This document shows positions 1 through 64,000 of a DNA stretch of 64,000 nt, piece after piece. Made by a program: the position numbers and the translations under genes. Origin of the DNA: Pseudomonadota bacterium (GTDB taxonomy: Bacteria; Pseudomonadota; Gammaproteobacteria; Steroidobacterales; Woeseiaceae). Positions within the stretch are counted from its first letter, which is position 1, and each line of letters opens with the position of its first letter. Location of the stretch: contig JADFNS010000003.1 in NCBI GenBank assembly GCA_022563255.1, positions 62,001 through 126,000 on the forward strand, written 5' to 3'. The notes below the pieces were generated by a model. The model searched no databases, was not told the origin of the DNA, and worked only from the letters and a program-made list of their open reading frames with translations.

Positions 1-539
1 GCATCCGGATTGTACGAAGACTCCACATGCGGCAACGCAGCGATCTCGATCGGCACACCGAGCGCCGAAAATTCCCTGTTGAGGTGCTCGCGCCACCGTC
101 CGGCACGCTGCAGACCACGTCGAAATCGATCCCTGAGTCCCTGCTGGAAGCGAATCCGACCGACGGCGCCTTTCAGCGTCAGGTTGCTGACGTCGGCCGG
201 CCACAGAGCGAGAAGCCGCGCTTCCTCAACCGTCAAGTGGTCTCGCTTGCCGGATGCGAGCGTCCTCAACGTCGCCTGCAGCAGCCTGCGGCGTTTTTCC
301 ACGCGGCGCCGCCGTTCCCGACGTGATAATTTCTCGGGCATGGCCAATCGCTCGTAGACGACTGCCAGATTGCGATTGTCGTGCAACACGCCTTCGTCAT
401 TGCCGTATTCAGTAAAGACATGCAGCCAGAATTCAACGTCAGGCTGCAACTCCGCTGGCTGGGGAAATGTCTCGTCAGCAGCAGCCGCCGCCGAAAAAAA
501 GAAACTAAGCAGTAATAAACAGGTTCTTGGGCTTGTCAT
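1..539 (-). CDS. Membrane-bound lytic murein transglycosylase D-like protein, N-terminal part (gene continues past the left edge)
   Basis: Reverse-strand reading from ATG at 539 gives MTSPRTCLLLLSFFFSAAAAADETFPQPAELQPDVEFWLHVFTEYGNDEGVLHDNRNLAVVYERL...LGVPIEIAALPHVESSYNPDA, open to position 1; signal peptide and the ALPxVESsYNP motif of MltD-type SLT enzymes. Absent from the ORF track because it is truncated. Confidence 0.85.
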   Translation of the reverse strand, partial: MTSPRTCLLLLSFFFSAAAAADETFPQPAELQPDVEFWLHVFTEYGNDEGVLHDNRNLAVVYERLAMPEKLSRRERRRRVEKRRRLLQATLRTLASGKRDHLTVEEARLLALWPADVSNLTLKGAVGRIRFQQGLRDRFRRGLQRAGRWREHLNREFSALGVPIEIAALPHVESSYNPD

Positions 540-631
540 ATATGTTTAAGGCACCTCTGATCAATTTTCAATCGCAAACTTCTGCTTACCTCACAGTAAA
601 AACCAGTGAAATACGCTAATTTTGGAGCATT

Positions 632-1873
632 ATGAGCACCGACCAGCGACAATCTGACAGCTACCGAGGCATTTGCCAACACCTGATCGGTATTGCGGCG
701 CTTTTGCTGCTTGGCATCAGCCACGCCGACGAAGCCGCCGTCGATCCATCCGATGACAGTGTCGATGTTCCTTTGGGTTCGACTCTCTATGCCGATTCCC
801 GTTCCACCGAAATCCTGGCCAACGTCGAGAGATTGGGCGATTCCGTGCCAGGATCCCTGTACTTGCTCGACACCGAAATTCCGCCGGGGACCACACAACG
901 TCTGTCCTGGACAGCAACGGAATTGTTTGACGGGATACCGGCATCCACGCCGGTACTCGTCGTCAACGGTGTGCGGACAGGGCCGACTCTGTGTCTGATC
1001 GCAGCGATACACGGCGACGAACTCAACGGTATCGAAATGATCCGCCGCGTTCTGTATAACATCGAACCAACTAAATTATCGGGCGCCTTGATCGGCGTGC
1101 CCATCGTCAATGTGCAGGGCTTCCTGCGTGGATCCCGTTATTTGCCGGACCGACGTGACCTCAATCGCTATTTCCCGGGCAATCCCACCGGCAGCGCTGC
1201 GGCAAGAATCGCTCACTCGCTGTTTACTGAGGTCATTACACACTGCGATGTATTGGTTGATTTGCATACAGGATCTTTTGACCGCACCAATCTTCCCCAA
1301 ATTCGCGCTGACCTGAACAATCCGGACGTCTTGAAGATGACGCACGGTTTCGGTGCGATGGTTGTGCTGCACAGCGAGCCAATACCGGGCACGCTGCGTT
1401 ACGCTGCGACGCTGGCAAATATTCCCGCTGTCACGATTGAGGCGGGCGGTCCATCGCAACTTGAACTCGCTGAGGTGAAGCACGGCGTAAAGGGGATCGA
1501 ATCGCTGCTGACAAGCCTTGGCATGATCAAACGCAAACGCCTGTGGGGCAATCCCGAACCCGTTTACTACCGATCGTCCTGGGTGCGTGCGGACACCAGC
1601 GGGATATTATTGTCCGATGTATCGTTGGGCAGCACGGTCAAAAAAGGGGACGTGCTGGGATCGATAACAGATCCCATGAGCAACGCCAGCACGGAAATAC
1701 TTTCGCCGTATTCCGGCCGCATCATCGGCATGGCACGCAATCAGGTCGTCATGCCAGGTTTCGCAGCGTTCCATGTGGGCATCGAAACCAGCGAGCTTGC
1801 CGCGAGCGAACAAAGCGCCGACACCCCAGAAAAGCCGTCAGTGAGTAGTTACGCAGGCGGCATGTCCGAGTAG
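632..1873 (+). CDS. Succinylglutamate desuccinylase/aspartoacylase (AstE/AspA) family protein
   Basis: AAIHGDELNGIEMIRR and DLHTGSFDRTNLPQIRA zinc-carboxypeptidase-like motifs. Confidence 0.85.
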   Translation: MSTDQRQSDSYRGICQHLIGIAALLLLGISHADEAAVDPSDDSVDVPLGSTLYADSRSTEILANVERLGDSVPGSLYLLDTEIPPGTTQRLSWTATELFDGIPASTPVLVVNGVRTGPTLCLIAAIHGDELNGIEMIRRVLYNIEPTKLSGALIGVPIVNVQGFLRGSRYLPDRRDLNRYFPGNPTGSAAARIAHSLFTEVITHCDVLVDLHTGSFDRTNLPQIRADLNNPDVLKMTHGFGAMVVLHSEPIPGTLRYAATLANIPAVTIEAGGPSQLELAEVKHGVKGIESLLTSLGMIKRKRLWGNPEPVYYRSSWVRADTSGILLSDVSLGSTVKKGDVLGSITDPMSNASTEILSPYSGRIIGMARNQVVMPGFAAFHVGIETSELAASEQSADTPEKPSVSSYAGGMSE

Positions 1874-1885
1874 ACTGCGGTCGCT

Positions 1886-2824
1886 ATGTCCGCAGATCGC
1901 AAACCACTTTACAGCTATTGGGCGCCTCAGTACTGGCCGATATGGTTTTGGCTGGCGTTGCTGCGCCTGGTTTGCCTGTTGCCGCATAAAATAGCACTCG
2001 CCGCGGGACGCGTCGTCGGCAGGCTGGCACATCGATTTGCTCATTCCCGCAGGGCCGTCGTCCGCCGCAATATCGAATTGTGTTTCCCTGAACTGACGCC
2101 CGGCGATCGCGACGCTCTGGCCTACAAACATTTCCTGGCCATCGGCATGATGGTCATCGAGACGGGCCTGGGTCGCTGGGCAAGCGATGCACACCTGTCG
2201 TCAATCACCAGGATCGTGGGCACAGAACATTTGCAGCGGGCAGTCGATAGTGGACGGGGCGTCATATTGCTCAGTGCCCACTTCACGACACTGGAGATCA
2301 GTGGCCGTGTACTCGCTCTGCACAGTCCTCCTTTCGATGGTGTGTATCGTAAAAATCCCAGCGACTTCATCACTGAATTGCAGCGCAGCGGACGTGAGCG
2401 ATCAGTCGCTGTCACGATCGAAAAACGCGAACTCAAGAAAATCATCCGCAGCCTGCGGGACGGACGCCCGGTCTGGTACGCACCGGACCAAAGCTACAGC
2501 CGCAAGGGCTCAGTGCTAATAGAGTTCTTTGGTATTCCAACGATGCACACGACGGCAACGTCCACGCTCGCGCGTCTTGGGCGTGCCGTGACGATTCCGT
2601 TTTTTCCGTCGCGCCTGGAGGATGACTCCTATCTGTTGACACTACTGCCGCCACTCGAAAATTTTCCGAGCGACGACCCAATCGAAGACACACGGCGTTA
2701 CGTTGCTTTGCTCGAAGAACATATTCGAACCTGCCCTGAGCAGTACTTCTGGATGCACCGCAAATTCAAAAATCTGCCAGATAACTATCCCGACTACTAT
2801 TCTGATTTGGCAGCGTCGAAATAA
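1886..2824 (+). CDS. lpxL: LpxL/HtrB-family lipid A acyltransferase
   Basis: HX4E acyltransferase motif (SAHFTTLE), YRKNPSDF..., WYAPDQSY region typical of the family. Confidence 0.85.
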   Translation: MSADRKPLYSYWAPQYWPIWFWLALLRLVCLLPHKIALAAGRVVGRLAHRFAHSRRAVVRRNIELCFPELTPGDRDALAYKHFLAIGMMVIETGLGRWASDAHLSSITRIVGTEHLQRAVDSGRGVILLSAHFTTLEISGRVLALHSPPFDGVYRKNPSDFITELQRSGRERSVAVTIEKRELKKIIRSLRDGRPVWYAPDQSYSRKGSVLIEFFGIPTMHTTATSTLARLGRAVTIPFFPSRLEDDSYLLTLLPPLENFPSDDPIEDTRRYVALLEEHIRTCPEQYFWMHRKFKNLPDNYPDYYSDLAASK

Positions 2825-3528
2825 CCCGCAAGCAACTGTTCCCAGTTGGTCGAACGGAAGTGCAACTGCGGATCCAAACCCATGATTTTTCTCAGCGAGC
2901 GATGCAGGCGACTCAATGTTTCCTGCTGCCACCGGCCCGGCGCCCTGAGCGCCCCTTTATCGAAGTCGAGCATCCAGAGATCGCCATCTTTGTCGATCTG
3001 CACGTTATACGCATTCAGGTCGGCGTGATATACGCCAGCCTTGTGAAACTTCCAGATGGACGCGCCGGCTGACCGCCAAAACGCCTCATCCCGTTCTTCT
3101 GCGGCGATGTACTGCGACAACGCCACGACATCCGGGATACGCACCGTAATGATATCGGCCGTGTAAAACGTGCCGCGCTGACAATATCGGGCGGCCGCCG
3201 GACGCGGCACCTTCATGTTGTTCACTGCCAACTTGTCGAGCAAGCGCCATTCCATGAACGAACGCGTCGCATCCGCACCGGAAAACACGTAGAAATCACG
3301 AATAAGCTTGCCGACGAGACCGCCTCGAACGTAATGCCGCAAAACGAATTGCCGCGGCACATTTCCCACGAAGTACGTATTACCGCGCCCGCCAGAGCAC
3401 AATGCTCCGGTCAGTAATTCGGCATGCGGCCAACCCTGGGGCGTAAAATGCTCGGCGGTTATCTGGTTGATAATCGCCTTATCGTATAGGATGGCGCCGG
3501 TCTCGGTTCTCTCGACGGTTTCGGTCAA
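2797..3528 (-). CDS. kdkA: 3-deoxy-D-manno-octulosonic acid (Kdo) kinase
   Basis: FVLRHYVRGGLVGKLIRDFY and VYHADLNAYNVQID kinase-like motif; sits inside an LPS core cluster. Confidence 0.85.
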   Translation of the reverse strand: MTETVERTETGAILYDKAIINQITAEHFTPQGWPHAELLTGALCSGGRGNTYFVGNVPRQFVLRHYVRGGLVGKLIRDFYVFSGADATRSFMEWRLLDKLAVNNMKVPRPAAARYCQRGTFYTADIITVRIPDVVALSQYIAAEERDEAFWRSAGASIWKFHKAGVYHADLNAYNVQIDKDGDLWMLDFDKGALRAPGRWQQETLSRLHRSLRKIMGLDPQLHFRSTNWEQLLAGYFDAAKSE

Positions 3529-3546
3529 CGGGTCCGTCCTTCTGTC

Positions 3547-4599
3547 TTGTCTGATCTAAAATTACAAATACAACCGCAACGAATCTGCCTCATCCGCCTC
3601 TCGGCGATCGGTGACACATGTCATGCTCTGGCTGTCGTTCGGCGCCTTCAGGACAACTGGCCCGATGCGCGAATCACCTGGATAATCGGCAAAATCGAAG
3701 CAACGCTTCTGACCGACATATCGGATATCGAGTTTATCATCTTCGACAAATCCAAAGGTCTTCGCGCGTATTCTGATGTACAAAACCAGCTCGGTGACAG
3801 CCGCTTCGACGTCGCACTCTGCATGCATGCATCGATGCGCGCTAATTTCCTTTGCCGCAAAGTGAAAGCGCCGATTCGGCTCGGATTCGACCGTGCCCGG
3901 GCAAGGGATTTTCAGTGGCTTTTTACGAACCGGCGTATCGTGGCAGCATCGGAAGAACACGCTCTTGAGGCCATGATGTCATTCGCCGCGGCGATCGGTG
4001 CGGAACCGCACCCCATCCGCTGGGACATTCCGCTCGATGAAGAGGTGAGATCCTTTGCGTCGGGTTACAGGAGTTCTGGCAAATCGCTGGTCGTGATCAG
4101 CCCGTGCAGCAGCCAGCGCAGCCGCAACTATCGAAACTGGAGCATCGAGAATTACGCAGCGACGATCCGGCATTTGACCAGCATTGGGTGCCGCGTCGTG
4201 CTGACCGGCGGCCGGACCGATCTCGAACTCGAATACGGCAAGGCACTTTGCACCGCTGGGGCAGCCGACAACCTGATTGGCAAGACGTCGTTGAAGGAAC
4301 TCCTCGCTTTAATCGACAACGCCGATTTGCTGATCTGCCCCGACTCCGGACCGGCGCATATGGCGACGGCGGTCAACACTCCGGTGTTAGGGCTGTACGC
4401 AAGCTCCAACCCCGCTCGCACCGGCCCGTTCGCGTCTCGCGAACTGACCGTGAATCGCTACCCGGATGCTGCATTGAAATTCCTGCATAAACCCGTCAAG
4501 CAGCTTCGATGGGGCCGGCGAGTACGCCATCCGGACGCCATGGATCTGATCACGGTCGACGATGTCATCGAAAAGCTTGAATTATTTTTCAGCATTTAG
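3547..4599 (+). CDS. Glycosyltransferase family 9 (LPS heptosyltransferase family)
   Basis: ICLIRLSAIGDTCHALAVVRRLQ N-terminus and ICPDSGPAHMATAVNTPVLGLYASSNPARTGP C-terminus. Confidence 0.85.
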   Translation: MSDLKLQIQPQRICLIRLSAIGDTCHALAVVRRLQDNWPDARITWIIGKIEATLLTDISDIEFIIFDKSKGLRAYSDVQNQLGDSRFDVALCMHASMRANFLCRKVKAPIRLGFDRARARDFQWLFTNRRIVAASEEHALEAMMSFAAAIGAEPHPIRWDIPLDEEVRSFASGYRSSGKSLVVISPCSSQRSRNYRNWSIENYAATIRHLTSIGCRVVLTGGRTDLELEYGKALCTAGAADNLIGKTSLKELLALIDNADLLICPDSGPAHMATAVNTPVLGLYASSNPARTGPFASRELTVNRYPDAALKFLHKPVKQLRWGRRVRHPDAMDLITVDDVIEKLELFFSI

Positions 4600-5611
4600 G
4601 ATTTTCCACAGCGCTCTGGATGATTGTCGAGTGCACGTCCGCAGGCGAAATCTCCTTCAGGCAGCGCAGGTGGCCAAGCGGGCATTCGCGTGCGAAGCAG
4701 GGGCTGCAATCGAGGTGCAAATAATGCATGTCGCGCCGCGGCGTCAACGGCGGCGTAAATAACGGTGACGACGAACCGTAGATACCATGCACATGAGTAC
4801 CGACGGCGGCCGCAATGTGCAGCAGACCGGAATCATTGCTGACGACGCGTTCGCAGAAAGCCAATAAATCGATGACGTCTTCCAGCGACGTCCTGCCACA
4901 CAGGTTTACGGCATTGTTACTTGCAGAGATTTCATTACCGGCTGCCGCGTCCTTATCTGAACCCACTATCCACACGGTATAGCCCGAGTCCTCAAGCAAT
5001 GTGGCCAGCTCCGTGAAATAAACAATTGGCCAGCGTTTTGCCGGGCCGTATTCCGCTCCCGGCAACAACGCAGCGACGGGTTTTTCAGTATCGAGGGACA
5101 AGCTTTCAAGCAGGCGTTGCTGGTTCTGCGCAGACACGCGCAGCGATGGATTCGGAACTTCCGGCAACGTCTCCGCAGAATCCAGGCCCAAAGCGACGAA
5201 CTTTTTAACTGTTTGGTCGAGAATGTCCTGATCGAATACGCGCGTATCGTTGACAAGAAAAAATCGCGATTCGCCCCGAAAACCCGATCGTACGGGGATG
5301 TTTGCGAACCACGGAATCAACGCTGCCTTGAAAGAGCGCGGCAGGATAATCGCTTTTTCGTAATTCGCGTGACGCAATTTCCGCGCGACGTGCCAGCGTT
5401 TCGCAAGGCCCATTTCGCCGTGACTGTTCTCGGAGGCTATCCCGCACCGAATTTCCGGCATGCGGGCCACAACGGGCAACGACCAGGCGGGCGCCAGCAC
5501 ATCCAGCTTCCGATCAGGCTCGCGCTCGATCAACAACTTGAACAACGACTGGGCCATGACCATGTCACCAACCCAGGAGGGCCCAACAATCAGTGTCGCG
5601 GCGCTACCCAA
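4589..5611 (-). CDS. waaF: Lipopolysaccharide heptosyltransferase II
   Basis: LIVGPSWVGDMVMAQSLFK, LLPGAEYGPAKRWP, SNDSGLLHIAAAVGTHVHGIYGSSSP; C-terminal Cys cluster. Confidence 0.9.
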   Translation of the reverse strand: MGSAATLIVGPSWVGDMVMAQSLFKLLIEREPDRKLDVLAPAWSLPVVARMPEIRCGIASENSHGEMGLAKRWHVARKLRHANYEKAIILPRSFKAALIPWFANIPVRSGFRGESRFFLVNDTRVFDQDILDQTVKKFVALGLDSAETLPEVPNPSLRVSAQNQQRLLESLSLDTEKPVAALLPGAEYGPAKRWPIVYFTELATLLEDSGYTVWIVGSDKDAAAGNEISASNNAVNLCGRTSLEDVIDLLAFCERVVSNDSGLLHIAAAVGTHVHGIYGSSSPLFTPPLTPRRDMHYLHLDCSPCFARECPLGHLRCLKEISPADVHSTIIQSAVENPKC

Positions 5612-6545
5612 TTTGATCCAGATAATCCTTTACGCCATCTGCAACGCTGCGAAATTCCACATCGCAGCCCGATAGCCGCAATTGAGTCAAATCTGCCCGC
5701 GTAAAGCTTTGATAAGCGCCTTCAAGATGTTCGGGAAACGGCACGTAACGAATCTGGCCCTTGCCGTGCCATGCGATCACGGCGTTCGCCACATCGTTGA
5801 AGCTTTGCGCCTGACCCGTGCCCGTATTGAAAATTCCAGATGCGTCGGGATGATCGAGAAACCACAGATTGACGTTGCAGACGTCGTCCACATAAACGAA
5901 ATCGCGCAATTGTTCGCCATCGGCATAGCCGTCCGTGCCCTTGAACAATCGCGCCGCACCGTCCTCGCCAATCTGTGTATTGAAATGATATGCCACGCTC
6001 GCCATGGAGCCCTTGTGCTGCTCATGCGGCCCGTAGACATTGAAGTATCGCAGGCCAACGACCTGACTCTGAGAATTTGCAGCGACCCGGCGCACATAGC
6101 GATCAAACTGAATCTTCGAGTAGCCGTAAACGTTCAACGGTTTTTCGAACAGCGGGTCTTCTACGAATTCGCTGGACCCGCCGTATACGGCTGCAGAGGA
6201 GGCGTAGATGTACTGCGTTTTGTTTTCGAGACAGTGGTGCAACAACGTCCGGGAGTAACTGTAGTTGTTCTGCATCATAAATCGACCATCCCACTCGCTC
6301 GTATCCGAACAGGCGCCCTGGTGCAAAATTGCGCTTATGTTTTTCGCGAATCTCTTATCCGTTGACAAGCGCTCAAGAAACTCGTCCTTGTCCAGATAAT
6401 CGGCAATAGGCAGATTGGAAATATTGACATATTTACGACCGTCGGTGAGATCGTCGACAACAACGACGTCGTCGCAGCCACGCTCGATCAACGCGCAAAC
6501 TAAATTACTGCCAATAAAGCCGGCGCCGCCGGTTACGATATGCAA
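5604..6545 (-). CDS. hldD: ADP-L-glycero-D-manno-heptose 6-epimerase
   Basis: MHIVTGGAGFIGSNLVCALIERG Rossmann motif, YGYSKIQFDRYVR, FNVYGPHEQHKGSMASV. Confidence 0.93.
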   Translation of the reverse strand: MHIVTGGAGFIGSNLVCALIERGCDDVVVVDDLTDGRKYVNISNLPIADYLDKDEFLERLSTDKRFAKNISAILHQGACSDTSEWDGRFMMQNNYSYSRTLLHHCLENKTQYIYASSAAVYGGSSEFVEDPLFEKPLNVYGYSKIQFDRYVRRVAANSQSQVVGLRYFNVYGPHEQHKGSMASVAYHFNTQIGEDGAARLFKGTDGYADGEQLRDFVYVDDVCNVNLWFLDHPDASGIFNTGTGQAQSFNDVANAVIAWHGKGQIRYVPFPEHLEGAYQSFTRADLTQLRLSGCDVEFRSVADGVKDYLDQIG

Positions 6546-6551
6546 CGGTCG

Positions 6552-6815
6552 CTACTCGTCATCTTCCGTCATATGATACTGAGCCCCACAATATGGGCAC
6601 TTCGCGTCACCCGTGCTTGCGATAGGCAGGAACACTTTGGGGTGTGAATTCCACAGGTACATTCCTGGCATTGGACAGCTCAGCGGTAAATCTTTGGACC
6701 GAACCCCGTATTTATTCTGGGCGTTCGCCGGAATCAAATTCTGCTCAACGGTTCCTGCTCTGGCTGCCACGATTCCCTCTTCTGCGTTTGTATCCGGACG
6801 GCGAATTATAAACAT
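6552..6815 (-). CDS. CHCC-type zinc-finger domain protein
   Basis: LPLSCPMPGMYLWNSHPKVFLPIASTGDAKCPYCGAQY matches the small zf-CHCC family. Confidence 0.85.
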   Translation of the reverse strand: MFIIRRPDTNAEEGIVAARAGTVEQNLIPANAQNKYGVRSKDLPLSCPMPGMYLWNSHPKVFLPIASTGDAKCPYCGAQYHMTEDDE

Positions 6816-6845
6816 TGATTTCCTCCGCGGCCACGCCTAAGTGCC

Positions 6846-9716
6846 TCAGCCCAGCCACTCATTCCAGACCGAGGCTACGAATTCTCGCTCGGCCGCGAAG
6901 CGTCGCGCATCACACATCGGAGCCCGGCCATCAAGAACGAGGTGATGCTGATGAAGCCGGAAGTCGCAGTAGATTTCCTGCAGGCGCCCACCGGTACTTC
7001 GTTCAAGCAGGCCCGCCGCGACCAGCGCATCAAGTTGTCGAATGTTATCAGAGTAGACGATAACTTCAGGGTGCGAGGCCGATTCACGTAACACCATGTA
7101 TTGCACAAGAAATTCAATATCCCCTATACCACCACGTGCATGCTTTAAGTCAAAGCTGGACGCGTCACTCCGATCAAGCTCTTTGCGCATCTTACGGCGC
7201 ATGGCGATAACGTCGACGCGCAAATTGTCACGTCGAATCCTGGCTGTCAGCGTCTCCCGGCGTATGCGCTCGAATTCGCGCGCCACTTGTTCGCTTCCGG
7301 CAAGAGCACGCGCCCGCAGCAGCGCCTGATGTTCCCACGTCCAGGCGTTTTCGTCCTGATAGCGCTCGAACGCCTCGGTGCTCGTTACGAGGAGTCCGGA
7401 ACGACCATCCGGGCGCAAGCGCATATCGATTTCGTAGAGCTCGCCGGATCCGGTCTGGGTCGTCAGAAAGTGCACGAGACGCCGCACCAGGCGACCAAAG
7501 AACATTGAATTGTCGAGCGGTTTTTTGCCGTCCGTCATTTGCTCGCTACCCTTCGAGTCGTGCAAAAACACGATATCGAGATCGGAGCCGTAGGACAGCT
7601 CTAGCCCCCCAAGCTTGCCGTAGCCAACGATGCCAAATCCCGCATCGTGGGTAACACCGTCAACGACATAGCGCGGTACGCCATGGCGAGCTTGCAGATC
7701 GTCCCAGGCGACTCGCAACGCTTCATCCAATACGGCTTCGGCAAGCCAGGTCAAGCCGTCGCTGACCTTCATAATGGGCAATGTGCCGTTGAAGTCTGCG
7801 ACCGCTATTCGAAACGTTGTCGCGCGCTGGTACTGTGCAATGGACTGCATTTGCCTTTCGCTGTCCGTTTGCGCTTCGTTTTCAAGCCGTTGCCGCAATT
7901 CGCCGACAAGGTCCTCTTTGGTCACTTGTTCCGAATAAATACCTGCATCAAGCAACTCGTCCAAAAGTACCGGGTAACGCGCCATCTGGTCGGCGATGAC
8001 TTGACTTCGCTCGCAGAGATTCACGAGTTTCGACAAGGCCTGTCGGTTCTCGTTAAGCAAGGCGATATAAGCGCTACGCCGCAAAATGCTTTCTGTAACG
8101 GCGAGCGTGCGCGTCAGCGCTGGCAGCGGTCGCTCGACGTCCGCAACCAGATCGAGCAGCTCTGGAATGAAACGCTGCAGTCGCCTGCCAGCTATCGCAT
8201 CGATCTGCTTTATCGCGGCCAAATTCGCAAACGCGACGATTTTCTCAGCAAGAGCCGGCGCACTGTCGCCGAACAGCGCCTGCAGTTCGTCCGACCATTG
8301 CGGTTCGCCTGCGCCGGACTCCCAAAGCACGCCAAATACCTGCCACCTGGGACTTTCGTTACTTTGACCGCGAAACGCGATTGCATCGAATTGCCGCGAC
8401 ACTGCATCGCGATGCCGGTCAAGCTCGCCGACAAGTTCATCCCAACTGTCGTGGCCCATCGCCAGGCACAGTCTTGCCCGGTCAATATCGGTTTCCGGCA
8501 GATCGTGCGTTTGCTGATCACGAATCGCCTGCATGAAATTCTCGAGCCGACGCAGATAGCGATAGGCAAGCCGCAATTCCTGCGCGCCGGCCGCTGTCAA
8601 GCCGCGATCACTGACCAGCTTTGGCAGTACTTGTTGCAGTTCGCTGGTCTGCAGTTCGGGCTCACCGCCGCCGCGCACGAGTTGCAATGTCTGCACGATA
8701 AATTCCGCTTCGCGAATGCCGCCGGGCCCAAGCTTGATGTTGTCCTTCAGTTCCCGCCGACGAACCTCCGCGGCGATCATCGCCTGCATTTCCCGCAGCG
8801 ATTCAAAAACGCCGTAATCAAGATAGCGTCGATACACGAACGGTTGAATCAGATTTATGTTCAGGTCATCAAGAACCTGTTGCCGGGGCTGCGACCCGAC
8901 CACTCTGGCCTTGATGTATGCGTATCGCTCCCAGTCGCGACCGTGTTGCAACAAATAGGATTCCAACGCCGCAAAACTAACCACGGGTGGCCCACTGTCA
9001 CCAAACGGGCGCAACCGGGTATCGACGCGAAACACAAAACCGTCGACAGTGACTTCGTCGAGCAACGCGATGATCTGCCGGGACAGGCGCGTGAAGTACT
9101 CTTGCGCGCTGAGCTTGCTGGCGCCGTCCGTCTCTCCGTTCTGCGCATAACAAAAGACAAGGTCTATATCCGACGAAAAATTCAACTCTCGCCCGCCGAG
9201 CTTGCCCATGCCCAAAATCACGAGTGGGACGACATCACCGGCCGGATTCCGTAGCCGTCCATAGCGCGGTTCCAGATGGCTTTCCGAGTATCGAGTCGCG
9301 GCGTCCAGCAACCGGTCAGCCAACGTCGAAAGCTGCTGCAGCGTTTCGTCAAGATCGGCAAGCCGGTGCACCTCACGCCAAAGAATTCGTAGCAGGGCCT
9401 GGTTGCGAAAACGGCGCAGCCGAGACTTGATTTCGCCCTTGTCCGAATCGCTGGCGGCTATTGCCTCGACGAACGTGTTGAGGATCTGGTCATCGACTTT
9501 GTTCGAAAAAGTGGCAACATTTTGAATAAACCATTCGTGCTCGCGCAACAACACGTTCCCGGCAAATTCACTGCATGCAACGAGCCGGGAAACGGGAGCA
9601 ACAAGATTGTTCGCCAATGCAAGTTTTTTATCGGCCAGCTTTTCGAACCAGAGATCAACAGCCGACTGCAGATCTGCGGATAAATCAGCTGGATGATGAT
9701 CCACGGACGTCCCCAT
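6846..9716 (-). CDS. glnE: Bifunctional glutamine synthetase adenylyltransferase/deadenylase
   Basis: 956 aa; two nucleotidyltransferase domains (VILGMGKLGGRELNFSSDIDLVF and IVGYGKLGGLELSYGSDLDIVFLHD). Confidence 0.95.
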   Translation of the reverse strand: MGTSVDHHPADLSADLQSAVDLWFEKLADKKLALANNLVAPVSRLVACSEFAGNVLLREHEWFIQNVATFSNKVDDQILNTFVEAIAASDSDKGEIKSRLRRFRNQALLRILWREVHRLADLDETLQQLSTLADRLLDAATRYSESHLEPRYGRLRNPAGDVVPLVILGMGKLGGRELNFSSDIDLVFCYAQNGETDGASKLSAQEYFTRLSRQIIALLDEVTVDGFVFRVDTRLRPFGDSGPPVVSFAALESYLLQHGRDWERYAYIKARVVGSQPRQQVLDDLNINLIQPFVYRRYLDYGVFESLREMQAMIAAEVRRRELKDNIKLGPGGIREAEFIVQTLQLVRGGGEPELQTSELQQVLPKLVSDRGLTAAGAQELRLAYRYLRRLENFMQAIRDQQTHDLPETDIDRARLCLAMGHDSWDELVGELDRHRDAVSRQFDAIAFRGQSNESPRWQVFGVLWESGAGEPQWSDELQALFGDSAPALAEKIVAFANLAAIKQIDAIAGRRLQRFIPELLDLVADVERPLPALTRTLAVTESILRRSAYIALLNENRQALSKLVNLCERSQVIADQMARYPVLLDELLDAGIYSEQVTKEDLVGELRQRLENEAQTDSERQMQSIAQYQRATTFRIAVADFNGTLPIMKVSDGLTWLAEAVLDEALRVAWDDLQARHGVPRYVVDGVTHDAGFGIVGYGKLGGLELSYGSDLDIVFLHDSKGSEQMTDGKKPLDNSMFFGRLVRRLVHFLTTQTGSGELYEIDMRLRPDGRSGLLVTSTEAFERYQDENAWTWEHQALLRARALAGSEQVAREFERIRRETLTARIRRDNLRVDVIAMRRKMRKELDRSDASSFDLKHARGGIGDIEFLVQYMVLRESASHPEVIVYSDNIRQLDALVAAGLLERSTGGRLQEIYCDFRLHQHHLVLDGRAPMCDARRFAAEREFVASVWNEWLG

Positions 9717-9791
9717 GCCCGCAGTCTAACTAAATTCCGGCTTGCAGCGGCGTCCCTCGCACGAGGACTGGAGGTCGATGATACCTGGCGA

Positions 9792-12023
9792 CTATCCCGT
9801 GGACGAAGATGTCATATTGCTGAGGTCGGACAGCACGGAATCCAGTTTGACCGGTTTGCCGATGATGTGACCCTGTGCGAAATCGACGCCAATTTTGGCC
9901 AGCAGTTTACGTGTGTCGTCGGTCTCTACATATTCGGCAACTGTCTTTAAGTCCATCACTTTCGCAACTTGCGTAATAGCGGTCACCATCGATTCTGAGA
10001 TACGGTTTTCCGTGATATCCCGAATAAAGCTACCGTCGATCTTCAGCGTATCGACGTTGAAGTTCTTGAGATACGCGAACGAACTCAAGCCGGCGCCGAA
10101 ATCGTCCAGCGCAATTTCGCAACCGAGCTCGCGGAGCCTGTCAATGAAAGATTGGGCTTTCCGGCTGTTCGAAACCGCCGCCGATTCAGTAATCTCGAAA
10201 CACAGCGACGTTGGTGACAGACCGCTTTGCTCAATCTCTCCCTCGATAAACTTCAGGATGTCGTCATCGCCTAAAGACTGCCCCGACAGGTTGATCGCGA
10301 ACACCGCGCTTTGTCCATGAACAAATTCACGAACGCCGGCAAGCTTCTCAATCGTATTCGACACCACCCAGCGATCGATTTGCGGCATCATGCGATATCG
10401 TTCGGCCGCAGACATCAGCGCGTCCATGGGGATATAGCCGCCGGCGCCGTCACCCATTCGCAACAGCACTTCGTATTTTGGGTTTTTTGGCCCATCACCG
10501 AGGCTGGCAATCGGCTGCGCCAGCAATTCGAATTCATCGCTGTCTAGAGCCTGCTGAATCTGCGTGACAAGCTGCATGTCATCGTAGCGTCGCATGGCGC
10601 TGCGATTGTCTTCTTCATAAATTTCAATGCGATCCCGACCGTGTTCTTTCGCCGCTTCGCAGGCCATGCGCGCCGCCGTCAACACGTTGCCCACATGCCA
10701 GCTACTAAGCGTAAATTCGGCGATGCCGACACTCATGGTGACCTGCAACGACTTATCGCCGTCGAGGTACCGCAATGCCCCGGTTTTCTTTTGCACGGCG
10801 TTCGCATAATTCAATGCGGCATTTGTATCTGCGTGCGTCAGCAGCATGCAGAAATCGTCGCCCGTCAATCGAGACAACACGCCGCTCTTGGGCAGGTCCT
10901 CTTCAAGCAAGCTGGCGAACCGCAATATGACTTCGTCGCCAGCTTTGCGGCCGAAAGTGTCGTTCACCAACTGCAGATTGTCGAGGTCGAAATAGATGAT
11001 TTGATGCGCGTCCTGGCCGGTCGACAATGTGCCCAGCGACTCCTCCAGTTGAGCTTCGAATCCGGATCGATTCATTAATCCCGTCATTGCGTCGAAGGAC
11101 TGCTCAATGACGTACTCGACTTTGCGACGTATGTGCTGCATGAAGCGGCGATCGCTTTTGGTAAATTTTCTCTGGCCCACTCGCCCCAGCTGGGCAAGCA
11201 TCCCCTCCACATTGCCCTGCTTGTCGAGAATCGGGCACAGGAGCGCCTGATACCCCTGCCCGGCAGCATCGTTCGGGCCATCGACTGCAGGTATGTCAAA
11301 TATTACCGGCCGACGTTGGCCGTCGAGCTTGGGCAACAGCTGTTCGATCAGGTAACGATCCAGGACCTTGCGATTGACGTTTTTCCAGCTCGAGTGCGTC
11401 GCGCTGACGCGTATGCGTTTTGGGGGAATCAGCAATACGCTGTAGTTGATGCCGAGGAAACGGCCACTGCGACCCACCAGCTGTGCCAGGCCGGAATGAC
11501 GGCGCGCCTCACCGTGAATCTTCTCGTCCACCTCGTAAACGAGCTCCAGCTCACTCTCAAGCTCGCGGGATTTTCGCTTGAGGCTACGCAGCTTCGCGCC
11601 TATCCGCAGAATCTCGCCTATCACTTCGATCGCGGGCTCGAGAATACCCTTCAGGAGGCTCGGGTTGAGGGCGGACGACTTGCCGTCGTTTCTTGAAAAC
11701 AGAGTCACCAGAATCCCGATGATTTGCCGCTGCTCGTCGTAAACAGGTAATGCTAAAGCCGTACGGCCCGAGGGCAGCGTCCGCCGCAATATCTCCTTTT
11801 CTGCACCCAGGTTTTCGATTATTTCCTGCGGCAAATCGGCGATAAAGCTGTCGATCTCGTAATCTTCCGCGCCGTCGCTGGTCCAGAGGCATTCCCGTCC
11901 CTGGTCATAAAAGCAGAACAGCTTTGCCCTGGGCACGAGGGAATTCAGCAAAGCGCCGGCTTTGCTGATGTTCTTCCGCGCTGATAGACGGTAAACGTCG
12001 GCTGACACGTAGACTCCAGGCAA
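9792..12023 (-). CDS. GGDEF/EAL domain protein with degenerate GGDEF
   Basis: LTGDDF at the GGDEF position; EVLLR, NLSGQS, EITES, DDFGAG, LKIDGSFI, AEYVE, QGHIIGKP of EAL phosphodiesterases. Confidence 0.9.
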   Translation of the reverse strand: MPGVYVSADVYRLSARKNISKAGALLNSLVPRAKLFCFYDQGRECLWTSDGAEDYEIDSFIADLPQEIIENLGAEKEILRRTLPSGRTALALPVYDEQRQIIGILVTLFSRNDGKSSALNPSLLKGILEPAIEVIGEILRIGAKLRSLKRKSRELESELELVYEVDEKIHGEARRHSGLAQLVGRSGRFLGINYSVLLIPPKRIRVSATHSSWKNVNRKVLDRYLIEQLLPKLDGQRRPVIFDIPAVDGPNDAAGQGYQALLCPILDKQGNVEGMLAQLGRVGQRKFTKSDRRFMQHIRRKVEYVIEQSFDAMTGLMNRSGFEAQLEESLGTLSTGQDAHQIIYFDLDNLQLVNDTFGRKAGDEVILRFASLLEEDLPKSGVLSRLTGDDFCMLLTHADTNAALNYANAVQKKTGALRYLDGDKSLQVTMSVGIAEFTLSSWHVGNVLTAARMACEAAKEHGRDRIEIYEEDNRSAMRRYDDMQLVTQIQQALDSDEFELLAQPIASLGDGPKNPKYEVLLRMGDGAGGYIPMDALMSAAERYRMMPQIDRWVVSNTIEKLAGVREFVHGQSAVFAINLSGQSLGDDDILKFIEGEIEQSGLSPTSLCFEITESAAVSNSRKAQSFIDRLRELGCEIALDDFGAGLSSFAYLKNFNVDTLKIDGSFIRDITENRISESMVTAITQVAKVMDLKTVAEYVETDDTRKLLAKIGVDFAQGHIIGKPVKLDSVLSDLSNMTSSSTG

Positions 12024-12100
12024 AAAATCGGTTCAATTCAGTGCCCTACGATGCCAGCAGAAGCGCCTATGTGCTGTGACTTATGTCTCAGGTGCCGTTA

Positions 12101-13054
12101 TTACTGGGTTTCCAGCCAGTCGTCATCAGAGCCCTCATTGACGCCTTCGAAAAGCGGCGTACTGAGATAGCGCTCGCCCGTATCGGGCAGCATCGCCAGT
12201 ATCACGGCGCCTTTGGACGCTTTGTCGGCCACGACTAAAGCTGCAGCCAGCGTAGCTCCCGACGAAATTCCGGCGAAAATACCCTCTTTGAAGGCGAGTT
12301 CGCGCGCCACCTCAATCGCGACCTCGTCGCTAATGGGGATCAGGTCGTCAAAAATATCGCGATTCAGGACCTGTGGAATGAAATCCGGCGTCCAGCCCTG
12401 AATTTTGTGTGGCGCCCAATCCTTGCCCGCCAGCAGCGCCGCCGCGGCAGGTTCAGTGGCGACAATCCTGATGTCAGGACGCGCAACCTTTAGCACTTCG
12501 CCGGCACCGGTCATCGTGCCACCCGTTCCGTACCCGGTAACCCAATAGTCGAGCCGCTTACCTGCAAAATCGACGAGGATTTCGGGGCCGGTCGTATGGC
12601 GGTGATATTCCGGGTTCGCTTCATTTTCGAATTGCCGCGCAAGAAACCAGCCGTATTTCTCCGCGAGCTCTGCGGCCTTCTTCACCATGCCCGTACCACG
12701 CTCAGCGGCCGGCGTAAGAATTACCTTGGCTCCCATGCCGCGCATGATTTTACGGCGCTCAACGGAAAAGGAGTCCGCCATCGTTGCCACAAATTGATGG
12801 CCCTTGGCCGCGCACACCATCGCCAGCGAAATTCCCGTGTTGCCCGAAGTCGCCTCAACAACCGTCTGCCCCGGTTTCAACGTGCCGCGTTTATAGGCAT
12901 CGTTGATGATCGCGAGAGCCAGGCGATCTTTGACCGACGCCAGCGGATTGAAAGATTCAACTTTGACGTACAGATCAACGTGCTCAGGTCCCATATTGTT
13001 CAGCCGCACGATCGGCGTATTGCCGATGGTTTCCAAAATGTTGTTGTAGATCAT
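12101..13054 (-). CDS. cysK: Cysteine synthase A
   Basis: VKDRLALAIINDA, EATSGNTGISLAMVCAAKGH, GTGGTMTGAGEVLK. Confidence 0.95.
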   Translation of the reverse strand: MIYNNILETIGNTPIVRLNNMGPEHVDLYVKVESFNPLASVKDRLALAIINDAYKRGTLKPGQTVVEATSGNTGISLAMVCAAKGHQFVATMADSFSVERRKIMRGMGAKVILTPAAERGTGMVKKAAELAEKYGWFLARQFENEANPEYHRHTTGPEILVDFAGKRLDYWVTGYGTGGTMTGAGEVLKVARPDIRIVATEPAAAALLAGKDWAPHKIQGWTPDFIPQVLNRDIFDDLIPISDEVAIEVARELAFKEGIFAGISSGATLAAALVVADKASKGAVILAMLPDTGERYLSTPLFEGVNEGSDDDWLETQ

Positions 13055-13203
13055 TTTATTGGCCTTTGTTCCGAGATTCTGTAACTGTATTAAGAATCTG
13101 CTGTACGTTGCAAGAGGTCCAGACTCCGCTTAAGTCGGTAACGATTGAAACTGACGGCAATAAACCTTGTCACAAGCTTGAACAACCCAACTTAATTTCT
13201 CAG

Positions 13204-14214
13204 ATGAAACTGCAACAACTCAAATACCTGCTGGCCATTGTTGATAACGGTCTCAACATCACCGCAGCGGCTGAGCGCATGTACACGAGCCAGCCCGGCG
13301 TCAGCAAACAGCTCAAGTTGCTCGAGGAAGAACTGGGTTTGCAACTCTTCACGCGCAAAGGCAAGAGTCTGGGCGACATTACGGCGGCAGGCCACCAGGT
13401 CATTGACCGCGCCAGAATCATCATGCGCGAAGCCGAGAATATCCGCACGCTGGCTGCGGACTACTTTCAGGAAGAAGAAGGCTCGCTGTCGATCGCGACC
13501 ACCCACACGCAGGCTCGCTATGTGCTGCCGGATATTGTTGCGGAATTCCGCAAACGATACCCCAAGGTCGATCTGCACCTGCACCAGGGAACGTCTGAGC
13601 AAATTGCCGACATGATGTCCGCGCAGGACATCGACTTCGCCATAGCAACTGGATCGGCGGAATTATTCAGTGGCCTGATATTGGTGCCCAGCTATCGATG
13701 GGACCGTTCAATCGTCGTTCCAAAGGGTCACGAACTCACCAGGCTGGACCACAAGCTCACGTTGCACGATCTTGCGCGGTATCCGCTCGTCACCTATGTC
13801 TTCAGCTTCGGGGGGCAGTCGTCACTTAAGCGGGCATTTGCGAACGAGGGCCTGGAACCGGACGTCGTGTTTACAGCGCGTGACGCGGATGTGATCAAGA
13901 CTTATGTGCGCATGGGACTGGGCGTCGGGATCGTCGCGAGCATGGCCGCCGATTGCAGCGACCGCAAAGATCTGGAAGTCATCGACGCCGAGGGTCTGTT
14001 TCCACGGAGCACCACGTGGATCGGCTACCGCAAAGACGCCGTATTGCGTCGTTTCATGTTCGATTTCCTGAAATTGTTCGCGCCGCATATCTCGGCGCAG
14101 CAACTGGATGAAATCCGTCGCGCCACATCGCAGTCGGACATTGATGAACTCTTCGATGCTTCTGAATTGCCCGTTCGTGGCGGCTGCGCTGACGGCGTTA
14201 ATGCGGCGACTTAA
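13204..14214 (+). CDS. cysB: CysB-family LysR transcriptional regulator
   Basis: MKLQQLKYLLAIVDNGLNITAAAERMYTSQPGVSKQLKLLEEELG; start moved from the ORF-track 13066 to the canonical CysB N-terminus. Confidence 0.9.
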   Translation: MKLQQLKYLLAIVDNGLNITAAAERMYTSQPGVSKQLKLLEEELGLQLFTRKGKSLGDITAAGHQVIDRARIIMREAENIRTLAADYFQEEEGSLSIATTHTQARYVLPDIVAEFRKRYPKVDLHLHQGTSEQIADMMSAQDIDFAIATGSAELFSGLILVPSYRWDRSIVVPKGHELTRLDHKLTLHDLARYPLVTYVFSFGGQSSLKRAFANEGLEPDVVFTARDADVIKTYVRMGLGVGIVASMAADCSDRKDLEVIDAEGLFPRSTTWIGYRKDAVLRRFMFDFLKLFAPHISAQQLDEIRRATSQSDIDELFDASELPVRGGCADGVNAAT

Positions 14215-14229
14215 ATTGCCCGAGCCGTG

Positions 14230-14817
14230 TTAATAAATACGGATGCCACCGTGGCGCAGACGGCTGCGCCGATCGACCCACCATAGTCCCAGTGCGAATC
14301 CGGCGATCAGGCAAACACCGGTCGCGCCAGCCACCCAACTCACCGGCAGGCTGCCCTTGTAGCGATCCTGGATTCCCTGAAAACCCGAAATATTTTCCTC
14401 GAGTTCAGCATTGAGAGCGTCAGCGTCGTTAAGCCTCTCTTTGAGCTGTGCGGCATCGTTTTTCAGCGCCTCGATCGTTGCCGCCGGTCCGGCAAACGCC
14501 CGCTTCAGTTCTTCCAGTTCAGTCGCCAACGCGTCGCGCTGCGCAATCGTCTCGGCAACAATCAATTTGGCGGGTTTGTCGCTGACCAGATACGCCGCTT
14601 TGACCCAACCCTCGGTCTCGTTTGGCAGTCGCACATTGGCATAATTTCGATCGCGAGTGAGAATCTCCATCGCCTGACCACTCTCCAGCATCCGCAACGG
14701 TCGCCCACTGGTGTCCGCTGCCTCATAGAGTCCGAGTCGCAGATTGTCCGTAACGTAAGCCGTCTCCGCCACCGCGATCAGCGGCAGCAGCGCCAAAAAA
14801 CCAATAATCAGACGCAT
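14230..14817 (-). CDS. SH3 domain membrane protein (TIGR04211/YgiM-like)
   Basis: Signal peptide, AYVTDNLRLGLYEAADTSGRPLRMLESGQ SH3-like repeat, coiled coil, C-terminal TM. Confidence 0.85.
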   Translation of the reverse strand: MRLIIGFLALLPLIAVAETAYVTDNLRLGLYEAADTSGRPLRMLESGQAMEILTRDRNYANVRLPNETEGWVKAAYLVSDKPAKLIVAETIAQRDALATELEELKRAFAGPAATIEALKNDAAQLKERLNDADALNAELEENISGFQGIQDRYKGSLPVSWVAGATGVCLIAGFALGLWWVDRRSRLRHGGIRIY

Positions 14818-14873
14818 CTTCCATCTCCATCGTTCGCGCCAAGTGTACTACAGCCAAGTCCGGCGCCTTCGAC

Positions 14874-16319
14874 CTATTGCTCGTACAACCAGCGCAGCAG
14901 CGCCTCCTGCACCTCATCACCGGGACCGCGGTGGATGTCCTCGTAGTTCTGCAACGCTACAACCGCGAAGCGGCGGCCCGAACGTGATTGCAAATATCCG
15001 GCGATTGCAGTGACGTGATCGAGCGAGCCCGTCTTGAGATGCGCCTTGCCAACCAGGTCCGTATTGCCGAATCGTCGCTTGAGCGTGCCGTCGAGGCCGG
15101 AAATCGCCATCGACGCCAGGTACTCCGGCATATAGGGCTGTTGCCATGCGAATTGCAGCATCGCGATCATGTCCTTGGCGGTGGTGCGGGTATTTCTGGA
15201 CAGTCCCGCGCCGTTCTCGATTGCGGTGCTGGAGGACTCAAGCCCGTTGTCTGTCAGCCATCGCGAAATGACGGCTTTGCCGCTATCTTCGGTCCCGGGC
15301 GCGCCGTTTACCTCCGCTCCGAGCGTGTACAACAGTTGCCGCGCCATAACATTATTGCTGTGTTTGTTGACCCGGGCGATCATCTCGCTCAGCGGCAAAG
15401 ACCTGAAAGACAGAACCGGCGCGGCCTCTTGCTCTACAACGACATTGCGCCAGCCACCGTCGAATGTACCGCCTGACTCGCGCCACAGATAGCGAAACAG
15501 CCCGTGTACATACCGGTTGTGGCTGAGCACCGTCCTGTCCATTGCGTACCGCTTGCAAGCTGCGGGAAAACGCCCGGAAAACGTAACTTCATCGATACGG
15601 TCGTTCACTGAAATCGCGATACCGCGTTGATATCCGCGGCAACTGCCCGCCGCCAGCGTGAGCCGATTCCTGACGCGTATGTCATCCAATGGGGGGTCCA
15701 ACCAGATGTTGACAGCGTCGGCACGAGGATCCGGCTCGAACCAGTAACGTACAACCTTGAAGTTCATGAGCAGCGCATTCGGAGCGACGTTGTAGGCTCG
15801 CAGCGGCTGGTGATCGAAAGCGCCCGGATCGTAACTGCCGACGTCAAACCAGCTATCGTCCAGCAAGAGGTCGCCCCCTATTTCCCGAATTCCAGCGTGC
15901 CGAATTTCTCTCAGCAGTTGCCAGACGCGTTCGGTCACAAGAAACGGATCGCCGTAACCCTTGAGAACCAGATCGCCCTCCAGGCGCCCGTCTTTTATCT
16001 CGCCGTCCGCGTACACGTCGGTCCGCCATCGATAGGCGGGACCCAGCACGTCCAGCGCAACCAGTGTCGTGAGTAATTTTATGGTCGACGCCGGATTTCG
16101 CAGCTCGTCGCTGCGCCAGTCAAGAACGGTCGCACCCGTTGCGACATCCACGACCAATATGCTCAGGGTATCGTGCGGCACATGGCGTATGTCCAGAGCG
16201 CTGCGAACCTCAGGAGGCAGCTCTGTTTCAGCCGCCTGAACTGTTAATGCGAGCAATAGCACCGCGATCGAAAAACCTCTCATTCCGATAGTTCCACTTT
16301 GTCGGAATGAATCACGCAC
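14874..16319 (-). CDS. dacB: D-alanyl-D-alanine carboxypeptidase/endopeptidase (PBP4)
   Basis: [15 protein letters not shown] (SxxK), [14 protein letters not shown] (SNN), [14 protein letters not shown] (KTG). Confidence 0.93.
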
Positions 16320-18117
16320 GCTGCGCTGGTTTCTTGATTTTCATTATTCGGATCCGATCTGCGAGTGTTGTCGGTCTGACCCCCAGCAGTTCGGCGGCGC
16401 CGCCAACCCCCGACACTTTCCAGTTCGCCTGTTGCATTGCTTTGACGATATTGTTCCTCTGAAATTCACGCACTTCCTTTTCGGTGAGCACTGCAGCGGA
16501 ATCTGCGGGCGCGGCAGACGCTTCATCGGCTACGATCTTGAGACCGCGCATCGACAAATCGAGCCGCAGAACCTTTCCCGGAGAAAGAATGACGGCACGT
16601 TCGATAACGTTTTTCAGTTCGCGCACATTGCCAGGCCAATCGTAAGCCCGCATGTCCGCCGCCTGAGCTCTCGTCAGCGTTAACGCGTCGCGACCAAAAT
16701 CCTCGCATGTCTGTACCAAAAAATGTTGTGCAAGCTGCACAATATCCTCCTTGCGTTCACGTAATGGCGGAACATCGATGGGAAAAACACTGATGCGGTA
16801 GAAAAGGTCCTCACGAAAATTGCCATCGACGATCAGCTTCTCCAGATCGCGATTGGTTGCCGCGATTACGCGCACGTCCACGGAACGGGTCACGTCGTCA
16901 CCGACCCGTTCGAACTCGCTTTCTTGCAAGACCCGCAACAACTTACCTTGCAGTTCCATCGGAATTTCGCTGATTTCGTCCAGGAATATTGTGCCGCCGT
17001 CCGCAAGTTGAAATCGGCCGATGCGGTCCCGGTACGCGCCAGTGTATGCCCCTTTGACGTGACCGAAGAACTCGCTCTCGAATAATTCCTTCGGTATCGA
17101 CGCGCAATTGACCTTGACCAGCGGTCCGTCCGCGCGCGCGCTCTGCACGTGAATCGCGTGCGCCACGAGCTCCTTGCCTACGCCGGATTCACCCTGAATC
17201 AGTACGTTCGCCGGTGTTTGCGCGACCGCCTCAATCCTCTTGAGCATACGGCGCAGCGCCGGGCTCGTACCCACGATGCGCCCGAAATTCATTGCGACGT
17301 TCACTTCTTCGCGCAGGTAGTCGCGCTCCCGTTCCAGCTCTTCGCGAAGACGCGCGTTTTCGGCAAGGGTGCGCCGCAATTCTCGCTCGGCCCGACGCCG
17401 CTGAGTGACGTCTTTCGACGCGACCAGCATCCGATCAACATTGCCTTCGTCATCGCTGTGCGAGACAGCAGACATGACGAGATCCAGCACGGTGCCATCC
17501 TTTGCCAGCATCTGACGTTCCAGATTACTGAATTCGCCTTCACTGATGAGATCGTTCAGACGACCATCAGCATAAATTTTTCGATCGCGCGCGCTGAAGA
17601 AGTCGGTAATCGGTCTGCCAACGACCTCCTCCCGGGTAAATCCGAGCTTGCTAAGCCAATGATCGGTAACCGTAACGATCAGGCCCTTGCCATCGACCGT
17701 ATGCAGCATTGCGGGCGTCGCCCGGTACAAGGTTCGATACTTGAAATTCGCGCGTGCCTGGTCGGAAATTTCCGAATACATTGCGACCGTTCGCAGAAAC
17801 TGTCCCTCGCGATCGTATTCGACGAAAGCGTTGGTCATGCAATCAACCACTTCTCCCGCTTTCGTGATGAAGCTGACCGGTTTGTTTTCGAGCTTCCCGG
17901 TGCGCCTCAACGCCGGGCGCAGCTCGTCGCGAACTCGCTTTGCGCTTTCCGGCGTCGCGAATTCCTCCGGGCTGTGGCCAACCATGTCATCGCGATCGTA
18001 TCCCAGGCGCTTGAGCATTGCGTCGTTGACGTCGAGATACACACCGTCCTCGGCGATGGAAGTCGCCATGACCGGAGCTTTACGAAACAGCCATTGATAA
18101 TCGTCTTGCGTAATCAT
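16312..18117 (-). CDS. PAS-domain sigma-54-dependent transcriptional activator, Fis-type C-terminus
   Basis: Two PAS regions; [15 protein letters not shown] Walker A; GAYTGA loop; [10 protein letters not shown]-terminal HTH ([21 protein letters not shown]). Confidence 0.93.
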
Positions 18118-18128
18118 GCAGACAGTAT

Positions 18129-18200
18129 ATACGAAATTTCATTTTTTACGATATTTCGTATATAACCTTACGATTTTCCGTAATTTACGGAATTTCGTAA
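18129..18200. promoter_or_regulatory. Array of palindromic sites (three TTACG-N6-CGTAA plus one degenerate), likely upstream activator sites
   Basis: TTACGATATTTCGTAT 18146-18161; TTACGATTTTCCGTAA 18168-18183; TTACGGAATTTCGTAA 18185-18200; degenerate ATACGAAATTTCATTT 18129-18144. Confidence 0.7.
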
Positions 18201-18246
18201 CACCGTGATTTACGCTAATCGGTTGTTTTTATTGACTTTACGATGT

Positions 18247-18263
18247 TGGCACGGCTTGTGCAA
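18247..18263 (+). promoter_or_regulatory. Sigma-54 (-24/-12) promoter
   Basis: tGGCACGGCTTGTGCaa: GG at 18248-18249, GC at 18260-18261, exact 10-nt spacing, consensus TGGCACG at -24. Confidence 0.8.
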
Positions 18264-18339
18264 TAGGAAACATTGAAAGCAAACTAATTTGCAGCGCGAC
18301 CACCACCGAACGCGTTGCCAGAGACACAGGACAAAATCC

Positions 18340-18477
18340 ATGAAAAGCAATTACATCGAAAACGGCCTCGCCCTCCTGGGCGCATTGGTCATTCTTATCG
18401 GCGTTTCCGCTGCGGCGACCACCGCGCTTGCCAGTGACGCGAGCACCGTTGAAATTTACAGCTCTGCCCAAAAGTAA
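18340..18477 (+). CDS. 45-aa small protein with signal peptide/TM-like segment
   Basis: MKSNYIENGLALLGALVILIGVSAAATTALASDASTVEIYSSAQK; AGGA Shine-Dalgarno 8 nt before the ATG; downstream of the sigma-54 promoter. Confidence 0.65.
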   Translation: MKSNYIENGLALLGALVILIGVSAAATTALASDASTVEIYSSAQK

Positions 18478-18493
18478 GACAGTAAGTACCCCG

Positions 18494-18693
18494 GCGGCAT
18501 GCCGCTCAGACTGCTCTCCCCCCTGACAGTCTGGCTGGCGGCCCCGGGAATTGCCGGATCGGAATCCGGTGAAAAACGGACCAGGAAGGTCCGGCGGCCC
18601 CCCTGCCGTTATCTTTAAGGCGCCGGAGATCGCTCCATGTCGGAACGGCCCGCTGATTCGATTTCTGAATTCAGTTCTTCGGCGCTTTTTTTT
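18494..18693 (+). ncRNA. Multi-hairpin structured RNA or 3' UTR ending in a Rho-independent terminator
   Basis: Consecutive stems: GCGGCATGCCGC; CAGACTG/CAGTCTG; CCGGAT/ATCCGG; CGGACC/GGTCCG; then GCGCCGGAGA/TCTTCGGCGC followed by T8. Confidence 0.5.
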
Positions 18694-18701
18694 CGCCCGG
18701 A

Positions 18702-19598
18702 TCAGGAATCGTCTATCGACAAGTGCAGTTCAAGAAACTGCAATGTCCGGAGCCAGGCGTCTGCCGCTGCATTATCGTTGAAGTTGGGGCTCGTCAGATT
18801 AGCAAACCCGCTCCTCACGCCGGGGTAGATTTTGATCTCGTAATTTTTGCGCAGATGCTGCAGCGCCGTATCGAATGCCTCCACTGCTTCTGCTTTGATG
18901 CTGTTGTCTCTCGCCGCGAACAAGGCGAGAATCGGCGACGAGATTGGCCGTAGCTTGTCTTCGTCGTTGCTGACCTGACCGTAGTAAATCACGCAGGCGT
19001 CCAGATCGTCGAGCAACAATCGGGCTGCATTCAACGACCACTGTCCGCCGAAGCGCCAACCGATGGTCGCGACGCGCGGCGCGCCGGCTGTGCTGCTGAC
19101 AAATTCGTACGCGGCAAGCAAATTCCGGTTTGCCGGCTCCGGGTCTTCGAGCACTTCGACCATCAATGCCCGCGCCTTATCCGGCGTTGTTGCGACTTTT
19201 CCGTGAAACAGGTCGACAGCGAATACGATATAACCTTCCGCGGCCAGCATGTCCGCCATGGCCCTGATATGGTCGTTCAGCCCCCACCATTCGTGAATCA
19301 TGATGATCGCTGGCAACGGCTCAAACATGCCAGCCGGTGTAGAGAAGTAGCCATAGACGAGTTCGTCCCGCTCCTCAGTGTAGGCCATCATCTGCGAAAT
19401 GACGGCTCCTGGGCCCTCGGATTGCACGGTGTCACCGGATCCGAGCTGGTATCGCGGGCGTGCAGCGGCAGCGGCGCCATCCGCGCGCCCGGCCGACGCG
19501 CCGGCCCCAGCCTGATCGGAGTCACAAGCGCCCAGCGATAACACGAGAAATGCGAGTGTTGCCACGGGTCCAGCGAGCGATGACTTGTTTGTAAACAT
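18702..19598 (-). CDS. Dienelactone hydrolase-family lipoprotein
   Basis: Start placed at MFTNKSSLAG...LSLGACDS (lipobox); IIMIHEWWGLNDHIRAMADMLAAEGY. The longer ORF-track start (20153) overlaps the antiporter gene and is unlikely. Confidence 0.85.
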   Translation of the reverse strand: MFTNKSSLAGPVATLAFLVLSLGACDSDQAGAGASAGRADGAAAAARPRYQLGSGDTVQSEGPGAVISQMMAYTEERDELVYGYFSTPAGMFEPLPAIIMIHEWWGLNDHIRAMADMLAAEGYIVFAVDLFHGKVATTPDKARALMVEVLEDPEPANRNLLAAYEFVSSTAGAPRVATIGWRFGGQWSLNAARLLLDDLDACVIYYGQVSNDEDKLRPISSPILALFAARDNSIKAEAVEAFDTALQHLRKNYEIKIYPGVRSGFANLTSPNFNDNAAADAWLRTLQFLELHLSIDDS

Positions 19599-19734
19599 GC
19601 GTTCGTCCTGTCTTGTGCAGTCGATAATAGCCGAGACACCGGGCGTTCCGACAGCACTAAGTGTAATGGAAAAGAACGACAATTTGCCATGCCCGGCATT
19701 AGACTGTGGAGAACGTGCTGATGTCGGACCCGAT

Positions 19735-21504
19735 ATGACCCTGCTCGTAGAATCACTTATATACTTGCTTGCTGCTGTTGTCGCTGTGCCACTGAGCCGG
19801 CGTCTCGGATTTGGGTCCGTACTGGGGTATCTGGCAGCTGGCGTCATTATCGGCCCATTCGGCTTTGCCTTCGTCAAAAACGCCGACCACATACTTAACT
19901 TCGCTGAGCTTGGCGTCGTTTTTCTGCTTTTCATCGTCGGTCTTGAACTCAAGCCATCGCGGTTGTGGGTTCTGCGCCGGCTGGTCTTCGGTCTGGGCGC
20001 GGCGCAAGTCGCCGTCTCCGCATGCGTGATATCCCTGCTTGCATGGACGTTTGGCTTCAATGGCAGCACGGCCATCGTGACGGGCCTGATTCTCGCGCTG
20101 TCGTCCACGGCTTTCGTACTGCAAATGCTGTCAGAGAAAAAACAGCTGGTCACCGTTCACGGGCGGGCCGCGTTTTCCGTTTTGCTGTTTCAGGACCTCG
20201 CAGCGATACCGCTGATCGCCTTGTTACCGTTGTTGGGCGCCAACGCTTCATGGGATGACGGTATCAACTTTGCGCAAATCGGTCTCATGGTAGCCACGAT
20301 CGCCGGACTGATTCTGGGCGGACGCCTGTTGCTCAGACCGGCGCTCAAAATAGCCGCCCATTCGGGCATTCCCGAAATTTTCACTGCCACGGCATTGCTG
20401 GTTGTCATTGGAGCCGCCCTGATCATGCAGCTCGCCGGCATGTCGATGGTGCTCGGCGCATTTATCGCAGGCATGATGCTTGCCGACTCAGAATATCGCC
20501 ATCAGCTCGAAGCCGATATCGCACCGTTCAAAGGCCTGTTGCTCGGCTTGTTTTTTATCGCCGTGGGCATGTCGGTGAACGTCGGATTGCTGCTGGAAAT
20601 CCCGGGACGCGTTGCCCTTATTGTTGTCCTGCTGATGACGGCTAAGGCGGTCGTCTTGTTTCCGCTGGCGAGACTGTTTGGCGTGTGTGACCGCGGCGCG
20701 GCGCTGAAGCTGGCGGCTGCATTGGCGCAGGGCGGCGAATTTGCGTTCGTATTACTCGGAATCGCTGCCAGCGAAGCCGTTCTTGCGCCGGATCTTATCG
20801 ACGAATTGATTCTCGCTGTAGCAGTCTCGATGCTATTGACGCCGTTTCTATACGCACTGGCTGAGTTCGGAAGCGACAAGCTGCGGCGCCCCGATGACCG
20901 GCCATTTGACGTTCCCGATGATGCCCATCACGACGTATTGATTGCCGGTTTCGGCAGAGTTGGCCAGATCGTTGGCCGATTGCTGAATATTGTTGGCAAA
21001 CCCTTTACTGCGTTGGAGAATGACTCGTCGCAAGTCGATTTTGTACGCCGTTATGGGGCGACCGTGCATTACGGTGATGCATCACGACTGGAACTCTTGC
21101 GCGCCGCCGGTGCCGAGCACGCAAAGTTCTTCATTTTGGCCGTTTCCGATCTCGAAGAATCGATGCGCATTGCCGCGGCCGTGGTACACAATTTTCCACA
21201 TTTGAAAATTATTGCGCGAGCGCGCAATCGCCGCCATGCGCACAAACTGATGGACCTCGGAATTGAACACATATTTCGTGAAACGCTCTTATCGAGCCTG
21301 GCCATGACGGAACAGTTACTGACCAGTCTGGGCCGGACCCCAAAAGACGCGAAACACGTTATCGATACTTTTTTTGAGCGCGATGCGCAGCTGTTGATTG
21401 AGCAGCATGCGATTCGCGACTCGGAAGAACTGCTGATTCAATCATCAAGAGACACGGCGACGGAACTGGAGTCGTTGCTGCGACACGACCGGCAAGAAAA
21501 CTGA
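19735..21504 (+). CDS. CPA2-family monovalent cation:proton antiporter (KefB/KefC-like) with TrkA-N domain
   Basis: MTLLVESLIYLLAAVVAVPLSRRLGFGSVLGYLAAGVIIGPFGF; C-terminal VLIAGFGRVGQIVGRLL nucleotide-binding motif. Confidence 0.9.
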   Translation: MTLLVESLIYLLAAVVAVPLSRRLGFGSVLGYLAAGVIIGPFGFAFVKNADHILNFAELGVVFLLFIVGLELKPSRLWVLRRLVFGLGAAQVAVSACVISLLAWTFGFNGSTAIVTGLILALSSTAFVLQMLSEKKQLVTVHGRAAFSVLLFQDLAAIPLIALLPLLGANASWDDGINFAQIGLMVATIAGLILGGRLLLRPALKIAAHSGIPEIFTATALLVVIGAALIMQLAGMSMVLGAFIAGMMLADSEYRHQLEADIAPFKGLLLGLFFIAVGMSVNVGLLLEIPGRVALIVVLLMTAKAVVLFPLARLFGVCDRGAALKLAAALAQGGEFAFVLLGIAASEAVLAPDLIDELILAVAVSMLLTPFLYALAEFGSDKLRRPDDRPFDVPDDAHHDVLIAGFGRVGQIVGRLLNIVGKPFTALENDSSQVDFVRRYGATVHYGDASRLELLRAAGAEHAKFFILAVSDLEESMRIAAAVVHNFPHLKIIARARNRRHAHKLMDLGIEHIFRETLLSSLAMTEQLLTSLGRTPKDAKHVIDTFFERDAQLLIEQHAIRDSEELLIQSSRDTATELESLLRHDRQEN

Positions 21505-21512
21505 CGCCGCCA

Positions 21513-21668
21513 CTACTGATCTTCGTCGTCCTCCCACTTCCTGAGTTTGCTTTTGTCGACCTGCTCCCATTGCTGTTCGCTTCGACGCATGTAGCCCAAC
21601 ACCCTGACGACGGTAAAAACGACCACCAGAGCGATAAAAATCAGCAGTAGTACACGACCATCGAGCAT
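21513..21668 (-). CDS. Small single-pass membrane protein (51 aa)
   Basis: MLDGRVLLLIFIALVVVFTVVRVLGYMRRSEQQWEQVDKSKLRKWEDDEDQ; one TM then charged tail; below the ORF-track size cutoff. Confidence 0.5.
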   Translation of the reverse strand: MLDGRVLLLIFIALVVVFTVVRVLGYMRRSEQQWEQVDKSKLRKWEDDEDQ

Positions 21669-21745
21669 GCTGGCGCCCCCTCGAATACTCAAAAACGTGA
21701 CCTGCTACGATACATGGAGTCGCTCCCGACCGTAACCTGTGACTT

Positions 21746-22453
21746 ATGTTGAAAGCAGCGCGAACAATCCTCAGTGGTACGCCGCTAATCGCATTGCCGG
21801 CCTCGGCGACCGACGGCGGCTTGCAAACCGGGATCACGGGAACAGGCACGGCCACATTCATGTTCACGCTTGCGGCGGCGCTGCTATTGACGCTGATATT
21901 CCGCTCCAGCGCAAATCACGCCGCGCGCTTCCTCACAGCCAGAATCGGTCAATGGCGCATTCGCACTGCGCTTGCCAAACGCAGTCCCGACGTATTGCAC
22001 GACTTTATTCTTCCGGGCGCATACGGCGGTCTGGTAAAAATCGATCACGCGATTCTTACGGCGGGCGGCATACTTTGCATACAGACGAAGCACTGTAACG
22101 GCATTGTATTCGATGGCGAAGACGAGGCGCAGTGGACGAACGTCGACGGCGTCAGGCGGCAGCGTTTTTTGAATCCGCTTATACAGAACGAAGGGCGCAC
22201 GCGCGCGCTGCAAAAAATTGTGCCGGATGTCCCCGTCGAAAATCTCGTCATCTTTTCGGGTTCCGTCGATTTCACGACGCCGCCGCCAAAGAATGTCATC
22301 CACGTACGCAATCTCGAAAGCTACATCGCCAAATTTGTCTTTGGGCCTTGCAAAATAAAAGACTGGGATGCGGTCTGGATGTCAGTCAAGGCGGCCGCCA
22401 TGACGGACGTCGACACGCGCAAAGACTTCGCGGCTCAAATCGGCTTTTCCTAG
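21746..22453 (+). CDS. NERD (nuclease-related) domain membrane protein
   Basis: VLHDFILPGAYGGLVKIDHAILTAGGILCIQTKHCNGIVFDGEDEAQWT...NPLIQNEGRTRALQ. Confidence 0.75.
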   Translation: MLKAARTILSGTPLIALPASATDGGLQTGITGTGTATFMFTLAAALLLTLIFRSSANHAARFLTARIGQWRIRTALAKRSPDVLHDFILPGAYGGLVKIDHAILTAGGILCIQTKHCNGIVFDGEDEAQWTNVDGVRRQRFLNPLIQNEGRTRALQKIVPDVPVENLVIFSGSVDFTTPPPKNVIHVRNLESYIAKFVFGPCKIKDWDAVWMSVKAAAMTDVDTRKDFAAQIGFS

Positions 22454-22517
22454 GCAAAGCAATGCACAGCGTCGCGGCCGATGAATTATACTCGGCCGCT
22501 ATTACCCGGCTGAGGCA

Positions 22518-23726
22518 TTGCGAATGGAAACGACCCAGGCTCTGATTTCATCACCGATAGGCGTACTTGCGGTCCTGTGTGCCGTCGCCGCATTTTTCTT
22601 CTTGTTGGCCCAGGTAACCGAAGCCAAACTTTTCAATTACGTGCCACCGTTGCTGTTCATTTACGCAACGCCTGTGTTTTTGAATAATTTGGACCTGATT
22701 CCCAGCAATTCGGCCGTTTATCCAGGCTTGAGTCAGTACGCACTGCCCGCCTTCATCGTGTTGATGCTTATCAAGGTTAATGTTCCTGCCGTAGTAAAAG
22801 TGATGGGAAAAGGCGTGCTTGTCATGTTGATGGGCACCCTCGGCGTTATGGTCGGTGGCGTCATCGCCTACCTCGCGGTGCACGATTGGTTGTCCGACGA
22901 TGCCTGGAAAGGATTCGGCGCGCTGGCAGGAAGCTGGATCGGCGGCACCGCAAATATGCTGGCAACCAAGGAAATGCTGGGCGCGTCGGAAGCGCAATTG
23001 GGGCTTGCCGTAATCGCAGACAATGTCGTCTACATCGTATGGCTGCCATTACTGCTGCTGTCTCGAAATTTTGCGGAATGGTTTAACAAATGGGCACGAG
23101 TTCCAGCGGACAGGCTGGCCGCCATGGATGCCGCAGCGGAACTTCACTTGGAAGAAGACGTGACGCCATCGATGCGCCAGTACCTTTACCTGGCCGCCGT
23201 CGTTTTCGGCGTAACCGCCATCGGTCACGGATTGTCGCCGGTAATATCGGATTGGATTGCATCCAATGTGCCCGCGATCAAAAGTGTGTTTACGGAAACA
23301 ACGACACGCATCCTGCTCGTCACGACGATGGCGCTCATATTGTCCACGACCTCAGTGTCAAAGCTGCCCAATTCAACAGCGATCGGCACGGCGCTTGTCT
23401 ACATTTTTGTCGCCGGTATGGGTGCGCGCGCATCCATCGCCGGCCTCGCCGAGGCCCCGGCGTTCGTGCTCGGCGCGTTTATCTGGATCTTTATTCATGG
23501 CTTGTTTTGCCTGGCGGGCGGATGGATATTCCGCGTTGACATTCACAGCGTTGCGATCGCCTCAGCCGCCAATATCGGCGCCGTCGCGTCGGCGCCCATC
23601 GTAGCGGCACACCACCGTCCCAGCCTCGTGCCAGCGTCAATCCTGCTCGCCTTGCTTGGTTATGCGATGGGGAACTACCTGGCGCCGCTAACCGGTCACC
23701 TCGCAAGACTCGCTGCGGGACAGTAA
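22518..23726 (+). CDS. DUF819-family integral membrane protein
   Basis: Multi-TM; GSWIGGTANMLATKEMLGASEAQLG, ASAANIGAVASAPIVAAHHRPSLVP. Confidence 0.85.
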   Translation: MRMETTQALISSPIGVLAVLCAVAAFFFLLAQVTEAKLFNYVPPLLFIYATPVFLNNLDLIPSNSAVYPGLSQYALPAFIVLMLIKVNVPAVVKVMGKGVLVMLMGTLGVMVGGVIAYLAVHDWLSDDAWKGFGALAGSWIGGTANMLATKEMLGASEAQLGLAVIADNVVYIVWLPLLLLSRNFAEWFNKWARVPADRLAAMDAAAELHLEEDVTPSMRQYLYLAAVVFGVTAIGHGLSPVISDWIASNVPAIKSVFTETTTRILLVTTMALILSTTSVSKLPNSTAIGTALVYIFVAGMGARASIAGLAEAPAFVLGAFIWIFIHGLFCLAGGWIFRVDIHSVAIASAANIGAVASAPIVAAHHRPSLVPASILLALLGYAMGNYLAPLTGHLARLAAGQ

Positions 23727-23728
23727 CA

Positions 23729-24757
23729 ATGTGGGTGACCTATGCGCAGCGAGCGGCCCTGCTGGCCGCCACGCTCGCAGGGCTTATCGTCTTCGTTTTC
23801 AGCCTGCTGTGGCACGACAGACCCAGCCTTGATGGTATTGACTGGCCCGCGCCGCCAATAGTATCGGCTACGGCCGGCGATACGGTCACCGTCACGTGGC
23901 TTGGCGTTACGACGTTGTTGTTCGACGACGGCGAAACACAAATTCTCATCGATGGTTTTTTCTCCAGACCGACTCTTGCCGACATCCTGTTGCGTCGACC
24001 CGTTGACAACGATGCGCCACAGATCGACTTCGCGATGAACGAATTCCGGATGCGGCGGCTAGCGGCGATTATTCCGGTGCACAGCCATTTTGACCACGCC
24101 ATGGATGTCGGCGCTATTGCGAACCGGTCAAGCGCCTCGATTCTGGGCTCCGAATCAACGGCACAGATCGCCCGCGGCGCTGGCGTGCCAGAAGATCAGA
24201 TTATCGTCGTCGCGAACGAGGAAATTTTCACGTTCGGCGAATTCAAGGTCACGATGCGACCGTCCATCCATGCGCCATTCGGCTGGCGCGGATCAGTGCC
24301 CTTGGACGGCACTATCGAGACACCCCTGGTGATGCCGCAGCCAATCTCGGCCTGGCGGATGGGTGGCGCTTATACGATCATTATTGAACATCCACAAGGG
24401 ATCGCACTGGTACAAGGCAGCGCCGGATTCTTAAAATATGCGTTGCAGGATATTGCCGCCGACGTCGTATTACTGGGTGTTGGACAACTGAATTCCCTCG
24501 GCCGGGACTATGCCGAACTTTACTGGCAACACGTTGTTACGGCGACCGGAAGTCATAGCGTCTACCCGATTCACTTTGACGACTTTACGCAGCCATTTGG
24601 CGAAATAGAACTGGCTCCAAAATTTATCGATAATTTTGCAACAACGGCATCGTGGCTCGAAGAATTTCGCCAGCGCTGGGACAGGGACACAACTTTGTTC
24701 ATGCCGGAATTCGGCAAACCGATTGCGATTTTCTCTCAGCCGCTGACCGGGACCTGA
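23729..24757 (+). CDS. MBL-fold metallo-hydrolase
   Basis: TVTWLGVTTLLFDDGETQILIDGFFSRP and IIPVHSHFDHAMDVGAIANR. Confidence 0.85.
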   Translation: MWVTYAQRAALLAATLAGLIVFVFSLLWHDRPSLDGIDWPAPPIVSATAGDTVTVTWLGVTTLLFDDGETQILIDGFFSRPTLADILLRRPVDNDAPQIDFAMNEFRMRRLAAIIPVHSHFDHAMDVGAIANRSSASILGSESTAQIARGAGVPEDQIIVVANEEIFTFGEFKVTMRPSIHAPFGWRGSVPLDGTIETPLVMPQPISAWRMGGAYTIIIEHPQGIALVQGSAGFLKYALQDIAADVVLLGVGQLNSLGRDYAELYWQHVVTATGSHSVYPIHFDDFTQPFGEIELAPKFIDNFATTASWLEEFRQRWDRDTTLFMPEFGKPIAIFSQPLTGT

Positions 24758-25038
24758 TCGGACAACAGATCCTGCAGATGCAAACGTCCGTCGATCAACG
24801 CCTCCTTCTGTGGCCTGTTGAGTTGCTTGATGCGATATTCAATACGCATTGCAGCTGACCTGTCACCGATCAACTCCGAGTAGACCAGCACCAAAGGCCG
24901 GCGGCCTTTAAGGTACTTCGCACCACGCGGGCCGGATTTGTGTTCGGCCAACCGTCGTTCCACATCTGCGGCGATACCGGTGTAGTAAGTATTGTCGGCG
25001 CAGCGCAGGACGTAAACACTGAATTCGATTTCTGCCAT
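24736..25038 (-). CDS. GIY-YIG nuclease family protein
   Basis: FSVYVLRCADNTYYTGIAADVERRLAEHKSG...GAKYLKGRRPLVLVY. Confidence 0.92.
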   Translation of the reverse strand: MAEIEFSVYVLRCADNTYYTGIAADVERRLAEHKSGPRGAKYLKGRRPLVLVYSELIGDRSAAMRIEYRIKQLNRPQKEALIDGRLHLQDLLSDQVPVSG

Positions 25039-25040
25039 TT

Positions 25041-25412
25041 TCAGGCGTTGCCGCCGACCAGCGTGTCGCCGAACACCCTAAACGCGCCGGCCTCTATGCT
25101 TTCGAGGTTTTCCGCCGTGTCTTCCCAGGTCAGCACAATTTCCGTCGCGCCATCAAGCTCTGCGGCAGGTTCGTGCAGACGCAGGGTCAGTACGTTCCCT
25201 GTTAAGTCTGCCTCGCGAATTAAATTGCCCCCGGCGAGCTGCTGCTCATTGATCTCGATCGTGAGCGTTTCTTCAAACTCATCATCTACCGTGCGCATTA
25301 GCAGCAGATAGTCGGATATGTCGCGTTCAGGCGTAGTTTTCGCGAAGAACAGCATGATTGTGTTGTCCCGTACGTCGAAAGCAACCGTGTCGTACTGTCG
25401 GCTACTTGCCAT
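25041..25412 (-). CDS. Hypothetical protein
   Basis: Compact ORF in a co-directional run; no family recognised. Confidence 0.6.
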   Translation of the reverse strand: MASSRQYDTVAFDVRDNTIMLFFAKTTPERDISDYLLLMRTVDDEFEETLTIEINEQQLAGGNLIREADLTGNVLTLRLHEPAAELDGATEIVLTWEDTAENLESIEAGAFRVFGDTLVGGNA

Positions 25413-26451
25413 AATCTTCCCTCATTGACGAAATCAAGTCGTCTTTTTCAATCCAGATATCGCCAAGCCAGCTATGCATTCGTTTCCGGAACGCCCTGTC
25501 GTCCTGGTAGTTTCCCGCGAGCAACCAATCTTCGAGCTCGCGCTCACGAACATCGACTATAACGCGAACGCGATCACCACAACACATGCCCCAGAAACCA
25601 GCGACTCCATTTGGATAGACCAGCGTGACGTCGGCAACGCTCGTAAACAGGTAGCCCATCGAAGACAATGCGGCGGCGAACCCGCCGGCACGCGGTTGCA
25701 GGAGATTGCGATAATCTGACTTGCGAGCCGCCCGCTTTTGGTCGCTGAAGCGCGTGCCTTCGACGAAATTCAGTATTGATGTCGGCGTATCACGAAATTT
25801 CTCGCACGCGCGCCTCGTCGTCTCGACGTCTTTGCCCTTCATATGAGGATTCTTCGCCAGATAGGAGGGCGAATAACGTTTCATGAACGGCATGTCCAGC
25901 GCCCACCAGGCCAATCCGAGAAACGGAAACCAAATAAGTTTCTGCTTAATGAAAAACTTCAGAAACGGTATCCGACGATTGAATGTTTCCTGCAGCACAA
26001 CAATGTCCACCCAGGTTTGGTGGTTTGCTATAACCAGGTACCAGCCGTCACGCCGCAAGTTTTGAAGTCCGCGACTTTCCCAGTCGATAAAGCCGCAAAC
26101 CCTGAAGATAGCGGTATTAACGCTAACCCAGGATTCACCAATGGCCATCAGCACTCGCGTAACGGCCAGCCGTAGCACCGGAATCGGCAACAACAGCTTA
26201 ACGACAGCCAGCAACATCAGTGGCGTGACCCAAAATATCGTGTTGACGCTCAGGACGCCGAAGACGATGACGCCCTGAAGATTTCGAAAAAAGGACTTCA
26301 CAACAACCCGAAGCTCGAAAAGTATCCATTCTAGCCTGAACAAGGACGCCCGGTAGAACCCTTGCCGCGCCCGGACCCTTGCAGTACGGTGGCCGCATGA
26401 ATCCTCCGATATCAGCCAAAGCCGCACTGCTGTTGGTGGTGGGCCTGGCAA
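25402..26451 (-). CDS. 1-acyl-glycerol-3-phosphate acyltransferase-like (YihG-type) protein
   Basis: VIANHQTWVDIVVLQ (HX4D), NFVEGTRFSDQKR; true start probably downstream of the ORF-track start, which overlaps the divergent gene. Confidence 0.85.
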   Translation of the reverse strand: MPGPPPTAVRLWLISEDSCGHRTARVRARQGFYRASLFRLEWILFELRVVVKSFFRNLQGVIVFGVLSVNTIFWVTPLMLLAVVKLLLPIPVLRLAVTRVLMAIGESWVSVNTAIFRVCGFIDWESRGLQNLRRDGWYLVIANHQTWVDIVVLQETFNRRIPFLKFFIKQKLIWFPFLGLAWWALDMPFMKRYSPSYLAKNPHMKGKDVETTRRACEKFRDTPTSILNFVEGTRFSDQKRAARKSDYRNLLQPRAGGFAAALSSMGYLFTSVADVTLVYPNGVAGFWGMCCGDRVRVIVDVRERELEDWLLAGNYQDDRAFRKRMHSWLGDIWIEKDDLISSMREDYGK

Positions 26452-27161
26452 TCGTCATTGCCGTAGCGCTCCTCGAGCCTATTCCACAAGACCCTCTGTA
26501 CCATCAATTCAGTGACGCGCGACGGCTGGCCGAGCTCCCGAATTTCGTGAACGTATTGTCCAATCTGCCATTCCTGCTTGTCGGCACCTTGGGAATACGC
26601 TATGTCATCACCCACGACGGCGCACTGACGCAAAACACGAAACTGGCGTGGCTGATTTTTTTCTTTGGCATCGCACTCACGGCGTTCGGATCAGGCTACT
26701 ACCATCTGCACCCCGACAACGATTCGCTGGTCTGGGACCGATTGCCGATGACCATCGGCTTCATGAGCCTGGTCGCCATAATTATTGCCGCATACCACTC
26801 ACCGTCGCTGGGCAGGAAGCTCCTCCCACTGCTGTTGATTGTCGGTTTTTCGTCCGTCATGTATTGGTCCCACACCGAGACGCTCGGCCGAGGCGACTTA
26901 CGCCCTTATGTCATCGTCCAGTTCTTGCCAATCGTGTTAATTCCTCTGGTCATCTCGCTGTATCGCTCTCGCAGCGCTCTCGGGCGCTATCTCTGGTGGA
27001 TGATCGGCTTTTATGTGGCTTCGAAAATCGCAGAATTTTACGATGCCAATATCTATGATGTCGGAGGTATCATCAGCGGCCATTCTGTAAAACACCTGAT
27101 CGCAGCGCTTGCACCGGCAAGTCTGCTGCTTGGATTAACGCAAAGGAAGATTGACCGATGA
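26397..27161 (+). CDS. Ceramidase-like (CREST/alkaline ceramidase superfamily) integral membrane protein
   Basis: [54 protein letters not shown] conserved Ser/His/Asp pattern. Confidence 0.75.
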
Positions 27162-28054
27162 CGGCTGCAAAACAAATCGACGGCAAAACCAGGGCCGCAG
27201 ACCTCACAGCAAACATTACCCGCGAAACGGCGGCCTTGCTGAAAAGTCACAGCATCAAGCCCGGTCTCGCTGTCGTCATCGTCGGGGACGACCCTGCAAG
27301 CCAGGTATATGTACGCAACAAGAAACGCGCCGCAGAATCCTGCGGCTTTTATTCCGCACAACACGTTCTCGCAGAAAGCGTGTCGCAGCCCGACGTCCTG
27401 AAGCTTATTGAGCGACTGAACGCCGATACGGCGGTACACGGCATACTCGTGCAACTCCCGCTGCCCGATCATCTCGACGAACAAACGATCACGCAGGCCA
27501 TAATTCCGACGAAAGACGTCGACGGATTTCACTTCATCAATATCGGCAAGCTTATGGCCGGACGAATCTCGGACGCATTCGTACCCTGCACGCCGGCCGG
27601 CTGCATGCTGCTGATCGAGGACGAACTCGGCACGGACCTCTCTGGCAAGACTGCGGTCGTTATCGGCAGGTCCAATATTGTGGGCAAACCCATAGCCGCG
27701 CTGTTACTGCAGGCCAATGCCACGGTGACGATTACGCACAGCCGTACGCAGGACCTGGCAAAGGTCGTCAGCGATGCGGACATCGTGGTTGCGGCGGTTG
27801 GTCGCCCTGGCATGGTCAGGGCCGACTGGATCAAGCGCGGCGCCGTCGTCATCGACGTCGGCATCAACCGTGTCGAAAAAATCGTCGATGGCAAAGCAAC
27901 CACGCAGCTGACGGGCGACGTTGACTATGATGAGGTCTGCGTCGTGGCCGGCGCCATTACGCCAGTCCCTGGCGGAGTTGGCCCAATGACCATCGCGATG
28001 CTGATGGCCAATACGCTACGTTCGGCACGAATGTCGGCCGGGCTGGAAGGCTAG
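27158..28054 (+). CDS. folD: Bifunctional methylene-THF dehydrogenase/methenyl-THF cyclohydrolase
   Basis: [66 protein letters not shown]. Confidence 0.95.
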
Positions 28055-28057
28055 ACT

Positions 28058-28555
28058 TTATTCTTCGTCGCCAGAGTCAACCGCTTCGAAGTACAGGCCC
28101 TGCACCTCTTTGAGTTTCCTCGATCTCGGGTTGAGCTCCTGCCCCTTGAGAATATCGGCCTGAGAATCTTCGAATCGCCGCAGACGCAGGTAAACAAGCG
28201 CGCGATTATTGTAGGTTCGCCAGTGAGACGGATAGCGCTGCAGTACCCAATTGCAGTGTTCGAGCGCCGTGTCAGGCTGATCGAGTAGCAGGAAACCGGC
28301 GCAAAGATTCGCGTGTCCCATCTTCTTCTCACGCCGACCTGCGGCTCGCTTCAAACCGAGTGCCGTTAGACGAACCCCCTCGTCGCTGTCACCCATCAGC
28401 AACGCATCGGCGCCCTCCTTGAGGTAAAGGTTGCTGGGGCCGATGACGGTTTTTGATAGCGGTTCTTTATCGGCATTAGCTTGCACAGCCACGAACAAGA
28501 GGATCGCAATCCATGTCAGGCGAGCGACCCCTGGCCTGCGACTTTCATCAGCCAC
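28058..28555 (-). CDS. TPR-repeat protein with signal peptide
   Basis: LTALGLKRAAGRREKKMGHANLCAGFLLLDQPDTALEHCNWVLQRYPSHWRTYNNRALVYLRLRRFEDSQ. Confidence 0.75.
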   Translation of the reverse strand: MADESRRPGVARLTWIAILLFVAVQANADKEPLSKTVIGPSNLYLKEGADALLMGDSDEGVRLTALGLKRAAGRREKKMGHANLCAGFLLLDQPDTALEHCNWVLQRYPSHWRTYNNRALVYLRLRRFEDSQADILKGQELNPRSRKLKEVQGLYFEAVDSGDEE

Positions 28556-28976
28556 TAATATACTGTTCGAGCTGTTCGATCTCTGCCTGCTGATCCGAAA
28601 TAATCGCCCCCACCAGGTCGCCGATCGAGAGCACTCCTGTCACCGCACCGTCGTCTACGACGGGCAGATGTCTTATTTTATGGTCTGTCATGAGTTTCAT
28701 ACATTGATCGACAGTCATATCGGATGTGGCGCTGAAGAGGTCGGGCGTCATAATCTCGCCGACTTCAGTGGACTGTGAGGAACGGCCCTTGATAATGACT
28801 TTCCGAGCGTAATCGCGCTCCGTAACAATGCCGACCAATTCGTCGCCCTGCATCACTAACAGGGATCCAACCAACTTGTCCGCCATTAGCTTGATCGCAT
28901 CCAGAACCGATGCGTCAGGGACGATCGAAATAATCCCCCGGCCTTTCGAGTCGAGCAGATGCTTTACCAATTTCAT
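28548..28976 (-). CDS. CBS-domain pair protein
   Basis: SVLDAIKLMADKLVGSLLVMQGDELVGIVTERDYARKV...HLPVVDDGAVTGVLSIGDLV. Confidence 0.9.
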   Translation of the reverse strand: MKLVKHLLDSKGRGIISIVPDASVLDAIKLMADKLVGSLLVMQGDELVGIVTERDYARKVIIKGRSSQSTEVGEIMTPDLFSATSDMTVDQCMKLMTDHKIRHLPVVDDGAVTGVLSIGDLVGAIISDQQAEIEQLEQYISG

Positions 28977-29122
28977 GCTGCCTCCCTGTTATCACGCCCG
29001 ATCGGCGGGCGCTTTTAGAGAGATACTAGCATTTATGCGTCTCCAGGTTTCCTGCTCGACGCTGCCCGCAACCGCTCAAATAATGCTGTAAGGGCGCAAC
29101 GAAGGCCGTGCTTCTGAGGTGC

Positions 29123-30478
29123 TCACTTACCGTCCTGAACCACATAGCGAGCGAGGCGGGCATCGAGTTCACGACGCGACAGCCAGTGACCTCGTAGCAT
29201 CACACCATGGATACGCTTGCTGTTTCTGATGTCGAGCAGCGGATTTGCGTTCAGCAAAATGAGGTCTGCTTGTTTGCCTTCGGCAACTATGCCCGTATTC
29301 GACTTGAGGAACTCGGCCACAGCGACCGTGCCCGTCCGCAGTGCTTCATACGGCGTCAGGCCGGCCGCCACCAACGCAACAAGTTCGCGGTGTATCGAAA
29401 ATCCTGGAACATTAAATACTTGCGGCGCATCGGAACCCAGCAGCAACCCGGCCCCGGATCGGTGCAGTTCAAGGACGATGCGCCGTCGCAATTCGATCGC
29501 CAGCGTCGCAGTTTCAAGGTCAAAACCACGTTCACTCGATTGCTTTTGTTTGGCGGCGACCCAGCTGTCGAGGTCGCTTGCAGAGACGTAACGCATCTCC
29601 GGTCGCCTCTTGAGCTCAATTACCGACGTAGCGTCAATGAGTTGCTCGACCAGGACTTGCGTTGGTACATTCCAGGTTCCCGCGGCGGCGGTCGCCGTCG
29701 CGAGCGCCGGAATCTGGCTGGCATCCAGTTCTTTGGCAAGCATGACGTCGAAAAATCCACCATATCCTCCTGCACCACCGCTGCTGGCTGGCAACAGCGC
29801 GGCAAAATATCCATCGAGGTGTTCGATCGTCGCCATTTTGAGCTGCAGCGCTTGTCGGACGCCCGCTGCGACCGGCACATGGCCGGCATACGGTATGCCG
29901 ATTTCATTCGCTGTCCTGGCCAGCGCCGCAAATTCCTCGGCATCAAGGCCCGGATGCACTTTGACGAAGTCGTAACCCGCCGCGTGCTGTTCAATAACTT
30001 GTTTGGCCGCGTCCAGCGGTCCTGACACGGAACGACCGTTCAACGACGGTCCGGACGTAATGAATCTCGGCCCGAACACCTCACCGCTCGCGAATCGTTC
30101 TCGCAGTGCGAGGTGTTCATATCGCCCGAGCATACCGCGTATCGTGGTGACACCATTCGCGATAAACAAGGTCACCAGTCTCTCGATTTGCGCCGTATCC
30201 GTGCCCGTAACATGCGCATGCATTTCGGCAAGACCCGGCATAAGAAATCGATCCGTGCCGTCCACGACCTCAGCGCCTTTGGGGACCGGCACGGTATCGA
30301 CGTGACCAATACGCGTAATCTTGCCCGACTGGACAACAACGGACTGTTCGGTCAGCACAATCTCCGCGGTCATGGGTATTACATTGACGTTGACGAACAC
30401 GGTCGTTTCGGCATGGACGGACATAACGCACAATCCGCATGCGCCTAACAGCAAGAATCCGTTTTTGAGAAAGTTCAT
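29123..30478 (-). CDS. Secreted amidohydrolase-family protein
   Basis: Signal peptide; FLMPGLAEMHAHVTG; LLLGSDAPQVFNVPGFSIHRELVALV; C-terminal GKQADLILLNANPL. Confidence 0.88.
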   Translation of the reverse strand: MNFLKNGFLLLGACGLCVMSVHAETTVFVNVNVIPMTAEIVLTEQSVVVQSGKITRIGHVDTVPVPKGAEVVDGTDRFLMPGLAEMHAHVTGTDTAQIERLVTLFIANGVTTIRGMLGRYEHLALRERFASGEVFGPRFITSGPSLNGRSVSGPLDAAKQVIEQHAAGYDFVKVHPGLDAEEFAALARTANEIGIPYAGHVPVAAGVRQALQLKMATIEHLDGYFAALLPASSGGAGGYGGFFDVMLAKELDASQIPALATATAAAGTWNVPTQVLVEQLIDATSVIELKRRPEMRYVSASDLDSWVAAKQKQSSERGFDLETATLAIELRRRIVLELHRSGAGLLLGSDAPQVFNVPGFSIHRELVALVAAGLTPYEALRTGTVAVAEFLKSNTGIVAEGKQADLILLNANPLLDIRNSKRIHGVMLRGHWLSRRELDARLARYVVQDGK

Positions 30479-30484
30479 CGCGCG

Positions 30485-31480
30485 CTATCCGGCCCGGGCG
30501 CGCCGGTACGGAGTGTCCATGACTTCGGCCATCGTGTCCGTCGCAATATTTCCGCCGCATACAATGACCACGATCTGCAAACCGGAAACATCCGCCGCTC
30601 GTGCGATCAGCCCGGCGATCGCAACACCGGCGGCTCCCTCGATTGGCGGGCCTTCGCGCTCCACATACAGGCGCATGGCGTTCGCGATCTGCGTCTCATC
30701 TACCAGCACGAACTCGTCGACGACCGCCTGATTCAGTGGAAAGGTAATGGCGCCTGCCTCGATACCGCCGGCTGTGCCGTCTGACAATGTCGGCTCACTG
30801 GGCAACTCCAGAATCTCGCCGGCCGCAATCGAATGGGCCATGACAGCGGACGCGGCGGGCTGGCAGCCGTAGACCCGGATGTTGGAATCGTGCGCCTTGA
30901 GGACGCTGCCAACACCACCAATCAGCCCGCCGCCACCGACGGCGATGAAAGCCGCATCGACATCGGGCAATTGCTCAATGATCTCAACGCCACAGCTTCC
31001 CTGTCCGGCAATGACTTGTTCATCGTTATACGGCGACAAATAAAACATGCCTTTTCTGTCCGCGTATTCGCGCGCATGTTGTTCTGTGTACAGGCCGTCG
31101 GTCCCAAAGAACCGCACTTCACCGCCAAAGCCGCGAATCGCAGCGATTTTTACTGCAGACGTTTTCTGCGGTACGAAAATCACGCCCGTAATGCCCAATT
31201 TACGCATTGCGCAGGCGACGGCCGCACCGTGATTGCCACTCGACGCCGTAACACAACCTTTGGCGCGCTGCTCGTCAGTCAGTGTCATCAGGCGGTTCAA
31301 GGCGCCGCGCATTTTGAAAGATCCCGTAGTCTGCAGGTTCTCGAGTTTGAAAAAAACGTTCGCACCGAGCGCGTCGCTGAACGCCTTTGAGCGAGTCAGC
31401 GCGGTGCGCTCAACAGTTGCGCCGATCCGCGCCGCAGCGATCGCCGCGCTCTCAGCCATTTTCCGGATCAGATCACTCAC
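30485..31480 (-). CDS. PLP-dependent threonine/serine dehydratase
   Basis: SFKMRGALNRLMTL (PLP Lys), TASSGNHGAAVACAMRKLG, IAVGGGGLIGGVGSVLK. Confidence 0.9.
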   Translation of the reverse strand: MSDLIRKMAESAAIAAARIGATVERTALTRSKAFSDALGANVFFKLENLQTTGSFKMRGALNRLMTLTDEQRAKGCVTASSGNHGAAVACAMRKLGITGVIFVPQKTSAVKIAAIRGFGGEVRFFGTDGLYTEQHAREYADRKGMFYLSPYNDEQVIAGQGSCGVEIIEQLPDVDAAFIAVGGGGLIGGVGSVLKAHDSNIRVYGCQPAASAVMAHSIAAGEILELPSEPTLSDGTAGGIEAGAITFPLNQAVVDEFVLVDETQIANAMRLYVEREGPPIEGAAGVAIAGLIARAADVSGLQIVVIVCGGNIATDTMAEVMDTPYRRARAG

Positions 31481-31702
31481 CCGTCCAATCTAGCGCAATG
31501 CCAACAAAAGGTCACAGATCAGCCACAAAGCAGGCAAATAATTTGATTTAACAATAAGTTACAAATCTCTGGATTACGTTGCGCGGGTCCGCGCGCTGTG
31601 CAACGATGGCAATTCGATTGAAAAAGGCACAGCTGTTGAAAGGCAGCGTCGCAAAACCACCGGTCTACGGGTACTTGCACCTATGACAGCGGAGTCACCA
31701 AT

Positions 31703-33055
31703 ATGAAGCCACAAGGATTTCGTGATACGGGCAGATTTGTTCACCGTCCGGCACGTCCTGGTATCTGCACACCGACAAATCTCGCACACCTTACGCGTTG
31801 CCTCAGCCACGACGCGAACATCGCTTTACCGGTACGCCCCCGGGGCGCCGGAACCGCAGTAACAGACTGTAGCGTGAGCACGTCGGGAACGGTCATCGAT
31901 ATGACCCGCTTCGATCGGATCATCCACATTGACACGCACGAACAAACCGTAACCGCGGAAGCCGGTGTGCGATTGGGCGCACTGGTTGCCGCACTGGCGG
32001 CGAAAGATCTGGAACTTGTCGGCAGCTTTGATCAAACCGAGCGAACGCTCGGCGGCGCGCTCGCCGCGCCGTGTATGGGGCCTGGAATCGGCGACCATAC
32101 CTCATTTCTCTCCGCCCAGGTCATCGGCATGAAATTGGTGACTGCCGGCGGGAAAGTCATGAGAGTCTCGGAAACGCAAAAGCATCTATTGGGCGCAATG
32201 CGCCTGAGCTATGGAATGCTGGGCGTTATTTACGAGGTGACATTACGAGTACGGTCGATATCGACATTTTCTGCCAATCACCGCAGCATGAACATTGAGA
32301 CCTTTGCGCAGGTCTGCGACCGACTGGCAAGCGGCAATGTTGGGCTCAAGTTTTACCTCCTGCCTTATCGAGATCAGGTGTACCTGGATTTGCGTCATTA
32401 CGAAAATTCGCAGCACAGTACGTTTCCGATTCCCTGGAGGATAAAGAATTGGGGCGAGAGCACAGTGCTCCCCAATGTATTCAAATCACTAAATCGTGTA
32501 TTGCCCATACCGTCTGTTCGCTATCGTTTGATCGATTCGATATCGGCAGCAACGCATGGACTTGTGAATTCGAGACTCGTAAGAAATGGCAATAACGTCA
32601 CGGCAAGCGGGCAGCGTCGCCGCAGAAAATCACGCGGACTTCTATATTCGACCTGGTGTTTTCCGGCCTCTGACTTTTCGTTGGTAGTAAAAGCGTACGC
32701 TAATTTCTGCCAGGAAACCTTTCTGCGCACGACTTACCGTTGTGATATGCCCGCGGTCGGTCACCGCATTGCACGGGATTGCTCTGCATTGCTGTCGCCC
32801 TCATTTGACGAGCCGCTGATTGCCCTGCAATCCGTTTCGACACAGCGTCGTGGATGGGATGGTTTTGTTCTCGACCTTTCCGAATTCGCCGAAAACTGGG
32901 GCGGCATTCCGTTGTTCAATCAGACGCTGGCCACGCGTGCAGACTATGTGTCCCAAACCTATGCCGGCAGGATGGAGCTCTTTCGCAAGATTCGCCGCCA
33001 ACTGGACCCCAGGAAGCGCTTGCTGAACCCGTTTCTCGCCCGCCACTTCGAGTAA
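31703..33055 (+). CDS. FAD-linked oxidoreductase (D-arabinono-1,4-lactone oxidase family)
   Basis: FAD_binding_4-like GAGTAVTDCSVSTSGTVIDMTRFDRIIHID; C-terminal LDPRKRLLNPFLARHF. Confidence 0.82.
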   Translation: MKPQGFRDTGRFVHRPARPGICTPTNLAHLTRCLSHDANIALPVRPRGAGTAVTDCSVSTSGTVIDMTRFDRIIHIDTHEQTVTAEAGVRLGALVAALAAKDLELVGSFDQTERTLGGALAAPCMGPGIGDHTSFLSAQVIGMKLVTAGGKVMRVSETQKHLLGAMRLSYGMLGVIYEVTLRVRSISTFSANHRSMNIETFAQVCDRLASGNVGLKFYLLPYRDQVYLDLRHYENSQHSTFPIPWRIKNWGESTVLPNVFKSLNRVLPIPSVRYRLIDSISAATHGLVNSRLVRNGNNVTASGQRRRRKSRGLLYSTWCFPASDFSLVVKAYANFCQETFLRTTYRCDMPAVGHRIARDCSALLSPSFDEPLIALQSVSTQRRGWDGFVLDLSEFAENWGGIPLFNQTLATRADYVSQTYAGRMELFRKIRRQLDPRKRLLNPFLARHFE

Positions 33056-33209
33056 TGGTCCACATCGTAAAGTATTCATGAGAAAATCAATCCAAATCCT
33101 CCCTTCGCGCATCTAATACTCAGGCAGCGAGGGAGCTGCGTGAAGTTAAGCGCTAACCAATGGATTGTAATGGCATCGGATAATCGCAAAGAGATTGTGA
33201 GCTTTTCCC

Positions 33210-33251
33210 TTGCACCAGACCGATATAGTGTTATACTTCACTACAACACTA
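33210..33251 (+). promoter_or_regulatory. Sigma-70-type promoter overlapped by an inverted-repeat operator, upstream of the RND operon
   Basis: TTGCAC (33210-33215)-N16-TATACT (33232-33237); perfect 7-bp IR TAGTGTT (33226-33232)/AACACTA (33245-33251). Confidence 0.55.
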
Positions 33252-33272
33252 AATTAGGTAAGTATTGAGACC

Positions 33273-34349
33273 ATGAAAAAGAACACACGAATAACGGCCA
33301 CGATGATCGCAATCGTTACCGCTTCCTCTGTCGCCGGCTGCGGAGTCGGCAAGGCCAGCATTGCTGATGGCGACAGCGTGCAGGCCGCGCGCGTTCCCGT
33401 TGAAGTCACGCAGCCGTATCACTCTGACATTTACGCGACCTACGCGACCAGCGCTACGCTTGCCGCAGACGCCGACGCCCGGATCAGCGCCCGCGTGCCC
33501 GGCGACGTCGTCGAACTGCTGGTTGAAGAAGGCGACCATGTGGAAGCCGGACAAATACTGGCGCGCCTCGACGGCGAGCGTCTGCGCCTCGATATGCTTG
33601 CCGCGAGAGCTGAGCTCCAGCGCGCCGAGAAAGAATACGAGCGCAACACGGATTTATACGATCGCGGCCTGATCAGCGCGTCAACGTACGATGGTCTGAA
33701 ATTCACACTCGCCGCACTGATGGCGACCTACAACATCAAAGTTCTTGATTACGATTACGCGAACATCCGCGCAACGATTTCGGGCGTGGTCGCGACGCGC
33801 GAAATAAAGCTCGGTGAGAATCTCAGCGTCGGCCAGGTCGCATTCCAAATTACCGATACTTCAGAACTGATTGCGTACCTGCAGATTCCGCAAGCGGAAC
33901 TGCGAAAATTTGCTGCTGGTCATGCCGCAACAGTCGTAGTGGCTTCGATGCCAGGCACGAAAATTTCGGCGACAATCGTACGCGTCAGCCCCACCATCGA
34001 CGCACGCAACGGAACATTTCGCGCGACGGCTATCATAGACAATTCTGCCGGCAATCTGGCGCCAGGCATGTTTGGACAGTTCACGATCGCGTATGAAAAA
34101 CATGACCATGCCCTGGTCATTCCAGCGCACGCCTTGCTTGACGAAGACGATGAAACTACGGTCTATGTGGTCGACAATGGAGAAGTCGCGCGCCGAACCG
34201 TAGAAACAGGCATCAGAAGTGACGGGGTCGTGGAAATTCTTGCAGGTCTGACGAACTCCGATCAAATTGTGGTCGTGGGGCAATCCAGCCTGCGCAATGG
34301 CAGCAAAGTGCTCGCAAGCACAGCAAGTACGGATCAGTCCACCGGCTGA
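33273..34349 (+). CDS. RND efflux periplasmic adaptor (membrane fusion protein) 1
   Basis: Lipoprotein N-terminus (VAGCG), ARVPGDVVELLVEEGDHVEAGQILARLDGERLRLD lipoyl/hairpin region. Confidence 0.92.
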   Translation: MKKNTRITATMIAIVTASSVAGCGVGKASIADGDSVQAARVPVEVTQPYHSDIYATYATSATLAADADARISARVPGDVVELLVEEGDHVEAGQILARLDGERLRLDMLAARAELQRAEKEYERNTDLYDRGLISASTYDGLKFTLAALMATYNIKVLDYDYANIRATISGVVATREIKLGENLSVGQVAFQITDTSELIAYLQIPQAELRKFAAGHAATVVVASMPGTKISATIVRVSPTIDARNGTFRATAIIDNSAGNLAPGMFGQFTIAYEKHDHALVIPAHALLDEDDETTVYVVDNGEVARRTVETGIRSDGVVEILAGLTNSDQIVVVGQSSLRNGSKVLASTASTDQSTG

Positions 34350-34414
34350 CCGCCCGCCCGCCGCAGGCTCACGCAGAAAGAGCCGCTCGACAGGGAACCT
34401 GAAGGGAGAAATTC

Positions 34415-35482
34415 ATGAAGCTGTACCGCGCTGGCCCAATTACCCTCGCGTGCGTTTTGCTGCTGGGGGCGTGTCAGCAGGGAAGCGGCACAGGAGAAAA
34501 CTCTGACGAAGAGGACGAAACACCTCCGGTCCCGGTCGAGACCAACACTCCTGTTCGCGGCGATATCTACGCGGTGTACTCTGGAACGGCACCCATCGAA
34601 GCGTTTGCCGAGGCCGATGTAGTCGCCAAAGTAGACGGTGAAATTCGCGAGCTGCTCGTCGAAGAAGGCGACATGGTCCTGAGCAAGCAGATCCTGGCAA
34701 GACTTGACGGCGACCGTCTGCGCCTGCAACGAAATGAGTCGCGGGCCCGCCTCAAGAAAATGCAGCGCGATTTTGCGCGTAACAAGGAGCTGCAGGAGCG
34801 AGGCCTGATCAGTGAAGGAGACTTTGAGAAGCTGCAGTACGACCTGCAGGCGCTCGAAGCATCCTACAATCTCGCCAGCCTTGAACTCAATTACACACAG
34901 ATTCGGGCTCCGATAAACGGCGTCGTATCTGAACGCTATGTCAAACTGGGAAACGTCATCAAGACCGGTGACTCGTTATTCCGCGTTACCAGTCTGGATC
35001 CTCTCGTTGCCTACATCTACATCCCGGAACGCGAATTTCGCCGCATCTCCGCGGGACAGCCAGTGCACATCAGTATCGACGCGCTGGATGGACCTCCACT
35101 GGTCACAACGGTGACGCGAATCAGCCCGATCGTGGACCCGGACACGGGAACATTTAAAACCACAATTGAAATACACGGTTCCGAAGGTCGCATAAAGCCC
35201 GGCATGTTCGGGCGTATGAATATTATTTACGACAAACATGAGAATGTACTGCAGATTCCGCGCAGGGCCATTATTGAGCGCACCGGAACGACGTCCGTTT
35301 TCGTTGTTGAAAAAGAAGTCGCCATTCGCAAGCAAGTAAAGATCGGCTACAGCAACGAAGGGATGGTTGAAATCACCGCCGGACTCACCGACGGAGAGCA
35401 CGTCATCACCATTGGCCACCTCGGCCTAAAAGACGAATCGAAGGTCGTCGTGATTAATGCCCCGTCCGAGGACGTCGAATAA
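34415..35482 (+). CDS. RND efflux periplasmic adaptor (membrane fusion protein) 2
   Basis: LLLGACQQ lipobox; VDGEIRELLVEEGDMVLSKQILARLDGDRLRLQ; paralog of the preceding gene. Confidence 0.92.
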   Translation: MKLYRAGPITLACVLLLGACQQGSGTGENSDEEDETPPVPVETNTPVRGDIYAVYSGTAPIEAFAEADVVAKVDGEIRELLVEEGDMVLSKQILARLDGDRLRLQRNESRARLKKMQRDFARNKELQERGLISEGDFEKLQYDLQALEASYNLASLELNYTQIRAPINGVVSERYVKLGNVIKTGDSLFRVTSLDPLVAYIYIPEREFRRISAGQPVHISIDALDGPPLVTTVTRISPIVDPDTGTFKTTIEIHGSEGRIKPGMFGRMNIIYDKHENVLQIPRRAIIERTGTTSVFVVEKEVAIRKQVKIGYSNEGMVEITAGLTDGEHVITIGHLGLKDESKVVVINAPSEDVE

Positions 35483-38400
35483 TGCGGCGACTGATTGAAA
35501 TCGCGACGGAACGGCGCGTCACGATCGTTATGCTGATGACCGCGATCGTCTTGTTCGGCATGGTGTCGCTCGCTCGCCTGAAACTCAACCTGCTTCCTGA
35601 CATTTCCTATCCTACGCTCACCGTCCGCGCCGAACTCATCGGAGCTGCGCCGGCCGAAGTCGAAAATCTTTTGACCAAGCCAATTGAAGAGGCCGTCGGT
35701 GTCGTGCGAAACGTTCGCCTGGTGCGGTCCGTTTCCCGCTCAGCACAAACAGACGTAACGATCGAGTTCCTCTGGGGCACTGACATGGACATCGCCGGGG
35801 TCGATATCAGGGAAAAACTCGACATTCTCACCCTGCCGCTGGAGGCCAGCCGCCCCTTGCTGCTGCGTTTCGACCCATCGTCTGAGCCGATCGTGAGGCT
35901 GGGTCTTCTTTACAAAGAGAGCTCCGGTATCGATGTAGGAGAGGCGCAACTCAAAGCATTGCGGCGCCTGGCGGAGGAGCGGATCAAAACGGACCTCGAA
36001 TCCGAGGAAGGGACGGCTGCTGTCAAAGTGAGCGGCGGACTCGAAGACGAAATCCAAATTCGAGTAGACACGCAAAAACTGGCGCAGCTGAATATCAGCA
36101 TCAAGCAAATCGCCAGCCGAATTCGTGCGGAAAACGTCAACCTTTCCGGTGGCCGCCTGGAAGAAGGGGAGCAGCGCTATCTGGTGCGAACAATCAACGA
36201 ATTCGAGGACGTCGAGGCGTTCGGCGACGCGATCATAGCCTATGTCGCGGAGCGACCCGTCTACCTGCGCGACGTCGCAACGATCGAACACGGCTATAAA
36301 GATCGCGAAGCGATTACGCGCGTTATGGGTCAGGAATCAGTAGAACTCGCAATCTACAAAGAAGGCGACGCCAATACCGTGCAGGTGGCAAACCGGATTC
36401 AGCAGCGCCTGCAAGAACTACGCGAAACACTGCCCGATGAATTCGAACTCATTACTATTTACGACCAATCCACGTTCATTTCTTCCGCCGTCAATAACGT
36501 TCGCCTCGCCGCAATACTCGGCGGAATTATTGCAATATTCGTGCTTTATGGTTTCCTGCGAGACGCACGCGCTACCACCATCATCAGCATTGCGATTCCG
36601 GTCTCCGTCATCGGCACATTCCTGCTGATGTACACAAACAACATCTCTTTGAACATCATGTCGTTGGGCGGTATTGCGCTAGCGGTAGGCATGCTTGTCG
36701 ATAACTCGATAGTCGTGCTGGAAAATATTGTGCGCAAGAAAGAGCAGGGGCAAAATACGCTCGACGCTGCACGCAACGGCACGAGTGAGGTTTCTTCTGC
36801 CATAGTCGCGTCAACGCTCACAACGATCGCTGTGTTTTTCCCTATGGTTTTTATCAGCGGTATAGCGGGGCAGTTGTTTAAAGATCAGGCGCTAACCGTA
36901 AGCTTTGCGCTCGTGTTTTCGCTGATCGTCGCTCTGACGCTCATTCCAATGCTCGCGTCACTCGGCGGCCGCAGCCGTTACGACGATGGCGGCGGTAGCG
37001 ATGCCGTCAACTGGTTTACCAGGTCCGTCGCTTATGTGGTACGGATGTTTGGGTACGTATTCTCCAGAATCCGTTTCTTGTTTTGGGTGATTCTCTGGGT
37101 GCCGACCTGGCTGCTGCAACGATTCTACCGGTCGATTTCGGCAATTTATCCAGGCCTGCTCCGCTGGTCCCTGGCCCATAGAATGACCGTGGTATTGGTC
37201 GCGCTCGCTCTGTTCGGCGCGACAATGTCGCTCGTGCCCCGTCTCGGAACAGAGCTGATACCGCAATTCTCGCAAGGTGAGTTCAATGTCGACTTGCGAC
37301 TGCCGCCTGGAATGCCTTTATCCGCAACCGACAACGCCATACAAGTCGCTCAAAAAGCGGCGACCAACATTGCCGCAGTTGAACTCAACTACTCGGTTGC
37401 AGGCACCGGAAACCGGCTGGACGCGAATTCCGTCGACGCGGGTGATAATACCGGAACGTTGAGCATCAAGCTTGGCTCCGGCGCCAGCCGCGAAGATGAG
37501 AACCGGACGATGAACGCGATGCGTGACGAGTTGTCACGACTGCCCGGCGTACAATACGAGTTCACCCGACCGTCACTGTTGTCTTTCGCCAGTCCATTGC
37601 AGATAGAAATTTCCGGCTACGATCTTGCCAGTCTTGCCCGCGTCAGCAAACTGATCATGGAAGAGATGGCGACGTCGGATCGCTTTACCGACATCAAGAC
37701 TACGGTTGAACGCGGCAATCCTGAAATTCAAATCGTTTTCGACCAGGAGCGCGCCGCAAAACTTGGCCTCGCTGTTCGCGATATCGCCAATAGCGTTGTC
37801 GCCAACGTGCGCGGCGAACTCGCTACCCGCTACACCTGGCGCAACAGAAAAATTGATGTTCTGGTACGCAGCATCGATACGAGAAAGTCGAGCATCGAAG
37901 AAATCCGCCGGCTGATTATCAACCCGACTTCCGAGCGCCCGGTGACGTTGGACGCCGTCGCAGACATTACTGTATCGGCAGGTCCATCTGAAATTCGCAG
38001 AGTGGCTCAGGAGCGCGTTGCGATCATCACCGCAAACCTCGCATACGGCGATCTGGGCGCTGCGGCTGCCGCAGCAGGCAAGATCGTAAGCCGCACGCCG
38101 ATGCCAGTGGGCGTCACGGCGATCATATCCGGGCAGAGCGATGAAATGCAGGACTCCTTTCGCTCCATGCGATTCGCGCTGGCGCTCGCAATATTCTTAG
38201 TGTACCTGGTCATGGCCTCGCAATTCGAATCCCTGCTCCACCCGCTCGTCATTTTGTCTACGATTCCGTTGGCCCTGGTGGGCGCCGTACTCGCACTTTT
38301 CATCACGGGCACGACGGTGAATGTCGTTGCGTTCATAGGGGTCATAATGCTCGCCGGAATCGTCGTCAACAATGCGATCGTATTGGTCGACCTGATAAAC

Positions 38401-38646
38401 CAGTTGCGCGCCGCGGGCGCAGAACTGCTGGACGCGATCCTCGAGGCTGGCAGCGCCCGACTGCGCCCGATACTGATGACGTCCCTGACGACAGCTCTCG
38501 GTTTGCTGCCAATGGCGATGGGATTTGGTGAAGGTTCTGAGGTTCGTACTCCAATGGCGATTACCGTGATCGGCGGTCTCACGGTTTCGACACTTTTGAC
38601 GCTGCTCGTAATCCCGGTCGTCTACTCCTTGATGGATCGAAAGTGA
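35482..38646 (+). CDS. RND efflux transporter permease 1
   Basis: 1054 aa AcrB-like; LGGIALAVGMLVDNSIVVLENIVR; 1-nt stop/start overlap (TAATG) with the adaptor gene. Confidence 0.95.
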   Translation: MRRLIEIATERRVTIVMLMTAIVLFGMVSLARLKLNLLPDISYPTLTVRAELIGAAPAEVENLLTKPIEEAVGVVRNVRLVRSVSRSAQTDVTIEFLWGTDMDIAGVDIREKLDILTLPLEASRPLLLRFDPSSEPIVRLGLLYKESSGIDVGEAQLKALRRLAEERIKTDLESEEGTAAVKVSGGLEDEIQIRVDTQKLAQLNISIKQIASRIRAENVNLSGGRLEEGEQRYLVRTINEFEDVEAFGDAIIAYVAERPVYLRDVATIEHGYKDREAITRVMGQESVELAIYKEGDANTVQVANRIQQRLQELRETLPDEFELITIYDQSTFISSAVNNVRLAAILGGIIAIFVLYGFLRDARATTIISIAIPVSVIGTFLLMYTNNISLNIMSLGGIALAVGMLVDNSIVVLENIVRKKEQGQNTLDAARNGTSEVSSAIVASTLTTIAVFFPMVFISGIAGQLFKDQALTVSFALVFSLIVALTLIPMLASLGGRSRYDDGGGSDAVNWFTRSVAYVVRMFGYVFSRIRFLFWVILWVPTWLLQRFYRSISAIYPGLLRWSLAHRMTVVLVALALFGATMSLVPRLGTELIPQFSQGEFNVDLRLPPGMPLSATDNAIQVAQKAATNIAAVELNYSVAGTGNRLDANSVDAGDNTGTLSIKLGSGASREDENRTMNAMRDELSRLPGVQYEFTRPSLLSFASPLQIEISGYDLASLARVSKLIMEEMATSDRFTDIKTTVERGNPEIQIVFDQERAAKLGLAVRDIANSVVANVRGELATRYTWRNRKIDVLVRSIDTRKSSIEEIRRLIINPTSERPVTLDAVADITVSAGPSEIRRVAQERVAIITANLAYGDLGAAAAAAGKIVSRTPMPVGVTAIISGQSDEMQDSFRSMRFALALAIFLVYLVMASQFESLLHPLVILSTIPLALVGAVLALFITGTTVNVVAFIGVIMLAGIVVNNAIVLVDLINQLRAAGAELLDAILEAGSARLRPILMTSLTTALGLLPMAMGFGEGSEVRTPMAITVIGGLTVSTLLTLLVIPVVYSLMDRK

Positions 38647-41600
38647 TACACACGGAGATTGCACTGCGCCGCCCTGTCACGACGATAGTTATCTTTGTTG
38701 CGCTGTCGCTGATTGGCCTGATCGCGTCCAGACTTCTGCCGCTGGAAAAATTTCCCGACATCGAATTTCCCGGCATTTTTGTCCAGATACCGTACTCCGG
38801 GTCAACGCCCGAGGAAGTCGAACGCCTGATAACGCGTCCCGTTGAAGACGTTCTCGCGACGCTATCCGGAGTCGAACAGATGTTCTCAAGTTCCGACGCG
38901 GAGCAGGCGCAGATATTCCTGCGATTTGGCTGGAACCAGAGCATGGGTATTAAGGGGATTGAGGCGCGGGCAAAAGTTGATGGCATACGCCACCTCCTGC
39001 CGGATGACGTCCGACGGGTATTTATTTTTACCGGGTCGCTTGGCGATCAACCTGTGTTGCAGCTCCGCATCTCCGCGGACCGCGACCTGTCGGGAAGTTT
39101 CGAGTTGCTTGACCGCTTGCTAAAGCGGCGACTCGAACGCATCGAAGGTGTTTCCCGTGTCGAGCTGCACGGCGTCGAAGCTCGTGAAATACGAGTTCTC
39201 CTCAATGCGGACCACCTGGCCGCACACGGTGTGGGTATCGCAGAAATCAGAGACTTGTTGGCACGCAGTAATTTCGCGGTTAGCGCGGGAAAAATAACTG
39301 CTGCCGGTCAGCGATACAGCGTGCGCCCAAATGGGGAATTCAAGTCCGTCGATGAAATACGCAATCTGACGATCAACGCCAGCGGACTTCGCCTGCGCGA
39401 TGTCGCCGCTGTGGAATTGCGCACTCCTGACCGCAACTACGGACGACATCTCGATCGGGAATACGCCATTGGCATCGCCATTAACAAGACCACAGGTTCC
39501 AACCTCGTTGAGGTCACTGACAGGGTCATGGCCGAAGTCGAGAAAATTCGAAAATTGCCGCAGATGTCAGGCGTGAACATATTCACGTTGGACAATCAGG
39601 GCGACAGCGTTCGCGAATCGCTCTCGGACCTCCTGACGGCCGGCGGAATTGGCGGGCTGCTGGCGCTTATCGTCCTCTACATGTTTTTGCGTCAAGTCAC
39701 GACGACGCTAATCGTCACGGCAGCGGTGCCTTTTTCGCTGACGATCACGCTTGGCGCCCTGTATTTCGCTGGTCTCACATTAAACATACTGTCGATGATG
39801 GGACTTATGCTCGCGGTCGGCATGTTAGTCGACAACGCGGTGGTGGTAACCGAAAGCATTTTTCGCGCCCGTGCGGAAAATCCCGATGAACCGTTCGAGG
39901 CAACCATCCGGGGCGTCAAAGACGTGGGCCTGGCTGTTATCGCGGGTACGGCGACCACCATTATCGTTTTCGTACCGATCATTTTTGGCGCGGAAACCGA
40001 CATGACGATTTTCCTGACTCACGTTGCGATAACTATCATCGTCGCGTTGGTCGCATCGCTGGTCATTGCGCAAACCCTGGTACCGATGCTGGCCGCGAGA
40101 ATTTCGGTACCTCCGCAACCGAAGCCCGGCGCCTGGATTTCCCGATTGACCAATCGGTACGCGGGCAGTCTCGAATGGATACTCGGTCATCGCTGGTGGA
40201 CGGCACTGGGTATCACGCTCGTGTGTATCATCGGTGTTCTTCCCATCGTACTCGGCGTCGTAAAATTCGACATGTTTCCGCAGGACGTTGGTCGACGCCT
40301 GTTCATGCCCTATCACGTCGAGGGACAGCACCCCCTGGAACGAGTCGAGCAAACTGTCGACACAATTGAGGAGTACCTGTACTCGCGTCAGGAAGAATTC
40401 AATATCCGCTCTATTTACAGTTACTTCGATCAGGGTCGGGCAGAATCAACCATCCTGTTAACAGACAAAGACGATGCAACATTGTCAACCAGGGAAATCA
40501 TTGCGCTCATCGAGGAGGATCTGCCGACAATTGCTATTGGCAAGCCTAGTTTCAAATTTGACCAACAAGGAGGCGCTGAAGAATTTTCTTTACAGATTAG
40601 CGGTGACTCGACGGAAGTGCTCAATGAGCTTGCCATAGATGTTGCGCGAATACTGACAGCCGTGGAGGGCCTCAAGGACATTCGCAGTGATAGCGAATCC
40701 GGCAGCAAAGAAGTTCGCGTGGTCGTTGACCGGACGCGCGCGGCTAAGGTTGGCTTGACTTCCGAATCCATCGCGCAGGCGATCTCCATAGCAATGCGCG
40801 GCGAGAACCTGCGTGACTTCCGTGGTCAAACGGGCGAAATCGCCGTGCGCCTGGCGTTTCGCGATGACGACAAGCAGAGCATTGAACAGCTCGCGAACCT
40901 GCCCTTGTTCACGCCTGACGGGCGTCGAATTACACTGGCTAGCGTGGCGTCGCTGCGCATCGGCAGGTCACCCGACACGATCAGACGAACGGACCGTCAG
41001 ACGGCAGTCATTCTTTCAGCTAACTTCGAAGATGACGTCAGCGCGGAAGATGTACGGCCACGCGTCAAGAGCCTGATGGAGCAAATTGATTTTCCGCCGG
41101 GATACAGCTGGAAGGAAGGCCGGGGATTTGAGCGCCAGGATGAAACCGCCGATATGATGGCGACGAATATTTTGCTCGGTGTGGCTTGTATATTTCTGGT
41201 GATGGCCGCGTTGTTCGAATCGATGTTGTTGCCATTTTCAATCATCCTGGGCTCGATCGTATTTTCGATCTTCGGCGTGTTCTTGTTCTTCGCAGCAACC
41301 GGAACGACCTTCTCGTTTATGGCCATGATTGGCATCATGATTCTGATCGGCGTCGTCGTTAACAACGGCATCGTTCTCGTAGACCACATTAACAACCTGC
41401 GTATGCAAGGAGTCTCTCGGGATAAGGCGATAGTGATGGCGGGTCGTAACCGCCTGCGGCCCATTCTGATGACAGTCGCTACGACGATTGTAGGACTGGC
41501 GCCACTGGCTGTGGGCACCACACAGGTCGGCGGCGACGGTCCGCCGTATTATCCAATGGCCAGAGCAATAATCGGCGGGCTGGCATTTTCGACAGTGGTG

Positions 41601-41696
41601 TCTCTGCTGGTAGTCCCGGCTCTCTACATCTATTTCGACGGCCTGGCCGCATGGGGAAGAAGCGTCATGCGTACGGCCCGACAGAGCCACGCGTAA
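38643..41696 (+). CDS. RND efflux transporter permease 2
   Basis: 1017 aa AcrB-like; MGLMLAVGMLVDNAVVVTESIFR; GTG start with 4-nt GTGA overlap with permease 1. Confidence 0.94.
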   Translation: MIHTEIALRRPVTTIVIFVALSLIGLIASRLLPLEKFPDIEFPGIFVQIPYSGSTPEEVERLITRPVEDVLATLSGVEQMFSSSDAEQAQIFLRFGWNQSMGIKGIEARAKVDGIRHLLPDDVRRVFIFTGSLGDQPVLQLRISADRDLSGSFELLDRLLKRRLERIEGVSRVELHGVEAREIRVLLNADHLAAHGVGIAEIRDLLARSNFAVSAGKITAAGQRYSVRPNGEFKSVDEIRNLTINASGLRLRDVAAVELRTPDRNYGRHLDREYAIGIAINKTTGSNLVEVTDRVMAEVEKIRKLPQMSGVNIFTLDNQGDSVRESLSDLLTAGGIGGLLALIVLYMFLRQVTTTLIVTAAVPFSLTITLGALYFAGLTLNILSMMGLMLAVGMLVDNAVVVTESIFRARAENPDEPFEATIRGVKDVGLAVIAGTATTIIVFVPIIFGAETDMTIFLTHVAITIIVALVASLVIAQTLVPMLAARISVPPQPKPGAWISRLTNRYAGSLEWILGHRWWTALGITLVCIIGVLPIVLGVVKFDMFPQDVGRRLFMPYHVEGQHPLERVEQTVDTIEEYLYSRQEEFNIRSIYSYFDQGRAESTILLTDKDDATLSTREIIALIEEDLPTIAIGKPSFKFDQQGGAEEFSLQISGDSTEVLNELAIDVARILTAVEGLKDIRSDSESGSKEVRVVVDRTRAAKVGLTSESIAQAISIAMRGENLRDFRGQTGEIAVRLAFRDDDKQSIEQLANLPLFTPDGRRITLASVASLRIGRSPDTIRRTDRQTAVILSANFEDDVSAEDVRPRVKSLMEQIDFPPGYSWKEGRGFERQDETADMMATNILLGVACIFLVMAALFESMLLPFSIILGSIVFSIFGVFLFFAATGTTFSFMAMIGIMILIGVVVNNGIVLVDHINNLRMQGVSRDKAIVMAGRNRLRPILMTVATTIVGLAPLAVGTTQVGGDGPPYYPMARAIIGGLAFSTVVSLLVVPALYIYFDGLAAWGRSVMRTARQSHA

Positions 41697-42450
41697 ACCC
41701 TGCAATTCCGGCGAGCATTAGCAATGTGAGCCATCCGAGCGATCCACCGCCTCCCGTATCGATGACCACCGTGGTGACGATCGGCGCGTCGCGCGCCGCA
41801 TCTTCCAGGGGCAGCACGGACAACTTCGATGTCTCGTCGGGACCGATGCTGGCAACAAAAGCGTCGTCATAAGCGTCGAACAGCTCAATAAGGATATCGT
41901 AATGACCTGTCGGGTATCCTGATATCAACTCCGATTGCACGAAATATTCGTCGTCTCCGGACGCTCCAAATATTTTGAAATTCTCCGTCGCCGCGTACTC
42001 ATTCCATGGTCCGAATTCAAAGCTCAGATAGATAACCGCATAAACATCGGCCACCGTGTACTGCGTGTCCGCATCAAAGGCCAGATCGATCCCATAGTAA
42101 TAGCCGTCGTGATCGAAATCCGAAAACAGCTGTACGCTGACATCGTAAAACCAAAACTCCACGTTTGGCGCCTCTGACTCGCTGTTCGTCGTTTTTTGCT
42201 GCCCGGTCGCACGCGTAGTCCTGGCCCTTGCGCCTGACGTTAACAGCGGCTCGAACTCATCGTACGAAACTGAATCCCCACCTGCCACGCTGCGTTCCGA
42301 TCCCTGCCCTTGTACGGTCACGCTCAAGCGCTGTTCCCCGCCGTGGTCAGCGCGACTGATGGACGCGCCAGACATCAACAACATTGCCAGCGACAGATAC
42401 CAGACTAAGCCGTCAAAGGCCGAATTAGTATTCCGGGTTCGGGTTTTCAT
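41665..42450 (-). CDS. Choice-of-anchor H-like protein with GlyGly-CTERM sorting signal
   Basis: Signal peptide; VSVQLFSDFDHDGYYYGIDLAFDADTQY...; C-terminal GGGGSLGWLTLLMLAGIAGFTRG. Confidence 0.78.
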   Translation of the reverse strand: MKTRTRNTNSAFDGLVWYLSLAMLLMSGASISRADHGGEQRLSVTVQGQGSERSVAGGDSVSYDEFEPLLTSGARARTTRATGQQKTTNSESEAPNVEFWFYDVSVQLFSDFDHDGYYYGIDLAFDADTQYTVADVYAVIYLSFEFGPWNEYAATENFKIFGASGDDEYFVQSELISGYPTGHYDILIELFDAYDDAFVASIGPDETSKLSVLPLEDAARDAPIVTTVVIDTGGGGSLGWLTLLMLAGIAGFTRGSVGPYA

Positions 42451-42581
42451 TTCCGTGTCCTCCTGCGTTTCAGGATTCCATTAGGCGGGTCGGACGCTGA
42501 ATCCCTGCTGAACCGGTAGGTTCGTTTGAACGGGTCGTGCGATCATGTTCAGCTTGTGTACAGAAAACTTTGACTTTACTA

Positions 42582-43342
42582 ATGATTCGCACAGCTCGAC
42601 CAGACCATGTAGGCAGGGCTATCGCGTGGCTTTTATTAGGCGTGTCGAGCGGACTCGTTTTGGATTTGTGCGCCAAGGAATTACTGCGGACCTATTCGCT
42701 GCAGGAATTTATTCTGATCCGCAGCGGTATTGCGATAAGCATTTTTATCGCGCTGGCATACGCTACGCTCTCTGCTCGCGATCGGCGCCATATTCAGATT
42801 CTTTTACGGACTGTCAAAAATGCCATTGGTCAATACATTGACGCTGGACTGCCGTCGTCGTCGGTTTTATCGGCACGCTGACCATACTGCAGCCGGGGAG
42901 CGGCGACTTCTCGCTGGCATCGGTTGCAGTTTTGATCGCTGCGTTTTGTTACGCGAGTCATGCCCTCACCGCGCGACATCTTTCGGCGACGGAATCCACG
43001 CTGGCGCTCACCGTGTACGTCGTTACCGGTCCATTCATCGTTTCTGCCGCAGGGATCAGCGACGTCAGCTGGCTGACGCCAGATGCTAAGGGCTGGGCAT
43101 TGCTCACGGGCGCGGGCGTGTGCTCCGTCATCGCCTGGGTTGGCATCACCAACGGCTACAGGGGCGCGCCACCGGCGCTTCTGGCGCCGCTCGAATACAC
43201 GGCTCTGATCGGCGGCGCGATCGCCGATTAGCTGATTTGGGGCGAAGTACCGGACCGCCGGGTTATCGTCGGTGCTGCAACAATCATCGCGTCAGGTTTG
43301 TACGTTGTGTACCAGGAGACCGGCCCCAAAAACGTGCGCTAG
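42582..43342 (+). pseudogene. Decayed EamA/DMT-family transporter
   Basis: Homologous-looking segments spread over three frames (…LLRT; MPLVNTLTL; RWTAVVVGFIGTLTILQPG…EYTALIGGAIAD) and an in-frame TAG at 43229-43231 before LIWGEVPDRRVIVGAATIIASGLYVVYQE. Confidence 0.8.
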
Positions 43343-43345
43343 CTG

Positions 43346-43792
43346 TCAGTCAACGTCACCCGGTACGAGACCCGCGATTTGCGACGGTGTCGCATGCAAC
43401 GCCTTCGCCACTCGGTCAAAAAAATCGACTTCGAGCACGCTGACATTGGAGTCGCTGCGAAGAACGTCAGCCAACGCCTGAATCGTGTCCGCACAATTCG
43501 CTGGAGACAGCTTATTGCGTACGCTGCCGAGATACTTGCGCAACGTTGCTTCGGCGTACAGCTCTGCCCGTGCGGCAACACGGATATCAGCGGAACTGAA
43601 TTCCTCACCCGTGCGCTCCTTCAGGATCTCCTGGATCCTTTCGACCTCAACCGTCTGAATATTGATGTCGGCATCTGCCGCTCGAGCGAGCGTCATCAGC
43701 AAAACTTCCTTGAACAGCTCATTTTGCTGTTCCTCGCTCACATCGGCGCCGCCAAAGATATTGAGCACATTTTTGAGATCTGCGATTGCCAT
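43346..43792 (-). CDS. TerB-family protein
   Basis: EVLLMTLARAADADINIQTVEVERIQEIL...FFDRVAKALHATPSQIAGL. Confidence 0.8.
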   Translation of the reverse strand: MAIADLKNVLNIFGGADVSEEQQNELFKEVLLMTLARAADADINIQTVEVERIQEILKERTGEEFSSADIRVAARAELYAEATLRKYLGSVRNKLSPANCADTIQALADVLRSDSNVSVLEVDFFDRVAKALHATPSQIAGLVPGDVD

Positions 43793-44059
43793 TTTTTTCT
43801 CTTTATTGGATGTAGGGGCTAGCAGCTAATAATAACCTGAAATTTGTGACTAATTGAAGGCGTTTTGCCGGCAATTTTTCGCTTGGATTTTCAGGGCTTA
43901 CGAAACATGCTGCCTGCGGACCGACAAATAAAAGGAATTGATCCATGTCGATCGAGCGTATCGCCTCAAGGGCAAAGGACATGGGCCATTTTCACGAATT
44001 GCCGCCCCAGCATTCGCGACGTGCGTCTTCTGCGCGATAGCAGCAATGAATCGAGAGCG

Positions 44060-44398
44060 CTACTCCTCCAGCGTCTGCATACCCAACAGGCAAACGGCAA
44101 GCAACACAGCTCCCAGAACAATGATCTGCAGTTGCGGAATCGATTCTGTCGCCGTACTGACAAGGTTCTGAGGAAGCAATGACGCAAAATTTGCCAGGGT
44201 TGTTACCAATCCCACCAAAGGTTTGAACGCAACCGCCCCACCAATAGACACGGCGATCGGCAACGTCAATCGCCTGAGCCACAAACGGCGATTCAACTTT
44301 CTGACGATGTTGATACTGAAGCCGTCATCCATCAGCGGCTCAGACACAAACATCGACTCCAAGAACCGGTCTTCTGCGTCTTTAATTCTCTCAACCAT
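44060..44398 (-). CDS. Probable anti-sigma factor-like membrane protein
   Basis: Cytoplasmic N-terminus plus two hydrophobic segments; start overlaps the 3' end of the sigma factor gene. Confidence 0.6.
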   Translation of the reverse strand: MVERIKDAEDRFLESMFVSEPLMDDGFSINIVRKLNRRLWLRRLTLPIAVSIGGAVAFKPLVGLVTTLANFASLLPQNLVSTATESIPQLQIIVLGAVLLAVCLLGMQTLEE

Positions 44399-44942
44399 GT
44401 TGATGATCTTTGATATCAAAACTGTTCCTAATCTTTTCTTTAGCACGAAATATCATTGATTTCACTGTTCCCACGGGCAAATCCGTTGCATCCCCAATTT
44501 CGCGATGCGACAGACCGCAGGCGTAAGACATCACCATAATCGCGCGTTCCTCCGCCGACAGCACAGCCAGGAACTTGTCCAGGTCCGTGACCTCACCCGC
44601 GAACGCCGCATGAGCCCGTTGTTGCTGATCGGCCATATGTCCTACCGACTCAAGTATCTGCGCGTAACGTTTCGACTTGCGCTTCGACTGTAAAAAAGTC
44701 GTGTACGCCACCTTCAGCAACCAGCCAATAAATGAGCCGCGCCCGGAGTACGTATGCAGTTTGTCCCACGCGTGCATGAAACAATCCTGCGCGAGATCGT
44801 CAGCGAGCGTGTGATCGCCGGCCAACTTGCGCAGGAAATTACGTACCTGCGACTGGTGTCGTCGAATCAACTCGCCGAACGCAGCGGTGTCCTCCGCGGA
44901 CACTGCTCTGGCGACGAGATCGCGATCTTCGCTCATGGTCAA
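44391..44942 (-). CDS. ECF-type RNA polymerase sigma factor
   Basis: FGELIRRHQSQVRNFLRKLAGDHTLADDLAQDCFMHAWDKL (region 2); LSHREIGDATDLPVGTVKSMIFRAKEKIR (region 4). Confidence 0.93.
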   Translation of the reverse strand: MTMSEDRDLVARAVSAEDTAAFGELIRRHQSQVRNFLRKLAGDHTLADDLAQDCFMHAWDKLHTYSGRGSFIGWLLKVAYTTFLQSKRKSKRYAQILESVGHMADQQQRAHAAFAGEVTDLDKFLAVLSAEERAIMVMSYACGLSHREIGDATDLPVGTVKSMIFRAKEKIRNSFDIKDHQHG

Positions 44943-44960
44943 CGGCTGACATCCTGATTG

Positions 44961-45329
44961 TTAGTGGTCCGTGAACTTGTGAAGAATAAGATACGCGGTG
45001 CCAATGCAAACCGGGAAGGCCGCGCCTGCCAGTAAGCCTCTTAATGCTTCCGGTTCAGGTACCGCAAAGCCGATTAATGCAAGCGCCACCGCCACGGAGA
45101 GCCAGATTATTCCGTAGCGCAAGTCTTTGTCTTTCGAGCGCTTTGGAGTGCCCAGGCGATCAATAATTTCCGGCGTCAGTTCCTGGCCCTTGTCGAGCGC
45201 TGCTCTAAAGGTTTGCTGCATCTCGCTCCGCGCTTTGTAGCGAAACCAGAACAACGCACAAAATACGATCGTTATCCCGGCAAACATTACTATCGGAATC
45301 ATATATTCAGACATATTGCCAACTCCCAT
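44961..45329 (-). CDS. DUF6249-like small membrane protein
   Basis: TM segment, FRAALDKGQELTPEIIDRLGTPKRSKDKDLRYGIIWLSVAVALALIGFAV. Confidence 0.7.
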   Translation of the reverse strand: MGVGNMSEYMIPIVMFAGITIVFCALFWFRYKARSEMQQTFRAALDKGQELTPEIIDRLGTPKRSKDKDLRYGIIWLSVAVALALIGFAVPEPEALRGLLAGAAFPVCIGTAYLILHKFTDH

Positions 45330-45447
45330 TCACTTGATATAAGTTGCTTTCACCGATCAGATGCACGGCGAAGTCGTTTTGGATGCAAGAAATATAAGCC
45401 ATTGTATTTATTGCGCTAATACGACGACTCCCGCACCCGGGAGCGGC

Positions 45448-46512
45448 TCAGCGGAAGCGATTCTGGATGTTCTTGAGTTCTTCTTTGCCGGGATGCAATC
45501 CATCCAGCGGCAGTTGCGACAGGGGCGTATCGACATTGCCCATCAACTCGTGCATTTCGGAGCGTGATTCGTCGAGATACAAAAGTCCCGTGATGATTTC
45601 GCCGGCATTGGAGCGCTCGCGCAAATACTTGAATGCGGCCGCCCTGCTCGTCGGATCGTAATTCCGGTCGATCTTGCGCAGCACGATAGTACCGCCATCG
45701 TGCATCTTGATCGGCATGGTTTCACCTTCAGCATAGGCCGTTTTGATTTCTTCGCTAGGCGGTATGTAATCTATATCGGTCACGTGATGATAGAACTGCC
45801 TCGTATGCGCATAACTCTTCGTGGAACCCTCGTGGTCGTTAAAGGTTACGCAGGGACTGATGATATCGACCAATGCAAAACCCCGATGCGTCAACGCCCC
45901 TTTCAGCAATGGCACAAGTTGCTCTTTGTCGCCCGAAAATCCGCGCGCGATGTAGGTAGCGCCAAGACTAATGGCCGTACTCACAGGATCGATGGGCTCC
46001 TGATTGTTCGCTTCTCCTTTCTTGGTCTTGCTGCCAATGTCGGCAGACGCCGAAAATTGACCTTTGGTCAGGCCGTAAACGCCGTTGTTCTCAATCACGT
46101 AACACATATTGACGTTGCGACGAATGGCGTGCACGAACTGGCCTACGCCGATCGAAAGTGAATCGCCGTCGCCGGTTACGCCGATATACATGAGCTCTCG
46201 ATTCGCGGCGTTAGCTCCCGTCGTCACCGACGGCATGCGTCCATGTACCGAATTAAAGCCGTGCGACTGACTTACAAAATAGGCAGGCGTCTTTGATGAA
46301 CAACCGATACCGCTCATTTTGGCCAGCATATGCGGTTCGACGCCCAGCTCAAAAACAGCTTGAATGATCGCCGCCGTGACCGAGTCGTGACCGCAGCCGG
46401 CACACAACGTCGACACGGTGCCTTCGTAATCGCGCGCGTACAATCCGAGCTTGTTCTTCGGCATTCCCGGATGGGTGACTTTGGGTTTCGCGATATAACT
46501 CATGATCAGCAA
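45448..46512 (-). CDS. korB: 2-oxoacid:ferredoxin oxidoreductase, beta subunit
   Basis: STLCAGCGHDSVTAAIIQA; GDGDSLSIGVGQFVHAIRRNVN TPP-binding region. Confidence 0.92.
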   Translation of the reverse strand: MLIMSYIAKPKVTHPGMPKNKLGLYARDYEGTVSTLCAGCGHDSVTAAIIQAVFELGVEPHMLAKMSGIGCSSKTPAYFVSQSHGFNSVHGRMPSVTTGANAANRELMYIGVTGDGDSLSIGVGQFVHAIRRNVNMCYVIENNGVYGLTKGQFSASADIGSKTKKGEANNQEPIDPVSTAISLGATYIARGFSGDKEQLVPLLKGALTHRGFALVDIISPCVTFNDHEGSTKSYAHTRQFYHHVTDIDYIPPSEEIKTAYAEGETMPIKMHDGGTIVLRKIDRNYDPTSRAAAFKYLRERSNAGEIITGLLYLDESRSEMHELMGNVDTPLSQLPLDGLHPGKEELKNIQNRFR

Positions 46513-46518
46513 GCCCGC

Positions 46519-48321
46519 TCAGGCAGCGCGACCCTTTGCGCTTTCCGCGAGAACTTTATCCACGACGAAGCTCGAATTGATCGGCATGCCATTGTAATGC
46601 AACAAGGGCACGAGTTTCATTTGATTTGCCTCAATATCGTTGATCAACAGTGTGCGCAGTTGCGCGTCTCTGTTTTGTTCAACGACGTATACGACGTCGT
46701 GCTGCTCGATAAACTTGCTCACTTCCTTGCCGAACGGGAATGCCTTGATACAACAGTAATTCAGACCGATGCCCTCACTCTGCAGCCTGTCCAGCGCCTC
46801 CACGCAAGCGCTGTCGCCACTTCCAAACGTAATCAAGCCCACTTTATTGGCTTTTGAATAGCGGATTTCAGGCTTGGGCAATATTTTTCGCGCGGTTTCC
46901 CATTTGACGAGCAGGCGGTCAATGACATCCTGGTAGGCGTCCGAGTCCTCCGTGTACGCGCCCAGCTTAGTGTGCCCGGAGCCGCGAGTGAAGTAGGCGC
47001 CTTTTGGGTGTATTCCCGGCAACGAACGATAGGGAATCCCGTCACCGTCGACGTCAAGATAGCGATAAAACTTGTCCATCTTTTCGAGCTGCTCGGCGCT
47101 GAGCACTTTACCGCGATCAGGCACGTAGTTCTCGTCCCATTCGAGTTCCGGCACCATCCAGTCGTTCATGCCTATATCGAGGTCGGACAAGACCATCACC
47201 GGCGTTTGCAACCGCTCGGCCATGTCAAAAGCGGTCAACGCCATGTAAAAACACTCGGCAGGATCTGCCGGGAATAATAGTACGTGCTTGGTATCGCCAT
47301 GCGACGCGTAAGCACACGACAGGAGATCGCACTGCTGTGTGCGTGTCGGCATTCCTGTTGACGGCCCCGTCCGTTGCACATCGAATATCACGGCCGGAAT
47401 TTCCGCATAGTAAGCGTAGCCAATGAACTCACTCATCAAAGATATGCCCGGTCCGCTGGTCGGCGTAAACGATCTTGCGCCGTTCCATGCCGCCCCCAAT
47501 ACCATGCCAATCGCAGCCAGCTCATCTTCTGCCTGGATGATGCAGTAAGTGTGTTTGCCGGTTTCCGGATCCACCCGGTATTGACCACAGAAATCCCGAA
47601 ATGCGTCCATCAGGGACGTGGACGGCGTGATCGGGTACCAGGCCCCCACAGTCGCGCCCGCGTACATGCATCCCAGCCCGGCCGCGGTATTGCCATCAAT
47701 GATAATTTTTCCTGCAGTGCCATCCATGGCCTCGACGCGCATCGGCAACGGGCAGGTCGTATTTTCCCTGGCGTAGTCGTAGCCGAGCCGAATCGCCTCC
47801 ATGTTGGAGGCAATCATATGTGACTTCGTGGCAAAGGTTTCCTCGAGCAGCGACGTGATAATGTCGAGATCGATATCGAGCAATGCCGCCACCGCCCCGA
47901 CGTAGGCAATATTCTTCATCAGAATTCGCGCACGAACACCTTCGAATTTCTCGTTGCAAAACCTGGAAAAAGGAATGCCGATGACCGTGATGTCATCACG
48001 CACCAGCAGGCTGCTGCGCGGCCACGTTGAATCGTAAATCAGCCAACCACCGGGTTCGACTTCGGCCAGATCTTTCTCATACGTCTGTGCATTCATGGCC
48101 ACCATCAGGTCAACACGGTTTGCGCGCGCTTGATAACCGTCACCAGTGACGCGAATTTCATACCACGTCGGCAAACCCTGAATATTCGATGGGAAGTAAT
48201 TCTTGCCAACGACAGGTATGCCCATGCGGAAAATCGCTTTTCTAAGCAAGCCGTTGGCACTGGCGGAACCCGTACCGTTTACCGTGCCAATCTTGATGAC
48301 GACGTCATTTACCGTTACCAC
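46519..48321 (-). CDS. korA: 2-oxoacid:ferredoxin oxidoreductase, fused gamma-alpha subunit
   Basis: N-terminal gamma domain (VIKIGTVNGTGSASANGLLRKAIFRMG), then GNTAAGLGCMYAGATVGAWYPITPSTSLMDAF. Confidence 0.92.
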   Translation of the reverse strand: MVTVNDVVIKIGTVNGTGSASANGLLRKAIFRMGIPVVGKNYFPSNIQGLPTWYEIRVTGDGYQARANRVDLMVAMNAQTYEKDLAEVEPGGWLIYDSTWPRSSLLVRDDITVIGIPFSRFCNEKFEGVRARILMKNIAYVGAVAALLDIDLDIITSLLEETFATKSHMIASNMEAIRLGYDYARENTTCPLPMRVEAMDGTAGKIIIDGNTAAGLGCMYAGATVGAWYPITPSTSLMDAFRDFCGQYRVDPETGKHTYCIIQAEDELAAIGMVLGAAWNGARSFTPTSGPGISLMSEFIGYAYYAEIPAVIFDVQRTGPSTGMPTRTQQCDLLSCAYASHGDTKHVLLFPADPAECFYMALTAFDMAERLQTPVMVLSDLDIGMNDWMVPELEWDENYVPDRGKVLSAEQLEKMDKFYRYLDVDGDGIPYRSLPGIHPKGAYFTRGSGHTKLGAYTEDSDAYQDVIDRLLVKWETARKILPKPEIRYSKANKVGLITFGSGDSACVEALDRLQSEGIGLNYCCIKAFPFGKEVSKFIEQHDVVYVVEQNRDAQLRTLLINDIEANQMKLVPLLHYNGMPINSSFVVDKVLAESAKGRAA

Positions 48322-48331
48322 AACTTACCCT

Positions 48332-50146
48332 TTACGTGCCGGATACGCCGGCCGGCTGTGGTGGACTATCGGTGGCCTCATCACTTGCGTACGGGATCAA
48401 AATTGTCGATTTCTGCATATCCCACGCTCCCGTGGGACAGCGCTCAGCGCACAGGCTGCAATGTACGCAAAGATCTTCGTCCTTCACCATGACCCGTCCA
48501 GTATGCGGAAGACCGGTCGATACATACAGTGCCTGCTCGTGGTTTTCGGCCGGCGCTGCCAGGCGCGTCCGAAGATCTTCCTCTGCACCGTTCTCGGTAA
48601 TCGTCAGACAATTGACCGGACATATATCGAGGCATGCGTCGCACTCGATGCACAAATTCGCCGTAAAAACGGTTTGAATATCGCAATTGAGGCAACGCTC
48701 GACTTCCCGCACCGCCTGCTCCGCCGTAAAACCGAGTTCGACCTCAATATCCAGCTTCTTGAAGCGCTCTTTCAGATCAATGTGCGGCATCAGCCTCCGT
48801 GGCGCCGTGTCGTAGTCGTTGGAGAAGCTCCACTCGTGCATGCCCATTTTCTGGCTCACAAGATTCAGACCCACAGGCAGGCGATCTTCAATATTCTCGC
48901 CCTTGCAATAGCGGTCGATCGAAATCGCCGCCTGATGACCATGCTCTACTGCCCAGATGATGTTCTTCGGACCGAACGCCGAGTCACCACCGAAAAACAC
49001 GCCGGCTCGCCCGCTCATCATGGTTGTCTCATCGACCAGGGGGCAATCCCATTCATTGAATTCGATGCCGATGTCACGCTCTATCCACGGAAAGGCGTTG
49101 TCCTGACCGATCGCCAGCACCACGTCGTCGCAGGCAATAAATTTTTCACTCGTAACGACGCCACGATCGATACGCCCATTCTCGTCAATATTGTATTCCA
49201 TCAATTCGAAATTCATGCCGACGAGCTTGCCGTCTTCGATGACGAATTCTTTGGGTGAATGGTTGGTGAGGATCTCTATATTTTCCTCCTCGGCATCTTC
49301 AAGCTCCCAGGAGGAAGCTTTGAAAAACTTGCGCGGCTTTCTCGCCATGACTTTGACATTGTCCGCGCCGATGCGCAGCGATGTACGGCAGCAATCCATT
49401 GCCGTATTCCCGACACCGATAATCAATACTCGCTTGCCGATGGACTTGATGTGCTCGAAAGCGACGGATTCAAGCCAGGCAATGCCAATGTGAATCCGAT
49501 CAGAGTCATAACGTCCCGGTATTTCGAGGTTTTTGCCATGAGGCGCGCCGGTGCCAACGAAAATCGCGTCGAATTTTTCGTCCATTAGGACTTTGAGGCT
49601 ATCGATCGGATGGTTCAGCCGCAGGTCGACGCCCATGTCGAGGATGTAGCCAATTTCCTCATCCAGCACTTTGGGTGGCAGGCGAAACTGCGGAATATTG
49701 GTGCGCATCAGGCCACCGGTCTTGGGAAGCGCTTCAAACATCGTGATCTGGTAACCCAGCGGGGCGAGATCGTTGGCGACCGTCAGGGACGCGCAGCCAG
49801 CACCGATCAGCGCAATCCTTTTGCCGTTACCGATCTTCGGCGCCTTCGGCAAACGTTCGGTAATATCGTCTTTGTGGTCAGCCGCGACACGTTTCAGGCG
49901 ACATATTGCGACAGGGCTGTCTTCGACCCGGCCACGACGGCACACGGGCTCACAGGGACGATCACAGACGCGTCCGAGAATACCCGGAAAAACATTGGAT
50001 CCCCGGTTTTCCATGTACGCATCACTGAACCGCCCCTGGGCAATCATGCGTATGTACGCGGGGACGTCGGTGTGAGCGGGACAGCCCCACTGGCAGTCGA
50101 CAACCTTATGAAAGTATTCCGGGTTAGAGGTATCGGTTGGCTTCAT
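48332..50146 (-). CDS. GltD-like FAD/NAD(P)-binding oxidoreductase with C-terminal 2x[4Fe-4S] ferredoxin domain
   Basis: CQWGCPAHTDVPAYIRMIAQGRFSDAY..., RIALIGAGCASLTVANDLAPLGY, CIECDACLDICPVNCLTI, CVHCSLCAERCPTGAWDM. Confidence 0.9.
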   Translation of the reverse strand: MKPTDTSNPEYFHKVVDCQWGCPAHTDVPAYIRMIAQGRFSDAYMENRGSNVFPGILGRVCDRPCEPVCRRGRVEDSPVAICRLKRVAADHKDDITERLPKAPKIGNGKRIALIGAGCASLTVANDLAPLGYQITMFEALPKTGGLMRTNIPQFRLPPKVLDEEIGYILDMGVDLRLNHPIDSLKVLMDEKFDAIFVGTGAPHGKNLEIPGRYDSDRIHIGIAWLESVAFEHIKSIGKRVLIIGVGNTAMDCCRTSLRIGADNVKVMARKPRKFFKASSWELEDAEEENIEILTNHSPKEFVIEDGKLVGMNFELMEYNIDENGRIDRGVVTSEKFIACDDVVLAIGQDNAFPWIERDIGIEFNEWDCPLVDETTMMSGRAGVFFGGDSAFGPKNIIWAVEHGHQAAISIDRYCKGENIEDRLPVGLNLVSQKMGMHEWSFSNDYDTAPRRLMPHIDLKERFKKLDIEVELGFTAEQAVREVERCLNCDIQTVFTANLCIECDACLDICPVNCLTITENGAEEDLRTRLAAPAENHEQALYVSTGLPHTGRVMVKDEDLCVHCSLCAERCPTGAWDMQKSTILIPYASDEATDSPPQPAGVSGT

Positions 50147-50199
50147 TTTATGGCCGCTAGCATAGCGGGATCACAGGGAAAGTAAACAGTTTTACGCGC

Positions 50200-51540
50200 T
50201 TAGCGCGCACGCCCGAAAATAAGCCTTTTGCCGGCTGTTTTGCCAGTGAGCTTGCCGTCGCGGTAGACGATTTCACCGTTGACAATCGTCAAATCTATGG
50301 CAGCCGAGAATTCGTGGCCCTCGAACGGCGACCAGCGGCATTTGCTCAGCAGGTTTGACTGACTGACGCGATAAGGCCGGTTCGGATCAACGACAACGAA
50401 GTCCGCATACCAGCCCTCTCTGACATAACCGCGTTCGACCACGCCGAATATGTCCGCCGGCGCGTGGCTGGCCCGGTCGACGACAAGTTCCACGCTGAGC
50501 TGCCCATCCGCAACCAGATCGAAAAGCGCCAACAACGCATGCTGAACCAGCGGCAGGCCAGCAGGCGCCTCAAAATAACTCGCGGCTTTTTCTGCTGCCG
50601 TGTGTGGCGCATGGTCTGTCGCGATGATATCGAGGCGCTGGTCGTTAAGCGCCGCAATCAATGCCTCACGATCGGTGGCGCTCTTGATAGCAGGATTGCA
50701 TTTGATCTGCGCGCCAAGCCGCTCATAGCTGGACTCGTCAAACCACAAGTGATGCACGCAAACTTCGGCAGTGATGCGCTTTTGCGACCGGTGCGCCGTT
50801 GAGAACAAGCTCATCTCAGTCGCCGTGGTCAAATGCAGGACCTGCAGCAAGGCGTCGTGCCGGCGCGCGAGATCCACGGCCAGACTTGAAGAAGCGAAGC
50901 AGGCGCTGGCGGAGCGAATCGCCGGGTGTTCGCTGAACGGCACATCGTCGCCGAACTTGGCGCGCGCTTTCGCCTCGTTTTCCCGGATCGTCGGCGAATG
51001 CTCGCAATGAGTAACGACGATGATCGGCGCGTGCTCAAACAGCTGCTCGAGAACCTCCGGATCATCGACCAGCATGTTACCGGTGGACGCCCCCATGAAC
51101 GCCTTGATGCCGCAAGCCTCGCCAACTTGCAACGCCTTGATCTCTTCAATGTTGCTGTTGGTCACACCCAGGTAAAAACCGTAGTTAGCCGTGCATCGCT
51201 GCACAGCCAACTCATACTTGTCGAGCAACGCCGCACGGGTTGTCGTTTGCGGATTGACGTTTGGCATATCCATGAAACTGGTGATCCCACCGGCCACGGC
51301 TGCCGCAGACTCCGTCGCCAGATCGCCCTTGTGAGTCATGCCAGGTTCACGGCAATGCACCTGATCGTCAATCATGCCCGGCAGCAGGTATTTGCCCGCA
51401 AGATCGATGACCGCCGCTCCCTCGGGCGCAGCAATTGACGAGCCAATTGTGTCGATGCGATCGCCGACGATCAACACGTCCGCGTCCCGTACCTCGCCCT
51501 CGTTCACGAGACGAGCGTTGCGTAGGAGGAGCTTGCTCAA
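50200..51540 (-). CDS. Dihydroorotase
   Basis: GKYLLPGMIDDQVHCREPGMTHKGDLATESAAAVAGGITSFMDMPN; IIATDHAPHT. Confidence 0.85.
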   Translation of the reverse strand: MSKLLLRNARLVNEGEVRDADVLIVGDRIDTIGSSIAAPEGAAVIDLAGKYLLPGMIDDQVHCREPGMTHKGDLATESAAAVAGGITSFMDMPNVNPQTTTRAALLDKYELAVQRCTANYGFYLGVTNSNIEEIKALQVGEACGIKAFMGASTGNMLVDDPEVLEQLFEHAPIIVVTHCEHSPTIRENEAKARAKFGDDVPFSEHPAIRSASACFASSSLAVDLARRHDALLQVLHLTTATEMSLFSTAHRSQKRITAEVCVHHLWFDESSYERLGAQIKCNPAIKSATDREALIAALNDQRLDIIATDHAPHTAAEKAASYFEAPAGLPLVQHALLALFDLVADGQLSVELVVDRASHAPADIFGVVERGYVREGWYADFVVVDPNRPYRVSQSNLLSKCRWSPFEGHEFSAAIDLTIVNGEIVYRDGKLTGKTAGKRLIFGRAR

Positions 51541-51660
51541 GCGGTCGTTCCTGTCAGCGAAGAAGCCGCATTATGGAAGGGTCGGGCGATGATTGCCATC
51601 GCACCTTTGCGGACGGCACCGCGGTATGCGATAACCGCGGTGCCGCCCACTACATCCTGA

Positions 51661-53092
51661 ATGATGAACAACGCGCACTACCTCGATCTGATCCGAAACG
51701 CGCAAGTCTACGACGTCGCGATCGAATCCCCTCTCGAACTCGCGCAGAATCTCTCCGCGAGAATGAACAACTGTATTTGGATGAAGAGAGAAGATCTGCA
51801 GCCGGTTTTCTCATTCAAGCTGCGCGGCGCTTGCCGCGCAGAAACGCGGCATTCGTGCCGTCGTCGTCATGCCCGTCACCACCGCCGCCATCAAGATCGA
51901 CGCCGTGCGCATGTTGGGTGGTGAAATTATCCTGCACGGCGACGAGTACGAGGACGCGTATGTGCATGCGCGCCAACTGGCCGATGTTCGGAAAATGGTC
52001 TTCATACACGCTTTCGATGACCCCGCTGTCATCGCCGGTCAGGGTACCATCGGTACGGAAATTCTCAGGCAGGCCGAAGAAGAGATCCACGCCGTCTTCG
52101 TCCCGATCGGCGGCGGCGGCTTGATTGCGGGCATCGCTACCTGCATAAAACTGCAGAAGCCCGAAATTCGCATCGTCGGAGTTGAACCGGAAGACTCCGC
52201 CGCCATGCGCGACTCTCTGGCCGCTGGTAAACCGGTAACCCTGGAGCACGTTGGCCTGTTTGCCGACGGCGTCGCAGTGCGCCGCGTCGGCGACGAGACG
52301 TTTCGCCTTTGCAAAGAATACGTCGATGAAATTATCACGGTCAGCACCGATCAATGCTGCGCAGCCATTCGGGATATTTTCGAGGATACACGCTCAATTG
52401 TTGAGCCCGCAGGCGGGCTTGCCATCGCCGGTGTCAAGAAATACATCGCAGCAAACGGCGTAACGGGACAAATGTTGATCACGATCAGCGGCGGTGCAAA
52501 CGTCAATTTCGATCGTCTCCGGCACATCGCCGAGCGCGCGGCGATAGGCGACCAGGCGGAGATGCTGATCGCCGCAGAAATTCCCGAGGAACCCGGCAGC
52601 TTTCGGCGCTTTTGCGAAGTACTCGGTCGCCGCAGCATCACCGAGTTCAATTACCGCTATGCCGATACGAGAATAGCTCACATTTTTGTCGGCGTGCAAT
52701 TGACAAACGGTCCGCAGGAAAGCGATGAACTCATGCAGGAGATGAAGCGGGCCGGTTTTGCCGTCATCGATCTCAGCAACAATGAGATGGCGAAACTGCA
52801 CGTCCGTCACATGGTCGGTGGGCGATCGCAGGGCATCGCCAATGAACGCCTGTTTCGTTTCGAGTTTCCCGAACGCCCCGGCGCTTTACTCGACTTCCTG
52901 AATGCAATTGGAACCAACTGGAATATCAGTCTGTTCCACTACCGCAATCACGGCTCCGATCATGGACGGGTACTGGCCGGCATCGACGTGCCGCAGGACG
53001 AGACCGAGGAACTGGAGGCTCACCTCGAAAAGCTCGGTTACGCGCATTGGGAAGAAAGCGACAACCCTGCCTATACGATGTTTCTCTCCTAG
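51661..53092 (+). pseudogene. ilvA: Biosynthetic threonine ammonia-lyase interrupted by internal deletion and frameshift
   Basis: Frame 1 [57 protein letters not shown] joins at ~51827 to frame 2 [32 protein letters not shown]...; two C-terminal ACT-like regions intact. Confidence 0.85.
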
Positions 53093-53850
53093 TCGCGGAA
53101 AGACGCATCCTGCCGATCCAGCTTGCGCAGCAACCCGGGCCAAACGAGCGCTCCACCCAGTCCCTTCGTCACCTTTTCCGCTTGCGCCTGAATACCGTCA
53201 ATAATTGGCTTCTTGATCCGTATGAGATCTCCGCCCGCCGACTGCGCCATGATCTGAATCTGGCATGCCGTTTCGAGCAAGTACATCATCAAGACTGCAT
53301 CCGGGATCGTAGCGCCCGTGGTCAATAAGCCATGATTACGCAAGATCATGGCCTGGCTTTCACCGAGGTCGGCAACCAGCCGCGGTTTTTCCTCATCATT
53401 GAGCGCAACACCCTCATACTCGTGGTAGGCCAGCGTTGCGTAAGGAAACAATGAGGTTTGCGAGATCGGCAATAATCCCTCCGCCTGGATGGATACTGCT
53501 ATTCCCGCTTTGGTGTGAACGTGCAATACGCAAGCGGCGTCGTGCCGTACCTCATGCACCGCGCTATGGATAACAAAGCCTGCCGGATTGACCGGATGCG
53601 GTGAGTCAACAACTTTGTCGCCGTTAAGATCGATTTTGACGAGACTGCTGGCCGTGATTTCCTCGAACATCATTCCATAGGCGTTGATCAGGAAATGATC
53701 GTCAGATCCGGGCACCCGCGCAGTTGCGTGCGTAAATACGAGATCGTCCCAGCCGAACATTGCCAGAATCCGATAACAAGCGGCGAGGTCAACCCGAACC
53801 TCCCATTCTTCAGCGGATACCTGGTCCCGCACGGAAATTTCGCTGCCCAT
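53089..53850 (-). CDS. Class II aldolase/adducin family protein
   Basis: VRVDLAACYRILAMFGWDDLVFTHATARVPG; SAVHEVRHDAACVLHVHTKAGIAVS; MILRNHGLLTTG. Confidence 0.92.
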   Translation of the reverse strand: MGSEISVRDQVSAEEWEVRVDLAACYRILAMFGWDDLVFTHATARVPGSDDHFLINAYGMMFEEITASSLVKIDLNGDKVVDSPHPVNPAGFVIHSAVHEVRHDAACVLHVHTKAGIAVSIQAEGLLPISQTSLFPYATLAYHEYEGVALNDEEKPRLVADLGESQAMILRNHGLLTTGATIPDAVLMMYLLETACQIQIMAQSAGGDLIRIKKPIIDGIQAQAEKVTKGLGGALVWPGLLRKLDRQDASFRD

Positions 53851-53985
53851 TTCTTCCCCCTGTTCTCCCGCCGCCTGCAATCCAGAGCGCCTTTATTCCT
53901 TATGTATTGCAACCTTTTTCGTATTGTACGCATCTAATCGACGTACACAGTGAAAATCCCTTACGCTGTTTATTTTGTACCGCTT

Positions 53986-54012
53986 GGCGGTGACGGTCGT
54001 CACCGCCTTTTT
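53986..54012 (+). terminator. Rho-independent terminator-like hairpin
   Basis: GGCGGTGAC-GGTC-GTCACCGCC followed by TTTTT. Confidence 0.6.
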
Positions 54013-54022
54013 ATGTCTGGCG

Positions 54023-56122
54023 TTACCACATTTCGCGCATTCGAGCCGCCACGTCGATTTGCCTGCTGGAACGCACGCGGAATTTTCCGGATCCGGATTC
54101 GGGGTTCCCCGCAAAAACTTTTTCCATCGTTGCCAGCAAGGATTCCGTCATGAAACGGCTGCGTGCACCGTAGACATGCTTGTCTCCGTTGCGGTGTTGT
54201 TGGGTGACGTGAAACTTAAGCGGCGCGATCAGCGACAACGACTGTTTTGCGCGAGTCATCGCAACATACAGAAGGCGACGTTCTTCCTCGATCATTTCCG
54301 GCTTGCCGGTCGCAAATTCGGACGGAAAATTGCCGTCGGATACATTCAGTATATAAACAGATTCCCATTCCTGACCTTTGGCCGAATGCACCGTCGAGAG
54401 AATCAGATAATCCTCGTCGAGCAGAGGATCACCCGCAAGATCGCCCGACGCCGACGGTGGATCGAGCGTCAACTCGGTAAGAAATCGTTCGCGCGTTGGA
54501 TAGCGACCTGATATTTGCTCGAGCTGCTCAAGGTCCGCTTCGCGCGTTTCGAGTCCGTCGTACAGACGCTCGAGCTGCGGCTGATACCAGTGTCGAACCA
54601 GCGATATCTGCCCTTGCCAGGCGCCATCGTCGGGAGCGGCATTTGCGAGCGTTTCCAATAGCTCGCAAAAAGCCGGCCAGTGATTCCTTGCCGCCGCCGG
54701 CGCCCGAAACTCGCGCAAAGACGAAAATAGATACTCGCCGACGGCCAGCTGCTCGAAACATCGAGCCGCATTTGCCGGACCCATGCCGGGTAACAACTTG
54801 AGCACTCTGAACGCGGCGATCTCGTTTTTTGGATTTTCGGCCCATTTAAGAACACTGAGCAAATCCTTGACATGCGCCGCCTCGAGAAACTTCAGGCCAC
54901 CATACTTCACATACGGAATATTGCGTCTTACGAGTTCAAGCTCAAGCCGGTCACTGTGGTGCGCACCGCGAAACAGCACCGCCTGATCTTTGAGTTGCAG
55001 TCCGAGTTCCCGGTTTTCCAGAATCGACTTGACCACATACTCGGCCTCGGCGTCACCGTCTTCGACGGTGACATAGCGCGGTTTGTCCCCGTCGATACGC
55101 CGCGAAAAAAGCTTCTTTCGGTATTGCCGATCGCTCTCCGCGATCAGGCAATTTGCGCTGTCGAGAAGAGGCTGACTCGAACGGTAGTTTTGCTCCAGCG
55201 TGATGACTTTTGCCGGCGGTGAATACTGCGCGGGAAAGCCCAGGATGTTTTCTACGTCGGCAGCGCGGAACGAGTAAATGGATTGTGCGTCATCGCCGAC
55301 GACCGTAACGCCCGTACCGTCGGGTTTGATCGCACTGAGAATTTGCGCCTGTATTAAATTCGTATCCTGGTATTCGTCGACCAGAACATGATCGAAGCAC
55401 GATCCGATTTCCTGTGCGAACTCCGGTTCTGCGACGAGATGGCGCCAGTACAACAACAGATCGTCGTAGTCCAGTACCTGGCTTTGCTGCTTGCGCAGTA
55501 CGTAGTGGCGAAACAACTCGGTCAGTTCATCTTCCCAGTCCGAGCACCAGGGATAGGTCTTGTCTATCGTTTCGACCAATGGTTGCTGGGTATTGACGCA
55601 GCGCGAATAAATCGCCAGGCAGGTATCTTTTTTTGGAAAACGACGTGCTGTGCGGGTCAGTTTCAGTGCATGCCGAACGACGTCCATGACGTCGCCTGAA
55701 TCGCCGCGATCAAGCACCGAGAAACCTGCGTCCAGACCCAGATTGTGTGCGTAACGTCGCAACAAGCGATTGGCCACCGAATGAAATGTGCCGGCCCAGG
55801 GCAAGCCGCCGGACGGCAACGGCGTGGAGTGGTTGCCTTGCGTGGCCACTCTGACGATTGATGCCACTCGCCGCTTCATTTCCTGTGCGGCACGGCGGGT
55901 AAAGGTCAGTAACAAAATGCGCTCCGCACTGACGCCCGAAATGACCAGGTGTGCAACCCGGTGCGCGAGTGTCGTGGTTTTGCCCGTGCCGGCACCGGCG
56001 ATGACCAGCAGGGGCCCTGCCGTGAATCCGTGGTCACCTGCAGACTCGCCGTACTCAGCGGCCAGGCGCTGTGCCGGATTCAGCATTTCCAGATGGTCAG
56101 ATGCTTGCTCGGCAACCTGCAC
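54023..56122 (-). CDS. UvrD/Rep-family ATP-dependent DNA helicase
   Basis: LLVIAGAGTGKTTTLAHRVAHLV, VLVDEYQDTNLIQ, STVHSAKGQEWESVYILNVSDGNFPSE, EEERRLLYVAMTRAK. Confidence 0.94.
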   Translation of the reverse strand: MQVAEQASDHLEMLNPAQRLAAEYGESAGDHGFTAGPLLVIAGAGTGKTTTLAHRVAHLVISGVSAERILLLTFTRRAAQEMKRRVASIVRVATQGNHSTPLPSGGLPWAGTFHSVANRLLRRYAHNLGLDAGFSVLDRGDSGDVMDVVRHALKLTRTARRFPKKDTCLAIYSRCVNTQQPLVETIDKTYPWCSDWEDELTELFRHYVLRKQQSQVLDYDDLLLYWRHLVAEPEFAQEIGSCFDHVLVDEYQDTNLIQAQILSAIKPDGTGVTVVGDDAQSIYSFRAADVENILGFPAQYSPPAKVITLEQNYRSSQPLLDSANCLIAESDRQYRKKLFSRRIDGDKPRYVTVEDGDAEAEYVVKSILENRELGLQLKDQAVLFRGAHHSDRLELELVRRNIPYVKYGGLKFLEAAHVKDLLSVLKWAENPKNEIAAFRVLKLLPGMGPANAARCFEQLAVGEYLFSSLREFRAPAAARNHWPAFCELLETLANAAPDDGAWQGQISLVRHWYQPQLERLYDGLETREADLEQLEQISGRYPTRERFLTELTLDPPSASGDLAGDPLLDEDYLILSTVHSAKGQEWESVYILNVSDGNFPSEFATGKPEMIEEERRLLYVAMTRAKQSLSLIAPLKFHVTQQHRNGDKHVYGARSRFMTESLLATMEKVFAGNPESGSGKFRVRSSRQIDVAARMREMW

Positions 56123-56138
56123 GACAGCTCCTCGTAAA

Positions 56139-56160
56139 AGTCTGTAGTTTTATACAGTAC
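56139..56160. promoter_or_regulatory. LexA-type (SOS) box
   Basis: CTGTAGTTTTATACAG: CTG-N10-CAG at 56142-56157 with AT-rich core, about 20 bp upstream of the minus-strand helicase ORF. Confidence 0.6.
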
Positions 56161-56320
56161 TGGATGTATTTACAAGGTTTGTTGCATAAAACCGTCGGTT
56201 GTCGTTGGCTGATAGCCCTTACGATTCGCCATTGTTGAGTCCATTACTATGTTGCGTCAGGTCGTGTATAAACACCATGCGTTCATATTTTAATATCCTA
56301 ATATACCGAAGAACTACGGC

Positions 56321-58681
56321 ATGACCTTCGAGATCGCTCTCGTCCTGAGCATATTGGTCGTTTCGCTGATACTTTTCATCAGCGAAGTCATTCGTATGGA
56401 CGTCGTCGCCCTGCTCGTTCTCGGAACGTTGGCCGTCACCGGTCTGGTCGACTCCAATCAGGCGTTCGCCGGCTTCAGTAACAGCGCCGTCATCACGGTT
56501 TGGGCCATGTTTATCCTCAGCGAAGGCCTGACCCGCACCGGAATCGCCGACATTATTGGCCGGCAGGTAATGCGCGCCGGTGGCCGCCGGGAAGTCACGA
56601 TGATTTTTGTCATCATGGTGACGGGCGCGGTGCTGTCGGCTTTCATGAACAATATCGGCGTCGCCGCCCTGATGCTTCCGATCGTCGTTCAGGTCGCCCG
56701 GCGAACGGGCATCCCCGCATCCAGATTGCTGATGCCCCTGGCGTATTCCACGCTGCTCGGCGGCCTGATGACCCTGATTGGCACACCGCCCAATCTGTTG
56801 ATCAGTGAGTCGATGGTGCTGGGCGGTTACGAACCGTTCAAGCTGTTCGACTTCACGCCGCTTGGCGGCGCCGTCATGGTCATCGGCGTGCTGTTCGTCG
56901 CTTTTTTGGGCCGGTTCCTGCTACCCAAAATAAGCACTGAACGTGGCAAACGAACCAGTCAACGCGGCCTGCGCTCCCAATATAAACTGCAGGAACGCAC
57001 GTTCATGATGCATGTGCCGATGGACTCGGTGCTGGTCGGCAAAACGCTCGCCGAAACCCGCATCGGCGCTTCTACAGGTTTGATTATTCTGTCGCTGATT
57101 CGCCGTGGTCGCAGCGAAACCCTGCCCGGAAGACAAACTGTCATCCGCGGCGGTGATCGCTTGCTCGTACAGGGACGTATCGATCAGTTCCGTGAGTTGC
57201 GGCGCTGGAGCGATCTGGTCATCGAGCGTGAAGCGCCTGTTCTCAAATCGATGGTTGCATCCAAAGTGGTCTATGCCTCCGTCATCGTCGCCGAAGGTTC
57301 GCCGGTCGTCACCGAACTCATCCGGGACGCGACATTCAGGGATCGATACGATGTGGCCGTCGTCGGCATCATGCGCAAAGACGGTTACCGACTGACTAAT
57401 CTCGCCTATGTACCGATCAAAGCCGGCGACCAGATGCTGGTTCAGGGCGAAGTAGAAGCCATCTCACAGCTCGAAAAATTCTCCGATTTTGAGGATGTGG
57501 AGGTCTTTTCTCCGGAACGTCTGGCGGAGACGTATCACGCTGATGAACGCCTGTTTGTCGTCAGACTGCCGAAAGACAGCGACCTCGTTAATGAAACGTT
57601 GAAGAAAAGCCGCCTCGCTGACGTATTCGACTTCCGGGTGCTTGCGATCTTCCGCGACGGCGAACTCAAGGTTATGCCGCGCGGCGGCGATGTCCTGCTC
57701 GGTGGCGACCTGCTGCTTATAGAAGGCCAGCAAAGTGACCTCGACGTCTTGCGCGGCTTGCAGGAACTCGAGATTGACACCAAGGTGCCGAGAAATCCCG
57801 GCGCATTCGAATCCGAACGCCTCACCCTGATGGACGCAACACTGGATCCGCGTACCTCGCTGGCCGGCAGGACTGTCGGCGAACTCAATTTTCGCGAGCG
57901 CTACGGCATAGAGCTCGCAGGTATCTGGCGTGAAGGCGAGACGATCGGCACCGACCTGGCCGACGAGCGCTTGCTTTTCGGCGACGCCCTGTTGCTGCTC
58001 GGTCCTCGTGATCGCCTGCAGCTGCTGTCATCGGACTCGGACTTCCTGATCCTGACGCCGCTGGGACAAGCGCCACCCGACACGCGCAAAGCGCCGCTGG
58101 CTGGTTTGATCATGATGGGCGTCATCGGCACGGTGATGCTCGGCTATACGCCGATCTCGGTTGCCGCCGTTATTGGCGGGACTATTATGGTTTTGACTGG
58201 CTGCCTTAATATGGAGGACGCGTACCGCGCTATCGACTGGCGCGCTATTTTCCTGATCGCGGGCATGCTGCCACTCGGTACCGCCATGCAGGAAACCGGC
58301 GCCGCGACTTATCTGGCCAACCAGGTAATGGTGTTGTTGGGCGACGCGGGTCCCTGGCCCGTCATCATGGGCCTCTACATCCTCACTGCCATGGCCACCA
58401 TGATCATCCCGACCGCCGCCCTGGTCGTCCTCATGTCGCCGATCGTATTGTCGACGATGGCGGACATGGGCGTGCAACCGCAAACTGCGATGATGGCCGT
58501 GGCCATGGCCGCATCTGCAAGTTTTACCAGTCCGATCTCACACCCGGCCAATATTCTGGTCATGGGGCCAGGCGGGTATCGATTCGTCGACTACCTCAAG
58601 GTCGGTGTGCCATTGACAATCGTCGTATTTATCACTGTGATGTTCCTGCTGCCGATACTTTGGCCGCTGGAGCCGGTGTAG
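56321..58681 (+). CDS. SLC13-family permease with TrkA-C (RCK_C) domains
   Basis: MDVVALLVLGTLAVTGLVDSNQAFAGFSNSAVITV; LLGGLMTLIGTPPNLLIS; repeated cytosolic VLVGKTLAETRIGASTG-type domains. Confidence 0.9.
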   Translation: MTFEIALVLSILVVSLILFISEVIRMDVVALLVLGTLAVTGLVDSNQAFAGFSNSAVITVWAMFILSEGLTRTGIADIIGRQVMRAGGRREVTMIFVIMVTGAVLSAFMNNIGVAALMLPIVVQVARRTGIPASRLLMPLAYSTLLGGLMTLIGTPPNLLISESMVLGGYEPFKLFDFTPLGGAVMVIGVLFVAFLGRFLLPKISTERGKRTSQRGLRSQYKLQERTFMMHVPMDSVLVGKTLAETRIGASTGLIILSLIRRGRSETLPGRQTVIRGGDRLLVQGRIDQFRELRRWSDLVIEREAPVLKSMVASKVVYASVIVAEGSPVVTELIRDATFRDRYDVAVVGIMRKDGYRLTNLAYVPIKAGDQMLVQGEVEAISQLEKFSDFEDVEVFSPERLAETYHADERLFVVRLPKDSDLVNETLKKSRLADVFDFRVLAIFRDGELKVMPRGGDVLLGGDLLLIEGQQSDLDVLRGLQELEIDTKVPRNPGAFESERLTLMDATLDPRTSLAGRTVGELNFRERYGIELAGIWREGETIGTDLADERLLFGDALLLLGPRDRLQLLSSDSDFLILTPLGQAPPDTRKAPLAGLIMMGVIGTVMLGYTPISVAAVIGGTIMVLTGCLNMEDAYRAIDWRAIFLIAGMLPLGTAMQETGAATYLANQVMVLLGDAGPWPVIMGLYILTAMATMIIPTAALVVLMSPIVLSTMADMGVQPQTAMMAVAMAASASFTSPISHPANILVMGPGGYRFVDYLKVGVPLTIVVFITVMFLLPILWPLEPV

Positions 58682-58715
58682 CTCGCCAGGTCTTTCGAAT
58701 TGTGGAGAAATTCCG

Positions 58716-59933
58716 ATGACCAAGAGAATAGTCATTGCAGGCGCCGGACACGCCGCCGGGCAAGTCATAGCCACGCTCAAGCAACGGAAGTACGCAGGGA
58801 AAATCGTACTCGTCGGAAATGAAGCGCACCTGCCGTATCAGCGGCCACCGCTATCAAAGAAATTTCTCGCGGGGAGCCTCGCGGCGGAACGCCTGCACTT
58901 CAAGCCGAAAAGTTTTTACGATGATCCGCAAATAGAGCTGCATCTGAACACCTGTGCAGCTTATGTTGATCGCGACGGCAAGGCCCTGATTACGAATCGT
59001 GGCGATACAGTCGCATACGACAAACTCGTCCTCGCCCTGGGCTCGCGCGCTCGAAAGTTGTCGCTCCCGGGCGCCAATCTCGAAGGCGTCCATTATCTGC
59101 GCACTATCGCCGACGTCGAGAGCATCCGCGCAGAATTTGCAAACGCTAAACACGTGCTTATCGTGGGAGCCGGCTATATCGGGCTCGAAGTTGCCGCGGT
59201 GATGCGACAGCTTGGCCTGGAAGTCACTGTCGTCGAAATGGCCGATCGCGTCATGAGTCGCGTCGTGTCTGCCGAGATATCCGACTTTTATCAAATCGAA
59301 CATACCAATCAAGGCGTAAAATTGCGCCTGTCAACAAGCATCGCCGGTTTTGTTGGCGAAAGCCGTGTGACCGCAGTCAAAACCACAGATGGAGACGACA
59401 TTCCAACCGACTTCGTGATCGTCGGCATTGGCATAATTCCCAATACAGAACTCGGCACGGACGCCGACCTTGATGTTGACGACGGCATCGTCGTAAATGA
59501 TCAGTGCCAGACCAGTGACCCGAACATTTACGCGGTTGGCGATTGCACTTCTCACCCGAACGCAATATACGACCGTCTTTTACGCCTCGAGTCCGTGCAT
59601 AACGCGCTTGAACAAGCGAAAACCGCAGCCAGCAATATTTGCGGCAAGGAGACACATTACTCACAGGTACCCTGGTTCTGGTCCGACCAATTCGACTTGA
59701 AGCTGCAGATCGCAGGACTCTCGGCAGGCTACGATGAGGTCGTTATTCGCGGTAATCCGGCAGATCGGTCTTTCGCCTGCCTGTATTTGAGAAACGGACG
59801 GTTGATCGCGACGGACGCAGTCAATGCGCCGCGGGATTTCGTGCACTCGAAGATGCTGATCGCCAGCCACGCAAAGATCGACCGCGAGAAGCTCGCCGAT
59901 ATCAATACACCGCTCAAAGAACTTGTGAAGTAG
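58716..59933 (+). CDS. FAD-dependent oxidoreductase (ferredoxin reductase-like)
   Basis: VIAGAGHAAGQVIATLKQRKYAGKIVLVGNEAHLPYQRPPLSK; VLIVGAGYIGLEVAAVMRQLG; NIYAVGDCTSHPN. Confidence 0.92.
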   Translation: MTKRIVIAGAGHAAGQVIATLKQRKYAGKIVLVGNEAHLPYQRPPLSKKFLAGSLAAERLHFKPKSFYDDPQIELHLNTCAAYVDRDGKALITNRGDTVAYDKLVLALGSRARKLSLPGANLEGVHYLRTIADVESIRAEFANAKHVLIVGAGYIGLEVAAVMRQLGLEVTVVEMADRVMSRVVSAEISDFYQIEHTNQGVKLRLSTSIAGFVGESRVTAVKTTDGDDIPTDFVIVGIGIIPNTELGTDADLDVDDGIVVNDQCQTSDPNIYAVGDCTSHPNAIYDRLLRLESVHNALEQAKTAASNICGKETHYSQVPWFWSDQFDLKLQIAGLSAGYDEVVIRGNPADRSFACLYLRNGRLIATDAVNAPRDFVHSKMLIASHAKIDREKLADINTPLKELVK

Positions 59934-59939
59934 AGGGGC

Positions 59940-60635
59940 CTATTCTTCGCCAGGAATGGCCACCGGGGGCAACTCTATAGTCAACCGCCCATCGGCAGAC
60001 ACGGGTCCGCGGGCAACCGACCACGCTCGCACCGACAATGACTCGACGCCGTGCATATCCATGCCGTCGAATTTGCCGGAGCCGCCCGTCACCTTGGCGG
60101 TAGCCAGGGCGCCCGGCCCGAACGTGACATCGCCAAGCCAGTTTCCTTTCCAGGTATTTGCCGAGCTTCTGTAAGCCGGATATACAACCTCTTTAAAATA
60201 GCCCCAGTAATTTTCGACCTGCTCAACGAAGAACGCGCCTTTGCCGGGCAAATAGACGTACCAAACGCTATCAACCAACATCTCGCCGTTAAACAAGCGC
60301 GTTTTTTCCGACAACGACGATATCTTGACCCCGATTCCGGCTGGCCGATTCAGCGCGTCACGCATGACCGTAACCATTGCTGATGTTTGACGAATGGGCC
60401 TCTCCCAAAGTTCCGGCACATCCTCAGGATACGTGTCAACACGCGACCGACCGTCGTTCGTAAACAGAATATTTTCCGTAGATACACCGGAAAACGCCAG
60501 CGTAATCGTTTGCAAGTCAGTCACCGTTATCGGTGACAGTTTCTGTTTGCTGATGAACGGATTGTAAATCATGCCCGCAGCAAATATCACGGCCCCGAAG
60601 AAGACTCCCAGTACCAGCGCTATGACATATTTCAT
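59940..60635 (-). CDS. Uncharacterised membrane-anchored protein A
   Basis: N-terminal TM; VWYVYLPGKGAFFVEQVENYWG; 4-nt overlap with the upstream gene. Confidence 0.7.
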   Translation of the reverse strand: MKYVIALVLGVFFGAVIFAAGMIYNPFISKQKLSPITVTDLQTITLAFSGVSTENILFTNDGRSRVDTYPEDVPELWERPIRQTSAMVTVMRDALNRPAGIGVKISSLSEKTRLFNGEMLVDSVWYVYLPGKGAFFVEQVENYWGYFKEVVYPAYRSSANTWKGNWLGDVTFGPGALATAKVTGGSGKFDGMDMHGVESLSVRAWSVARGPVSADGRLTIELPPVAIPGEE

Positions 60636-61204
60636 TGGAGTAGCTCCGCTGCGCCGATATACGTTGCTGTCAGCTCGATGCGTCCGGACGGCGCATCTTC
60701 CTCACCTGACGTGTCGACCACCCAACGTTCCGAAACGATACCCGTTAAAAGTCCGAATTCGCGTGATCCTGCTCGAAGGCGGCCGGTTCGACTGCCGTTC
60801 TCCTTTGGCGCCGTACGCATGGTCACGAACATCGAACCGCGGGCCGGCAAATGAATAACCCAGTCGACGACATCCGCGCCATTTTCTGAGATCAGCACAC
60901 GGGAAGCGACGCCAATGACCTTGCCGATCGCATTATTGACCTTGAAGAGTTCTACCTGCACACCGGACAGCACCTCGTCGTCGGGCCACTCCAGTTTCTC
61001 GGGCAGCTGTTCGCTTCGTCCCGGGGCCCCAACCATGATCCGGTCCATGGGCAGGTTGATGTGAAATAACTCGGTATTGCCGCCATTGGGCGTAACCGAA
61101 ATGATTGACGGCCGACGCTCCTGATCCACCGCCGGAATCGCATACAGCGCACCAGCTGCCGCCACGATGCCCAGCAAAATCCCGAATAAGAATGTCTTTA
61201 GCAA
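60632..61204 (-). CDS. Uncharacterised membrane-anchored protein B
   Basis: N-terminal TM; VDWVIHLPARGSMFVTMRT; shares motifs with the downstream gene. Confidence 0.7.
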   Translation of the reverse strand: MLKTFLFGILLGIVAAAGALYAIPAVDQERRPSIISVTPNGGNTELFHINLPMDRIMVGAPGRSEQLPEKLEWPDDEVLSGVQVELFKVNNAIGKVIGVASRVLISENGADVVDWVIHLPARGSMFVTMRTAPKENGSRTGRLRAGSREFGLLTGIVSERWVVDTSGEEDAPSGRIELTATYIGAAELLQ

Positions 61205-61350
61205 AATCTCTCCGCCCTGCCGTTTAAGTGAGCCAAATCAGCCCCTCGCATCAAGTCTAGTTAAATACTACGCGCGATCACAAACGCTGACAGCCGTTTT
61301 GTGACCTGACGCACAAAAATGACCCGGCGGATACCGCAAATCACCGGTTT

Positions 61351-62976
61351 TCATCTGCTTCCATTGTCCGCGAAATAACGCTCCAGATACTCGTCCAGGC
61401 CGATCACGTCTGTTGCTTCGATTCGCTTCTGGCGCTCCAGCGACACCTGCACCTCATGCCTGAACTCTTCGGCTGCGGCTTCATTTAGCGGCGTGATCGA
61501 CGCGAAGTAGTCACGATGGCTCGCAGACATCGCCAGCGCAAACCGGGAAAATCCGATATTCGCCTGTTCGAGTTCGGCGATAATCCGCGCGGACGGCGTC
61601 GCATCCGGTTCATCGACAAGCTTCCTCATCCAACGGACGGCCTCGACGTAGCTGTCATTCTTGTCATGCCGGTCCAGCTGCGTCGCAACGGCCTGAACAC
61701 GATCGATTATTTCGCTTGCCCAGTCTGTTACCGAGATCAGCTTACCCGCTCGAGACAAACGCAGATCCGGATCTCGCCCTCGCGTTGCAGTATCGGCATG
61801 ATTGCGCACCAGTTCACCGAGTTCCTCAGGCGCCAATTTTGGACTGTCCTCAAGCAGACAGTAGATCAGGAACGCCTCGGTGAATCGCATGGTGTTTTGA
61901 TTGATACCGCAAGGATCGAACAGATTGATATCCAGCGATCGAATTTCAACGTATTCGATTCCACCACGGCGCAATGCTGCAGTCGGTCGTTCGCCGGTGT
62001 TTGCGACGCGTTTGGGCCGGACGGGCGAATAGTACTCATTTTCGATTTGTAACAAATTTGCGTTCAGCTGCCGATAACGTCCGTCGACTTTCACGCCGAT
62101 TTTTTCATAAGACGGTTCCGGTGTTGCGATGACCTCGCTGAGGTCACGTACATATTCGTCGAGACTGTTCAGTGAAATATTGATGCGCGACTGATTCTGA
62201 TTATTGTAGCCAAGGTCGCTCATGCGCAACGACGTACCGTATCGCTCAAAATAAGTTTCCCCGTCGAGCGATTTCAATCTGGACGCACCGGTGCCCGCGA
62301 AGGACTTGCACAGTGCTGGCGATGCGCCGAATAAATAGAGTACCAGCCAGCCCATGCGTCGAAAATTTCGGATCATTCCCAAGTATTGTTCGGAACGAAA
62401 CGTATCGGTATCGGCGTCGTCGCCAACCATGTCCTGATAGGTCTTCCAGAATTTCTCCGGAAGCGAGTAATTGAAGTGCACGCCGGCAATGGTTTGCATC
62501 TGTCGTCCGTAGCGATACCCGAGACCGCGGCGGTAGATTGTCTTCATCCGACCGACGTTCGAGGTGCCGTAACGGGCCAGTGGAATTTTGTCGTCGTCCG
62601 GGATCTGGCATGGCATGCTGGCCGACCACAACATTTCGTCATCGAGTTGCGAGTACGTAAATTGATGAATGTCACAGATACGATTCAAGACTTCCCACGT
62701 CGTTGGATGCGGGGGAGTCACAAATTCCAGCAGCGCCTCCGAAAAGTCCGTGGTGATGTATCGATTGGTCAACGCCGACCCCAGCGCCACTGGATGTTCA
62801 TGGGTCGACAAGCTGCCGTCAGACGCTATCCGCAGCGACTCCTTCTCTATGCCCTTCAACCCACCGTACAGCAGGTCGCTGCCGGCGGCAGCGATGGTAT
62901 TCAGGCGTTTGTCGAAACCTTGTGTCAAGTGGGTCTTCCCGGAGGGTTCGTTTTCGTTCGCAAGAGGTTTTACCAT
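61351..62976 (-). CDS. gshA: Glutamate--cysteine ligase
   Basis: GLKGIEKESLRIASDGSLSTHEHPVALGSALTNRYITTDFSEALLEFVTPP; HFNYSLPEKFW. Confidence 0.94.
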   Translation of the reverse strand: MVKPLANENEPSGKTHLTQGFDKRLNTIAAAGSDLLYGGLKGIEKESLRIASDGSLSTHEHPVALGSALTNRYITTDFSEALLEFVTPPHPTTWEVLNRICDIHQFTYSQLDDEMLWSASMPCQIPDDDKIPLARYGTSNVGRMKTIYRRGLGYRYGRQMQTIAGVHFNYSLPEKFWKTYQDMVGDDADTDTFRSEQYLGMIRNFRRMGWLVLYLFGASPALCKSFAGTGASRLKSLDGETYFERYGTSLRMSDLGYNNQNQSRINISLNSLDEYVRDLSEVIATPEPSYEKIGVKVDGRYRQLNANLLQIENEYYSPVRPKRVANTGERPTAALRRGGIEYVEIRSLDINLFDPCGINQNTMRFTEAFLIYCLLEDSPKLAPEELGELVRNHADTATRGRDPDLRLSRAGKLISVTDWASEIIDRVQAVATQLDRHDKNDSYVEAVRWMRKLVDEPDATPSARIIAELEQANIGFSRFALAMSASHRDYFASITPLNEAAAEEFRHEVQVSLERQKRIEATDVIGLDEYLERYFADNGSR

Positions 62977-63087
62977 AACCTCTCAGCGCGCGCGATCACG
63001 GCGGATTTATTCTGCCGGGAGGTAGATTCGAAATAAGGTAGTATTCGGGGAACATTTCTTTTTCTTCATCCGCGGAGCTCAGGCTGC

Positions 63088-63483
63088 ATGAACGAATCCA
63101 GGCTAAGACGAATGCGCGACCGATCATTAGGTACCGCGACGCTCATCAGCGATAGCTGCAAGATAAGCGGCGATATTACAGGCAAAGGCGACTTTTGGGT
63201 CAACGGCGAAATCGTGGGCGATTGCGATATAGACGGCACTGTCACGCTGGCTGGGAGCGGTTTCTGGCAAGGCGCGATCCGGGCCGACAACATTGTAATC
63301 GCCGGCCACGTCGAAGGAGATATTGCCGCCCGCGGCAAGGTGGAAATCACGGCAACGGCGAGAATCGCCGGTACGGTCAGTGGCGAAGCTATTGCTGTCG
63401 CCGAAGGCGCTATCGTTGAGGGAATAATGAAGACCACCGGACCATCAGAACCGCAGGCATTTGTCGAAAAACGCGACTCCTGA
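63088..63483 (+). CDS. Bactofilin / polymer-forming cytoskeletal protein
   Basis: GTATLISDSCKISGDITGKGDFWVNGEIVGDCDIDGTVTLAGSGFWQGAIRADNIVIAGHVEGDIAARGKVEITATARIAGTV beta-helical repeat. Confidence 0.92.
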   Translation: MNESRLRRMRDRSLGTATLISDSCKISGDITGKGDFWVNGEIVGDCDIDGTVTLAGSGFWQGAIRADNIVIAGHVEGDIAARGKVEITATARIAGTVSGEAIAVAEGAIVEGIMKTTGPSEPQAFVEKRDS

Positions 63484-63575
63484 CAAAGTTATAGTCCAAC
63501 CTGGAAAGTTTTGATGTGCTCCACGCTGCGGGTGCTACACTGATCTCTGCTTTTTAGCCGAATAATAATTACGAG

Positions 63576-64000
63576 ATGATCGGCAACAGAATTCCGCGCT
63601 TTCTCCTGCTGTCGGTGGCACTCGCCGTCGCCGTTTCGGGCATTATGCTGTCTGTTTTCTACGGTCAGTACCGCTGGCTGGCGAACCAGATAACGCAAAC
63701 CAGCTCGGTTGAATACCACCGCCTGTTGCAGGCCAGTTTCGAACGTCGCGCCCGCTCACAAATGCATAATGCCGCCGACTTATTGAGCGCAGCGGCCGTC
63801 GATGGCGATCATGCAACCCTGCTCGCCGGCCTGAACGACATACTTTCGGGCAACAACAAGCTGCAGGGAATTCGCTACACGAACGCTTCGGGCCTGACTT
63901 ACCTTACGGGCGACTTCCCGGCGCAAGACAACACCGGGGAGACGATCTGGCTTGCAGATCGCCTCATCGTCGCCTATCCCATACTCGTCAATGAGGTCGA
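63576..64000 (+). CDS. Membrane-bound sensor protein, N-terminal part (continues past the right edge)
   Basis: Continuous frame from ATG 63576: MIGNRIPRFLLLSVALAVAVSGIMLSVFYGQYRWLANQITQTSSVEYHRLLQASFERR...; TM then extracytoplasmic sensor-like region; absent from ORF track (no stop). Confidence 0.65.
   Translation, partial: MIGNRIPRFLLLSVALAVAVSGIMLSVFYGQYRWLANQITQTSSVEYHRLLQASFERRARSQMHNAADLLSAAAVDGDHATLLAGLNDILSGNNKLQGIRYTNASGLTYLTGDFPAQDNTGETIWLADRLIVAYPILVNEV

Follow-up and report, generated by a model that had tools for sequence, protein, structure and literature searches.

The locus examined here raises two linked questions: what is expressed from a sigma-54 promoter that lies beyond an array of palindromes, and which protein reads that array. 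The window, by which we mean the whole 64,000-nucleotide stretch of DNA that was analyzed, comes from a member of the Woeseiaceae, a family known almost entirely from metagenome-assembled genomes. We consider it probable that a bacterial enhancer-binding protein (bEBP) acts at three sites to drive sigma-54-dependent expression of a small exported peptide together with an antisense RNA that bears C-rich loops. The genes on either side are those for the bEBP and a dienelactone hydrolase, and the features of the locus are collected in Table 1.

Direct reading and a pattern search of the window identified four 16-bp elements, namely the TTACG-N6-CGTAA palindromes and the degenerate copy that an earlier, sequence-only reading had described. 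Their centers are 17, 22, and 17 bp apart, with the ATG of the minus-strand PAS-PAS-AAA+-Fis gene (18117) on one side of the array and the -24/-12 element on the other, both as that reading had it. The 2.45-Mb assembly has two exact matches to TTACG-N6-CGTAA, both of them in the array; the reversed pattern, used as a control, has five per strand. The stricter form TTACGRWWWWYCGTAA, with at most one mismatch, has three matches genome-wide, which are the three good sites of the array; two-mismatch matches elsewhere in the genome are scattered singles. The genome scan proposed in the sequence-only reading recovered the array sites but returned no matches in favor of a wider regulon. A genome-wide regulon was therefore set aside, there being no other match to the stricter form within one mismatch, and the palindrome is a single-locus motif rather than a regulon motif.

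Table 1. Features of the locus, with positions numbered from the first letter of the window.
Feature	Position	Strand	Basis or remark
PAS-PAS-AAA+(sigma-54 activation)-Fis enhancer-binding protein, 601 aa	16312-18117	minus	Pfam domains
Extra degenerate palindrome ATACGAAATTTCATTT	18129-18144	.	Outside the conserved three-site unit
Conserved activator site 1 (predicted) TTACGATATTTCGTAT	18146-18161	.	1 mismatch; -102 from GG
Conserved activator site 2 (predicted) TTACGATTTTCCGTAA	18168-18183	.	0 mismatches; -80 from GG
Conserved activator site 3 (predicted) TTACGGAATTTCGTAA	18185-18200	.	0 mismatches; -63 from GG
IHF-like site TAATCGGTTGTTT (YAAN4TTGATW-like)	18216-18228	plus	~32 bp upstream of GG
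Sigma-54 promoter TTGGCACGGCTTGTGCA	18246-18262	plus	-24 GG at 18248, -12 GC at 18260
45-aa signal-peptide-like ORF MKSNYIENGLALLGALVILIGVSAAATTALASDASTVEIYSSAQK	18340-18477	plus	Matches in relatives
Structured RNA core, four helices, two with C-rich apical loops	18489-18609	plus	Covariance model R1, 104.9 bits
Hairpin 1: stem CAGACTG/CAGTCTG, loop CUCUCCCCCCUGA	18507-18533	plus	Fold and covariation
Hairpin 3: CGGACC-AGGAA-GGUCCG, strongly covarying stem	18577-18593	plus	Covariation
Hairpin 4: GCGGC/GCCGU, C-rich loop (CCCCCU)	18594-18609	plus	Fold and covariation
Intrinsic terminator: long stem that starts GCGCCG and closes CGGCGC, then T8	18617-18693	plus	

Relatives were gathered through the regulator protein, and the geometry of the array was compared in 26 Woeseiaceae-type loci. 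In all 26, the distances of three sites from the -24 GG are exactly -102, -80, and -63. Their mean palindrome matches are 8.8, 8.8, and 9.4 of 10 letters, respectively, where the median for all offsets is 2.4. Alignment across relatives had been named beforehand as the comparison on which the reading of the palindromes should stand or fall, and it found both sequence and geometry kept in every one of these loci. Given the exact shared offsets, the conserved unit is one of three sites, 22 and 17 bp apart, corresponding to the window sites that begin at 18146, 18168, and 18185. This geometry rules out the arrangement in two pairs that had been suggested from the window. The leader is 17 bp longer in the window and in one relative (L070), and the degenerate copy at 18129 falls within that stretch, adding one 17-bp unit to the array. 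In more remote homologues (L085-L100), the promoter is retained, generally with two or three degraded sites.

Downstream of the array, 42 of 42 loci share the same TTGGCA and, in the -12 element, the same TGC; rpoN is present in the genome. An IHF-like site was found at two adjacent positions in 33 of 42 loci, with a score of 8-9 in 27 of 42 compared with ~10% of shuffles. Together, the sites, IHF-like element, and promoter make up a standard enhancer-IHF-promoter layout, and transcription would be expected to start near 18273.

The first candidate product of this promoter is the small ORF, for which 32 genomes in the genus set gave matches and neither Pfam nor NCBIfam gave a family. Comparison of copies gave a mean pS of 0.61 against a pN of 0.18, and such strong purifying selection leaves the protein as a possible main product. 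The same enhancer and promoter would then serve to express an exported small protein, with the 3' RNA merely stabilizing and terminating its mRNA. Retention of a signal-peptide-like N terminus by nearly all relatives fits this alternative as well as the coding constraint does. Against it, the protein drifts, its length (30 to about 110 aa) and sequence varying widely among relatives, and the distant loci L093 and L094 have no recognizable ORF after the promoter yet still carry C-rich hairpins. The RNA core, moreover, with four conserved helices and loops of fixed sequence, is more than a terminator. On balance, we regard the small protein as an unlikely sole function of the transcript, and prefer the reading in which peptide and RNA are both products.

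Two further motifs were seen among the small proteins. A TonB-box-like motif (EEIVVYG, EEITVHE) follows directly on the signal peptide in L085 and L097, where it is strong, and is weaker or marginal in L096, L098, L090, and L100; it was not seen in the Woeseiaceae small proteins. Separately, several of the distant small proteins (L085, L086, L088, L090, and L096-L100) have Arg-Gly directly before the stop, their sequences being otherwise unrelated.

After the stop codon of the small ORF come a GC-rich structured RNA and then the terminator. Compared with shuffled sequence, the fold had a z of -3.6 for 18478-18697 and -3.8 for the whole transcript. Across 19 aligned copies, the four helices are backed by covariation or near-invariance, with 46 cells of compensatory double change against 16 in shuffled and at most 18 in slid controls, and covariation of 0.316 against 0.176. 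The covariance model R1 found one copy adjoining the locus in 35 of 37 genomes of the genus, one genome having a second match on another contig. Genomes from elsewhere in the order, 23 in all, gave no match, and in a sample of 274 genomes spanning the class the model matched only this genome and a second member of the genus. Two extra R1 matches within the window (43152-43271 and 31972-32072) were treated as chance because they are without C-runs. A search of Rfam returned no family at significance, the weak matches to P11, suhB, and two miRNA families lying far below gathering scores, and the RNA, which is absent from Rfam, is a previously undescribed family. The terminator stem (18620-18685 in the window) is unusually long in many relatives, where it includes an internal CCGTGTCGG-type hairpin and a GAATTCAG segment, and is shorter in L064, L067, and L117.

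What stays constant in this RNA is that its apical loops hold a run of C, which reads UCUCCCCC in hairpin 1 and, in hairpin 4, CCCCC(C). Across 43 loci there are 85 C-runs at least five letters long, compared with 29.8 expected from shuffles, and 7 G5 runs; the mean unpaired probability of these C-runs is 0.91, against 0.30 for other C. The distant loci L093 and L094 retain a CUCCCCC hairpin and the terminator, with stem changes that preserve pairing. Alternatively, the RNA could titrate a protein without base pairing, either CsrA/RsmA through GGA loops or, through the C-rich loops, some other RNA-binding protein. The loops of hairpins 2 and 3 (18555-18593) in the window are indeed CGGA and AGGA, and GGA occurs in one or both of these loops in most Woeseiaceae copies. 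In many copies, however, GGA is replaced by ATGA, GAAA, or AAGA, whereas even distant homologues retain the C-rich loops, and we consider titration of a protein quite improbable. Base pairing through the C-rich loops is the action we prefer for this RNA.

Loops of this kind would be expected to find partners in G-rich ribosome-binding sites (RBSs), and for these we sampled genes of the genus with GGGGGAGA-N2-9-ATG (sites L182-L270), calling receptors with a plug-domain HMM. Among genes with the GGGGGAGA RBS, 12 of 44 encode TonB-dependent receptors; among those with AAGGAGA-N2-9-ATG, none of 53 does (P = 3e-5). In this comparison, sampling was non-random, orthologues are repeated and so not independent, and the control genes were drawn in part from other genomes than the test genes. 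Outside the genus, in 23 genomes of the order, 3 of 29 genes with the GGGGGAGA RBS encode TonB receptors, so a G-rich RBS on receptor genes is not confined to genomes that bear the RNA. In the genome of the window itself, GGGG precedes the likely ATG within 24 bases for 3 of 14 plug-domain proteins (L306, L307, and L308), which is no more than suggestive. Because the signal also appears, weakly, outside the genus, TonB-dependent receptor mRNAs are only a lead as candidate targets of the RNA. A search of the same genome for GGGGGAG-ATG gave a single ORF, for a secreted alpha/beta hydrolase-like protein, and was too weak to name targets. If true, the receptor link would explain how many receptors could be turned down simultaneously in these bacteria. 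The broader proposal, that a one-target sigma-54 switch yields a dual-function transcript, with an exported micropeptide and a C-rich-loop RNA repressing translation of TonB-dependent receptors as a class, and so controls nutrient uptake at the envelope in a way specific to Woeseiaceae and related gammaproteobacteria, is in our estimate doubtful.

We then turn to the protein that reads the array. Three features by which a bEBP is recognized were found: an AAA+ sigma-54 activation domain, a Fis-type C-terminal domain, and conserved palindromes upstream of a -24/-12 promoter. The regulator matched Pfam PF00158 at 4.7e-71, along with PAS_9/PAS_4 and AAA_lid_14, and its translation reads GAYTGA, a variant of the GAFTGA-type loop. 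HTH_8 scored 20.5 bits, just below the cut-off of 22, and the recognition helix is conserved across relatives. In the wider regulator family, a recognition helix of the form xDR (or xDK) goes with TTACGR-type palindromes in 33 of 33 loci and xYR with TCACAA-type palindromes, in a similar array, in 22 of 24, counts that were taken by reading printed rows with the last few family loci left out, and a correlation that largely amounts to a difference between two clades. The proposal that the palindrome is the motif of the adjacent regulator gains from this tracking, from the conservation of the array, and from the invariant -24/-12 promoter downstream, and the adjacent regulator is a well-supported candidate for binding at these sites. 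That another DNA-binding protein, such as a local repressor, occupies the palindromes while the activator binds elsewhere is highly improbable, given the enhancer-like fixed spacing to the -24 element, the covariation of palindrome type with the recognition helix of the activator, and a search of the intergenic region in which no second palindrome class was found; no observation in its favor turned up. In most relatives, ~10 bp separate the end of site 1 from the ATG of the regulator, so that autoregulation, judged by site position, is plausible.

In the model we favor, the PAS-PAS-AAA+-Fis activator would dock as dimers on the three enhancer sites, an IHF-type bend would bring it to the promoter, and a PAS signal would lead it to open the sigma-54 promoter. 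The only target that the motif points to in the genome is the divergent transcript of ~420 nt, which would yield a small exported peptide and end in the structured RNA. The apical loops (UCUCCCCC and CCCCCC) would most likely pair with G-rich ribosome-binding sites, possibly including those of TonB-dependent receptor mRNAs, and so repress translation in the manner of sX13 and RepG (HPnc5490). The RNA is best read as an sX13/RepG-like one under the probable control of a PAS-bEBP and sigma-54.

Several parts of this model have known counterparts. GlmY/GlmZ, Qrr, CrcZ, and NrsZ are, as a group, sigma-54-dependent. They show regulators of the bEBP family acting through RNA (PMC7602753), but differ from the RNA described here in structure and in their modes of pairing or protein binding, and their regulators have larger regulons. 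The sX13 RNA of Xanthomonas has loops with 4C/5C motifs and needs G-rich motifs in its target mRNAs, and its loop 3, UCCCCCU, is identical to the center of the HPnc5490 loop of Helicobacter pylori (PMC3771888). Our RNA resembles sX13 and RepG (HPnc5490) in its stable stems, its C-rich apical loops including UCCCCC, and the G-rich partners expected near start codons (PMC3771888). Unlike sX13, which sits downstream of polA, it follows a small ORF that is under a sigma-54 promoter with a dedicated activator, and it has no Rfam match; its location does not agree with that of sX13, the flanking genes here being those for the bEBP and dienelactone hydrolase and not polA.

For the array, the closest parallel is NorR-norVW of Escherichia coli, where three enhancer sites likewise separate the gene for the regulator from the sigma-54 target; in NorR, all three are essential and scaffold the oligomer (PMC2941729). 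NorR is also the best NCBIfam match of this regulator, but at 365.9 bits against a cut-off of 476. The palindrome differs, and the target here is a small mRNA/RNA rather than norVW. We did not name the regulator NorR, its score being under the equivalog cut-off and its sensor PAS-PAS and not GAF. In the literature searched, Woeseia and sigma-54 were not named together in any paper, and nothing pertinent to small RNAs of the Woeseiaceae turned up. RNA-acting bEBP regulators and C-rich-loop RNAs are each already known, but in the sources searched there appears to be no description of a C-rich-loop RNA combined, in this lineage, with a conserved micro-ORF and an activator that has a single target.

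The locus thus offers a complete control unit that is open to testing, comprising a sensor protein, a binding code, a promoter, and an RNA family, and the xDR/TTACGR and xYR/TCACAA classes provide a test of how the Fis-type helices of enhancer-binding proteins read DNA. Among members of the wider regulator family in Nitrosomonas and other proteobacterial metagenome-assembled genomes (L101-L129), a divergent sigma-54 promoter is accompanied by a TCACAAN4TTGTGA-type array. By eye, the genes downstream look like those for GST, AhpD-like, NTF2-like, isochorismatase-like, glutaredoxin, and cupin proteins, a set that hints at a signal of redox or electrophile type.
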